From Herbidospora sakaeratensis (GTDB lineage Bacteria; Actinomycetota; Actinomycetes; Streptosporangiales; Streptosporangiaceae): a stretch of DNA of 64,000 nt. The DNA lies in contig NZ_BBXC01000019.1 in assembly GCF_001570525.1 (NCBI RefSeq), positions 124,001 through 188,000 of the forward strand, in the 5' to 3' direction. Below the pieces are notes generated by a model that worked only from the letters and a program-made list of their open reading frames with translations, was not told the DNA's origin and did no database searches. Shown here in pieces: positions 1 through 64,000 of the stretch. The stretch's first letter is position 1, and every line of letters begins with the position of its first letter. Made by a program: the position numbers and the translations under genes.

Positions 1-1
1 C

Positions 2-100
2 CGGCGGCTCAACCATCGGCCCGAGGTGGTCATGGGCGTCCGCGAAGAGGAATGTTCTGGGTTGCTTTCGGCCTTCTTCGCCGCGAGGCGCGAGCAGTGA
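2..100 (+). CDS. tadA: tRNA-specific adenosine deaminase TadA, C-terminal end (partial)
   Basis: Only the last 32 codons and the TGA stop (98-100) are inside the window. The visible peptide begins RRLNHRPEVV and ends FFAARREQ. The LNHRPEVxxGVxxEEC segment is the usual C-terminal helix region of bacterial TadA, which deaminates the wobble adenosine of tRNA-Arg(ACG) to inosine. The zinc-binding HAE and PCxxC motifs lie upstream of the window and cannot be checked. A tRNA-Ser gene follows at once on the same strand, a common arrangement in actinobacteria. The name rests on this short tail and the context. Confidence 0.8.
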   Translation, partial: RRLNHRPEVVMGVREEECSGLLSAFFAARREQ

Positions 101-124
101 CCATTCTCCGGTAAGCTGCTCTGC

Positions 125-212
125 GGTGGTGTCTCCTAGTGGCCGATGGAGCGCGCCTCGAAAGCGCGTGTAGGGCAACCTACCGTGGGTTCAAATCCCA
201 CCACCACCGCCA
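125..212 (+). tRNA. tRNA-Ser (anticodon CGA)
   Basis: A full cloverleaf can be folded. The acceptor stem is GGTGGTG (125-131) with CACCACC (202-208), followed by discriminator G and an encoded CCA (210-212). The anticodon stem is CGCGC/GCGCG with loop CTCGAAA and anticodon CGA at 159-161. A long variable arm (about 169-184), typical of class II tRNAs, and a T arm with loop TTCAAAT (190-196) complete it. It decodes UCG. A strong terminator hairpin follows at 221. Confidence 0.97.
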
Positions 213-220
213 CGCATACG

Positions 221-255
221 AAGACCCGGTGTGATCATCACACCGGGTCTTTTGT
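221..255 (+). terminator. Rho-independent terminator after tRNA-Ser(CGA)
   Basis: The inverted repeat AAGACCCGGTGT/ACACCGGGTCTT has a small loop and is followed by TTTTGTTT on the plus strand, a canonical intrinsic terminator just after the tRNA. The A-rich start of the stem could also serve the minus-strand gene that ends at 263. Confidence 0.85.
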
Positions 256-262
256 TTCCGTC

Positions 263-553
263 TCAGAGTTCGAGCACCCGCGCGTGCAGCACCGAGCGCT
301 GGTGCAGCGCCGCGCGCAGGGCCCGGTGGAGCCCGTCTTCCAGGTAGAGCTCGCCCTCCCACTGCACGACGTGTGGGAAGAGGTCGCCGTAGAAGGTGGA
401 GTCCTTGGCCAGCAGCGAGTGCAGGTCGAGGTTGGCCTTGGTGGTGATGAGCGCGTCCAGTCTGACCTGGCGGGGCGGAATCTGCGCCCACTCGCGATGT
501 CCGAGACCGTGCTCGGGATAAGGGCGTTCGTCGCCGACCAACTTAAAGATCAC
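263..553 (-). CDS. conserved actinobacterial protein, about 96 aa, function unknown
   Basis: A 96-residue soluble protein. Its sequence (MIFKLVGDERPYPEHG near the start, then DLHSLLAKDSTFYGDLFPHVV and a C-terminal ALHQRSVLHARVLEL) resembles a short protein widespread in Streptomyces and relatives, sometimes annotated as VapB-like. I see no catalytic motif, signal peptide or membrane segment. It sits between the tRNA-Ser terminator and a zinc metallopeptidase gene on the same strand. No toxin partner is adjacent, so an antitoxin role is not supported. Coding is likely; function is unknown. Confidence 0.75.
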   Translation of the reverse strand: MIFKLVGDERPYPEHGLGHREWAQIPPRQVRLDALITTKANLDLHSLLAKDSTFYGDLFPHVVQWEGELYLEDGLHRALRAALHQRSVLHARVLEL

Positions 554-586
554 GCTATGTAGTTTATGAGACGAAGGTGGCCAGGG

Positions 587-1444
587 TCAGATCGACCCGG
601 AGAACGTGTCACATCGTGCGGGATCCCCTGATTTGTAGCCGTTCGTGAACCAGGTGACCCGCTGCTCCGAGGTGCCGTGGGTGAACGCGTCGGGGTTCAC
701 CTGACCGCCGCTCTTCTTCTGGATGGAGTCGTCGCCGACCGCCGCGGCGGCGTCGAGCGCCTCCTGGATGTCCTTGTCGGTGAACGCGTTGGCGAAGAAG
801 CCGGTGTCGACGGCGTTCTTGGCCCAGACGCCCGCGTAGCAGTCGGCCTGGAGCTCCACCCGGACCGACCCGCTGTCGGCCCCCTCGCCGCCGCTCTGCT
901 CCAGGGTGCCGGTGAGGTTCTGGACGTGGTGGCCGTACTCGTGGGCGATCACATACGACTGGGCGAACGGGGTGTTCGCCGCGCCCAGTTGGGATTCCAG
1001 TTGGTTGAAGAAGCTCAGGTCCAGATAGACGTACCGGTCGACCGGGCAGTAGAAGGGCCCCACGGCCGAGTCGGCCGCGCCGCACTCGGTCTGCACGCCC
1101 TGCTCGAAGAGCGCCGTCTTGGCCTTCTGGTAACCGTCGACCTGCGTGGCCCAGTAGTCCTGCAGGCTGTTGACGACGCCGACGACCCGGCACTGCTCGT
1201 CCTGGTCGGCGTCCGCGCCGGTCTTGCACTTCGCACCGAGATCACTTGACGGCTGGACGCCGGGGTTCTCCGCGCCTCCCCCACCGGTGATGTCACCGGG
1301 GTTGATGCCGAAGACGAGGGCGACGATCAACGCGATGATGCCGGCCGCGCCACCGCCGATCGCAAGCCCGCCACCGGGGATCCCGCCCCGGCCACGGTTC
1401 TCGACCTGAGACGAGTCGAGTTGCGCTTGGTCATCGAAATCCAT
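587..1444 (-). CDS. neutral zinc metallopeptidase, YpfJ/KPN_02809 family
   Basis: A protein of about 285 aa. A charged N-terminus (MDFDDQAQLDSSQVENRGRGG) is followed by a glycine/alanine-rich transmembrane helix near residues 30-50. The extracytoplasmic domain carries the zincin motif HEYGH (AHEYGHHVQN), a downstream ELQADCYAGVWA segment that supplies the third zinc ligand, and conserved cysteines. This is the layout of the putative neutral zinc metallopeptidase family (Pfam Zn_peptidase); its substrate is not known. I chose the ATG at 1444 because the family usually begins with an M-x-F/W-D-D type sequence. An in-frame ATG at 1477 would add 11 residues. Confidence 0.9.
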   Translation of the reverse strand: MDFDDQAQLDSSQVENRGRGGIPGGGLAIGGGAAGIIALIVALVFGINPGDITGGGGAENPGVQPSSDLGAKCKTGADADQDEQCRVVGVVNSLQDYWATQVDGYQKAKTALFEQGVQTECGAADSAVGPFYCPVDRYVYLDLSFFNQLESQLGAANTPFAQSYVIAHEYGHHVQNLTGTLEQSGGEGADSGSVRVELQADCYAGVWAKNAVDTGFFANAFTDKDIQEALDAAAAVGDDSIQKKSGGQVNPDAFTHGTSEQRVTWFTNGYKSGDPARCDTFSGSI

Positions 1445-1571
1445 GGGCGCGCTACTGCCCTCTTGGCGGCCGATCATGCGGGCCGTCGCGGCCCTGGTGA
1501 GCGCGGCCGGTTGGCGCCGGGTGCGGTGATCAGCCGAGGGCGGTGGGCGGTGCCGGCCGGGCGGAGCCGTA

Positions 1572-1616
1572 ACGGAGAAAGAAGAAGGAGCAGGTCGGTT
1601 GTGACCTGCTCCTTCT
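1572..1616 (-). terminator. intrinsic terminator of tRNA-Ser(GGA)
   Basis: A perfect 14-bp inverted repeat (1583-1596 with 1603-1616, loop GGTTGT) lies directly after the minus-strand tRNA-Ser. Read on the minus strand, it is followed by a pyrimidine tract CTTCTTTCTCC. Confidence 0.8.
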
Positions 1617-1618
1617 GG

Positions 1619-1707
1619 TGGCGGAGGATAGGGGATTTGAACCCCTGATCGGTTTCCCGAAACACGATTTCCAATCGTGCGCCCTAGGCCAACTAGGCGA
1701 ATCCTCC
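1619..1707 (-). tRNA. tRNA-Ser (anticodon GGA)
   Basis: On the minus strand the acceptor stem GGAGGAT (1707-1701) pairs with ATCCTCC (1629-1623). Discriminator G and an encoded CCA end at 1619. The anticodon loop TTGGAAA gives anticodon GGA, which reads UCC/UCU. A long variable arm confirms the class II serine type. It is the second tRNA-Ser in 1.6 kb, in opposite orientation to the first. Confidence 0.97.
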
Positions 1708-1785
1708 GCCGAGAAGTTTACATGACTTGGCGCATGCGCCGTCCTTCCATTCGGAGGGCTGGGCACAGGTGGTTCGGCTGGCGGC

Positions 1786-1791
1786 TAGACT
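1786..1791 (+). promoter_or_regulatory. -10 element of the SRP RNA promoter
   Basis: TAGACT lies seven bases before the expected 5' end of the SRP RNA, matching an actinobacterial housekeeping-sigma -10 box. The -35 region is weak; TTCGGC near 1774 is off spacing. Confidence 0.55.
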
Positions 1792-1797
1792 GTCCTC

Positions 1798-1886
1798 GGA
1801 CCCCTCGCGCGGCGTCATCCTGTGAACCTCCCCAGGGCCGGAAGGCAGCAAGGATAAGCGGGCTCTGGCGGGTGTGCGGGGGGTTC
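1798..1886 (+). ncRNA. ffs: signal recognition particle 4.5S RNA
   Basis: The highly conserved Ffh-binding core is present: GTGAACCTCCCCAGGGCCGG then AAGGCAGCAAGGATAAGCGG and CTCTGGCGGGTGTGCGGG. It contains the GNAR-type loop (GGAA) and the asymmetric AGCA/A-rich internal loop. The ends ACCCC and GGGGGGT can pair, so the molecule is the short bacterial hairpin type of about 90 nt. Its position just upstream of dnaX is common in actinobacteria. The ends are estimated from the -10 box and the closing stem. Confidence 0.93.
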
Positions 1887-1923
1887 TTTGCTTCCGGTTC
1901 TGCTCTCCCCGAGGAGACCGTTC

Positions 1924-4374
1924 ATGAGTCTCGCGCTCTACCGCAAATACCGTCCTGGGACGTTTGCAGAGGTCAAAGGGCAGGAGCACGTCACCGACCC
2001 GCTCCGCCAGGCCCTCAGAAGCGGGCGCGTGAACCATGCCTACCTCTTCAGCGGTCCTCGCGGGTGCGGCAAGACGTCGAGCGCGCGGATCCTCGCCCGG
2101 AGCCTCAACTGCGAGCAGGGGCCGACGCCCGATCCCTGTGGCGTGTGTGAGTCGTGTGTCGCGCTGGCCCCTACCGGGCCCGGGCACCTCGACGTGATCG
2201 AGATCGACGCCGCTTCTCACGGTGGTGTCGACGACGCGCGTGACCTGCGCGAACGTGCCTTCTTCGCGCCCGTGTCGGCGCGGTTCAAGATCTACATCAT
2301 CGACGAGGCGCACATGGTGACCCGCGAGGGTTTCAACGCGCTGCTGAAACTCGTCGAGGAGCCTCCTCCCCACCTGAAGTTCGTCTTCGCGACGACCGAG
2401 CCCGAGAAAGTCATCGGGACGATCAAGTCGCGCACCCACCACTACCCGTTCCGGCTGATGCCTCCGGCGACGCTGAAGGCGTTGATGGAGGAGATCCTCG
2501 CGTCGGAGTCGGTGCCCTACGAGCCTGCCGCGCTGCCTCTGGTGGTCCGCGCGGGGGCCGGCTCGGCCCGCGACTCGTTGTCGATCCTCGACCAGCTTCT
2601 GGCCGGCGCCGACGAGAACGGGATCACCTACGCGCGGGCGGTGTCCCTGCTCGGTTACACCGACGGCGACCTGCTCGACGAGATCGTCGGCGCCTTCGCG
2701 CGGCGTGACGGCGGGCAGGTGTTCCAGGCGGTCAACCGGGTGATCGAGGGTGGTCACGACCCGCGCCGCTTCGCGACCGACCTGCTGGAGCGGTTCCGCG
2801 ACCTGGTGATCCTGGCGAACGTGCCCGAGGCGGCGGCCAACGGCCTGCTCGACCGGCCCGCCGACGAGCTGGAGCGCCTGCAGGGGCAGGCGGCCGCGAT
2901 GGGGCCCGCCGAGCTGACGCGGGCGGGGGAGATCTTCAACGCGGGGCTGACGGAGATGCGGGGGGCGGCGTCGCCCCGGCTTCTCCTGGAGCTGATGTGC
3001 GCCCGCATCCTGCTGCCGGCGGCCGAGGGCGGCGAGGCGGCGATGCTGACCCGCTTGGAGCGGCTGGAGCGTGACGGGGTCGCGGGCCATCCGGCGGCGG
3101 TGAGCTATGCGGCCGGGCCGTCGGCGGCCCACGGCGGCACCGGCCATCATGGCCAGGCTTCGCAGGCGGGGGTGTATCAAGGTCAGACGCCGCCGGCAGG
3201 GACGTATCAGGGGCAGACCGCGCCGTCTGGGGCGCAGGCTTCGCAGCCCGGCGCTCACCAGAACCAGGCGGCTCCACAAAACGCCACCAACCCGGCCCAG
3301 GCGCCGCACTCTGGCGCTGACCTGGGCCACGCGTCGCAGCAGGAGGCTCATCAAGGCCGGCCTGGCGCGCAGCAGGACCATGGCTCGGCTCAGCCGACTG
3401 GGGCATCGCACGGTCAGGTCGGCTCGTCCGAGGCCCAGCCCGGGGCAGGGCAGGTCAACGGACAACCCCGAGCGGCCGCAGGTGGCTCGCAGGCCGCCGA
3501 CGAGTGGCCCGAGACGGTCAAGCCCGGTTCGGGCGGACCCTCGGCTCAGGCCGCCGCTCCCCCGGCCGACGACTGGCCCGCGGCCGTCAAGCCCGGTTCC
3601 GGTGGCCGGCCCGCTGACGTTCCCTCCTCGCCGCCGCAGGCCGAGGCTCCGCAGGCCCCGCAGGCGACCGCCGGGGCGGGTGCTGTGGCGCAGGTGTGGC
3701 CGCAGGTGCTGGAGGCGGTCAAGAACCGGCAGCGGGTCGCCTGGATGATCCTCAACGCCCAGGGGCGCCTCCTCGGGGCCGAGGGCAACGTGGTGACGGT
3801 CGGGTTCGAGAAGCCGGGCGACGTTCAGGGCTTCCTGAAGGGCAAGCGCGACGAGGTCGTCGCCGCGGCTCTCGGCGATGTGCTCGGGGGGCGCTGGCGG
3901 GTCGACGTCGTCGTGGGCGGCACCGGGGGCGGGCAGGCCGCGCGTCCGGCCCAGCCGTCTCCGCCGCCGGCCCCGCCGGTCCAGCCCGCGCAGCCGGTGC
4001 AGCAGGCTCCGGCCGCCCAGCCGGCGCCGACCCCCCCTCCTGCCCGGGAGGCCGCCCCGGCGCGCAAGCAGCCCGAGAAGGCCGCCACCGACGAGTCGTG
4101 GCCCGACGCGCCGACCGACGAGTTCGAGCGTCCGGCTCCGCAGGCCGACTACGAGGCCCCGCCGCCCAGAGCGGCGGCGCCCCGGAAGGCGGAAACCACC
4201 GCGCCCGCCCGGCAGGCCTGGCCCGACGCGGTGCCGTCGCGGGCGAAGAAGTCGGAGGTGGACGACGTCGACCCCGACAACGACGCCGACGTCGACACCG
4301 ACGGCCTATCGGGCCTGGCGCTGCTCCAGAAGGAACTGGGCGGCCGGGTCATCCAGGAGATCGACCACTCCTAG
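1924..4374 (+). CDS. dnaX: DNA polymerase III subunits gamma and tau
   Basis: An 816-aa clamp-loader subunit. Walker A GPRGCGKTS lies at about 44-52, four zinc-finger cysteines at 63, 72, 75 and 78, Walker B IIDEAH at 125-130, and sensor 1 ATTEPEK follows. These form the AAA+ module. Residues of about 375-590 and 640-780 are Pro/Ala/Gln/Gly-rich linkers flanking a small folded domain (VWPQVLEAVKNRQRVAWMIL), which corresponds to the tau-specific part that binds polymerase alpha. The ATG at 1924 follows GAGGAG and begins MSLALYRKYRPGTF, the normal start; an upstream in-frame codon would run into the SRP RNA. I see no obvious A-rich frameshift signal for a short gamma form. Confidence 0.97.
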   Translation: MSLALYRKYRPGTFAEVKGQEHVTDPLRQALRSGRVNHAYLFSGPRGCGKTSSARILARSLNCEQGPTPDPCGVCESCVALAPTGPGHLDVIEIDAASHGGVDDARDLRERAFFAPVSARFKIYIIDEAHMVTREGFNALLKLVEEPPPHLKFVFATTEPEKVIGTIKSRTHHYPFRLMPPATLKALMEEILASESVPYEPAALPLVVRAGAGSARDSLSILDQLLAGADENGITYARAVSLLGYTDGDLLDEIVGAFARRDGGQVFQAVNRVIEGGHDPRRFATDLLERFRDLVILANVPEAAANGLLDRPADELERLQGQAAAMGPAELTRAGEIFNAGLTEMRGAASPRLLLELMCARILLPAAEGGEAAMLTRLERLERDGVAGHPAAVSYAAGPSAAHGGTGHHGQASQAGVYQGQTPPAGTYQGQTAPSGAQASQPGAHQNQAAPQNATNPAQAPHSGADLGHASQQEAHQGRPGAQQDHGSAQPTGASHGQVGSSEAQPGAGQVNGQPRAAAGGSQAADEWPETVKPGSGGPSAQAAAPPADDWPAAVKPGSGGRPADVPSSPPQAEAPQAPQATAGAGAVAQVWPQVLEAVKNRQRVAWMILNAQGRLLGAEGNVVTVGFEKPGDVQGFLKGKRDEVVAAALGDVLGGRWRVDVVVGGTGGGQAARPAQPSPPPAPPVQPAQPVQQAPAAQPAPTPPPAREAAPARKQPEKAATDESWPDAPTDEFERPAPQADYEAPPPRAAAPRKAETTAPARQAWPDAVPSRAKKSEVDDVDPDNDADVDTDGLSGLALLQKELGGRVIQEIDHS

Positions 4375-4835
4375 CCGCTGATCCCCCGTACGACGTCCAT
4401 CAGGTCGTCGGCGGTCAGCGGGTTCTCGGTGATGCGTACCGTCAGCGCGACCCCGGGTGAGTCGAGCCAGAAGGCCTCGGTCTCGGTCGCCAGGCCGGGG
4501 GTGCCGTCTTTCGAGAACTCCTTCAGGTTCCAGCCCTCGCGCTCGTCGTATTCGGTCAGGAACTCGCGCAACGACGGCAGGTCGGTCAGGGCCTCGCCGC
4601 GCAGCACGGCGACGCGGAGGTCGGCCTGGTGGCCGTCGGGTGTCTCGCGTTCCCAGACGCGGGTCGCGAAGGTCACGTCTTCCCATTCGGACTCGAAGTC
4701 GCTCACCGAGGAACCGGCCGCCGCCGGGACGTGGGTGATCGCGAAGCCGTCGAGGACGCCGCCGTCGCGGCCAGCGGAGCCGCCGGCGGGCGCCGACAGC
4801 ATGAGGAGGCCGGCCATCAGGAGCGTGCCGATCAT
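4371..4835 (-). CDS. exported protein of unknown function
   Basis: A 154-aa protein with a signal peptide of about 22 residues (MIGTLLMAGLLMLSAPAGGSAG). The mature part is an acidic domain with no recognised family motif (DGFAITHVPAAAGSSVSDFESEWEDVTF early, TADDLMDVVRGISG late). The gene is convergent with dnaX and the stop codons overlap by four bases. It starts on ATG at 4835 behind AGGGAGAA. The gene upstream on the same strand, a GAF regulator, ends 12 bases away, so co-transcription is likely. Confidence 0.75.
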   Translation of the reverse strand: MIGTLLMAGLLMLSAPAGGSAGRDGGVLDGFAITHVPAAAGSSVSDFESEWEDVTFATRVWERETPDGHQADLRVAVLRGEALTDLPSLREFLTEYDEREGWNLKEFSKDGTPGLATETEAFWLDSPGVALTVRITENPLTADDLMDVVRGISG

Positions 4836-4847
4836 CGAAGGTTCTCC

Positions 4848-6248
4848 CTAGAAGGAGTGGGTGAGGCGGACCGACGCAGCCGCGTGGCGGTGGTCGTCCG
4901 CCGGGACGATCGACATGATGCGCTCCAGGATCGCGACGTCGTCGTGGCCTCCGCTGGTCTGTGCATAACTCCAGAGGTGCGTCGCGGATCCCTTGCCCAG
5001 GATCTCGGACCTCACGCGGGCTTCCAGTTCGTTCCTTTCGCGGCGGATCTCGAAGGACTCGGACCGGGGCAGCAGCGGGCCCTGGTAGTGATTGACGACC
5101 GTGTCGAGGTCGCCTGTGGACAACGCCCTGCGGACCGTCTGGAGGTCGGTGTCGACCTCGCCGACCAGGCGATACGGCTTGGCGGCCACGGCACCAGGGA
5201 GTTGTGCGCGGAGCCGGTGGATCTCCGCCCGGATGGTCACGGGGTTGCCGTCGTCGCCGTACAGGAAGAAGGAGAGCTGTTCGGCCGTCAGGCCGCGCGG
5301 GTGGGTGGCCAGGAGGGTCAGGATCTCGGCGTGGCGCAGGGAGAGGGGCACGCGCCGGCCGCTGTATTCGGCGAAGGGGGTGCCGCCGAGGAGGGTCAGC
5401 GACAGCGGGGGCGGGGCGCCGCGGCGGCAGTCGACCAGGTAGGAGTCGCCGAGGAACTCCAGATCGCCCACGCGGCCGTCGGGCAGCACGACCCGGCCGC
5501 CCTCGGACGGCAGTGAAACACGTTCCCCCTGGAACCGTCCTCCGGCGATGACCCGGCCGCTGCACGAGACGAGCAGGCCCGAGCGGGTGGCGTGGCGGGT
5601 GCGGATGCGCTCGTCGTTCTCCCGCATGCGCAGGGCGAGGTGGCTCTCGGCGAGCTGGGCGGCCGCGCCGACCAGGGCGACCGTGGCCGGGGGCAGGGAA
5701 CTGGCGATGCCGCTGATGTCGACGCAGCCCAGCACCGTGCCCGTGTCGGGGTCGACGATCGGGGCGCCGACGCACGACCAGCCGTGGAGGACCTCGATGT
5801 GGTGCTGCTCGCCGTAGACGCTCGTCGGGACGCCGGCCGCCAGCGCGGTGCCGATGCCGTTGGTGCCGACGGCCGACTCGGCCCAGGCGAACCCGTCGGT
5901 CAGGCCGATGCGGTCGCCCTGGCGGAGGACCTCGTGGTGGCCGTCGCGCCAGAGGATGTTCCCCTCGGCGTCGGTGACCACCATGATGTGGGCCGCCTCG
6001 TCGGCGATCTGCAACAGCGTGTGGCGGAGGAGGGGCATCAGCTCACGCAGCGGATGGGCGGCGCGGGCGGCCGAGATGTCGGTGCGGTCGTAGACCAGTG
6101 GGGCCGCAAGGACGCCGGGGTCGACCCCGGCGGCGAGTGAACGCCGCCATGACGCCGAGATGATCGTCTCGCGTGATCTCACAGGCCCCAACCCTCCCGG
6201 ATGCTGATCCACAATCTCCAGGAGTAACCGATTGATCGCAACCTGCAT
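4848..6248 (-). CDS. GAF-domain regulator, AcoR-like N-terminus without an AAA+ domain
   Basis: A 466-aa cytoplasmic protein. Residues of about 20-75 (RETIISASWRRSLAAGVDP) match the N-terminal segment of acetoin-type activators, and a GAF sensor domain spans roughly 75-215 (DGFAWAESAVGTNGIGTAL; GWSCVGAPIVDPDTGTVLGCVDISG). The sigma-54-interacting AAA+ domain (GAFTGA) and Fis helix of AcoR proteins are absent. Instead, residues of about 290-400 form a winged-helix-like segment (PLSLRHAEILTLLATHPRGLTAEQLSFFLYGD, then EIHRLRAQL) reminiscent of SARP DNA-binding domains. I infer a ligand-responsive transcription factor working with ordinary sigma factors; its target is unknown. Confidence 0.8.
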   Translation of the reverse strand: MQVAINRLLLEIVDQHPGGLGPVRSRETIISASWRRSLAAGVDPGVLAAPLVYDRTDISAARAAHPLRELMPLLRHTLLQIADEAAHIMVVTDAEGNILWRDGHHEVLRQGDRIGLTDGFAWAESAVGTNGIGTALAAGVPTSVYGEQHHIEVLHGWSCVGAPIVDPDTGTVLGCVDISGIASSLPPATVALVGAAAQLAESHLALRMRENDERIRTRHATRSGLLVSCSGRVIAGGRFQGERVSLPSEGGRVVLPDGRVGDLEFLGDSYLVDCRRGAPPPLSLTLLGGTPFAEYSGRRVPLSLRHAEILTLLATHPRGLTAEQLSFFLYGDDGNPVTIRAEIHRLRAQLPGAVAAKPYRLVGEVDTDLQTVRRALSTGDLDTVVNHYQGPLLPRSESFEIRRERNELEARVRSEILGKGSATHLWSYAQTSGGHDDVAILERIMSIVPADDHRHAAASVRLTHSF

Positions 6249-6460
6249 GCAACGTTCCGGTGACTACGTTTGGTTCCGCCACTCCGGGCCGCGGCCGACC
6301 CGGGGCGGTAAGGCCGGGTCTCGGACGCTTGGAGGGGGGCCGGGACCCGGCCAGGGCCGCACCAATGAACACGCTCGGTGCTCCGGTGTCAGATGAGCGG
6401 CAAACACCGTAGGCTCGGTCGGGACGAACTACGTCGCCGGTCGCTGAGGAGCGCACGATT

Positions 6461-6793
6461 GTGAACCCAGAAGTCAACCTGCAGCAGTTGCTGGAGCAGG
6501 CTCAGCTGATGCAGCAGCAGCTCGTCTCGGCGCAGCAGGAGCTCAACGACGCCGAGGTTCAGGGGAGCGCGGGCGGGGGCCTGGTCGTGGCGACCGTCAA
6601 CGGCAGTGGCGAGCTGCTCGAACTGAAGATCAGCCCGAAGGTCATCGACTCCGGTGACGCCGCCGAGACGGCCGAGACCGTCGCCGATCTGGTCATCGCG
6701 GCCGTGCGCGACGCCGTCCGCGCCGCCGGCGAGCTCCAGCAGGAGAAGCTCGGCCCGCTGTCGCAAGGCCTCGGTCAGCTCCCAGGTTTCTGA
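6461..6793 (+). CDS. ybaB: YbaB/EbfC nucleoid-associated protein
   Basis: A 110-aa protein starting on GTG behind GAGGAG. A glutamine-rich N-terminal helix ([15 protein letters not shown]) precedes the [24 protein letters not shown] core typical of the YbaB/EbfC family. These small dimers bind DNA and are almost always encoded next to recR and often near dnaX, as here. recR follows two bases after the stop, so the two are co-translated or at least co-transcribed. Confidence 0.95.
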
Positions 6794-6795
6794 AT

Positions 6796-7395
6796 ATGTA
6801 CGAAGGCGTCGTCCAGAACCTGATCGACGAGCTGGGCCTGCTGCCCGGCGTCGGTCCCAAGAGCGCGCAGCGCATCGCGTTCCACCTGCTGTCGGCCGAT
6901 CCGGCCGACGTCAAACGGCTGGCCCACGCCCTTCTCGAGGTCAAGGAGAAGGTGCGGTTCTGCCGCGTGTGCGGCAACGTGGCCTCCGAGGAGGAGTGCC
7001 GGATCTGCCGCGACCAGCGTCGCGACCCCCACGTCATCTGCGTGGTCGAAGAGTCGAAAGACGTCGTGGCGATCGAGAAGACGCGCGAGTTCCGGGGGCG
7101 CTACCACGTGCTGGGGGGCGCGATCAGTCCCATCGACGGGGTCGGTCCCGACGATCTGCGGGTCCGCGAGCTGATGACCCGGCTCGCCGACGGCGAGGTG
7201 ACCGAGCTCATCCTCGCCACCGACCCCAACCTCGAGGGCGAGGCCACGGCCACCTATCTGGCCCGGCTCGTCAAACCGATGGGTTTAAAGGTCACTCGGC
7301 TGGCCAGCGGTCTGCCCGTCGGCGGCGACTTGGAGTACGCCGACGAGGTCACGTTGGGCCGCGCTTTCGAAGGACGGAGACTGCTGGATGTTTGA
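6796..7395 (+). CDS. recR: recombination protein RecR
   Basis: A 199-aa protein of normal RecR length. It has an N-terminal helix-hairpin-helix ([20 protein letters not shown]), a C4 zinc finger (C56, C59, C68, C71), a Toprim domain ([14 protein letters not shown] through [13 protein letters not shown]) and the C-terminal Walker B-like region. RecR works with RecO and RecF to load RecA at gaps. Its last codons overlap the start of the DUF5063 gene at 7388, suggesting translational coupling. Confidence 0.97.
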
Positions 7396-7921
7396 CGACG
7401 AGTGGAAGGACCTGGCCGACCGGGTCGCCGGGCACGCCCAGAACTACCTCGACGGCCTGACCAGGCTGGCGGGCGGCGAGGGCGGCAACGCCATCCTCCC
7501 GCTGCTGCTCGTGGAGGTCGCCCAGGTCAGCCTGGCCGGTTCCCAGCTCGCCGCGGTGCACGACGTGATCCTGCAGGGCAACGTCGAGCCCGCCCTCAGC
7601 GAAGATCCCGACATCGATCCGCTGCGGGTGGCGCTGGCGGCCCGGCTGGGCCCCGTCGACGACTACGCCGAGGTGTTCGACCCCTACAAGGACACCACGG
7701 TGACCCCCTACCGGCTCTCCGACGACCTGACGGCGGTGGCGGCCGACCTGATCCACGGCCTGCGCCACTACAAGGCCGGCCGGCCGCTCGAGGCCATCTG
7801 GTGGTGGCAGTACTCCTACTTCAACACCTGGGGCAACCACGCCGGCGCGGCCCTGCGGGCCCTGCAGGCGCTGGTGGCCCACACGCGGCTCGACGTGGCA
7901 GAAGAGGTCACTGCGGTCTGA
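7388..7921 (+). CDS. DUF5063 domain protein
   Basis: A 177-aa soluble, mostly helical acidic protein ([20 protein letters not shown] at the start; [19 protein letters not shown] near the C-terminus). The recR-DUF5063-aspartokinase order is conserved in many actinobacteria. The function of the domain is unknown. It overlaps recR by eight bases, so it is probably made together with RecR; no catalytic residues are evident. Confidence 0.85.
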
Positions 7922-7948
7922 GGTTGTCCACATGCTGGGCTAACTCAG

Positions 7949-7976
7949 TTGGCCCTCTGGGGTGCGTAGCTAAACT
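7949..7976 (+). promoter_or_regulatory. predicted promoter of lysC-asd
   Basis: TTGGCC (7949-7954) and TAAACT (7971-7976) are separated by 16 bases in the 91-base gap before lysC, a fair housekeeping promoter. A perfect Streptomyces-type DnaA box, TTGTCCACA, lies 17 bases upstream of it at 7924-7932. Confidence 0.5.
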
Positions 7977-8012
7977 GTGAACTCCACGTCCTGATTCGTT
8001 CGGAGAGATCCA

Positions 8013-9283
<1,271 letters not shown>

Positions 9284-9287
<4 letters not shown>

Positions 9288-10357
9288 GCACCAAGCCCAC
9301 CCTCGCCCTCGTCGGCGCGACCGGCGCCGTCGGCACCGTCATGCGCGAGATCATCTCCGGGCGTGACGACGTCTACGGCGAGATCCGCCTGGTCGCCTCG
9401 GCCCGTTCGGCCGGCAAGGTCCTCCAGGTCCGCGGCGAGGACGTCGTCGTCCAGGCGCTGACCCCCGAGGTCTTCGACGGCGTCGACATCGCGATCTTCG
9501 ACGTGCCCGACGAGGTGTCGGCCACCTGGGTGCCGATCGCGGCCGAGCGTGGCGCGACCGTCATCGACAAGTCGGGCACCTTCCGCATGAACCCGCAGGT
9601 CCCGCTGGTGGTCCCCGAGGTCAACCCGGGCGACGCCGCCAACCGGCCGCTGGGCATCGTCTCGACCCCCAACTGCACCACCCTGTCGATGATGGCCGCC
9701 ATGGGCGCCCTCCACGAGGAGTTCGGGCTCAAGGAGCTCGTCGTGGCGTCCTACCAGGCCGTCTCGGGCGCGGGGGTCGCCGGTTCCGCTCGTCTGTACG
9801 ACGAGGTCGAGGCCCTGGCCGGAGACCGCACCGTCGGCACCACCGCCGGTGACGTGCGCAAGGTCCTGCAGAACAAGCTCGGCGACGGCGACGACACCTT
9901 CCCGGCGCCGGTCGCGTTCAACGTCGTGCCGTGGGCGGGCTCGCTCAAGGAAGACGGCTGGGCGTCCGAGGAGCTCAAGCTGCGCAACGAGTCGCGCAAG
10001 ATCCTCGGCATCCCCGAGCTGAAGGTCTCCGCCACCTGCGTGCGCGTGCCGGTGATCACCACCCACTCGCTCGCGGTCCACGCGACCTTCGAGCGCGAGA
10101 TCACCGTGGCCGACGCCCACCGGATCCTGGAGGCGGCGCCGACCGTCGTGCTGGTCGACGACCCGGCCAACGGGCTCTACCCGATGCCGATCGACGTCGT
10201 GGGCACCGACCCGACCTACGTCGGCCGGGTGCGGCAGGCCCTCGACTTCCCCAACACGCTCGACCTGTTCGTGTGTGGCGACAACCTGCGCAAGGGCGCG
10301 GCCCTGAACGCGGCCGAGATCGCCGAGCTGATCGTCGCCACCGAATACACCGCCTAG
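9284..10357 (+). CDS. asd: aspartate-semialdehyde dehydrogenase
   Basis: A 357-aa NADPH-dependent enzyme reducing aspartyl-4-phosphate to aspartate semialdehyde, next in the pathway after LysC. The Rossmann motif GATGAVG is at 11-17, the catalytic cysteine is C131 in STPNCTT, and the later conserved [14 protein letters not shown] segment contains the basic substrate residues. Its ATG overlaps the lysC stop (ATGA), so it is translationally coupled. The 3' end overlaps the convergent M15-like gene by four bases. Confidence 0.97.
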
Positions 10358-10953
10358 CGGAACAGGATGTCCCAGTGGTCGCTCTCCCGGGCGAACAGGT
10401 CCTGCTCGGGAGAGACGTACAGCTGGGAGCCGTCGCCGCGTTTGCCGTTCGGTTCGAGCTTGCGGGTGATGTAGCGGTCGAGGCAGCGGCTGGGAGCCAG
10501 ATCGATCTTCCAGCCGTTGCCGTGGCTGTAGGTGCCGACCGCGTGCCCGGTCTCGGTGCCGCCCGTCACGATCAGCCGGCAGCCCGACATGCGCTTCAGC
10601 TCGATCGTCTTCAGCAGGGTGCCGAGCCTGACGGTGTGCAGCGACGTACACGTCGGGCGGTTCTTGTCGACGCAGTTGCCGGTCGAACGCCAGCCGAGGC
10701 CCGCCTTCCGTATTCGGTTCATCGCGTAGTTGTGGTGAAGGCGGGTGTTCATCGCGCGGCGCCAGGTCCAGTAACGGACTTTCAGCACTCCCGTACGGAA
10801 TGCGGTGCGCACCCCCTGAGGCGCTTCGACGGGGCGGAAGGTCAGCTCCGGTCTGGCGCGTTGGGCGTCGGCGGCGGCCGTCTGGCCGGGGAGGGTGACC
10901 AAGGCGAGAACGGTCAACCCGGTGACACTCCAGCCGGTCGTGCGTTGGGTCAT
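10354..10953 (-). CDS. secreted M15-like (D-Ala-D-Ala carboxypeptidase fold) protein
   Basis: A 199-aa exported protein. The signal peptide is at about 1-28 ([21 protein letters not shown]). Near the C-terminus, [21 protein letters not shown] (residues about 132-152) has the SHxxGxxxD arrangement of M15-type zinc peptidases (H144, D151), with H137 as another candidate ligand, although the order is not fully canonical. C94, C102, C125 and C157 could form disulfides. Activity on peptidoglycan is an inference from the motif. ATG at 10953 is preferred because it begins the signal peptide. Confidence 0.7.
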
Positions 10954-11112
10954 TCTACTTCCCCCATTACTCTCCGTAGCGCGGTGGGGGAGCTTGATCA
11001 ATGGCTTAACTCCCACGCCCGGGGGTGAGCCACCCTCGGAGAGGCGGAGTGTTTGGGGTAACTCGGCCATCATCTGGTGGGTTCATGACCTGACGGGGGC
11101 TGGAGACGTACA

Positions 11113-11769
11113 GTGACCGATGTGCCCAGGTCGAGCAGGGATCTCATCGTGGAGACCGCGCTGCGGCTTTTCCGCGAACGGGGGTACGACGCGACGACGA
11201 TGCGCGCGATCGCGGCCGAGGCGGGGGTTTCCGTCGGCAGCGCCTATTACTACTTCGCCTCCAAAGAGCAGCTGATCCAGGCCTACTACGACCAGGCCCA
11301 GTCGGCCCACGAGGCGGCCAGCCGGGAGATCCTCGCCCGGGAAAGGGCCTTCGCACCCCGGCTGCACGGCGTGCTCGGCGCGTGGGTACGGGTTTCCGAG
11401 CCCTACCACGCGTTCGCGGTGAAATTCTTCAAGCACGCGGCCGAGCCCGACAATCCGCTGAGCCCTTTCAGCGCGGAATCGGCTCCGGCGCGCGATTCCT
11501 CGGTGGCGCTCTATCGCGAGGTGGTCGAGGGCTGCGCCGACCGAATGGACCCGGAATTGCGGGCCGAACTGCCCGAACTCCTGTGGTTGTTGTCGATGGG
11601 AGTGGTGCTTTTCTGGGTGCACGACACCTCGCCCGGATGCGAACGCACCTATCGGCTCATCGACCGCAGCGTGCCCTTGGTCGATCGTTTGGTCGCGCTT
11701 TCCTACCTGCCGGGTTTGCGTGGTGTGACACGAGATTTCATCGAGGTGGTCCGCGAATTGCGGGAATGA
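11113..11769 (+). CDS. TetR/AcrR family transcriptional regulator
   Basis: A 218-aa one-component repressor. The N-terminal helix-turn-helix is clear (IVETALRLFRERGYDATTMRAIAAEAGVSVGSAYYYFASKEQLI). The longer C-terminal ligand domain contains FKHAAEPDNPLSPFSAES, a pattern seen in a widespread actinobacterial TetR subgroup with unknown effector. It starts on GTG at 11113. It is divergent from the M15-like gene and 19 bases upstream of a bestrophin-like gene, both plausible targets. Confidence 0.9.
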   Translation: MTDVPRSSRDLIVETALRLFRERGYDATTMRAIAAEAGVSVGSAYYYFASKEQLIQAYYDQAQSAHEAASREILARERAFAPRLHGVLGAWVRVSEPYHAFAVKFFKHAAEPDNPLSPFSAESAPARDSSVALYREVVEGCADRMDPELRAELPELLWLLSMGVVLFWVHDTSPGCERTYRLIDRSVPLVDRLVALSYLPGLRGVTRDFIEVVRELRE

Positions 11770-11788
11770 TCTGATTACTCTCAGTCAC

Positions 11789-12553
11789 ATGGTATGGGTC
11801 TTCGGGTTTGTGGCGATTGTCGTGGTGGCCCTGTTCGCGGTGCTGACGTGGCTGCGCCGCAGCGGACGTTCCGACGAGGAGGGCGGCGCCGGGCCCATCG
11901 ACTTCGCGGTCAACCTGGCCCTGGCGGTGTTCCTGGTGGTCGTGGCCTACGCCGTGGTGCTGTGCCGCGACGCCATCTCGGCGTCGGGGGCCGACGTGCG
12001 GGCCGAGTCGGAGAGCCTGGTCGAGCTCTACTGGGCGGTGGCCCCGTTGCCGCAGTCGGCTGAGGTGCGGGACTTGGTGCGGGCGTACACGACCCAGACC
12101 GTGGAACTCGACTGGCCCCGCATGCGCGAGGCGTCGCTCGACGCGCGGACCGGGGTGACGCTCGACTCGCTGCGGACGGCGATGCTGAAGTTGCCCGCGA
12201 CCGACTCCGAACTGCGCGCGGAGGCGCTGGCGCGCGCGGCGGAGGTGTCGCACGCGCGGACGGTCCGGGCTGACAACGCGACGTCGGGCCTCGAATCGGT
12301 GTTCATGGTGTCGATGGTCGTGTCGGGGTTGCTGGTGATCGCCCTGCCGTGGGCGCTGCGCCGCCGACCGACTCTGCCGTCGGTGATCGCCGACGTGGTG
12401 CGGGTCGCGACGGTGGTGACCGGGATCGTGGTGATCCACCTGATCTCGCAGCCATACGGGATCGAGGGCGCGGTGGACCCCGGGCCCCTCAAGGAGGCCC
12501 AGGTCCGTTTCGACGAGATCGACCGCCTGCTCCCTAGCGGCGGCGCCGCCTGA
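11789..12553 (+). CDS. bestrophin-like (DUF4239) integral membrane protein
   Basis: A 254-aa membrane protein. There are hydrophobic helices at about 1-20 and 40-65, a central soluble helical stretch of about 130 residues (ESLVELYWAVAPLPQSAEVRDLVRAYT), then two further helices near 170-190 and 200-220. This matches DUF4239 proteins, which are distantly related to bestrophin channels. Transport function is unproven. Its 3' end overlaps the convergent repeat-protein gene by 20 bases. Confidence 0.8.
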   Translation: MVWVFGFVAIVVVALFAVLTWLRRSGRSDEEGGAGPIDFAVNLALAVFLVVVAYAVVLCRDAISASGADVRAESESLVELYWAVAPLPQSAEVRDLVRAYTTQTVELDWPRMREASLDARTGVTLDSLRTAMLKLPATDSELRAEALARAAEVSHARTVRADNATSGLESVFMVSMVVSGLLVIALPWALRRRPTLPSVIADVVRVATVVTGIVVIHLISQPYGIEGAVDPGPLKEAQVRFDEIDRLLPSGGAA

Positions 12554-14150
12554 GCACCCCTCCGGCCGCGACGGCGATCACGGCGGTGAAGAGGACGACC
12601 ACGACCGACTGTCGGTCGGTCGGGCGATGCGTGCTCGCCGCCTGACCGATCCGCTTCCGCGCCCGCGCGATCGCACCGTCGGCCAGCGGGACGGAGTTGA
12701 TCTGCACCGGCGCGGGGGGTGCCGGCGCTTGGGCGGGGGGAACGGCTGGGCCAGGCGGAGCAGCCGGGTCCGATGCCGAACTGGCCGCCGGACCTTCGGC
12801 GGCGTCGGCGGCAGGGCCGGCCGGCGGGTCGGCACCGGGATCCGCGGCGGGATTAGCGCCGGGATCCTGAGCAGGGGCGGGCGGGGGCTTGGCGGCAGGG
12901 TTGGAAGCCGGTTTGTGGGTAGTTCCGGCCGGAGGTCCAACAGCTGGGTTGGTTGCGGGTTCGGGGACAGGCGCGGGAGCGGTCGGGTTGCCCGGTGCCG
13001 GCGCTTCGGCGGGTGGGTTGTCGCTGGACGAGTTCTGCGCAGGCGGATTCGCCGGTTCCGCAGGGCGATTCGAGGACTCCCCGGAGCTCGGCCTATTGGG
13101 GGCCTGCAGTTCCTTTGCCTGTACGGGCTGGGCAAGCGCCTTTTGATTCATGGGGTGGCTGGGTGCGCGATCGGGCGCGCTGGCTTGGCCTTGGGGCGAT
13201 GCCTTCTGCACAGGAACTTCGGTGGACGCTCCTTCCGCAGTATCCACAGCCGGTCTGTCCACAGCCGGCTTGTCCACAGCGGGGTTGTGGGCAGTTGGCT
13301 TATGCACAGGCGGCGTGGCCGCAGCGGATGAGGTCGTGTTCGAGATGTTCGCCACTGGGTTGTGTGCGGCACTTCGATCCACGTCCGGTACATCCACAGC
13401 AGTTGTACCTGTGGCCTCTGTATCCACAGGCGGCCTATCCAGCGGGGCGGTATCCACAGCTGACTTGTGCACAGCAGGCTTGTCCACACCGGGCTTTTCC
13501 ACAACAGGCTTGTGCGGGGTGGGCTTTTCCACAAGCGGCCTGTTCGCGGCGGGCCTATTCACCATGGGGTTGTTCAAGGTGGGCCTGTCCACAACTGGAC
13601 CGGTCAGAAGAGGCTTCTCCAAAGGTGGCTTGTGCACGGCTGGCCTGTCCACGCTGGGGATATCCACGCTGGGGATATCCACGCTGGGGATATCCCCAGT
13701 GGGGGCTTCCCCGGTGTGGTTTTCCACAGCACCCGTGTCCACAGCGCCATTTTCCACAGGGGTTGTCTCCACGAGGTGCGCCATGAACACGGCGATCGGG
13801 ATCTTGATAGCCAGCGGCTTCGCAGGCGGGATCCGGATGACGACAGGCAGGAGAGTCGTAGGAGCCAAGGTGGCAGGAAGGTACACGAGTGTGTTCGCCG
13901 GCACCCGGACCAAGGCGAGCGGTCTGACCAGCACCGGAATCGTCACCGGAACCGCCAGGAACGTAGTCGTCGGCTTGCGGACCACCGGGAGCCAGACCCA
14001 CCGGGAATCCCTGGTCGACGGCGGTCGGGTCGGCGGCAGGACCGCTCGGGGCAGCCGGATGGTTTCGCTTCGTTCGCAGGTCACCTCGGCCCAAGGGCCG
14101 CGCACTTCCGCGTGACAGGACGTTCTCACTTCCACCGGGATATCTGCCAT
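12534..14150 (-). CDS. pentapeptide-repeat, Pro/Ala-rich membrane-anchored protein
   Basis: A 538-aa protein in three parts. Residues 1-125 are a Pro/Val-rich segment that begins MADIPVEVRTSCHAEV. Residues of about 126-303 are a degenerate five-residue tandem repeat with consensus A-V-D-K-P (variants VENG, VHKP, VDTA). Residues of about 304-480 are a disordered Pro/Ala/Asn linker. The C-terminus is a hydrophobic helix (VVVVLFTAVIAVAAGGVL) ending RRRRR, like a tail anchor. There is no N-terminal signal peptide. Codon use in the repeat departs from neighbours (GCT, CCT, GTT, AGA, GAT, ACT), and its DNA forms a DnaA-box-like array. Two alternative plus-strand frames are open, so coding is likely but not certain. 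Confidence 0.6.
   Translation of the reverse strand: MADIPVEVRTSCHAEVRGPWAEVTCERSETIRLPRAVLPPTRPPSTRDSRWVWLPVVRKPTTTFLAVPVTIPVLVRPLALVRVPANTLVYLPATLAPTTLLPVVIRIPPAKPLAIKIPIAVFMAHLVETTPVENGAVDTGAVENHTGEAPTGDIPSVDIPSVDIPSVDRPAVHKPPLEKPLLTGPVVDRPTLNNPMVNRPAANRPLVEKPTPHKPVVEKPGVDKPAVHKSAVDTAPLDRPPVDTEATGTTAVDVPDVDRSAAHNPVANISNTTSSAAATPPVHKPTAHNPAVDKPAVDRPAVDTAEGASTEVPVQKASPQGQASAPDRAPSHPMNQKALAQPVQAKELQAPNRPSSGESSNRPAEPANPPAQNSSSDNPPAEAPAPGNPTAPAPVPEPATNPAVGPPAGTTHKPASNPAAKPPPAPAQDPGANPAADPGADPPAGPAADAAEGPAASSASDPAAPPGPAVPPAQAPAPPAPVQINSVPLADGAIARARKRIGQAASTHRPTDRQSVVVVLFTAVIAVAAGGVLRRRRR
13240..13773 (+). repeat. 15-bp tandem repeat whose units read as DnaA-box-like 9-mers
   Basis: There are 36 consecutive 15-bp registers with consensus (T/C)TGTCCACAGCNGGC on the plus strand. 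Fifteen registers contain a box ending in CACA: 13240, 13255, 13270, 13300, 13390, 13420, 13450, 13465, 13480, 13495, 13525, 13585, 13720, 13735 and 13750. Two are the Streptomyces consensus TTGTCCACA (13270, 13480), five fit TTWTNCACA, and the rest differ at one or two early positions. All point the same way. The array lies in the coding sequence of the minus-strand repeat protein. Confidence 0.85.
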
Positions 14151-14179
14151 TTCTTCGTTCTAGCAGGTCAGAGGGCATT

Positions 14180-14208
14180 TACCTGACGTACCGAACGGTT
14201 GGTATGCT
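14180..14208 (+). promoter_or_regulatory. promoter with palindromic operator before LLM oxidoreductase gene
   Basis: The imperfect palindrome TACCGAACGGTTGGTA (14189-14204; 6 of 8 half-site positions match) abuts a -10-like TATGCT at 14203-14208. It lies 38 bases before the GTG at 14242, where a TetR-type repressor would block RNA polymerase. The -35 near 14180 (TACCTG) is weak. Confidence 0.45.
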
Positions 14209-14241
14209 CGTGCCCTCAAACCGAAGAGCCGGGAGGGCACT

Positions 14242-15189
14242 GTGGCGCGCTGGGGAATCACCATCCCGTTCGCGGGGAGCGGTCTCGATCGGGAGCTGAT
14301 CGCCGAGTTGCCTTCCCTCGGTTACACCGACGCCTGGTCGGCCGAGGTCAACGGGAACGACGGATTCACGCCGCTGGCTCTGGCCGCCGAATGGGCTCCG
14401 GAGTTGAGGCTCGGCACGGCCATCGTCCCGGTCTCCACTCGGGGGCCCGGGCTGCTGGCCATGACGGCGGCGACGGTCGCCGATCGGGCGCCGGGGCGGT
14501 TTCTGCTCGGGATCGGGGCGTCGTCGCCGGCGATCGTCGAGCGGTGGAACGCCGGGGAGTTCGTGAAGCCGTTCGCGCGCACTCGTGACACATTGCGGTT
14601 CCTCCGGGCGGCGCTCAACGGGGAGAAGGTCAGCGAGACCTACGAGACGTTCGCCGTCAAGGGGTTCAAGCTGGAGCAGGCGCCGAAGACGCCGCCGAAG
14701 ATCGTGCTGGCGGCGCTTCGGCCGCGCATGCTTCGGCTCGCCGCCGCCGAGGCCGATGGGGCGATCACCAACTGGTTGTCTCCGGGTGACGTACAGAAGG
14801 TTCGGGGAGAGATCCGCGACGAGACCGAGCTGATCGCGCGGCTCTTCGTCATCGTGAGCGACGACGCCGATCGGGTCAGGGCCGTCGGGCGCCGGATGAT
14901 CGCGGGTTATCTCACGGTGCCGGTGTACGCGGCGTTCCACGACTGGCTCGGGCGGGGTGAGGTGCTGCGGCCGATGCACGAGGCGTGGGCGGCGGGTGAT
15001 CGGGCGGGGGCGTTGAAGGCCATTCCCGACGAGGTGGTCGACGATCTGATCATCCACGGCACGGCGGAGCAGTGCCGGGCGCGGGTGAACGAGTACGTTC
15101 GGAACGGCCTCTCCACGCCGGTTCTGGCACCGCTTGACCTCGGTGACCAGCCGATGGACCAAACGGTTAGGAATCTGGCCCCGCAGTAA
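14242..15189 (+). CDS. LLM class (F420/flavin-dependent) oxidoreductase
   Basis: A 315-aa luciferase-like monooxygenase-fold enzyme. Features include the LGTAIVPVSTRGPGLLAMTAATV strand-helix, GRFLLGIGASSPAIVERWN and RDTLRFLRAALNGEKV, which are typical of the mycobacterial/streptomycete F420-dependent subfamily. The cofactor is inferred from the subfamily; the substrate is unknown. It starts on GTG behind GGGAGG. The palindromic promoter upstream suggests control by a TetR-type repressor. Confidence 0.85.
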   Translation: MARWGITIPFAGSGLDRELIAELPSLGYTDAWSAEVNGNDGFTPLALAAEWAPELRLGTAIVPVSTRGPGLLAMTAATVADRAPGRFLLGIGASSPAIVERWNAGEFVKPFARTRDTLRFLRAALNGEKVSETYETFAVKGFKLEQAPKTPPKIVLAALRPRMLRLAAAEADGAITNWLSPGDVQKVRGEIRDETELIARLFVIVSDDADRVRAVGRRMIAGYLTVPVYAAFHDWLGRGEVLRPMHEAWAAGDRAGALKAIPDEVVDDLIIHGTAEQCRARVNEYVRNGLSTPVLAPLDLGDQPMDQTVRNLAPQ

Positions 15190-15249
15190 CGGAACCAACG
15201 CCGCAAAGTCCTCCGTTATCGGGGCAAATGGCCGGGCAGGGAGGCAATC

Positions 15250-15618
15250 ATGGTCAAGGCACGACGGGCGGCGCAGGCGTACAAGGCCTACCAGGACATC
15301 TCCAGGCCCGGCAGCCCCGGGCTGGGCGCCCGCATCCGCGCCCTGCCCCGCATGCTGGCCGGCGCGATGCGCGGCGACTACCGCGAGCTCGGCAAGGGCA
15401 AGCTGGCCCTGATGGGTGCGGCGATCCTCTACATCGTCAGCCCGGTCGACGTGGTTCCGGAGGCGCTGTTCCTGGCGCTCGGCGTGGTCGACGACTTCGG
15501 TGTCTTCCTCTGGCTCGCGACCTCACTGCTGGGCGAGAGCGGCCGCTACGTGGACTGGGAGCGCAGGAACCTCGCCCTGGCCCCCGAACCGGGAGCCGAC
15601 CGCCGCCGCCGAATCTAG
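15250..15618 (+). CDS. YkvA family membrane protein (DUF1232)
   Basis: A 122-aa protein. The core KLALMGAAILYIVSPVDVVPEALFLALGVVDDFGVFLWLA is the DUF1232/YkvA signature, a membrane hairpin containing the invariant SPVDxxPE. The basic N-terminus and C-terminal RRRRI tail suggest a cytoplasmic orientation for both ends. Function is unknown. It follows the LLM gene by 60 bases on the same strand. Confidence 0.85.
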   Translation: MVKARRAAQAYKAYQDISRPGSPGLGARIRALPRMLAGAMRGDYRELGKGKLALMGAAILYIVSPVDVVPEALFLALGVVDDFGVFLWLATSLLGESGRYVDWERRNLALAPEPGADRRRRI

Positions 15619-15820
15619 GGAAGCCGACGCGTCATCTCCCGACCGGGCCGATGTGACCAGACGGCCGGTCCTAGGAAGCCGGTGCGCATTCTCCGAGCGG
15701 GCCGACGTGACCAAATGTCGCCGGTCCTAGCAGAAGTCGCTGCGCCGTCTTCTCGACGCGGCCGACGTGACCAGAAGAAGCCGGTGCGCCATCTCCCGAC
15801 CGAGCGGACGTGACAAGGTG
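15618..15820. repeat. degenerate tandem repeats, unit about 44-62 bp, in a 412-base gene-free gap
   Basis: Four diverged copies of a unit with core GAAGCCGGTGCGCCATCTCC then GACCGGGCCGACGTGACC. The GACGTGACC landmark recurs at 15647, 15701, 15763 and 15807. The remainder of the gap to 16030 holds no convincing gene; a last related fragment, AGTCGGTGCCCGTGACG, lies near 15979. I see no terminal inverted repeats or transposase, so this looks like a decayed minisatellite. Confidence 0.65.
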
Positions 15821-16030
15821 CCACGGAAGGCCAGACCGTGCCAGTCTTTGATCCGGTTGATGCAGGGTTCGGAGGCGGTGCGTTGCCAGATCCGGATCGT
15901 GAGCATTGGGGCGGCCGCCGCGTGAGCCGCGATTCTTTGCGGTGGGCCGCCTGGTCCTTCTTCTCCGGGCGCCAGGAGAAGTCGGTGCCCGTGACGCTTC
16001 TCCCCTGCGCCCGAGTCCCTGGAGGGGTTG

Positions 16031-17227
16031 CTAGATCTCTTCCATGCGCAGCCACGCCCGAGACGGCAGCGGATGCCCGAACAGCCGGGCCGCGTTCCCG
16101 TAAGCCACCCGTGCGATGTCCGCAGGAGGCAGATTGCCCAGCCGTCTCGCGACCGAGTGTTGCGTGTCGGGCCACGACGACTCGGCGCGCGGGTAGCCGC
16201 TCTCCAGGAGGACGTGTTCCATCCCCACGGCCATGCGCACCCCGCTCAGCGCGGTGTCGTCCAAGGTGCCGAAGAAGAAGTTGCGGCGGAGGACCTCGCT
16301 CGGGCGGAGGCCGCCGTCCCAGGCCGATTCGCTCGACACCGGGTGGTCGAGGGCGTAGTCGGCGCGTTCGGCCAGCATGGGGAGCCAGCCCACCCCGCCC
16401 TCGACGATGAGGATGCGCAGGCCGGGGAAGCGCAGGGGGATGCCCGACCACAACCAGTCGGCGCAGGCGAACATCGCCGTCGACGGCATCAGGGTGGTGA
16501 TCGCCTCTATGGGGGTGTCGGGGGAGGGCACGGGGGCCCATGACGACGCGCCGGTGTGGAGGCAGACGACGGTGCCGGTCTCTTCGCAGGCGGCCAGGAA
16601 CGGGTCCCAGTGGCCGCTGTGGATCGACGGGAGGCGCAGGCGGGTGGGGAACTCGGGGAACACGACGGCCTTGAAGCCGCGGGCCGCGTTGGCCTTGATC
16701 TCCTTGGCGGCGACCTCGGGGTCGGGCAGCCACGGGAGCTGGAGGGCGATCACGCGTTCGGGGTAGGTGCCGGCCCACACGTCGACGTGCCAGTCGTTCC
16801 AGGCCTTGACCAGGGCTAAGCCGAGGTCTTGGTCGCGGGTGCGGGCGAAGGCGACGCCCGCCTGGGTGGCCAGCATGCCGGGGAAGTTCAGGGCCGCCCA
16901 GATTCCGGCACGGTCCATATCCTCGATGCGCGCGTCGACGTCGTAGCAGCCGGGGCGCATGTCGTCGAAGCGGACCGGGTCGAGGGTCCACGCCTCGCGG
17001 GGGCGGCCGGCGCCGACGTCGATGCCGGCGGCGGGGTAGGTCGCGCCGCCGTAGCGCCACACCTGGTGGCCGCTGTCGGTGTCGACGACTCTGGGGGCCG
17101 CGTCGTGGTATTTGGACGCGAGGCGGTTCTCGAAGAGGTCGGGCGGCTCGATCACGTGATCATCGACTGAGATGATCACAAAATCCCGCCGCCTCGGCTC
17201 AGGGTCGGGAAGCAGCGGGGTACTCAC
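16031..17227 (-). CDS. amidohydrolase, ACMSD-like (amidohydro_2) family
   Basis: A metal-dependent hydrolase of about 398 aa. The N-terminal ISVDDHVIEPPDLF replaces the classical HxH with DxH, as in the 2-amino-3-carboxymuconate-semialdehyde decarboxylase-like group. VCLHTGAS supplies a histidine ligand, and HVLLESGYPRAESSWPDT is the C-terminal active-site region, usually D-Y-P-H in relatives. The substrate is unknown. The start is uncertain: GTG at 17227 or TTG at 17248; neither has a good ribosome binding site. Confidence 0.8.
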   Translation of the reverse strand: MSTPLLPDPEPRRRDFVIISVDDHVIEPPDLFENRLASKYHDAAPRVVDTDSGHQVWRYGGATYPAAGIDVGAGRPREAWTLDPVRFDDMRPGCYDVDARIEDMDRAGIWAALNFPGMLATQAGVAFARTRDQDLGLALVKAWNDWHVDVWAGTYPERVIALQLPWLPDPEVAAKEIKANAARGFKAVVFPEFPTRLRLPSIHSGHWDPFLAACEETGTVVCLHTGASSWAPVPSPDTPIEAITTLMPSTAMFACADWLWSGIPLRFPGLRILIVEGGVGWLPMLAERADYALDHPVSSESAWDGGLRPSEVLRRNFFFGTLDDTALSGVRMAVGMEHVLLESGYPRAESSWPDTQHSVARRLGNLPPADIARVAYGNAARLFGHPLPSRAWLRMEEI

Positions 17228-17296
17228 AGCATTCAACGTTAGGGCCAAGGAATAACGCCAAACAAGCTGGCAGGTCTCCGGTTGGTATCCGTTGGT

Positions 17297-18091
17297 TCAG
17301 GTCGCGGCGTGGCTCGTCGCCTCAGCCGCCCCACCATTATCAGTACTTTCACGCCGGTCGTGAAGCTCTCGCCGGATCAGGAGGATCCAGCCGCCGATCG
17401 CCACCCCGATGAACAGCCACCACTGCACTCCGTAGGCCAGATTGAGCCCTCCGCCACCACCCGATTCCGGGGCGGGCACGGGTTCGGGGGCCTTTTCCGC
17501 GATCGGCTGCTGTTCGATGAGGTCGACGTAGCCGCCGTAGAGCGGTGAGCCGACCAGGCCGGCGATGGGGCGGTCGTCGATCAGCAGGACCTGGCCCGCC
17601 GGAAGGCCCTTGCGGTCGATGATGCCGGTCGTCTCGGTGGTCTCGGCGGGGCGCAGCCGGCCCGTCAATGTCACCTCGCCGCCAGGGGGCGGCGGCACGT
17701 CGGGCAGGGTGTCGATGGTCGCGCCGGCCTTGACCCAGCCTCGGTTGACCAGCACGGCGCCGTCGGCGGTCTTGAACGGGGTGAGGACGTAGAAGCCGAC
17801 CTGGCTGTTCTGGGTGCGCCTGCGGACCAGCAGCTCGTGGGCAGGGTCGTAGGCGCCGGTGGCGGTGACCCTGCGGAACTTGTCTTTTTCCGGTACGGCC
17901 CCGCCCACGCTCGTCAGCGCCCCGACCGGCACCGGAGGCGCGGCCAGATTCACGGCGTTGCGGTCTTCGGCGGCCGAGCGGTCTTCCCACCGGCCGAACT
18001 GCCACCGGCCGAGGAAGACGAAGGCCGGGATCACCAGCAGCACGACGACGTGAAGCGCCAGCCAGCGAGGGGTCAGCAGGAACCGGTACAC
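17297..18091 (-). CDS. SURF1 family cytochrome oxidase biogenesis protein
   Basis: A 264-aa membrane protein with two terminal helices (about 8-28 and 223-241) enclosing an extracytoplasmic domain. Conserved SURF1 elements are FLGRWQFGRWE, YDPAHELLVRRR, GFYVLTPFKTADGAVLVNRGWV and the C-terminal NLAYGVQWWLFIGVA. SURF1 assists heme a insertion into cytochrome c oxidase. A Ser/Asp/Glu-rich tail follows the second helix. The next gene on this strand is 69 bases away, so it may be monocistronic. Confidence 0.93.
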   Translation of the reverse strand: MYRFLLTPRWLALHVVVLLVIPAFVFLGRWQFGRWEDRSAAEDRNAVNLAAPPVPVGALTSVGGAVPEKDKFRRVTATGAYDPAHELLVRRRTQNSQVGFYVLTPFKTADGAVLVNRGWVKAGATIDTLPDVPPPPGGEVTLTGRLRPAETTETTGIIDRKGLPAGQVLLIDDRPIAGLVGSPLYGGYVDLIEQQPIAEKAPEPVPAPESGGGGGLNLAYGVQWWLFIGVAIGGWILLIRRELHDRRESTDNGGAAEATSHAAT

Positions 18092-18110
18092 GCCCTAAAG
18101 ACTAGGGACC

Positions 18111-18602
18111 CTAGGCGGTGCCCTTGACGCGGGATCCCGGTCCGGGCAGCGCGACGGTCTCGCGGGGGCCGCTCACGTGGTGCCCGTCGGCGCAGCGCAG
18201 CTCCAGCGTGACGGGGGCGCCGCAGTCGCGGTGGGTGACCAGGAGCGACGGGCCCTCGGGGTCGGCCAGGTAGCGGTCGCCCCAGTGGAGCAGCGCGACC
18301 AGGATCGGGAAGAGCTCGCGGCCCTTGTCGGTCAGCCGGTATTCGTCGCGCTGGCGCTGGCCGGGCTCCTGGTAGGGGACCTTGCGCAGGGTGCCCTCTT
18401 CGATGAGCTTGGCCAGCCGGGCGCTCAGCACCTGACGGGGGGCGCCCGTGTTGGCCTGGATGTCGGCGAAGCGGCGCACGCCGCCGAAGGCCTCCCGCAG
18501 CACCAGGAAGGTCCACTTCTCGCCGAGCACCGAGAGGGTGCGTTCGATGGAGCAGTTGTCCAGCCGGAAGGCGCTTCGCGGCGGATCGGTCATGGCACGC
18601 AT
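18111..18602 (-). CDS. HxlR family winged-helix regulator
   Basis: A 163-aa protein. RLDNCSIERTLSVLGEKWTFLVLREAFGGVRRFADIQ and QVLSARLAKLIEEGTL form the HxlR winged helix, including the conserved N-terminal cysteine that in some members senses redox or electrophiles. A C-terminal extension (LRCADGHHVSGPRETVAL) is a common addition. It is divergent from the GNAT gene at 18674; the 71-base gap contains TTGACA at 18639 for the plus strand and is the likely operator region. Confidence 0.9.
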   Translation of the reverse strand: MRAMTDPPRSAFRLDNCSIERTLSVLGEKWTFLVLREAFGGVRRFADIQANTGAPRQVLSARLAKLIEEGTLRKVPYQEPGQRQRDEYRLTDKGRELFPILVALLHWGDRYLADPEGPSLLVTHRDCGAPVTLELRCADGHHVSGPRETVALPGPGSRVKGTA

Positions 18603-18673
18603 CGTAAATCATCACTTCCTCGTTCCATCTGAGTCTACTTGACATACCCAGCTCGGCAAGAAACCCTGAGTCC

Positions 18674-19171
18674 ATGCAGAGAACTCAGGTGGACGTCCGC
18701 CCCGCGGGGCCGGGCGACGCGGACGGGGTGCGGAAGTTCCTGCTCGACCTCTCGCTGCACACGCAGACGCATCGCTTCTTCGCCGGGCTCACCCGGCCGA
18801 CGAACACGCTGATCGGGGCCATGCTGGCCAGGGACGAGCGCCGCGACGCCTTACTCGCCACCGTCGACTCGATGGTGATCGGGCACGCGATGGCGTACCG
18901 GAAGGGCGACGAGGCCGAGATCGCGGTGGTGGTGGCGGACGCCTGGCAGAACCAGGGTGTCGGCTCCCGCTTGATCAGGGAGCTGGTCGCCCGCGGGGTG
19001 GGGATCCGGTGGCTGACCATGGACGTCATGGGGGAGAACCGGCGGGTGCTGGCCATGATCAACAGGGCCTGGCCGGAGGCCGAGATGGCCGTCGAACACG
19101 GGTCGGTTCAGGTCAGAGCGAGCCTCGCATTTGCAGAACAAAGCTCTGTTGGGCCACCATTGACGGTGTGA
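18674..19171 (+). CDS. GNAT family N-acetyltransferase
   Basis: A 165-aa acetyltransferase with the acetyl-CoA loop NQGVGSRLIRELV (Q/RxxGxG/A) at about 95-107 and a preceding AEIAVVVADAWQ strand. The substrate cannot be predicted. Its stop overlaps the start of the TetR gene by four bases (GTGA), so the two are translationally coupled. It is divergent from the HxlR regulator. Confidence 0.85.
   Translation: MQRTQVDVRPAGPGDADGVRKFLLDLSLHTQTHRFFAGLTRPTNTLIGAMLARDERRDALLATVDSMVIGHAMAYRKGDEAEIAVVVADAWQNQGVGSRLIRELVARGVGIRWLTMDVMGENRRVLAMINRAWPEAEMAVEHGSVQVRASLAFAEQSSVGPPLTV
19137..19150 (+). promoter_or_regulatory. inverted repeat, putative TetR operator
   Basis: AACAAAGCTCTGTT is a near-perfect 14-bp palindrome (12 of 14 symmetric) inside the 3' end of the GNAT gene, 17 bases before the GTG of the TetR gene. 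It could be an autoregulatory site. Confidence 0.35.
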
Positions 19172-19755
19172 AGAGCGCGAAGATCGGTCGAGACGGGCGA
19201 ACCAGAATCATGGACGGCGCCCTGCGCCGGTTCAGCCAGGACGGCGTCTCCGCCACCACGCTCGCCAGCCTCCGCGAGGAGAGCGGCGTGAGCGTAGGTA
19301 GTTTCTATCACCATTTCGCCAGCAAAGAGCACGTGTTCGGGGTGCTCTACGCCGAAACGCTGGCGATGTACCAGGAAGCGTTCATCACCCGGCTTCTCGC
19401 CAACGACGACGCCCGCGCCGGCATCGAGGCGATCGTCGCCTTCCACATGGAGTGGTGCGGCGAACACCCCGAGCGGGCCCGGCTGCTGATCAGCGAACGG
19501 CCGCCCCGGCGTGAGGAGCCCGGCGGCGACGAGGTCGCCGAGACGCGGCGGGCCTTCTTCCGCCAGGTCGCCGACTGGTGGAAGCCCCACATGAAGTCGG
19601 GCACGCTCAAGACGGTCCAGTCGACCATGTGTTACGTGTTGTGGCTCGGCCCGGCCCAGGAGATGTGCCGCCTGTGGTTCGCCGGCGCCCACCAGCCGTC
19701 CGACGAGGAGATCCGGTCGCTGGCCGAGGCCGCCTGGGCCAGCCTCAGCGGCTGA
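19168..19755 (+). CDS. TetR/AcrR family transcriptional regulator
   Basis: A 195-aa regulator. The helix-turn-helix is RIMDGALRRFSQDGVSATTLASLREESGVSVGSFYHHFASKEHVF. The C-terminal domain has LAMYQEAFITRLLANDDARAGIEAIVAFHMEW, as in QacR/YcdC-like members. I chose the GTG at 19168 since it overlaps the GNAT stop and gives the usual length; longer upstream frames read through the GNAT gene. The two stop-proximal ends at 19745-19755 overlap a convergent small gene. Confidence 0.9.
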   Translation: MKSAKIGRDGRTRIMDGALRRFSQDGVSATTLASLREESGVSVGSFYHHFASKEHVFGVLYAETLAMYQEAFITRLLANDDARAGIEAIVAFHMEWCGEHPERARLLISERPPRREEPGGDEVAETRRAFFRQVADWWKPHMKSGTLKTVQSTMCYVLWLGPAQEMCRLWFAGAHQPSDEEIRSLAEAAWASLSG

Positions 19756-20032
19756 GCACCCGCCAGGTGCGCTTGTCGAGGGAGATCTCCAGCCGCAGGT
19801 CGTGCCGCTGGCGGCGCATGCCCGGCACCGCGATCGTGCGGTTCACCGCGTAGCGGCCCCGGGCCGGGTAGCCGAAGCCCAGTTCCCCCGGCAGCACCCG
19901 CAGGTCGTCGCGGTTCCCGCAGGCCGGGCACGTCCACGAGACCAGGTCGCGGCCGCGGTTGTAGTCGTGGCAGGCGCCGAAGTAGTCGTCGGGCCGGAAC
20001 CGCGAGCCGCACGCCAGGCACGGTATAAGCAT
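19745..20032 (-). CDS. small zinc-ribbon-like protein
   Basis: A 95-aa soluble protein. CLACGS near residue 5, a lone cysteine in YFGACHDY, and CPACGN near residue 35 suggest one zinc site of CxxC-x(n)-CxxC type. The remainder (RRQRHDLRLEISLDKRTWRVLSR) is basic. No family is recognised. It overlaps the TetR gene by 11 bases tail-to-tail. Confidence 0.6.
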   Translation of the reverse strand: MLIPCLACGSRFRPDDYFGACHDYNRGRDLVSWTCPACGNRDDLRVLPGELGFGYPARGRYAVNRTIAVPGMRRQRHDLRLEISLDKRTWRVLSR

Positions 20033-20107
20033 GGCAAACTCCCCGAAGAGGTTGTCCGGGTCATACGCCCGCCTGCTTGACCGCTGCTTGCAAAGCGCTT
20101 ACGGCGC

Positions 20108-20113
20108 TAGATT
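20108..20113 (+). promoter_or_regulatory. -10 element for a leaderless methyltransferase mRNA
   Basis: TAGATT ends seven bases before the GTG at 20121, the spacing expected if transcription begins at the start codon itself. There is no Shine-Dalgarno sequence upstream. Confidence 0.5.
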
Positions 20114-20120
20114 GCTCTGT

Positions 20121-21560
20121 GTGGACGCACCATCTGACCTGCTCATACGGCTTCGCGATCGATTCCTGGAGATCGGCTACACGATCGACGGCGTACGCGA
20201 GAGGCTCGGCGACACGGCGGCCTCGGCGCTGGCCCGTGAGGAGCTCGTGCCGGCCCTGCGCGCGACGCGTGACGGCGACTCGCTGGGCACCCTGATCCGC
20301 CTGTGGTGGCTGGGGGTGCCGGTCAGCACGGCCGCCGCCGATCTGCCGCTCCAGGAGCTGCTGCGCAGCGGGCTGCTGATCAAGGTGGGCGACACCGTCC
20401 AGGCGAACGTGCACATCCAGCCCTGGGAGACCGGCGGCTACGTGGTGTCCGACCGCAAGGTCCGGCCCGGCGACCCGGCGCTGCGGCGTGACCACGTGGT
20501 CGGGGCGGGCGGGGCGTCGGCGAACCTCGCGCAACTTGTTTCACGTGAATCCGTCGACCGGGCGCTCGACCTCGGGACCGGGTGCGGGGTGCAGGTGCTC
20601 CATCTCGCCGAGCGGGCCCGCGAGATCACCGCGACCGACGTGAACGCCCGCGCGCTGCACCTCGCCCGGCTGAGCTGGGGGTTGTCCGGCGTCGCCGACG
20701 TCGAGACGCGCAAGGGCTCGATGTTCGACCCGGTCGGCGGTGAGCGCTACGACCTCATCGTGTCCAACCCCCCGTTCGTGATCTCCCCGGCCGGGCGGCT
20801 GACCTACCGCGAGACCGGCTACCGGGGCGACGAGTTCTGCCGCGACCTCGTCCGGCTCGCGCCCGCCCATCTGGCCGCCGGTGGCACCTGCCACCTGCTG
20901 GCCAACTGGCTGCACGTGCGCGGCGAAGACTGGCGCGACCGCGTCGGCGGCTGGCTCTCGGCGACCGGCTGCGACGGCTGGGTGGTGCAGCGCGACGTGC
21001 AAGATCCGGCCGAATACGTGGAGTTGTGGCTGCGCGACGCGGCCGAGCAGGGCACCCCGGCCTACCGCGACCGCTACGACGAGTGGCTGGAGTGGTTCGA
21101 GGAGCAGGAGGTCGAGGGCATCGGGTTCGGCTGGATCACCCTCAACGACTCGGGTTCCCTCGATCCGGTCGTACGAATAGAGCAGCTCACCCACCAGGTC
21201 GAGCTCCCCGTGGGGGCCTACGTCGGCAGGGTGCTCGACGCGATCACCACCGCCCACCGGCTGAGCGACGACGACCTGCGCGACGTCGCGCTGACCCTGG
21301 CCGAGGGCGTCATCGAGGAGCGGGTCGGCCCGCCCGGCGCCGACGACCCGTCGGTGATCCGGCTCCGCCAGACCCGGGGCCTGCGCCGGACCGCCGACGT
21401 CGGCACCGTCGAGGCGGCGCTGGCCGGGGTCGTCGACGGCGAGCTGAAGACCGGCCCGCTGCTGGCCGCCATCGGCGAGCTCACCGGCATACCGGGCTTG
21501 GCCGACACCGAGAGCGTGCGCCGTCTGGTGGCCGAGGGGTTCTTCGCAATCGGGCGTTGA
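20121..21560 (+). CDS. class I SAM-dependent methyltransferase with DUF7059-type N-terminus
   Basis: A 479-aa protein. Residues 1-140 are a helical/winged N-terminal domain (DAPSDLLIRLRDRFLEIGYTIDGVRERLG). Residues of about 140-320 are a Rossmann methyltransferase with motif I ALDLGTGCGVQVL, acidic TATDVNARAL and catalytic SNPPFV, which is the NPP(F/Y) signature of amino-methylating enzymes such as PrmC and HemK. Residues of about 325-479 are an accessory C-terminal domain. The likely target is a protein glutamine or a nucleobase; which one is unknown. A parS-like site lies inside the gene. Confidence 0.88.
   Translation: MDAPSDLLIRLRDRFLEIGYTIDGVRERLGDTAASALAREELVPALRATRDGDSLGTLIRLWWLGVPVSTAAADLPLQELLRSGLLIKVGDTVQANVHIQPWETGGYVVSDRKVRPGDPALRRDHVVGAGGASANLAQLVSRESVDRALDLGTGCGVQVLHLAERAREITATDVNARALHLARLSWGLSGVADVETRKGSMFDPVGGERYDLIVSNPPFVISPAGRLTYRETGYRGDEFCRDLVRLAPAHLAAGGTCHLLANWLHVRGEDWRDRVGGWLSATGCDGWVVQRDVQDPAEYVELWLRDAAEQGTPAYRDRYDEWLEWFEEQEVEGIGFGWITLNDSGSLDPVVRIEQLTHQVELPVGAYVGRVLDAITTAHRLSDDDLRDVALTLAEGVIEERVGPPGADDPSVIRLRQTRGLRRTADVGTVEAALAGVVDGELKTGPLLAAIGELTGIPGLADTESVRRLVAEGFFAIGR
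20538..20551 (+). promoter_or_regulatory. parS-like centromere site (ParB binding)
   Basis: GTTTCACGTGAATC differs from the bacterial parS core GTTTCACGTGAAAC at one position of 14. In Streptomyces and relatives parS sites cluster around oriC, many of them inside genes, as here. Confidence 0.6.
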
Positions 21561-21593
21561 TCGATCGTCAAGCGCCGCGTAAGAGAGTGAAAC

Positions 21594-21765
21594 CGGGCGG
21601 GGAACCCGGGGGTAGGGACCCCGCCCGGCCCGGCCGGTCGTTTTCAGAGAGGCGGCTGGCGATCACCCGAGGCGCACCGTGTGGATCCCACCGGGCCCCC
21701 TAACGCGCCGGGTGAGAGCGGCGACCGGCCGGGCGCGTCCACGTTCTACGCGAGAGGAAACCCCA
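21594..21765 (+). other. strongly structured intergenic RNA-like element
   Basis: A perfect 10-bp stem CCGGGCGGGG (21594-21603) with CCCCGCCCGG (21620-21629) is followed by CACCCG (21665) pairing with CGGGTG (21709), then GAGAGCGGCGACCGGCCGGG, ending GAGAGGAAA at 21753-21761. The first hairpin could terminate the methyltransferase transcript. The later part looks like a riboswitch-type leader, but no plus-strand gene follows; a minus-strand regulator gene ends at 21806. Confidence 0.4.
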
Positions 21766-21805
21766 GGTGATCAATCACGTCCGGATGACCAGGCTCGATG
21801 ACGAA

Positions 21806-24742
21806 CTAGGTCTCGACGCGATCGGCGAGCAACTTCCGGACGTCGTCCGCCTCGGCCGAACCGAGCCGGATGAAAAGGTCGAGGGCCTTCTCTAGCGCGT
21901 CGCGGCTGCGCGTGCGGCTGCCGAGCCCGCGCAGCGCCTTGCCCAGCGCGGTCAGCGACTGGGCCTCCCCGTAGGGATGGGTGATCTCCCGGCTGACCTG
22001 GAGGGCCTGCTCGGCGTGCCGGGCGGCCTCCTGGAAACGTTCGGCCTTGGTGAGGGTGGTGGCGAGCCGGTTGCAGACGCGCTGCTCCCAGACCTTCTGG
22101 TTGCTGGCGCGGAAGAACTCCAGGCATTCGGCGTGGTGGACGACGGCCTCGTTCAGGCGGCCGACGTACGACAACACCACGCCCAGGTGGTAGCGGGCCC
22201 TGGCCACGCCGGGGCCGCTGCCGATCTCGCCGAAGATCTGCAGACCCTGCTCCGAGACGGCGACCGCGTCGGCGGCCCGGCCGAGCAGCAGCAGGTCGCG
22301 GGCCGAGTAGCTGAGCACCAGCGCCTCGCCGGCCAGGTTGCCCAGTTCGCGGTAGACCTTGGCGGCCCGGCCGAACCAGTCGAGCGCCTCCGGGTGCCTG
22401 CCGAGCCGGCCGGTCACCACGCCGAGCGCGTTGTAGGTCTCGCCGAGCAGCGCGTGGTCGCCGGTGCGTTCGGCGATCTCCAGCGAGTCGCGGAACTCCT
22501 GGTCGGCCTCGGCCAGCCGGTTCACCCCGAACAACATCCGGCCGCGCACGTAGCGGGCGCGCAGCCGGGCCGGGTCGCCGCCGGCCTCGATCAGGGCGCG
22601 GGTGCGCAGGTCGAACTCGCGGGCGAACGCGCCGGCCTCCAGCAGCGGTTCCATCGCGACCAGCAGGTCGGCGGCCGCGGGCACGTCGGCGCGCTCCTCA
22701 GCGACCTGCCCGAGCAGGGCGAACAGGTCGTCGGCCTCGGCGGCCAGCCACGCCACCGACTCGTCGGCCGACCCGAACGTGTGCCCCCGGACGCCGATGA
22801 CCGTGAGGTTGTCGGCGACCTTGCTGCCCTCGTACGCCAGCCGGTGGGCCGCGCGGGCCGAGCCGAGGTAGAAGCCGAGCAGCCGGCGCAGCGCCTCGCG
22901 GCGGGCCTCGGGGGTCTCGGCGTCCTCGGCCTGGCGGCGGGCGAACAGGCGCAGCAGGTCGTGGAAGCGGTAGCGGCCCGGCGCGGGCGCTTCGAGCAGG
23001 CTGACGTCGACCATCGACTCCAGCACGTCCTCGGTCTCCACCGGGTTCAGGTCGAGCACGGCCGCCGCGGCCGGGGTCGAGATGTCGGTGCCGTTGGGCA
23101 GCGACAACAACCGGAACGCGCGGGCCTGGCGCGGGTCGAGCTGGCCGTATCCGAGGGCGAAGGTGGCCGAGACGGCCAGGTTGCCGATCTTCAGTTCGTC
23201 GAGGCGGCGTCGTTCGTCGGCCAGCCGGGGGACCAGCGAGGCGACCGTCCACGACGGGCGGGAGGCCAGCCGGGCGGCCACGATCCGGACCGCCAGCGGC
23301 AGGAACCCGCAGGCGGCGACCACGTCCATGGCGGCGGCGCGTTCGGCGGCGACGCGTTCGGCCCCGGCGACGGCCGAGAACAGGGTCAGCGCCTCGTCGG
23401 GCTCCATCACGTCGAGGTCGAGCAGCTTCGCGGCCGGGAGGTCGGCCAGTTTGCCCCGGCTGGTGATGAGCGCGGCGCAGCCCGGTGCGCCCGGCAGCAG
23501 GTGCTCGACCTGGTCGGCGTCGCGCGCGTTGTCGAGCAGCACCAGCATGCGCCGGTCGCCCAGCAGCGAGCGGAACAGCGCGGCGCGGTCGGCCAGGCCG
23601 TCGGGGATGACGTCGACCGGGATGCCGAGCGCACGCAGGAACGCCGCCAGCGCGGTCTCCGGCGACGTCGGTTCGCGGCCGTATCCGCGCAGGTCGGCGT
23701 AGAGCTGGCCATCGGGGAAGGTGTCGTGCAGCAGGTGGGCGACGTGCACGGCCAGGGTGGTCTTGCCGACGCCGCCGATGCCGCAGATGGCCGCTATGGG
23801 CACGCCGTCGGTCGCGCCCAGCTGGTTGAGCAGCCGGTTCACCAGGGCCTTGCGGCCGGTGAAGTCGGTCACGGCGGCCGGGAGCTGCGCGGGTTTCGGC
23901 ATCTCGACGACGGGCTGGGGTTCGGCCGGCTCGTCCGGCGGGAGCCGTACAGAAGCCTGCTGTTTCACGAAGCTCAGCGTCGGGTCGGCGGCCAGCACAC
24001 GACGGTGCAGGTCGGTCAGTTCCGCGCCCGGGTCGATGCCGAGTTCCTCGATGAGGGCGTTGCGGGTGTCGGTGAAGACGTTGAGCGCCTCGGCCTGCCG
24101 ACCGCAGCGGTAGTAGGCGAGCATGAGCTGGGCGCGCAGCCGCTCGCGCAGCGGATGGTCGGCGGTCAGCACCATCAGCTCGGAGATGACCTCGGCGTGC
24201 CGGCCGAGGGCGAGGTCGAGCTCCATCAGCGTCTCGACGGCGGAGATGCGGCGTTCGAGCAGCCGTTCGCGCTGCGACTCGGCGTAGGGGCCGACGGCGC
24301 CGGCGAGCGGTTCGCCGCTCCACCAGGCGAGGGCCTCGCGTAACGTCTCGGCGGCCCGGTCGAGCTCGCCCGCCTTGCGGGCCGACTCGCACGCGTGCGC
24401 CGCCTTCTCGAACCGGGCCAGGTCGAAGGCGTCGTCGGGCAGCCGGAGCGCGTAGCCCTTGCCGACCGAGGTGAGCAACTGCGGTGGTGTACGGGGAGAA
24501 CGATCGGGCTCCAGCGCCGTGCGCAACCGGGAGACGTAGGTGCGCAGCGCGCCCAGCGCTCGGGGCGGCGCCTCCTCACCCCAGACGGCGTCGATGAGCT
24601 CGTTGGGGGTGACCGCGCGGCCCTCGCGCAGCAGCAGCATCGCCAGGATGGACCGCTGGAGCGGAGTGCCGAGATCGAGCTCGGCGTCGTCTCGCCAGGC
24701 TCTGACGGGTCCAAGTACCGCGAAGCGCAGCTGACCACTCAT
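21806..24742 (-). CDS. AfsR/SARP-type STAND transcriptional regulator
   Basis: A 978-aa protein in four parts. Residues of about 1-95 are an OmpR-type winged helix (LRFAVLGPVRAWRDDAELDL; LIDAVWGEEAPPRALGALRTYVSRLR). Residues of about 100-250 are the bacterial transcriptional activator (BTAD) domain. Residues of about 280-600 are an NB-ARC ATPase with Walker A GIGGVGKTTLAVHVA, MLVLLDNARDADQ and a PLAVRIVAARL lid. Residues of about 640-978 are TPR-like helices. This is the AfsR/DnrI family that activates secondary-metabolite genes. It starts on ATG at 24742 behind AGAGGG. It is divergent from a small secreted protein; no biosynthetic cluster is adjacent. Confidence 0.95.
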   Translation of the reverse strand: MSGQLRFAVLGPVRAWRDDAELDLGTPLQRSILAMLLLREGRAVTPNELIDAVWGEEAPPRALGALRTYVSRLRTALEPDRSPRTPPQLLTSVGKGYALRLPDDAFDLARFEKAAHACESARKAGELDRAAETLREALAWWSGEPLAGAVGPYAESQRERLLERRISAVETLMELDLALGRHAEVISELMVLTADHPLRERLRAQLMLAYYRCGRQAEALNVFTDTRNALIEELGIDPGAELTDLHRRVLAADPTLSFVKQQASVRLPPDEPAEPQPVVEMPKPAQLPAAVTDFTGRKALVNRLLNQLGATDGVPIAAICGIGGVGKTTLAVHVAHLLHDTFPDGQLYADLRGYGREPTSPETALAAFLRALGIPVDVIPDGLADRAALFRSLLGDRRMLVLLDNARDADQVEHLLPGAPGCAALITSRGKLADLPAAKLLDLDVMEPDEALTLFSAVAGAERVAAERAAAMDVVAACGFLPLAVRIVAARLASRPSWTVASLVPRLADERRRLDELKIGNLAVSATFALGYGQLDPRQARAFRLLSLPNGTDISTPAAAAVLDLNPVETEDVLESMVDVSLLEAPAPGRYRFHDLLRLFARRQAEDAETPEARREALRRLLGFYLGSARAAHRLAYEGSKVADNLTVIGVRGHTFGSADESVAWLAAEADDLFALLGQVAEERADVPAAADLLVAMEPLLEAGAFAREFDLRTRALIEAGGDPARLRARYVRGRMLFGVNRLAEADQEFRDSLEIAERTGDHALLGETYNALGVVTGRLGRHPEALDWFGRAAKVYRELGNLAGEALVLSYSARDLLLLGRAADAVAVSEQGLQIFGEIGSGPGVARARYHLGVVLSYVGRLNEAVVHHAECLEFFRASNQKVWEQRVCNRLATTLTKAERFQEAARHAEQALQVSREITHPYGEAQSLTALGKALRGLGSRTRSRDALEKALDLFIRLGSAEADDVRKLLADRVET

Positions 24743-24812
24743 CAGGAGCCCTCTTCGTACCAATCGGAAGTTTCGCTCGAATGATACGACGTCAGGCCGC
24801 TCGCAATGAGGT

Positions 24813-24884
24813 CTCAAGGACGGTGAAAGTCCCGTGCAGGCAGGGCGACCTATCAATGAGGCGTACCCGGAAACGGGGTCGTCC
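24813..24884 (+). promoter_or_regulatory. structured 5' leader of the secreted-protein gene
   Basis: GGACGGTGAAAGTCC forms a hairpin. Downstream, GGGCGACC pairs with GGTCGTCC (7 of 8) around an inner CCCG-GAAA-CGGG tetraloop hairpin. The whole lies about 20-90 bases before the ATG at 24905. The TGAAAGTCC motif recalls loops in several structured RNAs, but it matches no class that I can name. Confidence 0.35.
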
Positions 24885-24904
24885 TCAAAACCCTGGAGTA
24901 TCCA

Positions 24905-25420
24905 ATGCGCATCCGCAACGTGCTCGGCGTCGTCGCCACCGCCACCGCCCTCACCATCGGCATGGGCGCGGTGGCCTCCGCCGCCAACGCCGCCCCCCTC
25001 TCGTCGAACGACTGGGACTACGACGACGACTGGGGCTACTACTACAGCCAGAACGGCAAGGCCAAGGCCAAGGGCTGGATCGACGTCGAGTACGACCACG
25101 AGGAGTCGAACACCGTCCGCATCGGCGGCAAGCTCTTCGACCGCGACTACCGGACCGAGCACCAGGGCGGCAAGTGCGGCTACGTCGCCTTCCGCTACGT
25201 CTCCTGGGACGACGAGGAGGACGACTGGTCCTCCAGCTACAAGACCTACAAGCAGTGCGGCACCGACGGCTGGAAGAACATCAAGTTCACCCGCCACGAC
25301 GTGGCCCAGGTCGAGGTGAAGGTCTGCCAGGTCGGCCTGCACCACAACTTCGCGACCAAGTGCGGCTCCTGGCACGAGATCTACAACGCGTGGGACGACG
25401 AGTTCGGCTACACCATCTGA
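24905..25420 (+). CDS. secreted acidic/aromatic protein of unknown function
   Basis: A 171-aa protein with a clear signal peptide (MRIRNVLGVVATATALTIGM through ASAANAA, about 29 aa). The mature part is rich in Asp, Tyr and Trp (DWDYDDDWGYYY) and has four cysteines that could form two disulfides. It contains beta-strand-like sequence and resembles small secreted actinobacterial proteins of about 150 aa. The ATG follows CTGGAG. It is divergent from the SARP-type regulator, which may control it. Confidence 0.8.
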   Translation: MRIRNVLGVVATATALTIGMGAVASAANAAPLSSNDWDYDDDWGYYYSQNGKAKAKGWIDVEYDHEESNTVRIGGKLFDRDYRTEHQGGKCGYVAFRYVSWDDEEDDWSSSYKTYKQCGTDGWKNIKFTRHDVAQVEVKVCQVGLHHNFATKCGSWHEIYNAWDDEFGYTI

Positions 25421-25548
25421 TCTTCCACCGATCCATATAGATAGGGGACAATCGCTGCAAAGCGACTGGTGACACGTCACTTGGACAGCACTTCCGCAGC
25501 AACGTAAGACGACAGCGGCCGGTGCGGGCGATGGTCACCCGGACACGC

Positions 25549-25582
25549 AGCGGCCCGCCCTCCGGCATGGGGGCGGGCCGCT
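25549..25582. terminator. bidirectional hairpin terminator
   Basis: A perfect 12-bp inverted repeat AGCGGCCCGCCC/GGGCGGGCCGCT with a 10-base loop lies between the secreted-protein gene (plus) and the GNAT gene (minus), which converge. The plus side continues CGTTCCGTTTCG, so the U-tract is weak. Confidence 0.7.
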
Positions 25583-25612
25583 CGTTCCGTTTCGGCTCGA
25601 AGTAATGGCTGG

Positions 25613-26257
25613 TCAGGCGGCGTGCGCGTAATCAAGACGCGCTTGGATCCGTTCTCGTACCGCCGGCCATTCAGAGCGCAGGATCGAGTAATACGCCGTA
25701 TCTCGGACCGTGTTGTCGGCGCCTCGGCTGTCCGCTCGCCGCACACCGTCGAGGTGTGCGCCGAGGGCCTCGATGGCGGCCCGGGATCGGTTGTTGCGTA
25801 CGTCTGCCTTGAGAGTTATCCGGTGGACCTGCCACGTCTCGAACGCGTGGGAGAGCAAGAGATACTTGGCCTCCCGGTTCACACCCGTGCCCTGGGCGGA
25901 GGCGCCCAGCCAGGTGTAACCGATGTCCGCGACCGACGGGACCTCGCCCACCACGCCTTTGGCGCCCGGCGGCCAGGGCATGGGGCCCTGCCAGTACTCC
26001 AGGTGCATCAGACGGGTGGCACCGACCACGCGGTCGGTGTGCAGCCACCGGATGGCGAAGGGCATCGTGCGGCCCTCCGCCTGCTCAGCCAGAGCGGCCT
26101 CGACGTACGAGACCATCTCCTCCCGGCCTGCGGGAACGCGAGTAAACGAGTACGTCGCGCGGTCCTCGCTCGCCGCGGCGACCAGGTCGTCGACGACCGC
26201 GAGGGTGAGCGGTTCCAGGCGCACGAAGCGCCCGGACAGGGTGACAAAAGCGGGCAT
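25613..26257 (-). CDS. GNAT family N-acetyltransferase, RimJ/RimL-like
   Basis: A 214-aa protein. The N-terminal LSGRFVRLEPLTLAVVDDLV, central DIGYTWLGASAQGTGVNREAKYLLL (acetyl-CoA loop QGTGVN) and HRITLKADVRNNRSRAAIEALGAHLDGVRR are characteristic of the RimJ/RimL/YjcK group that acetylates protein N-termini or small amines. I start at ATG 26257 (MPAFVTLSGRF), the family's usual beginning; upstream in-frame codons would add an unrelated basic peptide. The 162 bases before it contain nothing else I can identify. Confidence 0.87.
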   Translation of the reverse strand: MPAFVTLSGRFVRLEPLTLAVVDDLVAAASEDRATYSFTRVPAGREEMVSYVEAALAEQAEGRTMPFAIRWLHTDRVVGATRLMHLEYWQGPMPWPPGAKGVVGEVPSVADIGYTWLGASAQGTGVNREAKYLLLSHAFETWQVHRITLKADVRNNRSRAAIEALGAHLDGVRRADSRGADNTVRDTAYYSILRSEWPAVRERIQARLDYAHAA

Positions 26258-26419
26258 GAGCACATGATGGGGTCTGGACGACATGTCTGGTGCCAAATGA
26301 CACACGACATCTTGTGGAACCCCAGGTTGAGCGCCCACCATAGCCATAAAACCGCAGGTCAGAGGTGTTTCTTTACGGCTTCGCCACGGTCGCCGAGGGT
26401 AAAGATTCGACAAAGATCG

Positions 26420-27730
26420 TCAACGCGCCGGAGCGGGCGCCAGGAACATCCCCCTTCGTGCTCTCGACGGCTCCTTCGTGGTCAGTCCGCCGAGGGCTTC
26501 CTCCAGGTAGTCGAGCGATTCGGCCACCCACGGGAGCGACAGCGGATCCGTTCCGTGCAGCGCCGCCAGACGCTGTTCGGCGGTCTCGCCGTACAGCAGC
26601 GAGGTGGCCACCCGGACGCGCGCCGAACGGGGCTCGTCGCCGAACGCGGTGCCCGGCAGCACGCCGACGCCGTGGCGGTCGAGCAGGGTCCGGGCCAGCT
26701 CGTCGGAGTTGTCGAAACCGGGGATCTGCGGATAGAGGTAGAAGCCGCCCTGCGGCACGTCCACCTTCGCGCCCGCGCGCGCGAACCGGTCGGCGACCGC
26801 GCGGGCCACGGTGGCGTGCAGCCGCCGCGAATCGTCGATACGTTCCACGATCTCCTCGGGCTCGGCGAACGCGTACGCGGCGGCGTGCTGCACCGGCGCG
26901 GCCGGGGCCGACCAGATCTCGCTGGCCACCGCGAGCAGCCGCTGGCGCAGCGCCCACCCGTCGGGCGTGTGCGGCAGCCGGGCCACGCCGATCCGCCAGC
27001 CGCCCAGCGCGAGCGACTTGCTCAGGCCGCTGGTGATGACGGTGCGTTCGGGCGCCACGTCGGCCGGGCTCAGGAACGGGGTGGCCCGCGGGTCGTGGAC
27101 GAGGTCACGGTAGATCTCGTCGGAGATGATGACCAGGTCGAGCTCGCGGGCGGCCTCGGCCAGCCGGCGCACCGTCTCCGGCCGGGCCAGGCGGCCGGTG
27201 GGGTTGTCCGGGAGCGTGACAAGCACCGAGCGGACCGTACGGCCCTGCGCGCGGGCGTGCAGCACCGCCGACCTGACCTGGTCGGGGTCGGGCACCCCGC
27301 CCTCGCCGGCCGCGGTGGGCACCAGGATCGGGCGCACCCCCACGATCTCGGCCTGGGCGGCGTAGCTCACCCAGCTCGGCATCGGCAGCACCATGTCCCC
27401 GGGAGACCTCCACTCGCCCGGGTCGGCGCCGATCGCGACCAGTAGGCCGAACAGCAACGACTTGCTGCCCGGTCCGCAGACCACCAGGTCGGGGTCGGTC
27501 GGCAACTCGCGCCGCGACCAGTAACCGGCCGCCGCCTCACGCAGCGCGGCCAGGCCCGCGACCTCGCCGTAGCCGTTGCTGCCCCCCGCGTCGGCGAGCC
27601 GGGCCAGCAGGGCGGGGTGCACGGGCAGCCCGGCCTCGCCGAAGGCCAGGTGCAGGACCCGCTCGCCGGACCTCCGTCTTCGGGCGATGTCTTCGTTTGC
27701 GGCCAGAGTCGCCGAAAGTGTGACGTGCAT
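26420..27730 (-). CDS. class I/II PLP-dependent aminotransferase
   Basis: A 436-aa aspartate aminotransferase-fold enzyme. NPTG at 176-179, SDEIYRDL at 203-210 and the PLP lysine K238 in SGLSKSLALGGWRIG are present, with a conserved C-terminal RVRVATSLLYG arginine region. The ATG at 27730 has a strong AGGAGGAA ribosome binding site. It is divergent from a LysR regulator across a 97-base gap that contains a perfect palindrome, so LysR control is likely. The amino-acid substrate is unknown. Confidence 0.92.
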   Translation of the reverse strand: MHVTLSATLAANEDIARRRRSGERVLHLAFGEAGLPVHPALLARLADAGGSNGYGEVAGLAALREAAAGYWSRRELPTDPDLVVCGPGSKSLLFGLLVAIGADPGEWRSPGDMVLPMPSWVSYAAQAEIVGVRPILVPTAAGEGGVPDPDQVRSAVLHARAQGRTVRSVLVTLPDNPTGRLARPETVRRLAEAARELDLVIISDEIYRDLVHDPRATPFLSPADVAPERTVITSGLSKSLALGGWRIGVARLPHTPDGWALRQRLLAVASEIWSAPAAPVQHAAAYAFAEPEEIVERIDDSRRLHATVARAVADRFARAGAKVDVPQGGFYLYPQIPGFDNSDELARTLLDRHGVGVLPGTAFGDEPRSARVRVATSLLYGETAEQRLAALHGTDPLSLPWVAESLDYLEEALGGLTTKEPSRARRGMFLAPAPAR

Positions 27731-27757
27731 ACTGATTCCTCCTGAATGCTGTGGAAC

Positions 27758-27778
27758 GTACCCACCTTGTGTGGGTAC
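27758..27778. promoter_or_regulatory. perfect palindrome between aminotransferase and lysR genes
   Basis: GTACCCAC-N5-GTGGGTAC lies midway in the divergent promoter region. A dyad of this length is a good candidate for the LysR activation or autoregulation site. Confidence 0.6.
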
Positions 27779-27827
27779 GGGCATCAGGACAAGCGAGGCT
27801 TTTCGGTGCCGGGCATAAGGAGATCCG

Positions 27828-28772
27828 ATGCTGGATCTGCGGCGTTTGACGTTGTTCTGCGAGTTCGCCCGGAGGGGCAGCATCGCCGCCACGGCCGCGT
27901 CCCTCGGCTACAGCGCGTCGGCGGTATCGCAGCAGCTCGCGGCCCTGGAACGGGAGGCCGGAGCGGCCCTCATCGACCGGACCAGCCACAGCGCCGAGCT
28001 CACCGACGCGGGGCGGCGGCTGGTCGTGCACGCCGAACGCATCCTGGCGATGGTCGAGACGGCCGAGTCCGACCTGTCGGCACATGCTGGGACTCCAACT
28101 GGGCGGGTCATCATCACGGCGTTCCCGACCGCCGCCGTCGCCTTCGCACCCGCGCTCGCCCAGTCGTTGCGGCGGCACAAACAACTCGCACTGCGCTTGT
28201 CGCAGAGCCGGTCGGGACGCGGCATGCGCGAGGTCGAATCAGGCGAGGCCGACATCGCGCTCGTCGACGACTGGTGGGGACGGGTGCGGCGGCGCGAGAC
28301 CCTCACCGTGTTCCCGTTGCTGCGCGACCCGCTCGTGCTCGTGGTGCCGCGCAAACACCGGCTGGCCAACCTCGACGAGCCGGTCGACCCGGCCGAGCTG
28401 CGCGACGAGGCGTGGATGGCCACACCCGAGGGGGAGCCGTCCCGCACCGCCGTCGACCGGCTGCTCACCGAGGTCGGCGGCGCGCCGCCCGTGGCTTGGG
28501 AGTTCGAGGGTCTCGGTACGATCCTGAGCCTGGTCGCCAAGGGGATCGGGATCGCCGCGGTGCCCGCCCTGTGCCTGGCCGCCGGGGTCCGGGGCGTGGT
28601 GGTCAGGGAGTTCCCCGGGGAACCCGTCGAGCGGGTCATCACCGCCGTGGCGCGCGAGTCGTCGGTGCACCGGGCCTCGGTGGCCGCCTCCCTGCGGGCG
28701 CTGCACGTCGCGGCCCGATATCTGGCCAGTGATCTCGGCTATCTGTCCACCACGAACGGGTTCGCCGACTAG
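27828..28772 (+). CDS. LysR family transcriptional regulator
   Basis: A 314-aa regulator. The N-terminal helix-turn-helix is LRRLTLFCEFARRGSIAATAASLGYSASAVSQQLAALEREAG, and the periplasmic-binding-like effector domain begins near residue 90 (TGRVIITAFPTAAVAFAPAL). The ATG at 27828 follows AAGGAG. It is divergent from the aminotransferase gene, the probable regulatory target. Confidence 0.93.
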   Translation: MLDLRRLTLFCEFARRGSIAATAASLGYSASAVSQQLAALEREAGAALIDRTSHSAELTDAGRRLVVHAERILAMVETAESDLSAHAGTPTGRVIITAFPTAAVAFAPALAQSLRRHKQLALRLSQSRSGRGMREVESGEADIALVDDWWGRVRRRETLTVFPLLRDPLVLVVPRKHRLANLDEPVDPAELRDEAWMATPEGEPSRTAVDRLLTEVGGAPPVAWEFEGLGTILSLVAKGIGIAAVPALCLAAGVRGVVVREFPGEPVERVITAVARESSVHRASVAASLRALHVAARYLASDLGYLSTTNGFAD

Positions 28773-28781
28773 GTTTGGCCG

Positions 28782-29447
28782 GTGCCGTCGTACACACTCG
28801 AACGCCTGCTCACCACGGGCAACAACAAGATCGTCGCGGGGGTCGACGAGGTCGGCCGGGGCGCCTGGGCCGGGCCGGTGTCGGTGTGCGCCGTGGTGAC
28901 CGACTTCAGCGAACCGCCCGAAGGGCTGACCGACTCCAAGATGCTCGCGCCCGGTCGCCGCGAGGCGATGGTGTCGGTGCTGGAGTCGTGGGTGGTCGGC
29001 TTCGGGCACGGCGAAGCCTCCGTCGAGGAGATCGACACTCTGGGGATGACCGAGGCGCTGCGCCGGGCGGCCCGGCGGGCGCTGGAGGCGTTGCCGGTGA
29101 AGCCCGACGTCGTCATCCTCGACGGCAAGCACGACTACCTCGGCGCGCCGTGGCCGGTGCGCTGCGAGATCAAGGGCGACCTCAACTGCGTGTCGGTGGC
29201 GGCCGCGTCGGTGCTGGCCAAGGTGCGGCGCGACCTGTTCATGGCCACCCTCGACGACGACGTCTACGGGTTCGCCGAGAACGCGGGCTACCCGTCGCCG
29301 GCCCACCAGGCCGCGCTGGCCGAACACGGGCCCGGGGAGCACCACCGGCTGTCGTGGTCCTACCTCGACGACCTGCCGAAGTGGCGGCACCTGAAGCGCC
29401 ACCGCGACCCGGCGGCGGGAGAAGGACAACTCAGCCTCTGGACCTGA
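28782..29447 (+). CDS. rnhB: ribonuclease HII
   Basis: A 221-aa enzyme that removes RNA from RNA-DNA hybrids. The catalytic carboxylates are visible in [25 protein letters not shown] and the later [19 protein letters not shown]. The length is normal. It starts on GTG at 28782, nine bases after the LysR stop, so it may be expressed from the lysR promoter. Its 3' end overlaps the convergent channel gene by 17 bases. Confidence 0.95.
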
Positions 29448-30072
29448 GCATCTCCTTCAGTTCGCCGATCTCCTTGAGGGCTTCGCGCAGGAGTTTCTCG
29501 GTGTCGTCGCCGGTGTCGAATCGGCGGCCGAACCAGCTCGCCAGCGTCGCGGTCACCACGCCCAGCAGGGCCACGCCGCCGAGCATCAGGGCCGCGCCGA
29601 TGAGGCGGCCGTCGGGGGTGACGGGATAGGTGTCGCCGTAGCCGGTGGTCGTCATCGTCGTGACGGCCCACCAGGTGGCGTCGCCGAAGGTCAGGATGGT
29701 CGCGCCGGGGGCGTCGCGTTCGACGCGCAACACCGCGAGGCTGGCGGCCAGGCCGAGCACGAGCGTGGTCGTGGCGGTGAAGGTCAGCACCCTGCGCTGG
29801 AAGCCGAGCCGTCGCTGCAGCATCCGCAGCGGCATCATCAGCGGCAGCAGGATGACGAACAGGTCGAGGACGTTGGCCTTGGCGAACGCCTTCTTGTCGG
29901 CGGCCCGCGCGAACCTGACCGCGTATTCGGTCAGGAACAACAACCAGCAGCCGAGCTGGGCGAGCCAGCAGGTCAGCTTCCAGTCGTAGGGAAGGTGCGG
30001 GAAGAGGATCGGGGTCGCGTACGCGACCAGGAAGACGCCCGCGAAGACGAGCAACCGCCACTCGGCCCTCAT
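29431..30072 (-). CDS. voltage-gated-type potassium channel
   Basis: A 213-aa membrane protein. Several hydrophobic helices in the first 115 residues resemble a shortened voltage-sensor region ([12 protein letters not shown] carries the positive charges). They are followed by a pore helix and the selectivity filter TTGYGD (142-147), a final inner helix and a short charged coiled-coil tail ([20 protein letters not shown]) that could tetramerise. I prefer the ATG at 30072: TAGACT ends eight bases upstream, suggesting a leaderless message. A TTG at 30081 is the alternative. Confidence 0.9.
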
Positions 30073-30121
30073 GGCGGTCAAGTCTAGGCGGGCGTCTCTG
30101 TTTTACCTGGTCAACGCGCTA

Positions 30122-30508
30122 CTAGCAGTCGACGAGTTCCGGCTGCTGGTTGAGGATCTGGGCGCGCGCGGTGGTGAAGTCGGCCAGTTCGGCGGTCGCC
30201 GACGGGTCGAACACGGCCACCCGGTGGCAGTTCTGGAACGCCAGCTTCACCTGGAAGTGGCGTTCCAGCGCGCCCCGCATGGCGTCACTGGCGAGGCAGC
30301 GCAGCAGCTGCCCCCGGGCCGCCTCGTCGGGCGGCGGGACCTGGTTGTCGGCGAACGTCGCGCCCGACTCGGTCCTGGTTCTGACCAGCTCACTGATCAG
30401 CTCCCACGCGTACGGCAACGAGTCGCGGACGCAGGCCACGAAGGCCGCATCGTCCACGTCACCGGCCCTGGCCTGGTCGAGCAGATCGTTCGGAACGGTC
30501 AGCGACAT
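30122..30508 (-). CDS. SCO5389 family protein
   Basis: A 128-aa soluble protein matching the conserved streptomycete SCO5389-type family: VDDAAFVACVRDSLPYAWELIS, QVPPPDEAARGQLLRCLASDAMRGALERHF and a C-terminal NQQPELVDC. The function is unknown. ATG at 30508 has GAGGAG. It lies 62 bases downstream of the CooC-like ATPase gene on the same strand, and is probably co-transcribed with it. Confidence 0.85.
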   Translation of the reverse strand: MSLTVPNDLLDQARAGDVDDAAFVACVRDSLPYAWELISELVRTRTESGATFADNQVPPPDEAARGQLLRCLASDAMRGALERHFQVKLAFQNCHRVAVFDPSATAELADFTTARAQILNQQPELVDC

Positions 30509-30570
30509 GAGGCTTTCTCCTCTCGGTTGGGGCATTCATGACGTTACTTCTGGCAAGTTCACGACGCGAG

Positions 30571-31527
30571 CTACGGTCGGCCTGCGGCCGCCCGCATCTC
30601 GCTTTCCAAGGCGACGCTCCCGAAAATGAAGCCGGGGTCGATCTGGTCGGCCAGATCGCAGCCCGTCGCCCTGTCCGCCCAGGCGCGCGCGTTGCGCAGG
30701 TGGAACTCGTGCGCCTGACGGCCGAACTTCGCCCAGTCCTTCTCGGCCGCGTCGACTCGGTCGAGCAGGGTCTGGAGGCCGGCGAGGTTCCCGGGCTCCA
30801 GGTCGTCGAGGGTGAAGGCACGGCCCTGTTCCATGGCCCGTACGGCCGGGCTGTGGTCGAGGCAGGTGAGCAGGTCGGGGCCCACCTGGTCACGCAGGAA
30901 CGCCCGGTCGTCGGCGGTCTGGACCTTGTTGCCGACCACCGCGATGGCGACGTCGAACTCGGCGGCGTACTCCTGGTACTGCCGGTAGACGCTGACCCCC
31001 TGGCGGGTGGGCTCGACCACGAGGAAGGTGACGTCGAACTTGGTGAACATGCCGCTGGCGAACGAGTCGGCCCCGGCGGTCATGTCGACCACGACGTACT
31101 CACCCGGGCCGTCGACCAGGTGGTTCAGGTAGAGCTCGACCGCGCCGACCTTCGAGTGGTAGCAGGCGACGCCGAGGTCGTCCTCGCCGAACGGGCCGGT
31201 CGCCATCAGCCGCAGGCCCTGGACCTCGACCGACGGGAAGAACGGGTCGTCGAGGGTGAGCAGGCGCGAGCCGCGGCCGGGCGGGGTCGTCTTGACCATG
31301 ACCGAGGCCGAGGGGATGCGCGGGTTGTCGCCGCGCAGGTGGTCCTTGATCTCGGTGAGCATGCCGCCCAGCGGGCGGGGCTGCTCGGCGCCGAGGACGA
31401 GCGCCAGATGCTGGTTGATGTCGGCGTCGATCGCCACGACCCGGGCGCGGGTGGCCGCGTAGCGGGCGAACAGTGAGGAAAGGGTGGTTTTGCCGCTGCC
31501 GCCCTTGCCGACGAAGGCAACACGCAC
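30571..31527 (-). CDS. CooC/MinD-like P-loop ATPase
   Basis: A 318-aa SIMIBI-class ATPase. The deviant Walker A KGGSGKTT is at 8-15, the acidic DADINQHLALVLG switch follows at about 35, VVVDMTAGADSFASGMF is the Walker B/switch II region, and GNKVQTADD is the base-recognition segment. CooC relatives insert metals into enzymes; others work in septation or pumps, so the role here is open. GTG at 31527 follows CAGGAGA. A Zur-like box sits directly upstream, favouring a metal-linked role. Confidence 0.85.
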   Translation of the reverse strand: MRVAFVGKGGSGKTTLSSLFARYAATRARVVAIDADINQHLALVLGAEQPRPLGGMLTEIKDHLRGDNPRIPSASVMVKTTPPGRGSRLLTLDDPFFPSVEVQGLRLMATGPFGEDDLGVACYHSKVGAVELYLNHLVDGPGEYVVVDMTAGADSFASGMFTKFDVTFLVVEPTRQGVSVYRQYQEYAAEFDVAIAVVGNKVQTADDRAFLRDQVGPDLLTCLDHSPAVRAMEQGRAFTLDDLEPGNLAGLQTLLDRVDAAEKDWAKFGRQAHEFHLRNARAWADRATGCDLADQIDPGFIFGSVALESEMRAAAGRP

Positions 31528-31538
31528 GGGTGATCTCC

Positions 31539-31571
31539 TGATTACGACGATGAAAATGATTGTCGTAATCA
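31539..31571 (-). promoter_or_regulatory. Zur-like operator inside a 10-bp inverted repeat
   Basis: TGATTACGAC (31539-31548) and GTCGTAATCA (31562-31571) are perfect inverted repeats. Within them TGAAAATGATTGTCG (31551-31565) matches the actinobacterial Zur consensus TGAAAATGATTTTCA at 13 of 15 positions. The site is 12 bases upstream of the GTG of the CooC-like gene. Confidence 0.6.
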
Positions 31572-31586
31572 GTGTGCCATGGACCG

Positions 31587-33107
31587 TCAGGTCTGCGTGG
31601 GCGAGTAGGCCCGAAAGACCCGCAACAACGTGGGCCGCAGGCGATCCCATTCGGCGACGGTGGTCGTCCACGTGAGCACCGTTGTCGTGGTTTCGGTGGA
31701 GATGACGCGCCGATATTGGTGGTACGTCTCCCCCTTCACCAGGTGTGTGTCTCGCGCGTTACGAACCTGGCGCCAGGTGAACTCCCAATCGGCCGCCGAC
31801 CCCAGCCTCGACCCGACGGTCTTCAGGCGCAGTTTCGTGTACGCCTCCACGTTGGGATAGAGGAACGCCTCCGCCTCGTGGAGGGCGGCCAGCGGATCGG
31901 TGCCGACCTGGTTCGTCACCTCTATCGACAGATGGCCGCGCTTACGGGGGTCGACCCACCAGACGGAGTACTCCCCGACCAGGCGCTTCCACGTGCGCGG
32001 CGCCATCGCGTGCCAACCGGCCGGGGAGTCGTACGGGACCAGCTTGAACCTCAGCGCGTCGACCGGCGAGGGCGACGGAGACGGCGCCGCGACGGGCGCG
32101 GAGGTCGGGCCGGTCGCGGCCGTGCGGGTGGTGATGACGGTCGACTCGGGACGTAACAGCGCCCACCCGCTGACCGCCCCCGCGACCACCGCGACGGCCG
32201 CGCCGACCGCGATGAAGCGCATCCGCCCGCTGCCCCTCACCGGCTTCGGCTCGGGCGGGGCCGGCGGCGGCTCGAACGCCGCGAGCAGCCCGTCGGCCGC
32301 CTCGTGCGACGGACGCCGCTTCGGGTCACGCGCCAGCAGCGCCGCCAGCACCGGCCGCAACTCCTCGGGCGCGGCCGACACGTCGACGTCCTTCGCCGGG
32401 GTGCGCGGCTTCTCCTGCGGCAACACCGGAGGCTTGCCGGTCACCGCGAAGTAGAGCGAGGCGCCCAGCGACCACAGGTCGGCGGACTCCCTGACCGGCG
32501 CGTCGGGATCGGTCCGTTCCGGCGCCCGGAACGTGGCGGCGGACCGCGCCGAACTCCACGACTCCCCGTGCGCGGGCGACCGCTCGCCCACCCGCTTGGC
32601 GAACACCGGATCGGCCGCCACCGCCCCCACGCCGAAGTCGGCCAGCACGACCCGCCCGTCGTGCCCGACCAGGATGTTGGCCGGCCGCACGTCGCCGTGC
32701 CTGATCCCGGCCGCGTGGGCCACCGTGAGGGCGGCGAGGGCGGTCCTGACGACGTACGCGGCCTTTGGCACCTCCAGCGGCCCGTCACTGGCCACGATCC
32801 CGTCGAGCGAGCGGGACCGGGCCAGCTCCATGACGACGTAGAGCGTGTCGTCCTCTTCGGCGACGTCGAAGACGGAGGCGATGCCGGGATGCCGCAACCG
32901 CTCGGCCTGCCGCGACTCCCGCGCGATGCGCTGCTGCAACGCGGTCAGCCGGCTCTCCCGCAGACCGGAGGGGAGCAGCACCTCCCGGACGGCCACGGGG
33001 CGGTCGAGCAGGTCGTCGTGGCCTTCCCAGACGATGCCCGTGTTGCCCTGCCCGAGCGCCCGGACGAGCCGATAACGCTTGACGACGAGCTGCCCCGGAC
33101 TACCCAT
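31587..33107 (-). CDS. receptor-like Ser/Thr protein kinase or pseudokinase
   Basis: A 506-aa Hanks-type kinase. The glycine loop LGQGNTGIV is at 18-26, DFG is at 157-159, and a transmembrane helix lies at about 297-318. The extracellular domain of about 185 residues is PASTA-free. The lysine of VAIK is arginine (VAVRE, R41), and the catalytic-loop HRDxK reads HGDVR (D139, R141). Changes like these usually reduce or abolish catalysis. The extracellular domain (YDSPAGWHAMAPRTWKRLVGEYSVWWVD) is conserved in related actinobacterial kinases. Confidence 0.9.
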   Translation of the reverse strand: MGSPGQLVVKRYRLVRALGQGNTGIVWEGHDDLLDRPVAVREVLLPSGLRESRLTALQQRIARESRQAERLRHPGIASVFDVAEEDDTLYVVMELARSRSLDGIVASDGPLEVPKAAYVVRTALAALTVAHAAGIRHGDVRPANILVGHDGRVVLADFGVGAVAADPVFAKRVGERSPAHGESWSSARSAATFRAPERTDPDAPVRESADLWSLGASLYFAVTGKPPVLPQEKPRTPAKDVDVSAAPEELRPVLAALLARDPKRRPSHEAADGLLAAFEPPPAPPEPKPVRGSGRMRFIAVGAAVAVVAGAVSGWALLRPESTVITTRTAATGPTSAPVAAPSPSPSPVDALRFKLVPYDSPAGWHAMAPRTWKRLVGEYSVWWVDPRKRGHLSIEVTNQVGTDPLAALHEAEAFLYPNVEAYTKLRLKTVGSRLGSAADWEFTWRQVRNARDTHLVKGETYHQYRRVISTETTTTVLTWTTTVAEWDRLRPTLLRVFRAYSPTQT

Positions 33108-33223
33108 CAGAGCCTCCCGATGCCTTCGGCGATGGAGAGATCGGGCGCATCAGAGATCTCCGTTTCATCGGGCATTGCATGTGATGCTGGGGTGGCGAAC
33201 GTCGCGGTCCGAGGAGGGCGGCC

Positions 33224-33955
33224 ATGCGGAGGTCGTTCAAGTTCTTGCTGCGCCCCACCGTCAAGCAGGCGGCGGCGCTCGCGGCCTGCCTGGAACACCG
33301 CCGCACCGCCTACCGCAGGGCGGGTGTCACCATCCGGTAGGGCGACCAGTCGGGGGAGTTGAAGCACATCCGCGCCGACGACCCCGACGGCCAGCGCCGG
33401 TGGCCCAAAGACGGTGACGGATGTCGATGGGACTCCGAACCCCGTCACCCCACCGCCACCTACGTGCGGTTGAAGGGGATCGGGCAGGTCCGCGTTCACC
33501 GGCACCGGCGCGTGCTCGGCACGGTGAAGACGATCGGCGTGAAGCGGGAGGGTCGCCGCTGGTACGTCGTGTTGTCGTGCGACGACGTGCCCGCGGAGAC
33601 CAGGCCCGGCACCGGCGCCGTCGTGGGGATCGACATGGGCGTCGCCTCGCTCGTCACCACCAGCGACGGCCGCGACCTGGACAATCGGCGTTTTCTGGCC
33701 GCGTCGGCCGACCGTCTCGCGGCGGCACACCGTGACCTGGCCCGCAAGAAACCGGGATCGAAGCGTCGCGGCAAGGGCGCAGTGGATCCCCGCCACACCT
33801 CCCGCACGTGCGCACGGTGCGGGCACTGCGCCAGGGAGAACCGCCTCACCCAGGCCGGGTTCCGGTGCGAAGCGTGCGGGCACACCGCGCACGCCGATGT
33901 GAACGCGGCCGAGAACGTCCTCAGGGCAGGGCTTGCCCTTCGCGAGGCTGCGTAA
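33224..33955 (+). pseudogene. decayed IS605-type tnpB
   Basis: The reading frame starts MRRSFKFLLRPTVKQAAALA, has an in-frame TAG at 33338-33340 (codon 39, within VTIR*GDQSG, where relatives have Tyr), then continues in the same frame to 33955. Two internal deletions are apparent. One follows IRADDPDGQRRWPKD. The other is between RDLARKKPGSKRRGKG and the zinc finger and removes the second RuvC motif with its catalytic Glu. RuvC-I (VVGIDMGVAS) and the CxxC zinc finger (CARCGHC, CEACGHTAHADVNAAEN) remain. No tnpA is nearby. Confidence 0.85.
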
Positions 33956-33996
33956 GCGGCTTAGCGAGAAGCCGCTCCCCGCAGGGAGTGGAGGAG
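33860..33996 (+). ncRNA. omega-RNA scaffold remnant at the tnpB right end
   Basis: By analogy with other IS605 elements, the 3' end of tnpB plus the right end encodes the guide scaffold. Here GAAGCCGCTCCCCGCAGGGA then GTGGAGGAGTCAC can fold into the terminal hairpin, after which the flanking DNA CAAAGCCTGCC would form the guide. The 5' limit is estimated. Confidence 0.4.
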
Positions 33997-34079
33997 TCAC
34001 CAAAGCCTGCCTCTGCACCGGGCCCGACACACCTGGAGTGGGAGTCTTCCATAACTATGGGGCGTAGGTGAGGTATGTG

Positions 34080-34472
34080 TCACAGGGTCGGCAAAGACCC
34101 ACCGGCGAGGTGGGCCAGGGTGACTCCGGTGAGGACGCGGGTCTCGTTCTCGCGCAGCGCCGCCCAGACCTTCTCCAGGGGTTCGGAGGCGCCGAAGAAC
34201 GTCTCGTTGTCCTGGGGCACCCCCTCGATCACCACGATGACCTCGGCGAGGGTGATCTGGTCGGCGGGGCGGGCGAGCCAGTAGCCGCCGTCGGGGCCGC
34301 GCTGGCTGTGGATCAGTCCCGCGCGGCGCAGTTGCAGCAGGATGTTGTCCAGGAACCGGCGGGGGATGCGCTGAGCGGTCGAGATGCGCTCGGCCGGGAC
34401 GGGCCCCGGAGGGGCGGCCGCGAGTTCGGCCGCCGCCCGGAGCGCGTAATGGGTGCGTGCCGACAGGCGCAT
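34080..34472 (-). CDS. Rrf2 family regulator, cysteine-free (CymR-like)
   Basis: A 130-aa regulator with the Rrf2 winged helix (MRLSARTHYALRAAAELA; RIPRRFLDNILLQLRRAGLIHSQRGPDGGYWLARP). It has no cysteine, so it cannot carry the Fe-S cluster of IscR or NsrR. Cluster-free CymR controls sulfur assimilation by binding the O-acetylserine sulfhydrylase. It is the last gene of a sulfonate-type ABC operon, five bases after the permease, and is its likely repressor. Confidence 0.9.
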   Translation of the reverse strand: MRLSARTHYALRAAAELAAAPPGPVPAERISTAQRIPRRFLDNILLQLRRAGLIHSQRGPDGGYWLARPADQITLAEVIVVIEGVPQDNETFFGASEPLEKVWAALRENETRVLTGVTLAHLAGGSLPTL

Positions 34473-34477
34473 GCCTG

Positions 34478-35347
34478 TCAGCCGATCCGCTGGTCCAGAC
34501 CCCAGCGGCGACGCAGCGCGTTGTCCGCCGCGCCGAAGAGCACGTCGACCACGATGCCGATGAGCAAGATGATGATCATCGTGGCCAGCAGGCGGGCCGA
34601 GTCGGCCAGCTCTCGGGCGTAGTGGAGCTGCTCGCCCAGTGAGGGCTGGTTGGCGATGATCACCAGGATCTCGCCCGCCATCAGCGACCGCCACGCGAAC
34701 GCCCAGCCCTGCTTCAGTCCCGCCAGGAACGACGGCAGTGAGGCGGGCAGGATCAGGTGCCGATAGAGGGAGATCCCCCGCAGGCCGAGCACGTGCCCGG
34801 CGCGCAGCAGGATCGGCGGCGTGTAGTCGACGCCGGTGATGAGACCGTTGGCGATGGACGGGGCCGCGCCGAGCACGACCACGAAGGTGATCGCGTTCTC
34901 GGTGAGGCCGAACAGCAGGATGGCGAGTGGGAACCAGGCGATCGACGGCATCGTCTGGAGGCCGGTGATCAGCGACCCGAACGCCGCCCGGAGCAGCTTG
35001 ACCCGGGAGACGGCCCCGCCGATGACCACGCCGACCAGGATGGCCAGCAGGAAGCCCGAGACGGCCCGGCGCATCGTGGTGGCGACGGCGTGCCAGAACT
35101 CGCCCTCGCCCAGGCGGTTCCCGAGCTCGCCGAGGGCGGTGACGGGGCCGGCGAAGACGTATTCGGGCCAGAACCCGGCCAGGACGACCGCTTCCCAGAT
35201 GGCCAGCACGATCGAGATGGCCAGCAGCATGGGCCACAGGCGGCCCCAGATCGCCGCCGGGATGTTGCGCTTGGCCTTGACCTGGATTTCGAGCGCGTCG
35301 AGCCCGGCGATCTGGGCGTTGAGTTTGTCAGGGGCGTCAACCGACAT
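34478..35347 (-). CDS. sulfonate/taurine-type ABC transporter permease
   Basis: A 289-aa permease with about six membrane helices and the EAA cytoplasmic loop (LITGLQTMPSIAWFPLAILLFGLTENAITFVV). It belongs to the SsuC/TauC group. Its ATG at 35347 overlaps the ATPase stop by 11 bases. It forms a complex with the ATPase and lipoprotein encoded just upstream; the exact substrate is not evident from the sequence. Confidence 0.92.
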   Translation of the reverse strand: MSVDAPDKLNAQIAGLDALEIQVKAKRNIPAAIWGRLWPMLLAISIVLAIWEAVVLAGFWPEYVFAGPVTALGELGNRLGEGEFWHAVATTMRRAVSGFLLAILVGVVIGGAVSRVKLLRAAFGSLITGLQTMPSIAWFPLAILLFGLTENAITFVVVLGAAPSIANGLITGVDYTPPILLRAGHVLGLRGISLYRHLILPASLPSFLAGLKQGWAFAWRSLMAGEILVIIANQPSLGEQLHYARELADSARLLATMIIILLIGIVVDVLFGAADNALRRRWGLDQRIG

Positions 35348-36164
35348 TCCCGGCCTCCTTCTCGTGGGCCGGCTTGCTCACCTGGGCGTGGCGGCTGACC
35401 TCTTCCTTCAGCCGTACGGTGATCTCGCCGGCCAGACCGGCGACGTCCGCCGACTCGGTGCGGCGCGGTCGTTCGAGCTTGACCGGGTAGTCCTCGATGA
35501 CGGTGCCCGGGCGGCTGGACAGGAGAACCACCCGGTCGCCGAGGCGGACCGCCTCCCGGACGTTGTGGGTGACGAACAGGATCGCGAGGTTGCGCTCGCG
35601 CCAGATGCGCTCCAGCTCGTCGTGGAGCAGGTCGCGGGTCATCGCGTCGAGGGCGCCGAAGGGTTCGTCCATCAGCAGGACGTCGGCCTCCTGGGCGAGC
35701 GCGCGGGCGAGGGAGACGCGCTGGCGCATGCCGCCCGAGAGTTCGTGGGGGCGCTTCTTGGCGAAGCCGCCGAGGTGGACGACGTCGAGGAGCTCGGCCG
35801 CGCGCTCCTTGCGCTGCTTGCGGTCGAGCTTGCGCAGGGCGAGCTCGATGTTGCCGGTGACGGTGAGCCAGGGGAACAGGGCCGGTTCCTGGAACATCAT
35901 GGCGATCTGCTTGCCGCCGGTCTCGATGGTCCCGGCGGTCGGCCGGTCGAGGCCCGCGACGAGGTTGAGCATGGTGCTCTTGCCGCATCCCGACGCGCCG
36001 AGGAGACAGACGAACTCGCCCTGCGCCGCTGAGAGGGAGACCTGGTCGAGGGCGAGCAGGCTGGTGGCGCCCCGGCCGTACACCTTGGAGACGGCGTCCA
36101 GCCGGACGGCGGGCGCGGGGCCCTCCGTCCGGCCGTGGCCGAGCTCCTGGGTAGGAGCTGTCAC
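35337..36164 (-). CDS. sulfonate/taurine-type ABC transporter ATPase
   Basis: A 275-aa ATP-binding subunit of the SsuB/TauB group. Walker A GASGCGKSTM, Q loop MFQEPALFPW, signature LSGGMRQRVSLARAL and Walker B VLLMDEPFGALD are intact. Its GTG at 36164 overlaps the TGA of the binding-protein gene (GTGA), showing coupling. Confidence 0.94.
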   Translation of the reverse strand: MTAPTQELGHGRTEGPAPAVRLDAVSKVYGRGATSLLALDQVSLSAAQGEFVCLLGASGCGKSTMLNLVAGLDRPTAGTIETGGKQIAMMFQEPALFPWLTVTGNIELALRKLDRKQRKERAAELLDVVHLGGFAKKRPHELSGGMRQRVSLARALAQEADVLLMDEPFGALDAMTRDLLHDELERIWRERNLAILFVTHNVREAVRLGDRVVLLSSRPGTVIEDYPVKLERPRRTESADVAGLAGEITVRLKEEVSRHAQVSKPAHEKEAGNVG

Positions 36165-37243
36165 TTGTCGCTCACCGCCGTCTCGCCCTTGGCGGACAGG
36201 ATCCCGTTGAGGGTGGTGAGGTCGTAGATGCCGTTCAGGTCGAGCGGCTTCAGCAGGCCCACCTTGATGGCGTGGTCGGCGCTGCCGACCAGCGAGGAGG
36301 CGATCGGGTCGTTGGTGAACGTGATGTTCTTCAGCGCCGCGTCGAGCACCTCGGGCTTGAGCGGCTTGCCGGTCAGCTTCTCGAGCTGGGCGTTGACCGC
36401 CGTGGCCGCGCCGGCCGGGTCGGAGTTGATGAAGGCGGTCGACTCGACGTGGCCCTCGATCAGCTTCTTGACCAGGTCGGGGTGCTCCTTGGCCCACTCC
36501 TGCCGGACGATCAGGTGGGTGATCACGAACTGCTTGTTCGGCCACAGGTCGCGCTCGTCGATCAGGATCTTGCCGCCGCTCTCCTGGATCAGGCGGCTGG
36601 CGAAGGGCTCGGGCACCCACGCGCCGTCGATGTCACCGGTGGCGAAGGTCTGCAGGGTCAGCGAGTTCTCCTGCGGCACGATCGACACCTCGCCGCCGCC
36701 CTTGGTGTCGGTCTTGATGCCCTTCTCGTCCAGGTAGTAGCGCAGCGCGACGTCCTGGGTGTTGCCGAGCTGCGGCGTGGCGACCTTCTTGCCCTTGAGG
36801 TCCTCGATCGTGTTGATCTCGGGTTTCACGACCAGGTAGACGCCCCCCGACGCCGCCCCGGCCACGATCTTGATCGCCTGGCCCTTCGACTTCTCCCACG
36901 CGTTGATCGCGGGGTTCGGGCCGATGTACGTCGCGTCGATGGCCCCCGAGAACACCGCTTCGATGGCGGCGGGACCGGCGTTGAAGGTGCTCGTCTTGAG
37001 GGTGACGTCGTCGCCCAGAGCCTTGGTGAAGTAGCCCTTCTCGACGCCGACGAGGGCGGTCGAGTGGGTGATGTTGGGGAAGAACCCGAGCCGGAGCTCG
37101 CTCTTCTCCGCAGGTGCCCCGCCGGCGGGAGCGGAGGCGCCCCCTTCGGCGGTCGTACCGCCCCCGCCGCAGGCGGCCGCGAGCGAGGTGACCATCACCG
37201 CGGCCAGCGCGGCGACTACCCCGCGAACCCTGCGAGCCTTCAT
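36161..37243 (-). CDS. sulfonate/taurine-type ABC transporter substrate-binding lipoprotein
   Basis: A 360-aa lipoprotein. The signal ends in the lipobox LAAAC with C25, followed by a short Gly/Ala linker. The NMT1/SsuA-type fold is recognisable (LRLGFFPNITHSTALVGVEKGYF; AAIEAVFSGAIDATYIGPNPAINAWEKS; GDIDGAWVPEPFASRLI). The HSTALVG segment differs from typical nitrate-binding proteins and fits aliphatic sulfonates or taurine. It is first in a four-gene operon with ATPase, permease and Rrf2. Confidence 0.92.
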   Translation of the reverse strand: MKARRVRGVVAALAAVMVTSLAAACGGGGTTAEGGASAPAGGAPAEKSELRLGFFPNITHSTALVGVEKGYFTKALGDDVTLKTSTFNAGPAAIEAVFSGAIDATYIGPNPAINAWEKSKGQAIKIVAGAASGGVYLVVKPEINTIEDLKGKKVATPQLGNTQDVALRYYLDEKGIKTDTKGGGEVSIVPQENSLTLQTFATGDIDGAWVPEPFASRLIQESGGKILIDERDLWPNKQFVITHLIVRQEWAKEHPDLVKKLIEGHVESTAFINSDPAGAATAVNAQLEKLTGKPLKPEVLDAALKNITFTNDPIASSLVGSADHAIKVGLLKPLDLNGIYDLTTLNGILSAKGETAVSDK

Positions 37244-37262
37244 ACGCTTCTCCCTGATTCCT

Positions 37263-37273
37263 ACTTAATAAGT
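37263..37273. promoter_or_regulatory. palindrome in the sulfonate operon promoter
   Basis: ACTTAATAAGT is a perfect 11-bp palindrome 20 bases upstream of the binding-protein ATG, in an AT-rich stretch that also contains GGGTTAGGTAG. It is a candidate operator for the operon's own Rrf2 protein. Confidence 0.45.
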
Positions 37274-37440
37274 CGGGTTAGGTAGTATTAAAGAGCGATC
37301 CAAGATTCCCGTCAAGCCCGGTAGGTTTTTGGACATGCAATGAACGTCTAGGAGATGTCTATATACTTCCCGTGAATATGAGGGGACGATGTGTGCGCCT
37401 TATAAGCTTTCAGGACACCGTTGGATCGGAGGTGAGGGGC

Positions 37441-38046
37441 GTGACCGTCGCCTACGACGGGCAGGACTACGCGTTCGATCGTGGCCCCTACGAGGTCGCG
37501 GATCTGGATCGCATGCCGAGGGACGCGCGCTACGAGCTCCTCAAGGGATGGATCCTGATGTCGCCCTGGCCGATCGTGCCCCACGAGACCGTGGCGGAAA
37601 ATCTCAGAGACCTCCTGAGGTCTGCCATCAACACGGCCGCAGCCGATCTCGTCGTCCGCGGGCCGACCGACGTCCTCACCGAGCACGGCCTTCTCATACC
37701 TGACGTCGCGGTGATCGATCAGACGGCCGTCGAGCGGTCGACCCGGCAGATGGGACGAGGCCACGAAGCGCGTGACGTGAGACTGGTCGTGGAGATCGTT
37801 TCGCGAGGTAGCGGTAGCGAACGCACCGACTGGTACGAGAAGTTCGACGAGTACGCCGCTTCGGGGATTCCCGAATACTGGATCGTCGAGTTCGAGCCGG
37901 CGTTGTGCATCACTCGCAACAAGCTCGTGTCCGGACACCGCACCTATGAGCGGGTGGAAAGGGTCTTCGCCCGGCATCTGTTCGAATCGGAAGCGCCGGT
38001 TCCCATCGAGTTCGACCCCGCTGTGCTTTTCGAGGTCACGTCCTAG
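37441..38046 (+). CDS. Uma2 family (PD-(D/E)XK fold) protein
   Basis: A 201-aa protein. RYELLKGWILMSPWP, the PDVAVID acidic motif, LVVEIVSRGSGSERTDWYEKFDEYAASGIPEYWIVE and the tail are characteristic of Uma2/DUF820, a restriction-endonuclease-like fold found in many copies in some bacteria. The usual xVEVxSPxxxxxD-K motif is here VEIVSRGSGSERTDWYEK. I chose GTG at 37441 because GGAGGTGA precedes it. Function is unproven. It overlaps the convergent LCP gene by four bases. Confidence 0.85.
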   Translation: MTVAYDGQDYAFDRGPYEVADLDRMPRDARYELLKGWILMSPWPIVPHETVAENLRDLLRSAINTAAADLVVRGPTDVLTEHGLLIPDVAVIDQTAVERSTRQMGRGHEARDVRLVVEIVSRGSGSERTDWYEKFDEYAASGIPEYWIVEFEPALCITRNKLVSGHRTYERVERVFARHLFESEAPVPIEFDPAVLFEVTS

Positions 38047-39326
38047 GCGCAGGATTCGTCGAGGTCGATCGGCTTGTCGGCCTTCGCCTTCGGCTTGGCG
38101 GCCGGGGTCGCCGCGACCGGACGGGCGTCGTCGCCCAGAGCCTCGTCGACCTTCTGCCTGATCAGGTCCCAATCGGGGTTGCCCGTTCTGATGAGGGGCG
38201 GCACGAACTGGAGGCTGGTCAGGTCGGCGTCCTTGACCTTCGGGGCCAGGTCGATCAGGTCGGGCACCAGGCTGCGCGGGATGTCGGTCGACACGTAGCG
38301 TTTGGTCACGTCCGCGATGCGTTCGAAGCCGCGGAGCACCTTCAGCGGGTCGGCCTGGTCGGCCACCGCGTTCAGCAGGCACTTCTGGCGGCCCATGCGC
38401 TGGTAGTCGTCGCTGTCGGTGCGGGAGCGGCCGAACCACAGGGCCTGGGTGCCGTTCAGGTGGTGGGTGCCGGCCTTGATGAGGCCCTCGCGGTAGGCGC
38501 CGAACACGATGTCGTGCTGGACCTTCACCGTCACGCCGCCCATCGCGTTGATGATCTGGGCGAAGCCCCGCATGTCGACCATCGCGTAGTAGTCGACGTC
38601 GAGGCCGAGGATGTCGCCGACCGTCGACTTCAGCAGGTCGGCGCCGGACTTTCCGTGGTCTTCGCCCCACTGGAAGACCTCGTTGAGCAGCGCGGCCGGC
38701 GGGTAGTCGTCGATGGGCACGTTCTGCAGGTTGCGCGGCAGGGAGAACAGGACCGACTCCCCCGTACGGGTGTCGACCGACGCCACGGTCATGCTGTCGG
38801 TCCGGGCGCCGGGGCGGTTCTCGGCCGAGTCGGCGCCGACGAGCAGGATGTTCAGGCGTTCGCGGCCGGCCCAGGGGTCGACCACCGGGGTCACCACCCC
38901 GGTCTCCGTCAGGGGCGCCGGGTCGTCGGCGACGAAGACCGTGCTGACGACCTCGTTCGACACGTACGCCAGCCGTGACGCGTAGCCCAGCGGCGCGGCC
39001 ACCAGCACGCAGAGCCCGGCGACGGCGAGCAGGGGCAGGCCGAAGCGCACCCGCCGGGGGCGGATCACCAGCCACGACCAGACGATGACCGCCGCCCACG
39101 CCACCGCCAGCACGACCCCGGCGGCGACGACGACGTCGAGCCGCCGCAGCGGCAGCGTCGGCGCGTTGCCCACGACGGTCGCGGCGGCCGTGAGCAGGGT
39201 CAGCCACACGGCCGCGAGGGTCAGGCCGGTGCGGGTGCGGCCGGTCCAGATGTGCGCGACGCCCCACAGGAGCGTCGAAGCGAGCGTCAGGGTGAGGGCC
39301 CTGCGCAGGCTCCGGTTTTCGCGCAT
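38043..39326 (-). CDS. LytR-CpsA-Psr (LCP) family cell-wall ligase
   Basis: A 427-aa membrane protein with four hydrophobic segments in the first 120 residues. The extracellular LCP domain includes NILLVGADSAENRPGARTDSMTVASVD, LFSLPRNLQNVPI, VDYYAMVDMRGFAQIINAMGGV and ALWFGRSRTDSDDYQRMGRQ. The conserved Arg/Asp residues that bind pyrophosphate-polyprenyl are present. LCP enzymes attach secondary polymers to peptidoglycan. Unusually for the family, it has more than one N-terminal helix. It is 30 bases downstream of a second LCP gene. Confidence 0.92.
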   Translation of the reverse strand: MRENRSLRRALTLTLASTLLWGVAHIWTGRTRTGLTLAAVWLTLLTAAATVVGNAPTLPLRRLDVVVAAGVVLAVAWAAVIVWSWLVIRPRRVRFGLPLLAVAGLCVLVAAPLGYASRLAYVSNEVVSTVFVADDPAPLTETGVVTPVVDPWAGRERLNILLVGADSAENRPGARTDSMTVASVDTRTGESVLFSLPRNLQNVPIDDYPPAALLNEVFQWGEDHGKSGADLLKSTVGDILGLDVDYYAMVDMRGFAQIINAMGGVTVKVQHDIVFGAYREGLIKAGTHHLNGTQALWFGRSRTDSDDYQRMGRQKCLLNAVADQADPLKVLRGFERIADVTKRYVSTDIPRSLVPDLIDLAPKVKDADLTSLQFVPPLIRTGNPDWDLIRQKVDEALGDDARPVAATPAAKPKAKADKPIDLDESCA

Positions 39327-39356
39327 GACGTCCCGTATGCCCTGTTCGATACGGGT

Positions 39357-40763
39357 TTAACGTGTCGTGCAGGTGTCGTGGGTCGCGTCGAAGCCCTCGA
39401 CGTCCTCGATGCTGGTCTTCGGTTCCTTGAGGCCCTGGTAGTCGGCGCCGAGCACCAGCACGACCTGCTGCGTCGTGCCGTTCTTGACGTTGAAGGTGGT
39501 CGACTTCAAGAGCTCGCGGAAGACACGCGCCGCGCGCGTCTGGCCGTTCGGGGTGTACTTCACGAACGTCTTCGCGTAGGGCTTGGGCGCGTCCTCGACG
39601 CCGAGGATGTGGTAGCCGCGCTGTTCGAGGATCGCGGCCACGTTGGTGGCCAGGCCCGAGCGGCCCGAGCCGTTCTGCACGACGACGTGGATCTGGCTCT
39701 TGGGGATCTTCTGCTCGCCCGATTCGAGCTTCGAGGTCAGCTGGTCTTTGGCGACCATCGTGAACAGGCCCTTGGCCTGGGGCTGCGTCCACTCGACCCG
39801 GCCGGGGCTGGTCAGCGAGTAGTGCCACGGCGTGGTGATGAACCGGATCGAACCGGCCTTCAGGCCCTCGGCGCTCAGCGCCAGGTCCTTCAGCACCGAC
39901 GGGGTCAGCTCGGGGTCGGTGGTGATCGACTTGGTCACCGCGTCGAGCAGGGCGAGCAGCGCGCCGGGGTTGGCGAGGGTCTCGCCGCTCATCGCCTTCT
40001 TCGCCATCGAGGCCAGGAACATCTGCTGGCGCTGGATGCGGCCGATGTCGGAGCCGTCGCCGAGGCTGTAGCGGGCGCGCACGTAACCGAGGCTCTGTTC
40101 GCCGTTGAGGGTCTGCTTGCCGGGCGCGAGGGTCAGCAGGGCCTTCTTGTCGCTGATGCCGGGTTCCGGTACGCAGACCGGCACGCCCCCCAGCGCGTCG
40201 ACCATGGCCTTGAAGCCGGTGAAGTCGACCTTCACGTAGTGGTCGATGTGGATCTTGGTGAGCGTCTCGATCGTCTTCCAGGTGCAGCCGATGCCGCCCG
40301 AGTTGAACGACTCGTTGATCATGCCGACGTGGGCGTTCTGGCCGGGGAAGCCCTTCCGGGCCCGGCAGGCCGGCAACTGGACGAGGGAGTCGCGCGGGAA
40401 GCTGATCAACGTGGCGCCGTCACGCTTGGGGGAGATGTGGGCCAGGATGATCGTGTCGGTGCGCTCCCCGGCGAAGGAGCCGTATCGGGCGTTCGCGCCG
40501 TTGCGCTGGTCGGAGCCCACGATGAGCACGTTCAGCGCCGGGTTGATCTTGTCGGGCCGGGCGCCGAGATCGGCCGTCGGGATCGACTCGTGCTTGACGT
40601 TCGTCGTGACCTTCACATAGCCGGTGACCACGAAGCTCACCGCCCCGACCACCACGCCCATGACGGCCGCGATCAGCACCTGCACCCACGCCACCCACAG
40701 GCGGCGGGGCCGCTCCTGGATCGGCGGCAGCACCAGCTCCGGACGCACGTCGACCTGACTCAA
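39357..40763 (-). CDS. LCP family protein with LytR C-terminal domain
   Basis: A protein of about 468 aa. A cytoplasmic Pro/Arg-rich start is followed by one transmembrane helix (about 28-50), the LCP domain (NVLIVGSDQRNGANARYGSFAGERTDTIILAHI; LISFPRDSLVQLP; SLGYVRARYSLGDGSDIGRIQRQQMFL), and a LytR_C domain near residues 355-440 (IHVVVQNGSGRSGLATNVAAIL). The start is uncertain: TTG at 40763 behind GGGGGT, or an upstream TTG at 40817. Together with the following LCP gene it forms a cell-wall ligase pair. Confidence 0.9.
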   Translation of the reverse strand: MSQVDVRPELVLPPIQERPRRLWVAWVQVLIAAVMGVVVGAVSFVVTGYVKVTTNVKHESIPTADLGARPDKINPALNVLIVGSDQRNGANARYGSFAGERTDTIILAHISPKRDGATLISFPRDSLVQLPACRARKGFPGQNAHVGMINESFNSGGIGCTWKTIETLTKIHIDHYVKVDFTGFKAMVDALGGVPVCVPEPGISDKKALLTLAPGKQTLNGEQSLGYVRARYSLGDGSDIGRIQRQQMFLASMAKKAMSGETLANPGALLALLDAVTKSITTDPELTPSVLKDLALSAEGLKAGSIRFITTPWHYSLTSPGRVEWTQPQAKGLFTMVAKDQLTSKLESGEQKIPKSQIHVVVQNGSGRSGLATNVAAILEQRGYHILGVEDAPKPYAKTFVKYTPNGQTRAARVFRELLKSTTFNVKNGTTQQVVLVLGADYQGLKEPKTSIEDVEGFDATHDTCTTR

Positions 40764-40835
40764 CGCCCAACCCCCGGGAAAACGGTCCGGGGGCCACCCC
40801 CCGGTCAACCGCAGCAAAGTGTAACGACGAATCCC

Positions 40836-41855
40836 CTAATGCCCGGCCGAAACCGGCGGTCCGGTGCTTCCGCGAGGATTCAGACTGGCCGCCCGGTCTT
40901 CGAACGAACCGGGCTCGGAGCCGTCGATCAGGTCGAGCAGCATACGCGCGGCGTGCGCCCCATAGGCCGGGATATCCCTGGTCAGGGCGGTCAGCGGGGG
41001 GCGTACGACCTGAGAGAGGGGCGAGTCGTCCCAGGCCACGATCGACAGGTCGGCGGGCACGGCCAGGCCCATCTCCTGGGCGACGGAAAGGCCGGCGACG
41101 GCCATGATGTCGTTGTCGTAGACGATCGCGGTGGGCCTGACCCGCGACGACAACAACCGCCGGGTGGCCCGCGCGCCCTCCTCGCCGGTGTAGTCGGTGT
41201 GCACGACCGGGCAGTCGTCGAGCCCGGCGCAGGCGAGCGCGAACTCGCGGTCGCGCAGCGTGGTGTGCACGAGTTTCGGCAGGCCCGCAATTCGGGCGAT
41301 GCGCCGGTGGCCGAGGGCGGTGAGGTAGTCGACGGTCTCGCGTACGGGAGCGCCCTCGTCGGACCAGACCGGCACCAGCGTGCCCGCGCCCGACGGGTCG
41401 CCGATGACGACGACCGGCATGCCGAGTTCCTCCATGACCGGCACGCGCGGGTCGTCGACGTGGAGGTCGACCAGGAACGCGCCGTCGATGCGGCCCTCGC
41501 CCCACCAGCGCTGGTGGACGGCGATCTCGCCGTCGTGGTCGCCGACGACCTGGAGCATGAGCGCGAAGTCGCGCGCCGACAACTCGGCCTCCAGGCCGCT
41601 GATCAGCTCCATGAAGAACGGTTCCATGCCGAGGATGCGGGCCGGACGGCACAGCGTCAGGCCGATCGCGTTGGCCCGGGCGCCGTTCAGGGCGCGGGCG
41701 GCGCTGTTCGGTCGCCAGCCGATTTCATCGGCTATCGCAAGAATGCGCTGCCGGGTGGACTCCGATACACCGGGCTGCCCGTTGAGCGCATAGGACACCG
41801 CACCCTTCGAAACCCCCGCCTGACGTGCGATGTCAGAGATCGTCGGTCTTTTCAC
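40836..41855 (-). CDS. LacI family transcriptional regulator (CebR/ManR-like)
   Basis: A 339-aa repressor. The HTH is TISDIARQAGVSKGAVSYALNGQPGVSESTRQRI, and the periplasmic-binding-protein domain contains TAIVYDNDIMAVAGLSVAQEMGLAVPADLSIVAWDDSPLSQ. It is divergent from the beta-mannoside transport/hydrolysis operon. A perfect TGGGAGCGCTCCCA site, the operator recognised by CebR and CelR-type LacI proteins, lies between the two. It is probably the oligosaccharide-sensing repressor of the operon. Confidence 0.93.
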   Translation of the reverse strand: MKRPTISDIARQAGVSKGAVSYALNGQPGVSESTRQRILAIADEIGWRPNSAARALNGARANAIGLTLCRPARILGMEPFFMELISGLEAELSARDFALMLQVVGDHDGEIAVHQRWWGEGRIDGAFLVDLHVDDPRVPVMEELGMPVVVIGDPSGAGTLVPVWSDEGAPVRETVDYLTALGHRRIARIAGLPKLVHTTLRDREFALACAGLDDCPVVHTDYTGEEGARATRRLLSSRVRPTAIVYDNDIMAVAGLSVAQEMGLAVPADLSIVAWDDSPLSQVVRPPLTALTRDIPAYGAHAARMLLDLIDGSEPGSFEDRAASLNPRGSTGPPVSAGH

Positions 41856-41903
41856 GAACCCACCCCGTCGTGCGACTTAACTGGTTCAGCTTATATCAGC
41901 CTA

Positions 41904-41933
41904 TTGACACCCCCGTCATGCGGAATTTACGGT
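41904..41933 (+). promoter_or_regulatory. predicted promoter of the beta-mannoside operon
   Basis: TTGACA (41904-41909) and TACGGT (41928-41933) are 18 bases apart. The LacI-type operator lies about 50 bases downstream. Two copies of GGTTCAGC flank the promoter (41883, 41948). Confidence 0.5.
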
Positions 41934-41981
41934 CTCGGTACTTATCCGGTTCAGCCATGAATCACGCATTGGGATCTCCCT

Positions 41982-41995
41982 TGGGAGCGCTCCCA
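41982..41995. promoter_or_regulatory. CebR-type LacI operator
   Basis: TGGGAGCGCTCCCA is a perfect 14-bp palindrome identical to the published CebR/CelR operator of Streptomyces and Thermobifida. It lies 78 bases before the ATG of the binding-protein gene, downstream of the predicted promoter, where a bound LacI protein would act as a roadblock. Confidence 0.88.
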
Positions 41996-42072
41996 ACACG
42001 TCGGCCGGGGGCTCCCACCGGCCGACCCATCGGGGTTGGCCAGTTTGTGTGTGGATGCAAGGAGTAGAGACG

Positions 42073-43830
42073 ATGCGGAACCGCGCTACCCGGTTTCTGA
42101 TCCCTATCGTGGCCGCGGGCTTACTCGCGGCCGCGTGTACGAGTGGCGGCACCCCCACCCCCGCCCCGGGAGCGTCGGCGCCGGCCGCTCCGGCTCCCGC
42201 CGCCGAGGGCGGCGCCTTCCCGCGGAACGAGACCCTCTACACCAGCGGCACCCAGTGGGGGCCGCCGGCGAACTTCAACCCCATCCGTGAGTGGGACTCC
42301 GCGACCGGCACCAAGGGCCTGGTCTACGAGACGCTGTTCCACTTCGACCCGGTCGCCGGGAAGCTCACCCCGTGGCTGGCCCAGAGCGGCGCGTGGGTCG
42401 ACGACACGACGTACGAGGTCAAACTGCGCCAGGGCATCACCTGGTCGGACGGCAAGCCGTTCACCGCCGACGACGTCAAGTTCACCTTCGAACTCGGCAA
42501 GATGGAGACGGTCCCCTACCACAACCTGTGGAACTGGCTCTCGGGCGTCGAGGCGCCCGACGCGTCGACCGTGCGGTTCAGCTTCTCCAAGGCCAACTAC
42601 CAGCAGTGGGACTTCAACATCTACAGCCGGTCGATCGTGCCCAAGCACATCTGGGAGGGGCGGGCCGAGAAGGACGTCCTGGACGGGATCAACGAGAACC
42701 CCGTCGGGACCGGCGCGTACAAGTACCACAGCCACGACCAGGACCGCGTCGCGTGGGTGAAGAACGACACCTGGTGGGGCAAGGCCCAGCTCAACCTCGA
42801 CCCGAAGCCGAAGTACATCGTCGACATCGTCAACTCCTCCAACGAGGTGGCGATGGGCCTGCTGCTGCAGAAGGGCCTCGACCTCTCCAACAACTTCCTG
42901 CCAGGCGCGGCCAACCTGGTCAGCGGCAACTTCGGCATCACGACGTTCTACCCCGAGCCGCCCTACATGCTCTCGGCCAACACCGCCTGGCTGGTGCCCA
43001 ACACCACCAAGAAGCCGCTGGACGACGCGGCGTTCCGCAAGGCGCTGGCCACCTCGGTCGACGTGAAGAAGATCGTCGAGGGCGTGTACGGCAACCTCGT
43101 CAAGCCCGCCAGCCCGACCGGCCTGCTGCCGCAGTGGGACCAGTTCGTCGACCAGGCGGTCGTCGGCCAGAAGGGCTTCGCGTTCGACACCGACAAGGCC
43201 AAGCAGATGCTCGCCGCCGCCGGTTACAAGGACGGCAACGGCGACGGCATGGTCGAGAACAAGGACGGCTCGCCGATCGCGCTCAAGCTGATCGTGCCGG
43301 CCGGCTGGACCGACTGGATGGAGGCCATCCGGGTCATCGCCACCGGCGCCAAGGCCGCGGGCATCAACGTCGAGGCCGAGTTCCCCGACTACAACGCGCT
43401 CGTCGAGGCCCGTAACACCGGCAAGTTCGACCTGGTCATCAACAACGAGCGCCAGCTCTCGAACTCGCCGTACACCTACTTCGAGTACGTCTTCCAGCTG
43501 CCCGTCCAGGCCCAGCAGAACACCGTGAACTTCGGCCGGTACGAGAACGAGGAAGCCTGGAAGCTGGTGCAGCAGCTCGACGGCATCAAGACCGACGACG
43601 TCGAGGGCATGAAGAAGGTCTCCTCGCAGATCGAGGGCATCATGCTCGACGAGATGCCGGTGATCCCGCTCTGGTACAACGGCCTCTGGTCGCAGGTCAG
43701 CAGCAGCGTCTGGAAGAACTGGCCCTCCAGCGAGGGCAGCGCGCCCAAGTCGGCGCCCACGATGTGGCGTAACTGGCTCGAACTCGGCGGCTTCGAGTCG
43801 CTCGCGTCGCTGCAGCCGGTCGCTCCCTAG
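42073..43830 (+). CDS. family 5 ABC substrate-binding lipoprotein (oligosaccharide type)
   Basis: A 585-aa lipoprotein (lipobox LLAAAC, C22). The SBP_bac_5 fold is evident in VYETLFHFDPVAGKLTPWLAQSG, LRQGITWSDGKPFTADDVKFTFEL and VPNTTKKPLDDAAFRKALATSVD. Family 5 proteins are best known for peptides, but a subgroup in Thermotoga and actinobacteria binds cello- and manno-oligosaccharides. The beta-mannosidase, ROK and ManA genes downstream favour a sugar ligand. ATG at 42073 follows AAGGAG. A stable hairpin separates it from the permease genes. Confidence 0.93.
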   Translation: MRNRATRFLIPIVAAGLLAAACTSGGTPTPAPGASAPAAPAPAAEGGAFPRNETLYTSGTQWGPPANFNPIREWDSATGTKGLVYETLFHFDPVAGKLTPWLAQSGAWVDDTTYEVKLRQGITWSDGKPFTADDVKFTFELGKMETVPYHNLWNWLSGVEAPDASTVRFSFSKANYQQWDFNIYSRSIVPKHIWEGRAEKDVLDGINENPVGTGAYKYHSHDQDRVAWVKNDTWWGKAQLNLDPKPKYIVDIVNSSNEVAMGLLLQKGLDLSNNFLPGAANLVSGNFGITTFYPEPPYMLSANTAWLVPNTTKKPLDDAAFRKALATSVDVKKIVEGVYGNLVKPASPTGLLPQWDQFVDQAVVGQKGFAFDTDKAKQMLAAAGYKDGNGDGMVENKDGSPIALKLIVPAGWTDWMEAIRVIATGAKAAGINVEAEFPDYNALVEARNTGKFDLVINNERQLSNSPYTYFEYVFQLPVQAQQNTVNFGRYENEEAWKLVQQLDGIKTDDVEGMKKVSSQIEGIMLDEMPVIPLWYNGLWSQVSSSVWKNWPSSEGSAPKSAPTMWRNWLELGGFESLASLQPVAP

Positions 43831-43842
43831 CCAACCCGTCTC

Positions 43843-43876
43843 GGCCCTCCCCGGCACTGCGAAGCCGGGGAGGGCC
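43843..43876 (+). terminator. intercistronic hairpin after the binding-protein gene
   Basis: A perfect 13-bp stem GGCCCTCCCCGGC/GCCGGGGAGGGCC with an 8-base loop and no U-tract. Such hairpins between binding-protein and permease genes usually stabilise the upstream message or partly terminate, giving excess binding protein. Confidence 0.75.
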
Positions 43877-43895
43877 TCCCTAGGGAGAACCCCTC

Positions 43896-44891
43896 TTGCG
43901 TCGCTATTTCGGCAGGAAACTGCTCATCTACGGGCTGACCTTCTTCATGGCCGTGACCGTCAACTGGCTGGTGCCGCGCCTCATGCCGGGTGACCCCGTC
44001 GCGAGCATGCTGGCCCGGGCCCGGGTCGCGCAGCCCGAGGCCCAGGAAGCCCTGCGTGTCTACTACAACAACCTGTTCGGCTTCGACCTCCCCTGGTGGC
44101 AGCAGTACCTGAACTCCTGGGGGTCCCTGTTCCGCGGCGACTTCGGGATCAGCCTGTGGGCGTTCCCGACGCCGGTCGCCGACCTGCTCACCCGGGCGGT
44201 GCCCTACTCGCTGGCGCTGCTCGTGCCGTCGATCCTGCTCAGCTGGGTGGTCGGCAACCGGCTCGGCGCGCTCGCCGCGCGCCGCAAGGTGCTGGACAAC
44301 ACCGTCCTGCCGGTCTCGTACGTGCTCACCGCCACCCCCTACCTCTGGCTGGCCGCCCTGATGGCCTGGGGCTTCGGGGTCGTGTGGGGGATCTTCCCGG
44401 TGGCCGGCGGCTACAGCTTCTCGATGACGCCCTCGTTCACGTGGGACTTCTTCGTCGACCTGTTCTGGCACTGGTTGTTGCCGTTCTCGTCGTTGTTCCT
44501 GGTCGCGCTGGGCGGCTGGGCGATCGGCATGCGGAACGTGATCATCTACGAGCTCGAATCCGACTACGCCAACTACATGTCGGCGCTGGGCGCCCCCCAG
44601 AAGCTCATCCGGCGGTACGCCTTCAGGAACGCGGTGCTGCCGCAGATCACCGGTCTGGCGCTGCAGCTGGGCGTGCTGGTCGCCGGCGCGCTGGTGACGG
44701 AGATCGTGTTCTCCTATCCGGGCCTCGGGTCGCTGATCCTGGCGGCCATCCAGAACAAGGACTTCTTCCTGCTCCAGGGCGCGTTCCTGTTCATCGTGCT
44801 GGGCGTGCTGATCGCCAACTTCATCATCGACGTCGTCTACGTGATCGTCGATCCCCGTACGCGAGTCGGAATGGTGGGTGCCGCGGCATGA
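43896..44891 (+). CDS. ABC transporter permease (DppB/OppB type)
   Basis: A 331-aa permease with about six membrane helices. The N-terminal RRYFGRKLLIYGLTFFMAVTVNWLVPRLMPGDP is the OppB signature region. The EAA loop is DYANYMSALGAPQKLIRRYAFRNAVLPQ. It starts on TTG at 43896 behind AGGGAGAA. The stop overlaps the next permease start (ATGA). It is probably one half of the membrane channel for oligosaccharide import. Confidence 0.93.
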   Translation: MRRYFGRKLLIYGLTFFMAVTVNWLVPRLMPGDPVASMLARARVAQPEAQEALRVYYNNLFGFDLPWWQQYLNSWGSLFRGDFGISLWAFPTPVADLLTRAVPYSLALLVPSILLSWVVGNRLGALAARRKVLDNTVLPVSYVLTATPYLWLAALMAWGFGVVWGIFPVAGGYSFSMTPSFTWDFFVDLFWHWLLPFSSLFLVALGGWAIGMRNVIIYELESDYANYMSALGAPQKLIRRYAFRNAVLPQITGLALQLGVLVAGALVTEIVFSYPGLGSLILAAIQNKDFFLLQGAFLFIVLGVLIANFIIDVVYVIVDPRTRVGMVGAAA

Positions 44892-45730
44892 AGACGGAGG
44901 CGCTCTACTTCGCGGTCCGCAACACGAAGCTGCTGGTGGGGGCCGGGATCATCCTGGTCCTGCTGGGCATCGGCGTGATCGGCCCGTTCTTCATCGAGAA
45001 ACCCCCGACCGAGTACGTCGGCATGCAGATGCAGCCGCCCGGCGCGGAGTACTGGCTCGGCACCAACACGTTCGGGCAGGACCTGTGGGCCCAGTTCGTG
45101 CACGGCCTGCGTACGACGTTCCTGGTCGGCGCCCTCGGCGGCGGCATCGCGGCCGTCATCGGCATGGTCGTCGGGTTCCTGGCCGGCTACAAGGGCGGCT
45201 GGATCGACGAGATCCTCAACATGCTCACCAACATCGTGCTGGTGCTGCCGACGCTGGCCGTGCTGTTCATCCTGAACGCCTACATCGGCGTGCGCAGCGC
45301 GGGCATGCAGGCCCTGTTCATCGGGCTGACGCAGTGGCCGTGGGCGGCCCGGTCGATCCGCGCCCAGACCTTCTCGCTGCGCGGCCGCGACTTCGTCGAC
45401 CTGGCCCGGCTCAGCGGGGTGGGCTCGGGCCGCATCATCGCGCGCGAGATCGCCCCGAACATGAGCTCCTACCTGCTGCTCACGTTCATCCTGCTGTTCG
45501 GCGGCTCGATCCTGATCGCCTCGTCGCTCGACTTCATCGGCCTCGGCCCGACCGACGCCGTCTCCCTCGGCCTGATGCTGCAACAGGCCCACCAGTGGAG
45601 CGCGATGCATCTGGGCCTGTGGTGGTGGTTCGTCCCACCCGGGGCCGGCATCACCCTCATCGTCGGCGCCCTGTACGTCGCCAACGTCGGCCTCGACGAG
45701 GTGTTCAACCCCAAGCTGAGGGAGTTGTAG
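44888..45730 (+). CDS. ABC transporter permease (DppC/OppC type)
   Basis: A 280-aa permease with the OppC pattern EYWLGTNTFGQDLWAQFVHGLRTTFLVG, which is GTDxxGRD-like, followed by about five helices and the EAA loop DLARLSGVGSGRIIAREIAPNM. It pairs with the preceding OppB-type protein. Four-base overlap upstream, immediate ATG of the ATPase gene downstream. Confidence 0.93.
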   Translation: MKTEALYFAVRNTKLLVGAGIILVLLGIGVIGPFFIEKPPTEYVGMQMQPPGAEYWLGTNTFGQDLWAQFVHGLRTTFLVGALGGGIAAVIGMVVGFLAGYKGGWIDEILNMLTNIVLVLPTLAVLFILNAYIGVRSAGMQALFIGLTQWPWAARSIRAQTFSLRGRDFVDLARLSGVGSGRIIAREIAPNMSSYLLLTFILLFGGSILIASSLDFIGLGPTDAVSLGLMLQQAHQWSAMHLGLWWWFVPPGAGITLIVGALYVANVGLDEVFNPKLREL

Positions 45731-46675
45731 ATGACCCTGGAAGTGGACGACCTCAGGGTCTACTACCGGACCCTGAAGGGCGACGTCCAAGCCCTCGACG
45801 GGGTCTCGTTCGGCCTGCGCGACGGCGAGATCCTGGGCCTGGCGGGGGAGTCGGGCTGCGGCAAGACCACCCTCGGCAAGGCGCTGATCCGTCTGGACGG
45901 CCGGATGAAGCACGTCGGCGGCTCGGTGACCCTCGACGGCCAGGTGCTGCCGATCGGCGAGGACGCCAAGATGAACCCCTACCGGTTCAAGCAGGTGTCC
46001 CTCATCCCGCAGTACTCGATGAGCGCGATGAACCCGACCCGCAAGATCGGCCGCATGGTCAGGGAACTGCTCGAATCGCGCCGCGAGAAGCTCGACCTCG
46101 ACGAGCTGCACCAGCGCCTCGAACTCGTGGAGCTGCCGAAGGACGTGCTCGGCAAGTACCCGATCGAGCTCTCCGGCGGCATGAAGCAGCGCATGGTCAT
46201 GGTCATCTCGACCCTGCTCAACCCGTCGCTGCTGATCGCCGACGAGATCACCTCGGCCCTCGACGTCTCCACCCAGAAGGCCGTCGTCACCACGCTGAAG
46301 GGCTTCCGCGACCGCGGCTTCGTGAAGTCGATGATCTTCATCACCCACGACATCTCGCTGACCAACCAGCTCGCCGACACCATCATGGTCATGTACGCCG
46401 GGAAGCTGGCCGAGAAGGCCCCGGCCTCGACCGTGGTGAACGCGCCGAAACACCCGTACACCCAACTGCTGATCTCCTCGCTCCCCGAGGTCGGGGTGCG
46501 CTACGCCGACAAGCGCCTCACCGGCATCCCGGGCAACCCGCCGTCGCTGCTCAAGCCCGAGCCCGGCTGCCGGTTCCGGGCCCGCTGCCCGCTGGCCTTC
46601 GAGAAGTGCGCCGAGGACCCGCCTCCGGTCGAGGTCGAGAAGGACCACGTCGTCGCCTGCTGGAAGGCCGCCTGA
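45731..46675 (+). CDS. ABC transporter ATPase (DppD/OppD type)
   Basis: A 314-aa ATPase: Walker A GESGCGKTTLG, signature LSGGMKQRMVMV, Walker B LLIADEITSALDVS, and the C-terminal oligopeptide/dipeptide extension with the cysteine cluster GCRFRARCPLAFEKCAEDPP that binds an Fe-S cluster in relatives. It is directly adjacent to the permease stop. Its stop overlaps the next gene (TGATG). Confidence 0.94.
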   Translation: MTLEVDDLRVYYRTLKGDVQALDGVSFGLRDGEILGLAGESGCGKTTLGKALIRLDGRMKHVGGSVTLDGQVLPIGEDAKMNPYRFKQVSLIPQYSMSAMNPTRKIGRMVRELLESRREKLDLDELHQRLELVELPKDVLGKYPIELSGGMKQRMVMVISTLLNPSLLIADEITSALDVSTQKAVVTTLKGFRDRGFVKSMIFITHDISLTNQLADTIMVMYAGKLAEKAPASTVVNAPKHPYTQLLISSLPEVGVRYADKRLTGIPGNPPSLLKPEPGCRFRARCPLAFEKCAEDPPPVEVEKDHVVACWKAA

Positions 46676-47457
46676 TGCTGAAACTCGACGGGGTCACCAA
46701 GGTCTACCGGATCGGCGCGTTCGGCGGGCAGACCATGACGGCGGTCGACGAGGCCGGCTTCGAGATCAAGCCGGGCGAGGTCGTCTCGCTCATCGGCGAG
46801 AGCGGCAGCGGCAAGAGCACGATCGGCAAGATGGTGCTCCGGCTGCTCCCGCCGACCTCCGGGACGATCTCCATCGACGGCCGCGACGTGCGCGAGATCG
46901 GCAAGCGCGACTACTACCGCAAGGTCCAGGGCGTCTTCCAGGACCCGTTCAGCTCCTACAACCCGGTCTTCAAGGCCGACCGGGTCTTCACCATGATCCG
47001 CGAGGTCTACTTCAAGGGGGTGCCCGACAAGGAGTGGACCGCGAAGATCGAGGCCGCCCTCGACGCGGTCCGGCTCAGCCCGGGGGCGGTGCTGAACAAG
47101 TTCCCCCACCAGCTGTCCGGCGGCCAGCTCCAGCGCCTCCTGATCGCGCGGGCGCTGCTGCTCGACATCGAATACCTGGTCGCCGACGAGATCATCTCGA
47201 TGCTCGACGCGTCCACCCGCATCGACGTGCTGAACCTGTTGGCCGACCTCAAGCAGCGGGGCCTCGGGGTGCTGTTCATCACCCACGACCTCGCCCTGGG
47301 CAACTACATCAGTGAGCGGACGGTCGTGCTCCACAAGGGAAGGATCGTGGAGTACGGACCCACCGACGCCGTCTTCGAGCAGCCGGAGCACGCTTATACG
47401 AGGAAGCTGCTGGCGTCGGTGCCGCAACTGCACACGAAATGGGAGGACGCGTCGTGA
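46675..47457 (+). CDS. ABC transporter ATPase (DppF/OppF type)
   Basis: A 260-aa ATPase: Walker A GESGSGKSTIG, Q loop VFQDPFSSYNP, signature LSGGQLQRLLIARAL, Walker B YLVADEIISMLDASTR. It is shorter than OppF because it lacks the C-terminal cysteine extension, which is usual for the second ATPase of sugar-type systems. The stop overlaps the mannosidase GTG by four bases. Confidence 0.93.
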   Translation: MLKLDGVTKVYRIGAFGGQTMTAVDEAGFEIKPGEVVSLIGESGSGKSTIGKMVLRLLPPTSGTISIDGRDVREIGKRDYYRKVQGVFQDPFSSYNPVFKADRVFTMIREVYFKGVPDKEWTAKIEAALDAVRLSPGAVLNKFPHQLSGGQLQRLLIARALLLDIEYLVADEIISMLDASTRIDVLNLLADLKQRGLGVLFITHDLALGNYISERTVVLHKGRIVEYGPTDAVFEQPEHAYTRKLLASVPQLHTKWEDAS

Positions 47458-49817
47458 TCAGGACGCTGCACGAAGGATGGACCGTCACCGCAGTCTCGTC
47501 GACCGGGCAGCCCCGCCCGGTCGTGGCGGGCTTGCCGGCGACGGTGCCGGGATGCGTGCACACCGACCTGCTCGACGCCGGGGTCATCCCCGACCCCTAC
47601 CTCGACGACAACGAGAACCGGCTCAAGTGGATCGGGCGCACCGACTGGTCCTACGAGACCGCCTTCGACTGGACCGACCCCGGTGACGAGCGGGCCGACC
47701 TCGTCTGCGAGGGCCTCGACACCGCCGCGACGGTGATCCTCAACGGCGTCCAGGTCGGCCAGACCGCCAACCAGCACCGCGTCTACCGCTTCCCGGCCCG
47801 GCACCTGCTGCGCGAGGGGCGGAACACGCTGAAGGTGCTGTTCGAGGCGCCCTACGGCTACGCCGAGAAGCAGCGGGCCGCGCTCGGCGACCGGCCGGGC
47901 GCGTACGACGAGCCCTACCAGTTCATCCGGAAGATGGCCTGCAACTTCGGCTGGGACTGGGGCCCGACCGTGGTCACCTCGGGCATCTGGCGGCCCATCT
48001 ACCTGGAGACCTGGTCGTCGGCCCGGCTCGCGGAGGTCCGCCCGCTGGTGACCCTCGACGGCCGCGACGGCAAGGTCCGCGTCCACGTCACCGTCGACCG
48101 CGCCGCCCAGGCGCCGCTCACCGTGACCGCGTCGGTGGCCGGGGTCGAGGAGCGGGTACGCCTGGCGCCCGGCGAGCGCACCGCCGTGATCACCCTGACC
48201 GTGCCCGAGCCCGACCTGTGGTGGCCCCGCGGCCACGGCGAGCAGGCCCTCTACACGCTCACCGTGACCGCCGGCGACAGCGTGTGGGCCCGCGAGATCG
48301 GCTTCCGGTCGGTGGTGCTGGAGCGCGAGGCCTTCCGGCTGATCGTGAACGGTGAGCCGGTCTTCATGAAGGGCTTCAACTGGATCCCCGACGACTGCTT
48401 CCCCAACCGGGTCACCCGGGAGCGTGTCGCGATGCGTTTTCAACAGGCTGTGGACACCGGCGCCAACACGCTGCGGGTCTGGGGCGGCGGCCTCTACGAG
48501 AGCGAGGACTTCTACGCCCAGGCCGACGCCCTCGGGGTGCTGGTCTGGCAGGACTTCCCGTTCGCCTGCGCCGCCTACCCCGAGGAGGGCCCGTTCAGGG
48601 CCGAGGTCGAGGCGGAGGCCCGCCAGCAGGTCACCCGCCTGTCGAGCCATCCCTCGCTGGTGTTGTGGTGCGGCAACAACGAGAACATCGAGGGCCACGC
48701 CGACTGGAACTGGCAGGACACCCTCGACGGCCGGAGCTGGGGCGCCGGGTTCTACTTCGACCTGCTCCCCGCGATCGTGGCCGAGCTCGACCCGACGCGC
48801 CCCTACTGGCCGGGCTCGCCCTACTCGGGCAGCCCCGACGCCCCGCCGAACGACCCCGCACGCGGCACCACCCACATCTGGACCGTGTGGAACCGCGAGG
48901 ACTACACCTTCTACGGCACCTACACCCCGCGCTTCGTCGCCGAGTTCGGCTTCCAGGGCCCGCCCGCGTACGCCACGCTGCGCCGCGCCGTCTCCGACGA
49001 GCCGCTGACGCCGACGTCCAAGGGCGTCCTGCACCACCAGAAGGCGCTCGACGGCAACACGAAACTGCTGCGCGGCCTCGGCGACCACCTGCCGCAGCCG
49101 GGGAACTTCGACGACTGGCACTACTACACCCAGCTCAACCAGGCCCACGCGATGGCGTTCGGCGTCGAGCGGTTCCGCTCGCTGACGCCCTACTGCATGG
49201 GCACGATCGTCTGGCAGCTCAACGACTGCTGGCCGGTGACGTCGTGGGCCGCCGTCGACGGCGACGGCCGCAGAAAACCGCTCTGGTACGCCCTGCGCCG
49301 CAGCTTCGCCGACCGTCTCGTCACCTTCCAGGACGCCGAAACCGTCGCCGTCGTCAACGACACCTCCGATGAATGGCAGGCCGAACTCTCGGTGGTCCGG
49401 CTGACCGTCCACGGCGACGAACTGGCGCGCGAACGGTTCCCGGTCCGGCTGGCGCCCCGCTCGGCGATGACCGTCCCGCTGCCCGCGTCGATGACGCCCG
49501 GCGACCACTCGAAGGAGCTGGTCAGCGCCTCGGTGGGCGACCTGCGGGCCCTGCGGTTCTTCGCCACCGAGCTGCCGCAGGCCGCCTACGACGTGACGAC
49601 GGAGCAGCTCAGTGATGGTGTACGGGTAGAGGTCACCGCCCGCACCCTGGTCCGCGACCTGGCGCTGTTCCCCGACCGCCTCGACCCCGCCGCGGTCGTC
49701 GACGACATGCTCGTCACCCTGCTCCCCGGAGAGACCGCGACCTTCGTCGTGACCGGGAAGGATCTCGGCCCGGAGGCCCTGACGGCCTACCCGGTGCTCC
49801 GCTGCGTCAACGAATAG
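47454..49817 (+). CDS. glycoside hydrolase family 2 beta-mannosidase
   Basis: A 787-aa intracellular enzyme without a signal peptide. The N-terminal sugar-binding domain has VPGCVHTDLLDAGVIPDPYLDDNENRLKWIG and WSYETAFD, typical of GH2 beta-mannosidases. The acid/base glutamate is in WCGNNEN (about residue 410) and the nucleophile in FVAEFGFQG (about 497), both intact. It would release mannose from imported beta-mannosides. It starts on GTG at 47454, coupled to the ATPase gene. Confidence 0.95.
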   Translation: MIRTLHEGWTVTAVSSTGQPRPVVAGLPATVPGCVHTDLLDAGVIPDPYLDDNENRLKWIGRTDWSYETAFDWTDPGDERADLVCEGLDTAATVILNGVQVGQTANQHRVYRFPARHLLREGRNTLKVLFEAPYGYAEKQRAALGDRPGAYDEPYQFIRKMACNFGWDWGPTVVTSGIWRPIYLETWSSARLAEVRPLVTLDGRDGKVRVHVTVDRAAQAPLTVTASVAGVEERVRLAPGERTAVITLTVPEPDLWWPRGHGEQALYTLTVTAGDSVWAREIGFRSVVLEREAFRLIVNGEPVFMKGFNWIPDDCFPNRVTRERVAMRFQQAVDTGANTLRVWGGGLYESEDFYAQADALGVLVWQDFPFACAAYPEEGPFRAEVEAEARQQVTRLSSHPSLVLWCGNNENIEGHADWNWQDTLDGRSWGAGFYFDLLPAIVAELDPTRPYWPGSPYSGSPDAPPNDPARGTTHIWTVWNREDYTFYGTYTPRFVAEFGFQGPPAYATLRRAVSDEPLTPTSKGVLHHQKALDGNTKLLRGLGDHLPQPGNFDDWHYYTQLNQAHAMAFGVERFRSLTPYCMGTIVWQLNDCWPVTSWAAVDGDGRRKPLWYALRRSFADRLVTFQDAETVAVVNDTSDEWQAELSVVRLTVHGDELARERFPVRLAPRSAMTVPLPASMTPGDHSKELVSASVGDLRALRFFATELPQAAYDVTTEQLSDGVRVEVTARTLVRDLALFPDRLDPAAVVDDMLVTLLPGETATFVVTGKDLGPEALTAYPVLRCVNE

Positions 49818-49829
49818 ACAGGGGAATCC

Positions 49830-50756
49830 ATGACCGTCTTGGCGATAGACATCGGAGGTTCGAAGTTCTCCGCCGCGACGGTCGAACCCAGCGGGGCGAT
49901 CACCGCCAAGCTGGAGATGCCGGTCGGCCCCGACCCCACGGCGACGCTGAAGGACATCGTGGCCCGCATCGTCGTGCCGGGGCTCATCTCCGAGGAGGGC
50001 CTGACCGGCGTCGGCATCGGCTCGGCCGGGCCGCTCGACGCGGTGCGGGGCACGGTGAGCCCGGTCAACATCTCGGTCTGGCGTGACTTCCCGCTGGTCA
50101 AGACCGTCGCCCAGCTGCTGCCGGGGGTGCCGGTGCACCTCGCGGGCGACGGGCAGCTGATGGCGCTCGGCGAGTGGTGGCGGGGGCGGTTCAGCGCGGG
50201 GGCGCTGCTGGGCATCGTCGTGTCGAGCGGCATCGGCGGCGGCCTGGTGTTCGAGGGGCAGCCGCACCTCGGGCCGACCGGGAACGCCGGGCACATCGGG
50301 CACATCCGGGCCGGTGAGGGCTGGGAGGCGTGCCGGTGCGGGGCCGTCGGGTGCGTGGAGACGATCGCGTCCGGGCCGTCGATGGTGCGGTGGGCGCTGG
50401 CCAACGGCTGGCAGCAGGCGGTGGAGCCGACCTTCTGGGCCGGGCGGCCGGTCGACACCCGGGCGCTGGCCGCCGACGCCAAACGCGGCGTCGCGGTGGC
50501 CGTGGAGGCGTTCGACCGGGCCGCGGGCGCGCTGGCCACCGCGATCCTGACGACGGCGGCCCTCTTCGACGTCGACAACGTCGTCGTGGGAGGCGGGGTG
50601 GCCGCCGCCGGGACGACGCTGCTGACCCCGCTGCGGCGGGCGGTGGCCGACCAGGCCGGGCTCGGCTTCCTGCGCCGCCTGAAGGTCGAGCCGACCAGCC
50701 TCGGCCGCGACGCCGGACTCCTCGGAGCGGCGGCCCTGGCACTCGGGCGCGCCTGA
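49830..50756 (+). CDS. ROK family sugar kinase
   Basis: A 308-aa protein without an HTH, so a kinase rather than a repressor. The phosphate-binding start is VLAIDIGGSKFSAATVEPSG, IGSAGPLDA and SGIGGGLVFEG follow, and the zinc-binding CRCGAVGCVE motif is at about 168-177. It lies between beta-mannosidase and manA, and so probably phosphorylates mannose (or glucose) released in the cytoplasm. Confidence 0.92.
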   Translation: MTVLAIDIGGSKFSAATVEPSGAITAKLEMPVGPDPTATLKDIVARIVVPGLISEEGLTGVGIGSAGPLDAVRGTVSPVNISVWRDFPLVKTVAQLLPGVPVHLAGDGQLMALGEWWRGRFSAGALLGIVVSSGIGGGLVFEGQPHLGPTGNAGHIGHIRAGEGWEACRCGAVGCVETIASGPSMVRWALANGWQQAVEPTFWAGRPVDTRALAADAKRGVAVAVEAFDRAAGALATAILTTAALFDVDNVVVGGGVAAAGTTLLTPLRRAVADQAGLGFLRRLKVEPTSLGRDAGLLGAAALALGRA

Positions 50757-50801
50757 CATCCTGGTCGGGAACGACACCCGACTCCTGAGGACGTAGACGA
50801 C

Positions 50802-51887
50802 GTGGACCTGCTCACCAACCCGATCAAGGACTACGGATGGGGTTCCCGCACGGCCATCGCCGCGCTGACGGGCCGCACCGCCACCGGACCCGAAGCGGAG
50901 ATGTGGCTCGGCGCCCATCCGTCCGGCCCCTCACGGCTGACGCGGGACGGCGTCGAACGCCCGCTCAACGAGGTCATCGCCGCCGATCCCGCCGGTGAGC
51001 TCGGGGCTGAGGTCGTCGAGCGGTTCGGCGAGCGGCTGCCCTACCTGATGAAGCTCATCGCGGTCGACGCCGCCCTGTCCATGCAGGTCCACCCCACCCT
51101 CGACCAGGCGGCCGACGGGTTCCGGCGGGGCGACGCCAACTACTCCGACCCGTGGCCGAAGCCCGAGATGATCGTCGCGCTGACCCCGTTCTCCGCGCTG
51201 GCCGGGTTCCGGCCCGGCCCCGAGGCGGCGGCCCTGGTCGGGGCCCTCGAACTGACCGCCCTGCGGCCGGTGGCCGACCGGCTGGCCGCCGGCGACGTGC
51301 TCGGCGCGCTGCGGGTGCTGCTCGAATGGCCCGCCGACGAGCGGCCCGCGCTGGTCGCCGACGTGGTGCGGGCCTCCGGCGACCCGCTGGTGGCGACCCT
51401 CGCCGAGAGCTACCCGGCCGACCCCGCCGTGCTCGCGCCGCTGCTCATGCGGCACCACGAACTGGCTCCCGGCCAGGCCATCTACCTCGGCGCCGGAGTG
51501 CTGCACGCCTACCTGAGCGGCTTCGGCGTCGAGATCATGGGCAGCTCCGACAACGTGCTGCGGGCCGGGCTGACCCCCAAGCCCATCGACGTCGAAGAGC
51601 TGCTGCGCATCACCGACCCCGACGAGCAGCCCGCCGAGATCACCCCCGCCGGCGACCTCTACCTGCCCCACTGCCCCGAGTTCCAGCTCCGCCGCATCGT
51701 GCCCGGCGAGGGCCGCACCCTGCCGGGCGGGGTGCCCCGGATCGCGGTCTGCGTCGAGGGGGCGGTCGTGCTCGCGGGCGAGACCAAGCTGCGGCCGGGC
51801 GACTCGGCCTTCCACGCCGCCTCGGCGGGCACCTTCGAGGTGTCGGGCCAGGGCGTCGTCTTCGTGGCCGAACCCCGTCAGAACTAG
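50802..51887 (+). CDS. manA: mannose-6-phosphate isomerase, class I
   Basis: A 361-aa zinc isomerase linking mannose-6-phosphate and fructose-6-phosphate. NPIKDYGWGS at the N-terminus is diagnostic. The zinc ligands are in SMQVHPT (Gln, His), KPEMIVAL (Glu) and VLHAYLSGFGVEIMGSSDNVLRAGLTPK (His). The GTG start at 50802 follows GAGGACG. It completes the mannose pathway of this operon. Confidence 0.95.
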   Translation: MDLLTNPIKDYGWGSRTAIAALTGRTATGPEAEMWLGAHPSGPSRLTRDGVERPLNEVIAADPAGELGAEVVERFGERLPYLMKLIAVDAALSMQVHPTLDQAADGFRRGDANYSDPWPKPEMIVALTPFSALAGFRPGPEAAALVGALELTALRPVADRLAAGDVLGALRVLLEWPADERPALVADVVRASGDPLVATLAESYPADPAVLAPLLMRHHELAPGQAIYLGAGVLHAYLSGFGVEIMGSSDNVLRAGLTPKPIDVEELLRITDPDEQPAEITPAGDLYLPHCPEFQLRRIVPGEGRTLPGGVPRIAVCVEGAVVLAGETKLRPGDSAFHAASAGTFEVSGQGVVFVAEPRQN

Positions 51888-51896
51888 ACGCCAGAA

Positions 51897-52118
51897 CTAA
51901 CGTGCGGCGGCGACGACCTCGATCTCGAAGCCGTCGCCGCTCACCACGTGGCCGGGCCGGACCTTGAACCGCTTGCGCAGCTCGACCTCGCCGTCGACCA
52001 GCACGTAGCCCTCGGCGACCAGATATTTGGCCTCGCCGCCGCTCTCCGCGATGGACAGATATTTCAGCAGGTCACAGAGCGGGATGAACTCGTCATCCAG
52101 TTCAAAGGTCTCGCGCAC
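51897..52118 (-). CDS. S4-domain RNA-binding protein (YbcJ/RlbA-like)
   Basis: A 73-aa protein consisting of one S4 fold: FIPLCDLLKYLSIAESGGEAKYLVAEGYVLVDGEVELRKRFKVRPGHVV. Such small proteins bind structured RNA; YaaA/YbcJ relatives associate with ribosomes. It is convergent with manA (nine bases between stops). Confidence 0.9.
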   Translation of the reverse strand: MRETFELDDEFIPLCDLLKYLSIAESGGEAKYLVAEGYVLVDGEVELRKRFKVRPGHVVSGDGFEIEVVAAAR

Positions 52119-52137
52119 CTCCCCAGCATAGGGAGGC

Positions 52138-52638
52138 TCAGCGGTTCCCCGCCCAGACGAACAGGCCGGCCCCCGTCAGCAGCAGCCCGGCGCAGCAGGC
52201 CAGCGTGCGCACGTGGTTCCAGGGCGCCCACTTCGGCGCGAACTCGGCCCAGACCTGCGCGGCCCGCGCCGGGTCGGTGATCTCCCCCGCCGCCACCAGC
52301 GCGTTGTTCAACGGGACGTTCACGATCGCGGTCGGCACGAACGAGCCCAGCACGTAGACGGCCGTCGCCGCGAAGAACAACATCGCCGCCCCGCGCTGCC
52401 CCGAGCTGAGCAGCAGCACCCCGGCGACGGCCGCGACCAGGGGCGCGCCGATGAACGAGGCGAAGAAGACCGGGTTCAAGATCTTGACGTTGATCTGCTG
52501 CATCGCCGCGACGGCATGATCGGCCCGCGTGGCGTTCAGCCCCGGGATGACCGACACGGAATAGGCGTAGAACAGGCCGGTGATATTGCCCATCAGCAGT
52601 AACGCGAGCCCGGCGACGACAGCGGTGAGCAAGAACAT
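52138..52638 (-). CDS. DUF1772 membrane protein
   Basis: A 166-aa membrane protein with four predicted helices. The DUF1772 pattern includes GLFYAYSVSVIPGLNATRADHAVAAMQQIN and VNVPLNNALVAAG, ending WAPWNHVRTLACCAGLLL. The family is annotated as anthrone oxygenase-like in some fungi and as unknown in bacteria. ATG at 52638 follows AGGAGGTACTC. Confidence 0.88.
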   Translation of the reverse strand: MFLLTAVVAGLALLLMGNITGLFYAYSVSVIPGLNATRADHAVAAMQQINVKILNPVFFASFIGAPLVAAVAGVLLLSSGQRGAAMLFFAATAVYVLGSFVPTAIVNVPLNNALVAAGEITDPARAAQVWAEFAPKWAPWNHVRTLACCAGLLLTGAGLFVWAGNR

Positions 52639-52697
52639 GAGTACCTCCTGTTTATTGGCCGCGCCTCGTGTTTGATGGCCGCGCCTCCGGCGCGGCG

Positions 52698-52790
52698 GGC
52701 TTGGCCGCTTTCAGTCCGGGCCTTCCCTCGTCGCTCCGGTTCGCTTCGCTCTCCTGCGCTCCTCAGTCCAGGCCCGGACGCGGCCAAGCC
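52698..52790. repeat. long imperfect inverted repeat
   Basis: GGCTTGGCCGC (52698-52708) pairs with GCGGCCAAGCC (52780-52790), and GTCCGGGCC (52714-52722) pairs with GGCCCGGAC (52771-52779). The loop is a pyrimidine-rich, repetitive CGCTTCGCTCTCCTGCGCTC-like stretch. It resembles interspersed hairpin elements of Streptosporangiales genomes and fills most of the 197-base gap. Confidence 0.6.
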
Positions 52791-52835
52791 ACGACTGGTC
52801 GGTCATATGACCAAGTCAGACGGTAAAGAACGGAG

Positions 52836-53699
52836 ATGTCCCCGCGTATCCGACTGGGGGTTGGACATGTCTCCGACCACAGGGGGAAGCCGGGGTGGCG
52901 TGTGATCTTTTGTTTGGTGTTCGTTCTGGTCACCCTGGGCTGGTATCTCCTCCGGGGGATGTCACGCTGGTCTTCCCGGGCGCGGCGGGCGGTTGCGGCC
53001 GGGGCGCCCTACACGCGGTTCGCGCATCAGTGGGTGCTCTCGGCGCCTGCCACGTTCACCTATGTGGTGGTGTTCACGAGTTCCACGATTCTGCAGCGGA
53101 CCGGGCCGCCGGATCTGATCGACGTGCTGACGACCTTTCAGAGCACCAATCTGGTGCGGTTGTCGGACAATCCGCTGGTGGTGCTCGCCGACAGTGCGCT
53201 CTGGGTGTCGGATCGCGGCGCGTTCCTGGCCTTCTACGTGATCGTGTACGCCACCGTCGTCGCCTGGGCCGAGCAGCGTTACGGCACGCCGCGCATCATC
53301 GTGATCGGGCTCTGCGGGCACGTGTTCGGGTCGTTGCTGACGGCGCTCGTGGAGTATCGCGCCATCACCACCGGGCTGGCGCCGGCGCGGCTGGCCGTCT
53401 CCACCGACGTGGGGGTCAGTTACATCATGGTCGCCGGGGTGGTGGCCGCCGTGGTGCTGATGCGGGGGCGGTGGCGGGCGGTGTGGATCATCGCGCTGAC
53501 GGTGGGCGTGGGGGCGCCGATCGTGATCAGCCGTACCGTCTGGGATCTGGGGCATCCGCTGGCGACGGTCTGCGGTCTGGTGGCCGCGCTGATCTGCCTG
53601 CGGGTCGCGCCGCCGCGTCCACCACCCGCTTTTGACCTGGGAAAATGGGGTATGTCCCCTTCGTCGCCGGTCTTGGGGGGAAACGATGGCGCGGGCTGA
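52836..53699 (+). CDS. rhomboid-like integral membrane protein
   Basis: A 287-aa protein with about six helices. The sequence APATFTYVVVFTSSTILQRTGPPDLIDVLTTFQSTNLVRLSDNPLVVLADSALWVSD, then GHVFGSLLTALVEYRAI and DVGVSYIMVAGVVAAV, matches the actinobacterial rhomboid-like family. DVGVSY replaces the catalytic GxSG, so protease activity is doubtful. The ATG at 52836 is close to weak signals; a GTG at 52902 would start right at the first helix. The end overlaps the lysyltransferase-domain gene by 14 bases. Confidence 0.8.
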   Translation: MSPRIRLGVGHVSDHRGKPGWRVIFCLVFVLVTLGWYLLRGMSRWSSRARRAVAAGAPYTRFAHQWVLSAPATFTYVVVFTSSTILQRTGPPDLIDVLTTFQSTNLVRLSDNPLVVLADSALWVSDRGAFLAFYVIVYATVVAWAEQRYGTPRIIVIGLCGHVFGSLLTALVEYRAITTGLAPARLAVSTDVGVSYIMVAGVVAAVVLMRGRWRAVWIIALTVGVGAPIVISRTVWDLGHPLATVCGLVAALICLRVAPPRPPPAFDLGKWGMSPSSPVLGGNDGAG

Positions 53700-55446
53700 C
53701 GTGCCGCGGGTGGCGTCCATCGTGCTGACCGTGCTGGCGGTCTATTCGGCGGCCATCGCCATCGTGCCGCCGTTGCGCGAGATGGCGCGGCCGCTGACCG
53801 CGCTGGTCGACGACTACGCCGTGCCGCTGACGCCCAACCTGGCCTACGCCGCCTTCCTCGGGCTGCTCGCGGGGGCGCTGGCGCGGCGCAAACGGGTGGC
53901 CTGGCGGCTGCTGGTGCTCTTGCTGGCGTTCTCGGTGCTGCTCAGCGTCATCTCCACGCCGCTGGTGGCGGTCGCGCCGATGGCGGAGGTGCCCGACCGG
54001 GGGCGGTTGTTCAGCGAGGTGCTGGTCTCCGGGGTGATCGCGCTGATCGTCATCGCCTATCTGTGGTGGGGGCGGGGCGAGTTCTTCGCCAAGACGCAGC
54101 CGGCGTCGTTCCGCAAGGCCACGGGCATGCTGATCGCGCTGCTCGGGGTGTCCTACGTGGTGGGCTTCCTGCTCACCCTCTTCTTCCCCGGCGACCTGCT
54201 GCGGTCGGCCCGCGCGATCTGGGTGCTCAGCCGGGTGCTCGGCGGGGTCATCGAGGTCGAGGGCTACGGCCATCCGCCGGCCTGGGTCGCGTTCCTGATC
54301 GGGCTGATGAGCGCGATCGCGCTGCTGGTGGCGTTCGGGGTGCTGTTCCGGTCGCAGCGGCAGCGGGCTGTGCTCGCGCCCGGCGACGAGGAGCGGTTGC
54401 GGGGCCTGCTCGGCGAACGCGACTCGCTGGCCTACTTCGCCACCCGGCGCGACCGCAGCGTCATCTTCTCGCCGAGCGGCAAGGCCGCGGTGTCGTTCCG
54501 GGTGGTCAACGGGGTGACCCTGGCGGGCGGCGACCCGCTCGGCGACCCCGAGGCGTGGGACCACGCGATCAGGGCGTGGACCGGCCAGGCCCGCGAGTTC
54601 GGCTGGACCCCGGCCGCCATCGGCTGCGGCGCCGAAGGGGCCAGGGCCTACCAGCGGGCCGGGCTCAAGGTGCTCGAACTCGGCGACGAGGCGGTCATCG
54701 AGGTCAAGAGGTTCAGCCTGCAGGGCCGGGAGATGCGCGGTGTGCGCCAGGCCGCCAACCGGGTGGAACGGGCCGGCTACCAGCTCCGGGTCCGCCGTCA
54801 CGGCGACATCGCCCCCGAGGAGATGCGGCTGATCAGCGAACGCGCCGACGCCTGGCGTGACACCGAGACCGAACGCGGGTTCTCGATGGCCCTCGGCCGT
54901 CTCGGCGACCCGCTCGACGTCGGCTGCGTGCTGGTCGAGAGCCTCAGCAAGGAGGGCGATGAGGCGGCGTTGTTGTCGTTCGTGCCGTGGGGCGACCGGG
55001 GGCTCTCGCTCGACCTGATGCGCCGTGACCGGGCGGCGGAGAACGGCCTGGTCGAGTTCATGGTCGCCGGGCTGGTCAGGAACGCCGGCTGGCTCGGGGT
55101 CGAACGGATCTCGCTCAACTTCGCGGTCTTCCGGTCGGCCTTCGAGGAGGGCGCGAGGATGGGCGCCGGCCCGGTGATCCGGGCCTGGCGGCGCACCTTG
55201 TTGTTCCTCTCACGCTGGTGGCAGCTCGAAGCGCTCTACCGGGCCAACGTGAAGTATCACCCCGAGTGGGTGCCCCGCTTCCTCGCGTACGGGGACACCC
55301 GCGACCTCGTCAGGGTGGGCATCGCCTCGGCCATCGCCGAAGGGTTCTTCAAGCCGCCGAGGTTGCCCCGGATGCTCAGTTCTGAACGAACACCGACCGC
55401 CAGTTCGGCTGCTCCAGGTAACGACGCAGCTCGACCAGGCCGCTGA
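53686..55446 (+). CDS. phosphatidylglycerol lysyltransferase domain protein (DUF2156, MprF/LysX-like)
   Basis: A 586-aa protein. The first 240 residues hold six or seven helices. The remainder is the DUF2156 aminoacyl-lipid synthase domain: DSLAYFATRRDRSVIFSPSGKAAVSFRVVNGVTLAGGDPLG, KVLELGDEAVIEVKRFSLQGREMRGVRQAANRVERAGY, RGLSLDLMRRDRAAENGLVEFMV and VKYHPEWVPRFLAYGD. It matches the N-terminal half of mycobacterial LysX but lacks the fused lysyl-tRNA synthetase. It probably transfers an aminoacyl group from tRNA to a membrane lipid or other acceptor. ATG at 53686 follows GGGGGGA. Confidence 0.9.
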   Translation: MARADVPRVASIVLTVLAVYSAAIAIVPPLREMARPLTALVDDYAVPLTPNLAYAAFLGLLAGALARRKRVAWRLLVLLLAFSVLLSVISTPLVAVAPMAEVPDRGRLFSEVLVSGVIALIVIAYLWWGRGEFFAKTQPASFRKATGMLIALLGVSYVVGFLLTLFFPGDLLRSARAIWVLSRVLGGVIEVEGYGHPPAWVAFLIGLMSAIALLVAFGVLFRSQRQRAVLAPGDEERLRGLLGERDSLAYFATRRDRSVIFSPSGKAAVSFRVVNGVTLAGGDPLGDPEAWDHAIRAWTGQAREFGWTPAAIGCGAEGARAYQRAGLKVLELGDEAVIEVKRFSLQGREMRGVRQAANRVERAGYQLRVRRHGDIAPEEMRLISERADAWRDTETERGFSMALGRLGDPLDVGCVLVESLSKEGDEAALLSFVPWGDRGLSLDLMRRDRAAENGLVEFMVAGLVRNAGWLGVERISLNFAVFRSAFEEGARMGAGPVIRAWRRTLLFLSRWWQLEALYRANVKYHPEWVPRFLAYGDTRDLVRVGIASAIAEGFFKPPRLPRMLSSERTPTASSAAPGNDAARPGR

Positions 55447-56218
55447 GCCAGCCGCCCCACGCCGCGTAGGGGGGCTGGGCGGCGTCGAACCCGCTGGTCA
55501 CGAACGTCAGGGTGGTGTGGCCGCCGGAGCCCTCGAGCTCCCAGCTCGTCACCATGCCGCCCCAGTCGATCGTCGCCGACGTGTCGTCGATGGAGACGAA
55601 CCGCGCGGCGTGGTCGCCGGCCGCTTCGAGACCGCCCATCGCGAACCGGCCGCCGACCTCGGGCTCGATCCCGATCGGGTAGCCGAACCAGCTGGTGGCC
55701 TGCTCGGAGTCGGTCAGCGCGGTGCGGACCCGGTCGGCCGGGGCCGCGATGTCGAGCCGGGCGGAGAACTCGCCGACCTTGGCCGTGTAGTCGACCTTCG
55801 GGCCCAGCTTGCGGCCCTCGACGTGGTCGGCCAGGTTGCCCAGGGCCAGCGCCCAGAACGTCTCCAGCGCCACGAGGGGGCTCGTGCTGCCGGAGAAGAG
55901 GAGTTCGCGGTCGAAGTGGGACTGGGTCACCGACACCCGGGTCTCGCCGTCGGTCTCGGCGAGCCGGATCTCGGTGGTGGTCTCGGTGCCGTCGAGCGTC
56001 CAGGCGAACTTGATCAGGTCGTCGGACGCCTCCAGCACCCGCTGGTGGGGGGCGTCGCCCTCCAGGGTGTGGCGGCCCCAGAAGTCGTAGCGGTTCGGCA
56101 GGTCGACCTCGGCGTGCTCGGCGAACCAGACGCGCATCTCGGCGGGGTCGGTCAGGGCGTGGAACACCGTCTTGAGCGGGGCCTGGATCCGGACGGCCGA
56201 GATGGTGGGCTGGGTCAT
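55376..56218 (-). CDS. SRPBCC protein with two AHSA1-type domains
   Basis: A 280-aa soluble protein. Two tandem START/SRPBCC domains (about 1-145: ISAVRIQAPLKTVFHALTDPAEMRVWFAEHAEV; about 150-280: FSARLDIAAPADRVRTALTDSEQATSWFG) each have the AHSA1 beta-grip pattern. It is probably a ligand carrier of unknown specificity. The start overlaps the ArsR stop by four bases, a common ArsR-SRPBCC pairing. It overlaps the convergent lysyltransferase gene by 71 bases at the 3' end. Confidence 0.88.
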   Translation of the reverse strand: MTQPTISAVRIQAPLKTVFHALTDPAEMRVWFAEHAEVDLPNRYDFWGRHTLEGDAPHQRVLEASDDLIKFAWTLDGTETTTEIRLAETDGETRVSVTQSHFDRELLFSGSTSPLVALETFWALALGNLADHVEGRKLGPKVDYTAKVGEFSARLDIAAPADRVRTALTDSEQATSWFGYPIGIEPEVGGRFAMGGLEAAGDHAARFVSIDDTSATIDWGGMVTSWELEGSGGHTTLTFVTSGFDAAQPPYAAWGGWLSGLVELRRYLEQPNWRSVFVQN

Positions 56219-56775
56219 GACGCTTCTCCTTGCTGGTTGGGGTAACAGGCCACGACGAGCTTGAAAGGGTCGCCTTCAGCTCCGCCGTACTTCGTGAACA
56301 GCCGTTGCAGGGTGGCCTGGAGCTCGGCCAGAAACTCGGGCCGGCGCTCCGGGGGGACGCGGATGTCGCCCGAGACGCCGATCGACGGCAACTCGGGAAC
56401 CGATCGGTCGAGTGCGGCGATGTCGGCCTGGACCTCTTCGACCAGGTCGAGGAGGTGGCCCAGGCTGAGCTCGTCGCGGGCCCGGCCGAGGCCGATGTGG
56501 CCGACGAGCCGGGGTGAGAGCCAGTAGGAGCGGGCGGTGGCCTGGTAGATGCCCTCGGAGATGCCGCGCACCTTCCGTTCGGACACCTGCTCGACCAGCC
56601 CGGCCTCCACCAGGCGTTTCACGTGGTAGTAGACCCGCTGCGGGGTCTGCGCCAAGATCGCGCCCACCTCGCCGCAGGTGCGCGGCTCGGCGAGCTGCCG
56701 CAGCACCTCGATGCGCTGCGGCTTGAGCAGGGCCTCGGCCTGCTCGATCTCTTCCAGGTACAGGACGTCTCTCAT
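56215..56775 (-). CDS. ArsR-type helix-turn-helix regulator
   Basis: A 186-aa regulator. The winged helix is at about 10-75 (LLKPQRIEVLRQLAEPRTCGEVGAILAQTPQRVYYHVKRLVEAGLVEQV) with a C-terminal domain ending NQQGEAS. No metal-binding cysteine cluster. The ATG at 56775 is chosen; longer frames upstream run through an unrelated low-complexity region. It is coupled to an SRPBCC gene and divergent from an EamA transporter. Confidence 0.88.
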   Translation of the reverse strand: MRDVLYLEEIEQAEALLKPQRIEVLRQLAEPRTCGEVGAILAQTPQRVYYHVKRLVEAGLVEQVSERKVRGISEGIYQATARSYWLSPRLVGHIGLGRARDELSLGHLLDLVEEVQADIAALDRSVPELPSIGVSGDIRVPPERRPEFLAELQATLQRLFTKYGGAEGDPFKLVVACYPNQQGEAS

Positions 56776-56782
56776 CGCAAAA

Positions 56783-56811
56783 ACAAGTTTGTACGTAAAA
56801 AACTTCCTTGT
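56783..56811. promoter_or_regulatory. AT-rich dyad upstream of the arsR gene
   Basis: ACAAG (56783-56787) and CTTGT (56807-56811) are inverted, enclosing AAGTTT/AAACTT and a central TACGTA. The site ends eight bases before the arsR start, a good autoregulatory operator candidate in an otherwise GC-rich region. Confidence 0.45.
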
Positions 56812-56859
56812 CAATGGGCCGCGAAACCGTGATGCGTACCGACCGGGTGTCCCCCTAAA

Positions 56860-57744
56860 GTGCCCACCGTGGAACAAACCGACCGCAGGGCCCTCATCGC
56901 CGCGGGGGTGACCGTGGTGCTCTGGGCGTCCGCGTTCGTCGCCATCAGGCACGCCGTGCTCTCGTACTCCCCCGGAGCCCTCGCCCTCGGGCGGATGCTG
57001 GCCGGGTCGCTGACCCTCCTGGTCATCCTGCTGGCCCGCAGGGAAGGGCTGCCGCCGCGGGCGGCCTGGCCCGGGATCGCGATCTCCGGCGTGCTCTGGT
57101 TCGGGATCTACATGATCGCCCTCAACTGGGGCGAGCAGGAGGTCGACGCCGGGACGGCCGCCATGGTCGTCAACATCGGGCCGATCATCATCGCCCTGTT
57201 GTCGGGGTTGTTCCTCGGCGAGGGGTTCCCCCGCCGGCTGCTCATCGGCATGGCCGTGTCGTTCACCGGCGCGGTCGTCGTCGGCTACTCGATGTCCGAG
57301 GGCGGCGGGGCCTCGGTGCTCGGCGTGGCGCTCTGCGTGGTGGCGGCGGTGACGTGGGCGATCGCGACCATCGTGCAGAAGCCCGCGCTGCGGCACGCCT
57401 CCGCGCTGCAGGTGACCACCTTCGGCTGCCTCATCGGCGCGGTCACCTGCCTGCCGTTCGCCGGGCAGCTGATCGACCAGGCCGGCGACGCGCCGCTGTC
57501 GGCCACGCTGAACCTGGTCTACCTCGGCGTCTTCCCAACGGCGTTGGCCTTCACGACCTGGGCGTACGCCCTGGCCAGGACGACGGCGGGGAAGATGGGC
57601 GCCACCACCTACGTGGTTCCGGCGATCGTGATCGTGATGGCCTGGGTGCTGCTGGGGGAGACCCCGACCTGGCTGGCCCTGGCGGGCGGCGCGCTCTGCC
57701 TGGCGGGTGTGGCCGTCTCACGGCGCAGGACGGCCGCTTCCTAG
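56860..57744 (+). CDS. EamA family (DMT) transporter
   Basis: A 294-aa membrane protein with about ten helices in two EamA repeats (AAGVTVVLWASAFVAIRHAVLSYSPGALALGRML; CVVAAVTWAIATIVQKPALRHASALQVTTFGCLIGA), the drug/metabolite exporter superfamily. GTG at 56860 or the in-frame GTG at 56869 may be the start. The substrate is unknown. The stop overlaps the convergent roadblock gene by four bases. Confidence 0.9.
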   Translation: MPTVEQTDRRALIAAGVTVVLWASAFVAIRHAVLSYSPGALALGRMLAGSLTLLVILLARREGLPPRAAWPGIAISGVLWFGIYMIALNWGEQEVDAGTAAMVVNIGPIIIALLSGLFLGEGFPRRLLIGMAVSFTGAVVVGYSMSEGGGASVLGVALCVVAAVTWAIATIVQKPALRHASALQVTTFGCLIGAVTCLPFAGQLIDQAGDAPLSATLNLVYLGVFPTALAFTTWAYALARTTAGKMGATTYVVPAIVIVMAWVLLGETPTWLALAGGALCLAGVAVSRRRTAAS

Positions 57745-58121
57745 GCGCGGGCCCGTTCGTCGACGAGCAGGTGGGTCAGGCGTTCGACGGTCGGCCGTGA
57801 CTCGACGTGCAGCCGGGCCACGTCGAGTCCCTCGTCGCCCAGGATCGCGAGCAGCGCGATGGAGCCCACGGCGTACACGACGATGAAGCCGCCGCGGCAG
57901 CGGATGACCACCTCGCGCAGTTCGTGGAGGCCCACTTCGTAGCCGAAGCGTTTGCCGAGACCGAGGGTCGCGGCCGACAGGGCCGAGACGGTCTCGGGGG
58001 AGACGCCGTCGGTGTCGGCGACGACGAGCAGACCGTCAACCGTGGCGACAGCCGTCTCCATCACCCCCGTGACGCGGTCGCGCAGGGAGTGCAGTTCTGC
58101 CTTCAGAGCGTTCTGTGCCAT
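57741..58121 (-). CDS. roadblock/LC7 domain protein
   Basis: A 126-aa protein: MAQNALKAELHSLRDRVTGVMETAVATVDGLLVVADTDGV through AVGSIALLAILGDEGLDVARLHVESRPTV. Roadblock/LC7 proteins such as MglB and CvnB bind small Ras-like GTPases. No GTPase gene is present nearby. It follows a DUF4388-like gene by five bases on the same strand. Confidence 0.9.
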   Translation of the reverse strand: MAQNALKAELHSLRDRVTGVMETAVATVDGLLVVADTDGVSPETVSALSAATLGLGKRFGYEVGLHELREVVIRCRGGFIVVYAVGSIALLAILGDEGLDVARLHVESRPTVERLTHLLVDERARA

Positions 58122-58126
58122 GGTTC

Positions 58127-58954
58127 TTAACTTTCGTCGGCGCCCATTAACTTGGCGATCTTGCTGGTGCCCGGCCGGCGGCGCGGCAGCAGGGGTTGCC
58201 GCCGGTCCTCCCCGTCTCCGGGCTGCTCCCCGTGGTCGTCGACCGGTGGAGCGGGCGGGGCGATGGTGAGCAGGCCCTCTCTGACCAGGGCGGCGATCTC
58301 CTTGATCACCACGAACAGGCCCTGGCCGAGGGCGAACGCGATGTCCCGGGGCGTACGCCGCCCGTTGGCCTTGGTGAGGATCTCGTGGCGCAGGTGGTCG
58401 GCGGCGATCGTCAGGGCCGGGAGCGGGCGTACCGCCGTGGGCCGGATGAACGGGGTGATGCCCAGCTCACGCCACTCCTCGGTGATGGCCAGCCGGCGGG
58501 CCGTCTCCCGGGCCAGCCGCTCGCGCGAGACGCCGGGCACGACCGGTAAGGGCGGCGGCACCTCGTGGTCGCCCACCGGCTCGGGCTGGCTTTCCTCGAC
58601 GCCGAACAGGGCCATCGCGAAGACCGCGTCGAACACCGCCGACAGGCAGACGGCCTCCAGCCCGGCCTCTCCCACGCTGCCCCGGGCGACGAGTTCGGCG
58701 GCCAGCCGGTCGTCGGGGGCCCCAGCGGTGTAAGCCTCGTTCCAGGCCGCCTCGCTCACCCGTCCCGAACGGATCAGCAGGGATTCCGGTCCGGGGGACG
58801 CGGGCGTGGTCGCCGCGACGACCAGCCCGTCGCGCACGTGGATGATCCCGCCCGGACTCCCCATGACACGCAGCAGATGGGAGCCGCCGATGGGTTCGCC
58901 CAGCCGGAGCATGGAATCGACGCCCATGGGGTGATCGAGGTCGTGCGATGACAC
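58127..58954 (-). CDS. roadblock-linked protein, DUF4388-like N-terminus
   Basis: A 275-aa soluble protein. The first 110 residues (MLRLGEPIGGSHLLRVMGSPGGIIHVRDGLVVAATTPASPGPESLLIRSGRVSEAAWNEAY) resemble PATAN/DUF4388-type domains found with signalling proteins. A central winged-helix-like stretch (DHLRHEILTKANGRRTPRDIAFALGQGLFVVIKEIAALVREGLL) follows, then a charged tail. It is flanked by roadblock genes on both sides. The role is probably in the same signalling complex. Confidence 0.75.
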   Translation of the reverse strand: MSSHDLDHPMGVDSMLRLGEPIGGSHLLRVMGSPGGIIHVRDGLVVAATTPASPGPESLLIRSGRVSEAAWNEAYTAGAPDDRLAAELVARGSVGEAGLEAVCLSAVFDAVFAMALFGVEESQPEPVGDHEVPPPLPVVPGVSRERLARETARRLAITEEWRELGITPFIRPTAVRPLPALTIAADHLRHEILTKANGRRTPRDIAFALGQGLFVVIKEIAALVREGLLTIAPPAPPVDDHGEQPGDGEDRRQPLLPRRRPGTSKIAKLMGADES

Positions 58955-59032
58955 TTTTTGTGCCCTTCACTATCTGAGGCCGCAAGAGTTACCTTATGTC
59001 CCTGCAAGCACAACAGCATTGGATAAGGCAGC

Positions 59033-59398
59033 ATGAACATCGAAACCGCCCTAAAAGAGGCGATGGCCATCGACGGGGCGATCGGCGCCGCGCTGGTCGA
59101 CTACGGCAGCGGCATGAGCCTCGGCACGATCGGCGGCGGCCGCGAGTTCGACCTCGAAGTCGCCGCAGCCGGTAACACCGAGGTCGTGCGGGCCAAGCTG
59201 CGCACCATGGCCTCGCTCGCCCTCGACGACGAGATCGAGGACGTCCTCATCACGCTGAACAGGCAATATCACATCATCCGGCTGCTCAAGGCCCCCGGCG
59301 GCCAGCTGTTCCTCTACCTGGTCCTCGACCGCGACCGCGCCAACCTCGCGCTCGCCCGCCACAACCTGCGCAACATCGAACGGCAGATGAGCCTGTGA
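59033..59398 (+). CDS. roadblock/LC7-like protein
   Basis: A 121-aa protein (MNIETALKEAMAIDGAIGAALVDYGSGMSLGTIGGG; EDVLITLNRQYHIIRLLKAPGGQLFLYLVLDRDRANLALARHNL) that fits the roadblock fold. It is divergent from the two minus-strand genes across a 78-base gap, so one regulatory region probably serves all three. Confidence 0.85.
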   Translation: MNIETALKEAMAIDGAIGAALVDYGSGMSLGTIGGGREFDLEVAAAGNTEVVRAKLRTMASLALDDEIEDVLITLNRQYHIIRLLKAPGGQLFLYLVLDRDRANLALARHNLRNIERQMSL

Positions 59399-59407
59399 TT
59401 TTCCCCG

Positions 59408-60088
59408 TCACGCGACGGAATGTGTGATCGTGCCCGAATAAGTACCGGCGACCGCCGATGACGGAACTCTGACAATTACTGTCGGATTCCAGGCGAGCGA
59501 GGTATTTCCCACGGCCAATGTCACGGCGAAAGCCGTGTGCGTGCCCGTCAGGGCGACCGCGTTCGCGGCCGTGAGCTGGCCGGGGGTGAACACGCCGACG
59601 CCCGAGGTGGAGGTCGCCGGGCCCGACCAGTAGGAGATGTTCGGCTTCGAGATCGTGGACGTGTTGCCGCCGACCGTGGTGGTGAAGTTGGTCGTGCTCA
59701 CCGTGGCCGTGTAGCTCACCTGCACCAGCAGGTTGCGGTCGTCCGTCACGGTGACCGCGCCGAGCTGCGCCGACAGCTGGCCGCCGATCGTGGTGCTGCC
59801 GAGTGCCCTGGACGCGGGAGCGGTGATGGCCAGACCGGCGAGAGCCAGCCGTTTCGCCGGGTGATCGCGGGGTCTCCGACGGGTCGGACCACCTTGGGCG
59901 GACTTCTCCTGTGTGCCATCCAGGAAGCCGCCCGAGGTTCCGTCCCCGTGCCCAGCTTCGTCAGGCGGCGCCCACACGACGACGGTGTCGTCCACGGCCG
60001 GATCGGCCTTGTCCTCCGCGATGGCGGGGATCGCTGTCACGACGGCGGCGACCACTGCTGCCAGGGTCGCCGTCACGCGTGGTCTCAC
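59408..60088 (-). CDS. secreted WxL-like surface protein
   Basis: A 226-aa exported protein. The signal segment is VRPRVTATLAAVVAAVVTAIPAIAE. A charged, Gly/Arg-rich linker follows, then a C-terminal domain (ALGSTTIGGQLSAQLGAVTVTDDRNLLVQVSYTATV; YWSGPATSTSGVGVFTPGQLTAA; SLAWNPTVIVRVPSSAVAGTYSGTITHSVA) that is paralogous to the protein encoded at 61076-61609. GTG at 60088 overlaps the stop of the DUF916 gene. Confidence 0.75.
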   Translation of the reverse strand: MRPRVTATLAAVVAAVVTAIPAIAEDKADPAVDDTVVVWAPPDEAGHGDGTSGGFLDGTQEKSAQGGPTRRRPRDHPAKRLALAGLAITAPASRALGSTTIGGQLSAQLGAVTVTDDRNLLVQVSYTATVSTTNFTTTVGGNTSTISKPNISYWSGPATSTSGVGVFTPGQLTAANAVALTGTHTAFAVTLAVGNTSLAWNPTVIVRVPSSAVAGTYSGTITHSVA

Positions 60089-61035
60089 GGTGTCCTCCGG
60101 GCTCGTCGCCAGATGAGGTAGCCACCGCCCGCCACTGCGAGCGCCCCTGTGGTGATGAACAGGGCGGTCAGCGGGGGAAGGGCGGTGCTGCTCAGTTTCA
60201 CGGCAGCCGTCGTGTCGAGGGCGGCGGGGAACGTCACGGTCCCGCTCGCGGTTCTGGTGGTACGTCCGCTCGTCAGCGTCAGGTCCGCTTTCCACGGCCC
60301 CATCGGAAGCGAGGGATCGAGGAGGACCTCGACCTGCCCCACGTCCCTGGGCGCCATGGTCACGCCGGTGGTCACCTTGAACGGCCCGGCCGACGTGCCG
60401 CCCGGACCCTCCGAGAGCCGCAGTTCACCCGACATGTCGACGGCCCGCAGGCCGATGTTGGTGACCTGCGCCGCAAGGCGCGGCTTGCCGGCCTGGTCGC
60501 GGCCGGCCCACATCTTGTCGACGCGGAAGTCGGTCGGCGGTTCGCCGCCGCTCCCGACGTCGAGGTAGACGCGGATGCCCACGCGGTTGTGGACCTGGAC
60601 GTTGTGCTCCTTCGTCGCCGGCGCGCGGGCCTCGCCCCACATGACGGCGTACCGTTCGCCCTTCCAGGCGGTCCGCGGCACCCGGATGGTGGCCTTGAGC
60701 ACCCGTTCGCCGCCGGGTGGCAGCGTGACGGCCGGTCGGTCGAACGTGATCCACGACGACAACTCGTTGGCCGTCTGATCGGGCAGGAAGGTGAACTTCC
60801 GTTTCCTGATCTCCGCTCCGGCCGCGTACAACCACAACGTCTGCGGTTTGGCGGAGGTGTTGTTCACGGCGAAACGCCGGTGGATCACGGTCCCCGGCTT
60901 CACGTGGTCGACGATGTAGGCCCGCGCGCGCGGATCGTCTGATCTGTCCTCTGGCGCCTCAACGAGCCGGATCCCGACCTGTCCCTCCGGCTCCGCGTCC
61001 GCCCGGCCGGTCAGGGCCAGGACGGGAAGCAGCAC
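60085..61035 (-). CDS. DUF916-type WxL-interacting membrane protein
   Basis: A 316-aa protein with an N-terminal signal, an extracytoplasmic beta-rich region (GQVGIRLVEAPEDRSDDPRARAYIVDHVKPGTVIHRRFAVNNTS), a second Ig-like domain and a C-terminal membrane helix (ALFITTGALAVAGGGYLIW) followed by RRARRTP. DUF916/DUF3324 proteins bind peptidoglycan and WxL proteins in Gram-positive bacteria. The GTG at 61035 leaves a very short signal; an unusual CTG start slightly upstream would give a better one. Confidence 0.78.
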   Translation of the reverse strand: MLLPVLALTGRADAEPEGQVGIRLVEAPEDRSDDPRARAYIVDHVKPGTVIHRRFAVNNTSAKPQTLWLYAAGAEIRKRKFTFLPDQTANELSSWITFDRPAVTLPPGGERVLKATIRVPRTAWKGERYAVMWGEARAPATKEHNVQVHNRVGIRVYLDVGSGGEPPTDFRVDKMWAGRDQAGKPRLAAQVTNIGLRAVDMSGELRLSEGPGGTSAGPFKVTTGVTMAPRDVGQVEVLLDPSLPMGPWKADLTLTSGRTTRTASGTVTFPAALDTTAAVKLSSTALPPLTALFITTGALAVAGGGYLIWRRARRTP

Positions 61036-61075
61036 CAGGAGAGGCGAGATCAGGATCCGGTGGAGAGCGGCGCGG

Positions 61076-61609
61076 CTACGCCACCGAATGGGTCACCGTC
61101 CCCGTGTACGTGCCGGCGACGGCCGCGTTCGGGATGGTGACGCGCAGGGTCGGGTTCCAGGTGACCGTGTTGTTGCCGACCAGGGCGGTGGCGGTGAACG
61201 CGGTGATCTGGGTGGTCAGCGGCTGGGCCAGCAGCACGGTCAGCTGACCGGGCACGAAGGTGCCGACGCCGCTCGACGAGGTCGCCGGGCCCGAGGCGTA
61301 CGCCACGTTGGCCTTGGCGATCGTCTCGTTCGCGGTGCCGCCGCCGGTGGTGAAGTCGGTCGAGGTGACGCGGGCCGTCCACGAGCCGAGGAGCGAGCCG
61401 CGCAGGTCGGTGACCGTGACCGGGCCGATCGTGCCCTGGAGCGTGGCGCCCGAGGCGGTGTTGCCCAGAGGGATGCTCGCCGGGGCGGTGATGGTCAGGG
61501 CGCCGCCCACGATCGTGAAGGTGACGGTGGTGTCCGCGGCCTGAGCCGGCGCAACGGAACCGATCAGCAGCGCCATGGCCATGCCGATCACATACTTGAG
61601 AAACCGCAT
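61076..61609 (-). CDS. secreted WxL-like surface protein
   Basis: A 177-aa exported protein. The signal peptide is MRFLKYVIGMAMALLIGSVAPAQA. The mature part (GGALTITAPASIPLGNTASGATLQGTIGPVTVTDLRGSLLGSWTARV; TWNPTLRVTIPNAAVAGTYTGTVTHSVA) is a beta-sandwich-like domain with the C-terminal signature shared with its paralogue at 59408. ATG at 61609 follows GAGGATG. It is the first gene of a three-gene operon. Confidence 0.82.
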   Translation of the reverse strand: MRFLKYVIGMAMALLIGSVAPAQAADTTVTFTIVGGALTITAPASIPLGNTASGATLQGTIGPVTVTDLRGSLLGSWTARVTSTDFTTGGGTANETIAKANVAYASGPATSSSGVGTFVPGQLTVLLAQPLTTQITAFTATALVGNNTVTWNPTLRVTIPNAAVAGTYTGTVTHSVA

Positions 61610-61747
61610 CGGTCATCCTCACATCGCCCGGAAACACCGGGTTGCGAACAAGTCAGCGCGAGCGTAGATCGCTGACGAGTCGCCCCCCGGCGCTCCGCGC
61701 GCAGGTCAGAGGAGATCTTGACCGTCTGCAGGGCCACTCCTGAGCGA

Positions 61748-62704
61748 TCACCCTGTAGTGAGCTCGGGCAGCACTTTCGCGCCGAATGTCTCGATGAACC
61801 GGGTCTGCTCCTTCCCCACGTGGTGCAGGTAGACCTCGTCGAAACCGGCGTCGGCGTACCCGCGCAGCCACTCGGCGTGCTGCGCCGTGTCGGCGGAGAC
61901 GAAGACGGATTTGCGCACTTCCTCCGGGGTGACGAACCGGGCCACGCTGTCGAACATCTCCGGTGTGTCGAAGTCCCAGCTGCCGGGCGGGCCGACCACG
62001 TTCGAGCGCCACTGGTCGTGCGCGGTCGCCAGCGCCTCCTCTTCGGTCGGCGCCCAGCTCAGATGCACCTGTACGGCCGCCGGACCCCGCCCGCCGGCCT
62101 CGCGGTAGGCGTCCAGAACCTCCTTGGAGTGGGGGCTGTTCACCGTGATGAGCCCGTCGGCCCACTCGGCGACCCACTTCGCGGTCTCCACGCTGACCGC
62201 CGCGCCGACCAGCTTCGGCGGCTCCGCCGGGAGCGACCACAACCGGGCCCGGTCGACGGTGACGAGCCCGTCGTGGCTGACCTCCTCGCCGTTCAGCAGG
62301 GCCCGCATCACGTCGACGCACTCGCGCAGCCGCTGCTGCCGGATCTCCTTGCGCGGCCACCGGTCGCCGGTGACGTGCTCGTTCGACGCCTCGCCGGAAC
62401 CGAGCGCGGCCCAGAAGCGGCCCGGGAACATCTGCGCGAGCGTGCCGATCGCCTGCGCGACGATCGCCGGGTGGTAACGCTGGCCGGGCGCGTTCACCAC
62501 GCCGAACCGCAGCGTCGTGGCCTGCAGCGCGGCGCCCAGCCACGACCACGCGAACCCCGACTCGCCCTGCCGGGCGCTCCAGGGCGCGATGTGGTCGGAG
62601 CACATCGCCATCGCGAAGCCGGCCTCGTCGGCGAGGCGGACGGCGTCCAGAAGATCACTGGGGGAAACCTGCTCATGGGAGGCGTGAAAGCCATAGATCG
62701 CCAT
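61748..62704 (-). CDS. LLM class oxidoreductase, TIGR03885/G6PD-like
   Basis: A 318-aa luciferase-like enzyme: YGFHASHEQVSPSDLLDAVRLADEAGFAMAMCSDHIAPW, PGRFWAALGSGEASNEHVTGDRWPRKEIRQQRL and LVGAAVSVETAKWVAEWADGLIT. It belongs to the F420-dependent glucose-6-phosphate dehydrogenase-like group or its TIGR03885 relatives; the cofactor is F420 or FMN, not decided by sequence alone. ATG at 62704. Confidence 0.88.
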   Translation of the reverse strand: MAIYGFHASHEQVSPSDLLDAVRLADEAGFAMAMCSDHIAPWSARQGESGFAWSWLGAALQATTLRFGVVNAPGQRYHPAIVAQAIGTLAQMFPGRFWAALGSGEASNEHVTGDRWPRKEIRQQRLRECVDVMRALLNGEEVSHDGLVTVDRARLWSLPAEPPKLVGAAVSVETAKWVAEWADGLITVNSPHSKEVLDAYREAGGRGPAAVQVHLSWAPTEEEALATAHDQWRSNVVGPPGSWDFDTPEMFDSVARFVTPEEVRKSVFVSADTAQHAEWLRGYADAGFDEVYLHHVGKEQTRFIETFGAKVLPELTTG

Positions 62705-62770
62705 CTCTATCGACTACCCCGGCAAGTCATCCGCTATCGGGTGTAAAGCGGGCGGCTCTAAGCTCGCCAC

Positions 62771-63391
62771 ATGTCCTCAAGATCACTGTTAGCCGGCGCC
62801 GCGCTGACCGCGACCGCCCTGCTGGTCGCCGCCCCCGCCGCCCACGCGGCGCCCGCCCCCGCCACCGTCGCCAAGAACGTCTTCAAGGGCTTCGTCAAGA
62901 AGGACCGGAAGGCGATGCTGAAGTGGGCCGCCCCCGACGCCGTCGACAAGCTGCTCGCGTACAAGTACCGCGACCCCGACAAGTTCGCCGGCTGCACGGC
63001 TGCTGGAACGTGCCGATTCGTGCACACGAGCGTGAAGGTGCCGGGCGACCTCAACGGCATCCTCATGGTCGTCAAGAAGTCCCGGGTGACCGCGGTCTAC
63101 ACGTCGCAGCACGTCACGTCGCCCACGACGGTCGCGAAGACCTTCTACCGCTACTGGCAGCTCGGCGCCAAGACCCGCGCCCGCGAGATCGCCACCGCCG
63201 GGGCCATCAAGACCCGCTTCGCCGTCAAGTACGACCCGACCGGCGTGCCCTACCACTGGCAGGGCTGCTCCAAGGAGCCCAAGGGCTTCAGCTGCGCCTA
63301 CTCCTACGAGGGCGGCGCCATGTTCCTGCACGTGCGGGGCACCAAGGCGGCCGGCTACTACGTGAACTCGGTGAGTTACATCGCCGACTAA
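62771..63391 (+). CDS. secreted protein of unknown function
   Basis: A 206-aa protein with a signal peptide (MSSRSLLAGAALTATALLVA through AHAAPAPA, about 27 aa). The mature part starts with a helical region (VAKNVFKGFVKKDRKAMLKWA) and has four cysteines. The later region (HWQGCSKEPKGFSCAYSYEGGAMFLHVRG) suggests a small NTF2/cystatin-like fold. No family identified with confidence. Confidence 0.75.
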   Translation: MSSRSLLAGAALTATALLVAAPAAHAAPAPATVAKNVFKGFVKKDRKAMLKWAAPDAVDKLLAYKYRDPDKFAGCTAAGTCRFVHTSVKVPGDLNGILMVVKKSRVTAVYTSQHVTSPTTVAKTFYRYWQLGAKTRAREIATAGAIKTRFAVKYDPTGVPYHWQGCSKEPKGFSCAYSYEGGAMFLHVRGTKAAGYYVNSVSYIAD

Positions 63392-63489
63392 ACGGAGGTT
63401 AGGTGCTGTCTCCCCCAGGGAGAGGGCACACGGAAGCGGCTCGGGTCGGCACGCTGGGTGTCCGGTAACTCTCCCGAAAGGGGGGTCCC

Positions 63490-63675
63490 ATGGACACGCT
63501 CATGCCCGTCCTGTTCATCCTCGCCGTCGTCTTCGTCCTGTACGTCGCGGCGTCGTCCAACCCGCTCAGGAAGTGCCCTCGCTGCGGCGGCAAGGGCACT
63601 CTCGACTCCAGCGTCCTCGAAGGCCGCTACCGGATCTGCCCGCGCTGCAACCGCAAGGGCGAGATCGGGAACTAG
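63490..63675 (+). CDS. small membrane protein with zinc ribbon
   Basis: A 61-aa protein: one N-terminal membrane helix (VLFILAVVFVLYVAAS) and a cytoplasmic zinc ribbon with two CPRC motifs (CPRCGGKG, CPRCNRKG), similar to the DnaJ central repeat. ATG at 63490 follows AAGGGGGGTCCC. Confidence 0.8.
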   Translation: MDTLMPVLFILAVVFVLYVAASSNPLRKCPRCGGKGTLDSSVLEGRYRICPRCNRKGEIGN

Positions 63676-64000
63676 CGGCCCTCGGTTCCGGGCGGGACGA
63701 CCAGTAGATAGTCGATCAGCCCCTCGCGGTTGACGCCCATCGTCACCCGCCAGACCACGCCCCACGTGTCACGCAGGTCGCCCACGATCTCCACGGTGGT
63801 GGCGCTCCTGATCGTGAACCGGGGGTCGGGGAAGTGGTCGGAGACCCGGTTGACCTCCGCCACCGGGATCTCCTCGACGAAATCGGGCGCGAAGTGCTCG
63901 ACGACGTCGGCGGCCGGGATGGGGTGCCGCGTGATCGCCCCGAGCCACCAGGCGAGCTGCCTGCCCACGGGGGTGTCGGGGATCTCCTGCGTGCGGACGC
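63672..64000 (-). CDS. ORF12-like N-terminal domain protein (partial)
   Basis: At least 109 residues; the N-terminus lies beyond the window. TPVGRQLAWWLGAITRHPIPAADVVEHFAPDFVEEIP and later VEIVGDLRDTWGVVWRVTMGVNREGLIDYLLVVPPG match the small N-terminal domain seen in ORF12/Cpe-type serine hydrolases (clavulanic-acid ORF12 family). The stop at 63672 comes straight after it, so the beta-lactamase-like domain is missing; it may be a standalone domain protein. Confidence 0.6.
   Translation of the reverse strand, partial: VRTQEIPDTPVGRQLAWWLGAITRHPIPAADVVEHFAPDFVEEIPVAEVNRVSDHFPDPRFTIRSATTVEIVGDLRDTWGVVWRVTMGVNREGLIDYLLVVPPGTEGR

What the first reader, a model, noticed from the sequence alone, without database searches (positions are those of the whole stretch)
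13240..13773. DnaA-box-like array built from a 15-bp coding minisatellite
Of 36 registers of 15 bp, 15 contain a plus-strand 9-mer that ends in CACA and resembles a DnaA box, a density like that of oriC, but in a coding region far from dnaA-dnaN. Two are perfect TTGTCCACA and five fit TTWTNCACA. The repeat encodes A-V-D-K-P on the minus strand. The base of the box that falls on the third codon position before GTG is T in all 15 cases, although the encoded residue varies (Ala, Pro, Val, Leu, Gly). Among 21 registers with an intact CAC, 15 have T and 6 have C, while neighbouring genes almost never use T at third positions. This suggests selection on the DNA. A DnaA-titration site like datA is possible. 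Simple repeat amplification is the main alternative.
Basis: partly seen in the sequence, partly recalled or inferred. Interest (0 to 1): 0.85.

Follow-up and report, generated by a model that had tools for sequence, protein, structure and literature searches.

The report
DnaA-box array hidden in a gene
In a genus of actinomycete bacteria, a fast-changing repeated stretch of one protein gene near the replication origin keeps the DNA word bound by the replication starter DnaA, including bases the protein does not need, which suggests the gene doubles as a DnaA-binding site.

Summary
Window 13240-13773 holds 15 plus-strand 9-mers ending in CACA (13 TCCACA, 2 TGCACA), in phase with a degenerate 15-bp coding repeat on the minus strand. 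One premise is wrong: dnaA is on the same contig, about 73 kb away. The array has 25 TCCACA/kb; the dnaA-dnaN intergenic has 23/kb (35.5 in its densest part), background 0.27. All six other Herbidospora genomes held carry the gene, 68-73 kb from dnaA where measurable. Each has its own diverged array, and each keeps TGTGGA (= TCCACA) in the same frame, above synonymous-shuffle expectation. In 73 distinct Val-Asp/Glu units the wobble base before Val is T in 55 although the residue varies; Val is GTG in 67; Arg/Ser after the acid residue favour A-first codons; the other wobble columns are variable. Codon bias, an antisense gene and mRNA structure do not explain this. Best reading: an oriC-proximal DnaA-box cluster, kept by selection on DNA and probably titrating DnaA, inside a coding minisatellite. 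Binding is untested, H. galbida keeps only three boxes, the species are related, and a homologue in another genus has a few Val-Asp motifs but no boxes.

The parts
12534..14150 (-). Host gene, 538 aa: conserved N-terminus, Val-Asp/Glu repeat array, Pro/Ala-rich stretch, conserved basic C-terminus with a hydrophobic segment ending in RRRRR; no specific family
   Evidence: ORF; Pfam gives only two hits below the curated cut-off and NCBIfam none; N- and C-terminal orthologues in 6 congeners
13240..13773 (.). 15-bp repeat array carrying 15 DnaA-box-like 9-mers, all on the + strand
13240..13248 (+). GTATCCACA
13255..13263 (+). CTGTCCACA
13270..13278 (+). TTGTCCACA, identical to the high-affinity box listed for Streptomyces coelicolor and M. 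tuberculosis
13300..13308 (+). TTATGCACA
13390..13398 (+). ACATCCACA
13420..13428 (+). GTATCCACA
13450..13458 (+). GTATCCACA
13465..13473 (+). TTGTGCACA
13480..13488 (+). TTGTCCACA
13495..13503 (+). TTTTCCACA
13525..13533 (+). TTTTCCACA
13585..13593 (+). CTGTCCACA
13720..13728 (+). TTTTCCACA
13735..13743 (+). GTGTCCACA
13750..13758 (+). TTTTCCACA

Best explanation
The array is an oriC-proximal cluster of DnaA boxes written in frame into a protein-coding minisatellite. Each unit reads nnT-GTG-GAn-Ann on the coding strand, that is TNTCCACA on the other. SHOWN: the word is kept at bases that are free at the protein level, in seven species, while the encoded residues and the other wobble bases drift; the same genomes' oriC is built of the same word; the locus lies 68-73 kb from dnaA wherever this could be measured. 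INFERRED: DnaA binds the boxes, mostly as independent sites because the 15-bp spacing differs from the 11-12 bp pairs of oriC; because the locus is copied soon after initiation, the extra boxes soak up free DnaA and damp re-initiation, as proposed for clusters near oriC in S. coelicolor and B. subtilis. Repeat gain and loss would then change box number without breaking the reading frame.
For: (1) Synonymous shuffles inside each array: TGTGGA observed 13/12/6/11/3/11/9 against means 4.9/2.7/2.3/4.0/0.36/3.1/2.1; p 0.0013 or less in each of 7 species, 20,000 shuffles each. With distinct units only, the pre-Val T excess has p 0.0085 or less in each. (2) Column entropies over 73 distinct V-D/E units: wobble before Val 1.00 bit, lower than the first (1.44) and second (1.19) base of the same codon; the other wobble columns 1.77-1.86, except that of Val, 0.49. 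(3) Pre-Val Ala is GCT in 24 of 25 distinct units, against 68 of 500 Ala elsewhere in the seven genes. (4) Val GTG 67 of 73 against 117 of 209 elsewhere, p 5e-9; Arg AGR 13 of 18 against 37 of 177, p 2e-5; Arg or Ser with first base A 18 of 23 against 68 of 303, p 9e-8. (5) Seven of 7 Herbidospora have 13-17 TGTGGA/TCCACA between dnaA and dnaN. (6) In 1-kb windows on contig C19 the array (13 sites) comes next after oriC (15); it holds 9 of the 56 same-strand TCCACA pairs with a 3-33 base gap in the whole genome, reversed control 20. (7) 68-73 kb from dnaA in 5 of 5 genomes where both lie on one contig. (8) DnaA domain IV of this genome matches a solved DnaA chain (3pvp, M. tuberculosis as I recall), E 3.5e-22, with GRDHTTVM the same.
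Against: No binding data. H. galbida keeps only three TGTGGA and no YTNTCCACA; H. cretacea has two YTNTCCACA. Box position 1 shows no preference in the arrays (T in 19 of 73) but is T in 65 of 100 oriC boxes. Asp and Glu wobble choice is no different inside the boxes from the rest of these genes, so box position 3 gives no support. If the 84 distinct units that include Val-Asn and Val-His are used, the pre-Val wobble (1.16 bits) is about as variable as the second base (1.12), no longer the lowest. All 65 TGTGGA lie in one frame, as amplification alone would give. The species are close (78-88% identity at four-fold sites; 53-73% of the window's T sites retained in neighbouring genes), so p-values are not independent across species. 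The homologue in G005 has no TGTGGA or TCCACA, though it has three Val-Asp motifs, none with T before Val.
Confidence: 0.6

Rival explanations
1. Plain coding minisatellite: an ancestral unit happened to contain TGTGGANA, and slippage plus shared ancestry spread it. No selection on DNA.
For: 15-bp tandem repeats with three TGTGGA also occur in 30 of 338 genomes outside Herbidospora (35 of 345 in all); the reversed control pattern occurs in about 18 genomes, counted by eye. All boxes share one frame. T sites of neighbouring genes are also retained at 53-73% between these species.
Against: Units within and between species have diverged at first and second bases and at the other wobble bases, yet the pre-Val wobble stays T. 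Neutral inheritance predicts similar decay of all wobble columns. Genome codon usage pushes away from T (3.8-4.9%).
Confidence: 0.2
2. The conserved core is recombinogenic: TGTGGA promotes slippage or strand invasion and so perpetuates itself, without a role in replication control.
For: Copy number and composition differ strongly between species.
Against: The same word is the oriC box of the same genomes and the locus is oriC-proximal, which this does not predict. No such hotspot word is known to me for these bacteria (recalled, not searched).
Confidence: 0.08
3. The wobble bases are held by codon-pair or translation effects, mRNA structure or an overlapping antisense gene.
For: The window array folds better than dinucleotide shuffles, z -3.35, and better than synonymous shuffles, z -2.81. 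T before GTG-GA is 9% genome-wide against 3.1% before any GTG.
Against: Against synonymous shuffles the folding z-scores of the seven species run from -2.81 to +2.30. The antisense frame open in 6 of 7 species has the T at its own wobble position; the other two antisense frames have stops in 3 and 4 of 7 species. 9% is far below the 55 of 73 in the units.
Confidence: 0.05
4. DnaA binds, but the purpose is regulation or roadblocking of this gene's own transcription.
For: Boxes lie inside the transcribed region.
Against: Number and spacing of boxes vary widely between species and lie mid-gene, which suits titration better than a promoter-type switch.
Confidence: 0.07

Closest known systems
DnaA-box clusters near oriC of Streptomyces coelicolor (Smulczyk-Krawczyszyn et al. 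2006)
   Same: [quoted passage not shown]
   Different: Here the boxes form one same-strand 15-bp array in frame inside a protein repeat. I could not read the 2006 paper, so I cannot say whether any of its clusters is coding
DnaA-box clusters (DBCs) of Bacillus subtilis (Okumura et al. 2012)
   Same: Clusters outside oriC; removal of all six gives early initiation (PMC5295017, passages seen)
   Different: Different phylum; paper itself not held. [quoted passage not shown] subtilis
datA / DARS of Escherichia coli
   Same: Chromosomal DnaA-box regions that change the pool of active DnaA (abstract start of PMC4585315 in the listing)
   Different: That abstract calls them non-coding and describes conversion between DnaA-ATP and DnaA-ADP; IHF and Fis dependence is recalled. 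No IHF or Fis site was looked for here
Origin-proximal enrichment of DnaA boxes, E. coli and Salmonella (Olivi et al. 2025, PMC12371093; abstract and section 6 read)
   Same: High box density near oriC, read as titration
   Different: Regional density, not one coding array

Membership tests
oriC-proximal DnaA-box cluster | Several sequences matching the organism's own DnaA box within a few hundred bp | tested here: met
   13 TCCACA in 521 bp; the same word makes up oriC
oriC-proximal DnaA-box cluster | Close to oriC but outside the dnaA-dnaN origin | tested here: met
   about 73 kb from dnaA; 68-73 kb in 5 of 5 genomes measurable, 2 of 7 not measurable
oriC-proximal DnaA-box cluster | Kept in relatives beyond what the coding sequence requires | tested here: met
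   7 of 7 Herbidospora have more boxes than synonymous shuffles give, though galbida has only three; no box in the G005 homologue of another genus
oriC-proximal DnaA-box cluster | DnaA binds the cluster | not testable with these tools
   needs footprinting or ChIP-seq
oriC-proximal DnaA-box cluster | Deletion raises initiation, extra copies lower it | not testable with these tools
   needs mutants
datA | IHF-dependent DnaA-ATP hydrolysis at clustered boxes (recalled) | not tested
   no IHF site was searched
datA | Non-coding region (as in the abstract of PMC4585315) | tested here: not met
   lies inside a 538-aa ORF whose ends are conserved at the protein level
oriC | dnaA-dnaN context with box pairs 11-12 bp apart, as in this genome | tested here: not met
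   array spacings in the window are multiples of 15 bp; oriC spacings include 11 and 12

The most novel reading that the evidence does not exclude
The peptide repeat is a by-product of the DNA. Selection for DnaA boxes fixes TGTGGANA, and the reading frame can only turn that into x-Val-Asp/Glu followed by a residue with an A-first codon (Lys, Arg, Thr, Asn, Ile, Ser, Met). A frame-safe minisatellite thus lets a lineage raise or lower its number of DnaA-titrating boxes, tuning replication initiation by repeat copy number inside a protein gene.
Probability: 0.35. Interest if true: 0.82.

Novelty: new variant of a known kind. Interest (0 to 1): 0.64.

Why it matters
The E. coli DnaA-control loci are described as non-coding (PMC4585315 abstract). 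A DnaA-box cluster embedded in a coding repeat would show selection for initiator binding overriding protein and codon constraints. It would give a natural series of species with 3 to 13 boxes at one locus, in which the titration model (box number against initiation) could be tested directly. It also warns that odd protein repeats may be read-outs of DNA-binding sites.

Tried and rejected
Codon-pair bias: rejected, T before GTG is 124 of 4014 or 153 of 4291 with a looser ORF filter. Antisense overlapping gene: rejected on stops and wobble register. mRNA structure: rejected, the sign of the effect changes between species. Support from Asp/Glu wobble: not found, same as the rest of the gene. Similar arrays elsewhere: in 345 genomes of the order, 30 outside Herbidospora have 15-bp TGTGGA triples, which from the matched strings look mostly like near-identical recent copies, against about 18 genomes with the reversed control; in 396 genomes of the phylum 5 match, this one included. 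None of these other loci was opened. Homologues outside the genus, in 200 genomes of the family: weak N-terminal hits in G004 and G119 (not followed up) and weak C-terminal hits in G005 and G070. The G005 one lies between genes I read as the bestrophin-like and luciferase-like neighbours (by eye), 84 kb from dnaA. One search translated the wrong strand of L024 and L025, so for these two I rely on the site lists and. Plasmid search: one hit, over the repeat region only. The Pfam Extensin and HC2 hits are below cut-off. Papers with Herbidospora and DnaA: one, not relevant by its listing. Searches for DnaA boxes with 'minisatellite', with 'synonymous' and 'coding sequence', and with 'tandem repeat', 'coding region' showed no coding array in the listings; one search was noisy because 'datA' also matches 'data', and only listings of open-licence papers were seen.

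Rows dropped before counting: duplicate units within a species were collapsed (97 units to 84 distinct, 73 of them V-D/E). Units were taken only after residue 100 and before the conserved C-terminus. Gene calls for the codon null are ORFs of at least 150 aa filtered by GC3, not annotated genes; one search also left out the bestrophin-like neighbour by a boundary slip (it is back). Two 20-kb stretches chosen because they hold TCCACA pairs (C17, C26) were kept out of the background density.

Full report
WHAT IS THERE. The window is G000:C19:124001-188000 of an 8.6-Mb genome in 35 contigs. The six loci with clear orthologues of the gene are all named Herbidospora (family Streptosporangiaceae), and the genome search puts the same six contigs (by length) in the window's own genus; those six are all the congeners listed among 345 genomes of the order. 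The array lies in a 538-aa gene, 12534-14150 on the minus strand, between a bestrophin-like gene and an F420-type luciferase-like oxidoreductase, near genes I read as lysC and asd (not searched). The protein has no family beyond two hits below cut-off. Its ends are conserved in congeners (75-92% over the last 60 residues; 58-65% in the best N-terminal segments); the middle is a fast-changing repeat.

Fifteen of 36 registers carry a plus-strand 9-mer ending in CACA. TCCACA density is 25 per kb in the array, 35.5 per kb in the densest 394 bp of oriC (23 over the full 604-bp intergenic) and 0.27 per kb in 19 background stretches of 380 kb. A whole-genome search for same-strand TCCACA pairs with a gap of 3-33 bases gave 56 places (reversed control 20); 9 are in the array and 18 in the 60-109 kb part of the same contig.

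The entropy pattern is the strongest point. In the flanking, mostly Pro, codons of the unit the wobble base is the most variable (1.80-1.82 bits against 1.14-1.43). In the codon before Val, over 73 distinct V-D/E units, it is the least variable (1.00 against 1.44 and 1.19), with T in 55 of 73 spread over Ala, Pro, Val, Thr, Leu, Gly, Ser and Asn. If Val-Asn and Val-His units are added (84), it is 1.16 against 1.51 and 1.12, so level with the second base. Val is GTG in 67 of 73 against 117 of 209 elsewhere in these genes. The codon after Asp/Glu begins with A in 58 of 73 although it encodes Arg, Thr, Lys, Ile, Ser, Asn or Met; where a synonymous choice exists (Arg, Ser) A-first codons are used in 18 of 23 against 68 of 303 elsewhere. 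The constrained string is TGTGGANA, that is TNTCCACA on the plus strand. The Asp and Glu wobble base is not constrained beyond the gene's own habit.

THE WORD IS THIS ORGANISM'S DnaA BOX. The dnaA-dnaN intergenic of the window's genome holds 14 TGTGGA/TCCACA in 604 bp; the six congeners hold 13-17 (for mongoliensis a 1000-bp stretch was taken because dnaN was not recognised). Around 100 such oriC sites from the seven related genomes, C is favoured at -1 (84), G is rare at +6 (6) and A is favoured at +7 (63); the arrays show the same three (C 52, G 7 and A 58 of 73), but not the A of oriC at +8 (65 of 100 against 19 of 73). Of these, +6 follows the gene's general codon habit and -1 follows the Ala/Pro codons, so only +7 adds evidence, through the Arg/Ser test. 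PMC4285127 (passage with Table 1 seen) lists TTGTCCACA as the high-affinity box of S. coelicolor and M. tuberculosis. The DnaA domain IV of this genome is closest to solved chain 3pvp (M. tuberculosis as I recall).

ALTERNATIVES. Codon-pair bias, antisense coding and mRNA structure fail. Neutral minisatellite inheritance remains the chief rival, because shared ancestry is real and 15-bp TGTGGA repeats arise elsewhere (30 of 338 genomes outside Herbidospora, about 18 genomes for the reversed control, counted by eye). It does not predict that one wobble column stays nearly fixed while its neighbours randomise.

MECHANISM. Titration is inferred from position, number and precedent. PMC4585315 (passage) states that clusters near oriC in B. 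subtilis and S. coelicolor can repress untimely initiation. PMC5295017 (passages) reports early initiation after deletion of six B. subtilis clusters, strong only when all six go, and elsewhere says that clusters with significant roles have not been identified there. PMC12371093 (abstract and section 6) reports enrichment of boxes near oriC in E. coli and argues for titration. The 15-bp spacing differs from the 11-12-bp pairs of oriC, so I expect independent rather than filament-like binding. That the count falls to three in galbida argues against an indispensable role.

Noticed in passing
[not shown]
   Followed up: partly
L070:13968-14110 (G000:C17:73968-74110): Another six-site TCCACA/TGTGGA cluster, between genes whose sequences look like Tad pilus or secretion components (my reading of the ORFs, not searched); distance from oriC unknown because it is on another contig.
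   Followed up: no
[not shown]
   Followed up: partly
window 12534-14150: The whole gene has relaxed codon usage (T3 14% outside the array against 3.8-5.3% in other genes; across the seven orthologues GAA 73 to GAG 33 outside the units), and its N-terminus is 58-65% identical to congeners whose neighbouring genes are 87-99.8% identical.
   Followed up: partly
277 ORFs of the same genome: T before GTG-GA is 17 of 183, about three times the rate before any GTG; possibly more DnaA boxes in coding sequence.
   Followed up: no
window 15619-15777: 54-bp tandem repeat, 2.8 copies, just downstream of a DUF1232 gene.
   Followed up: no
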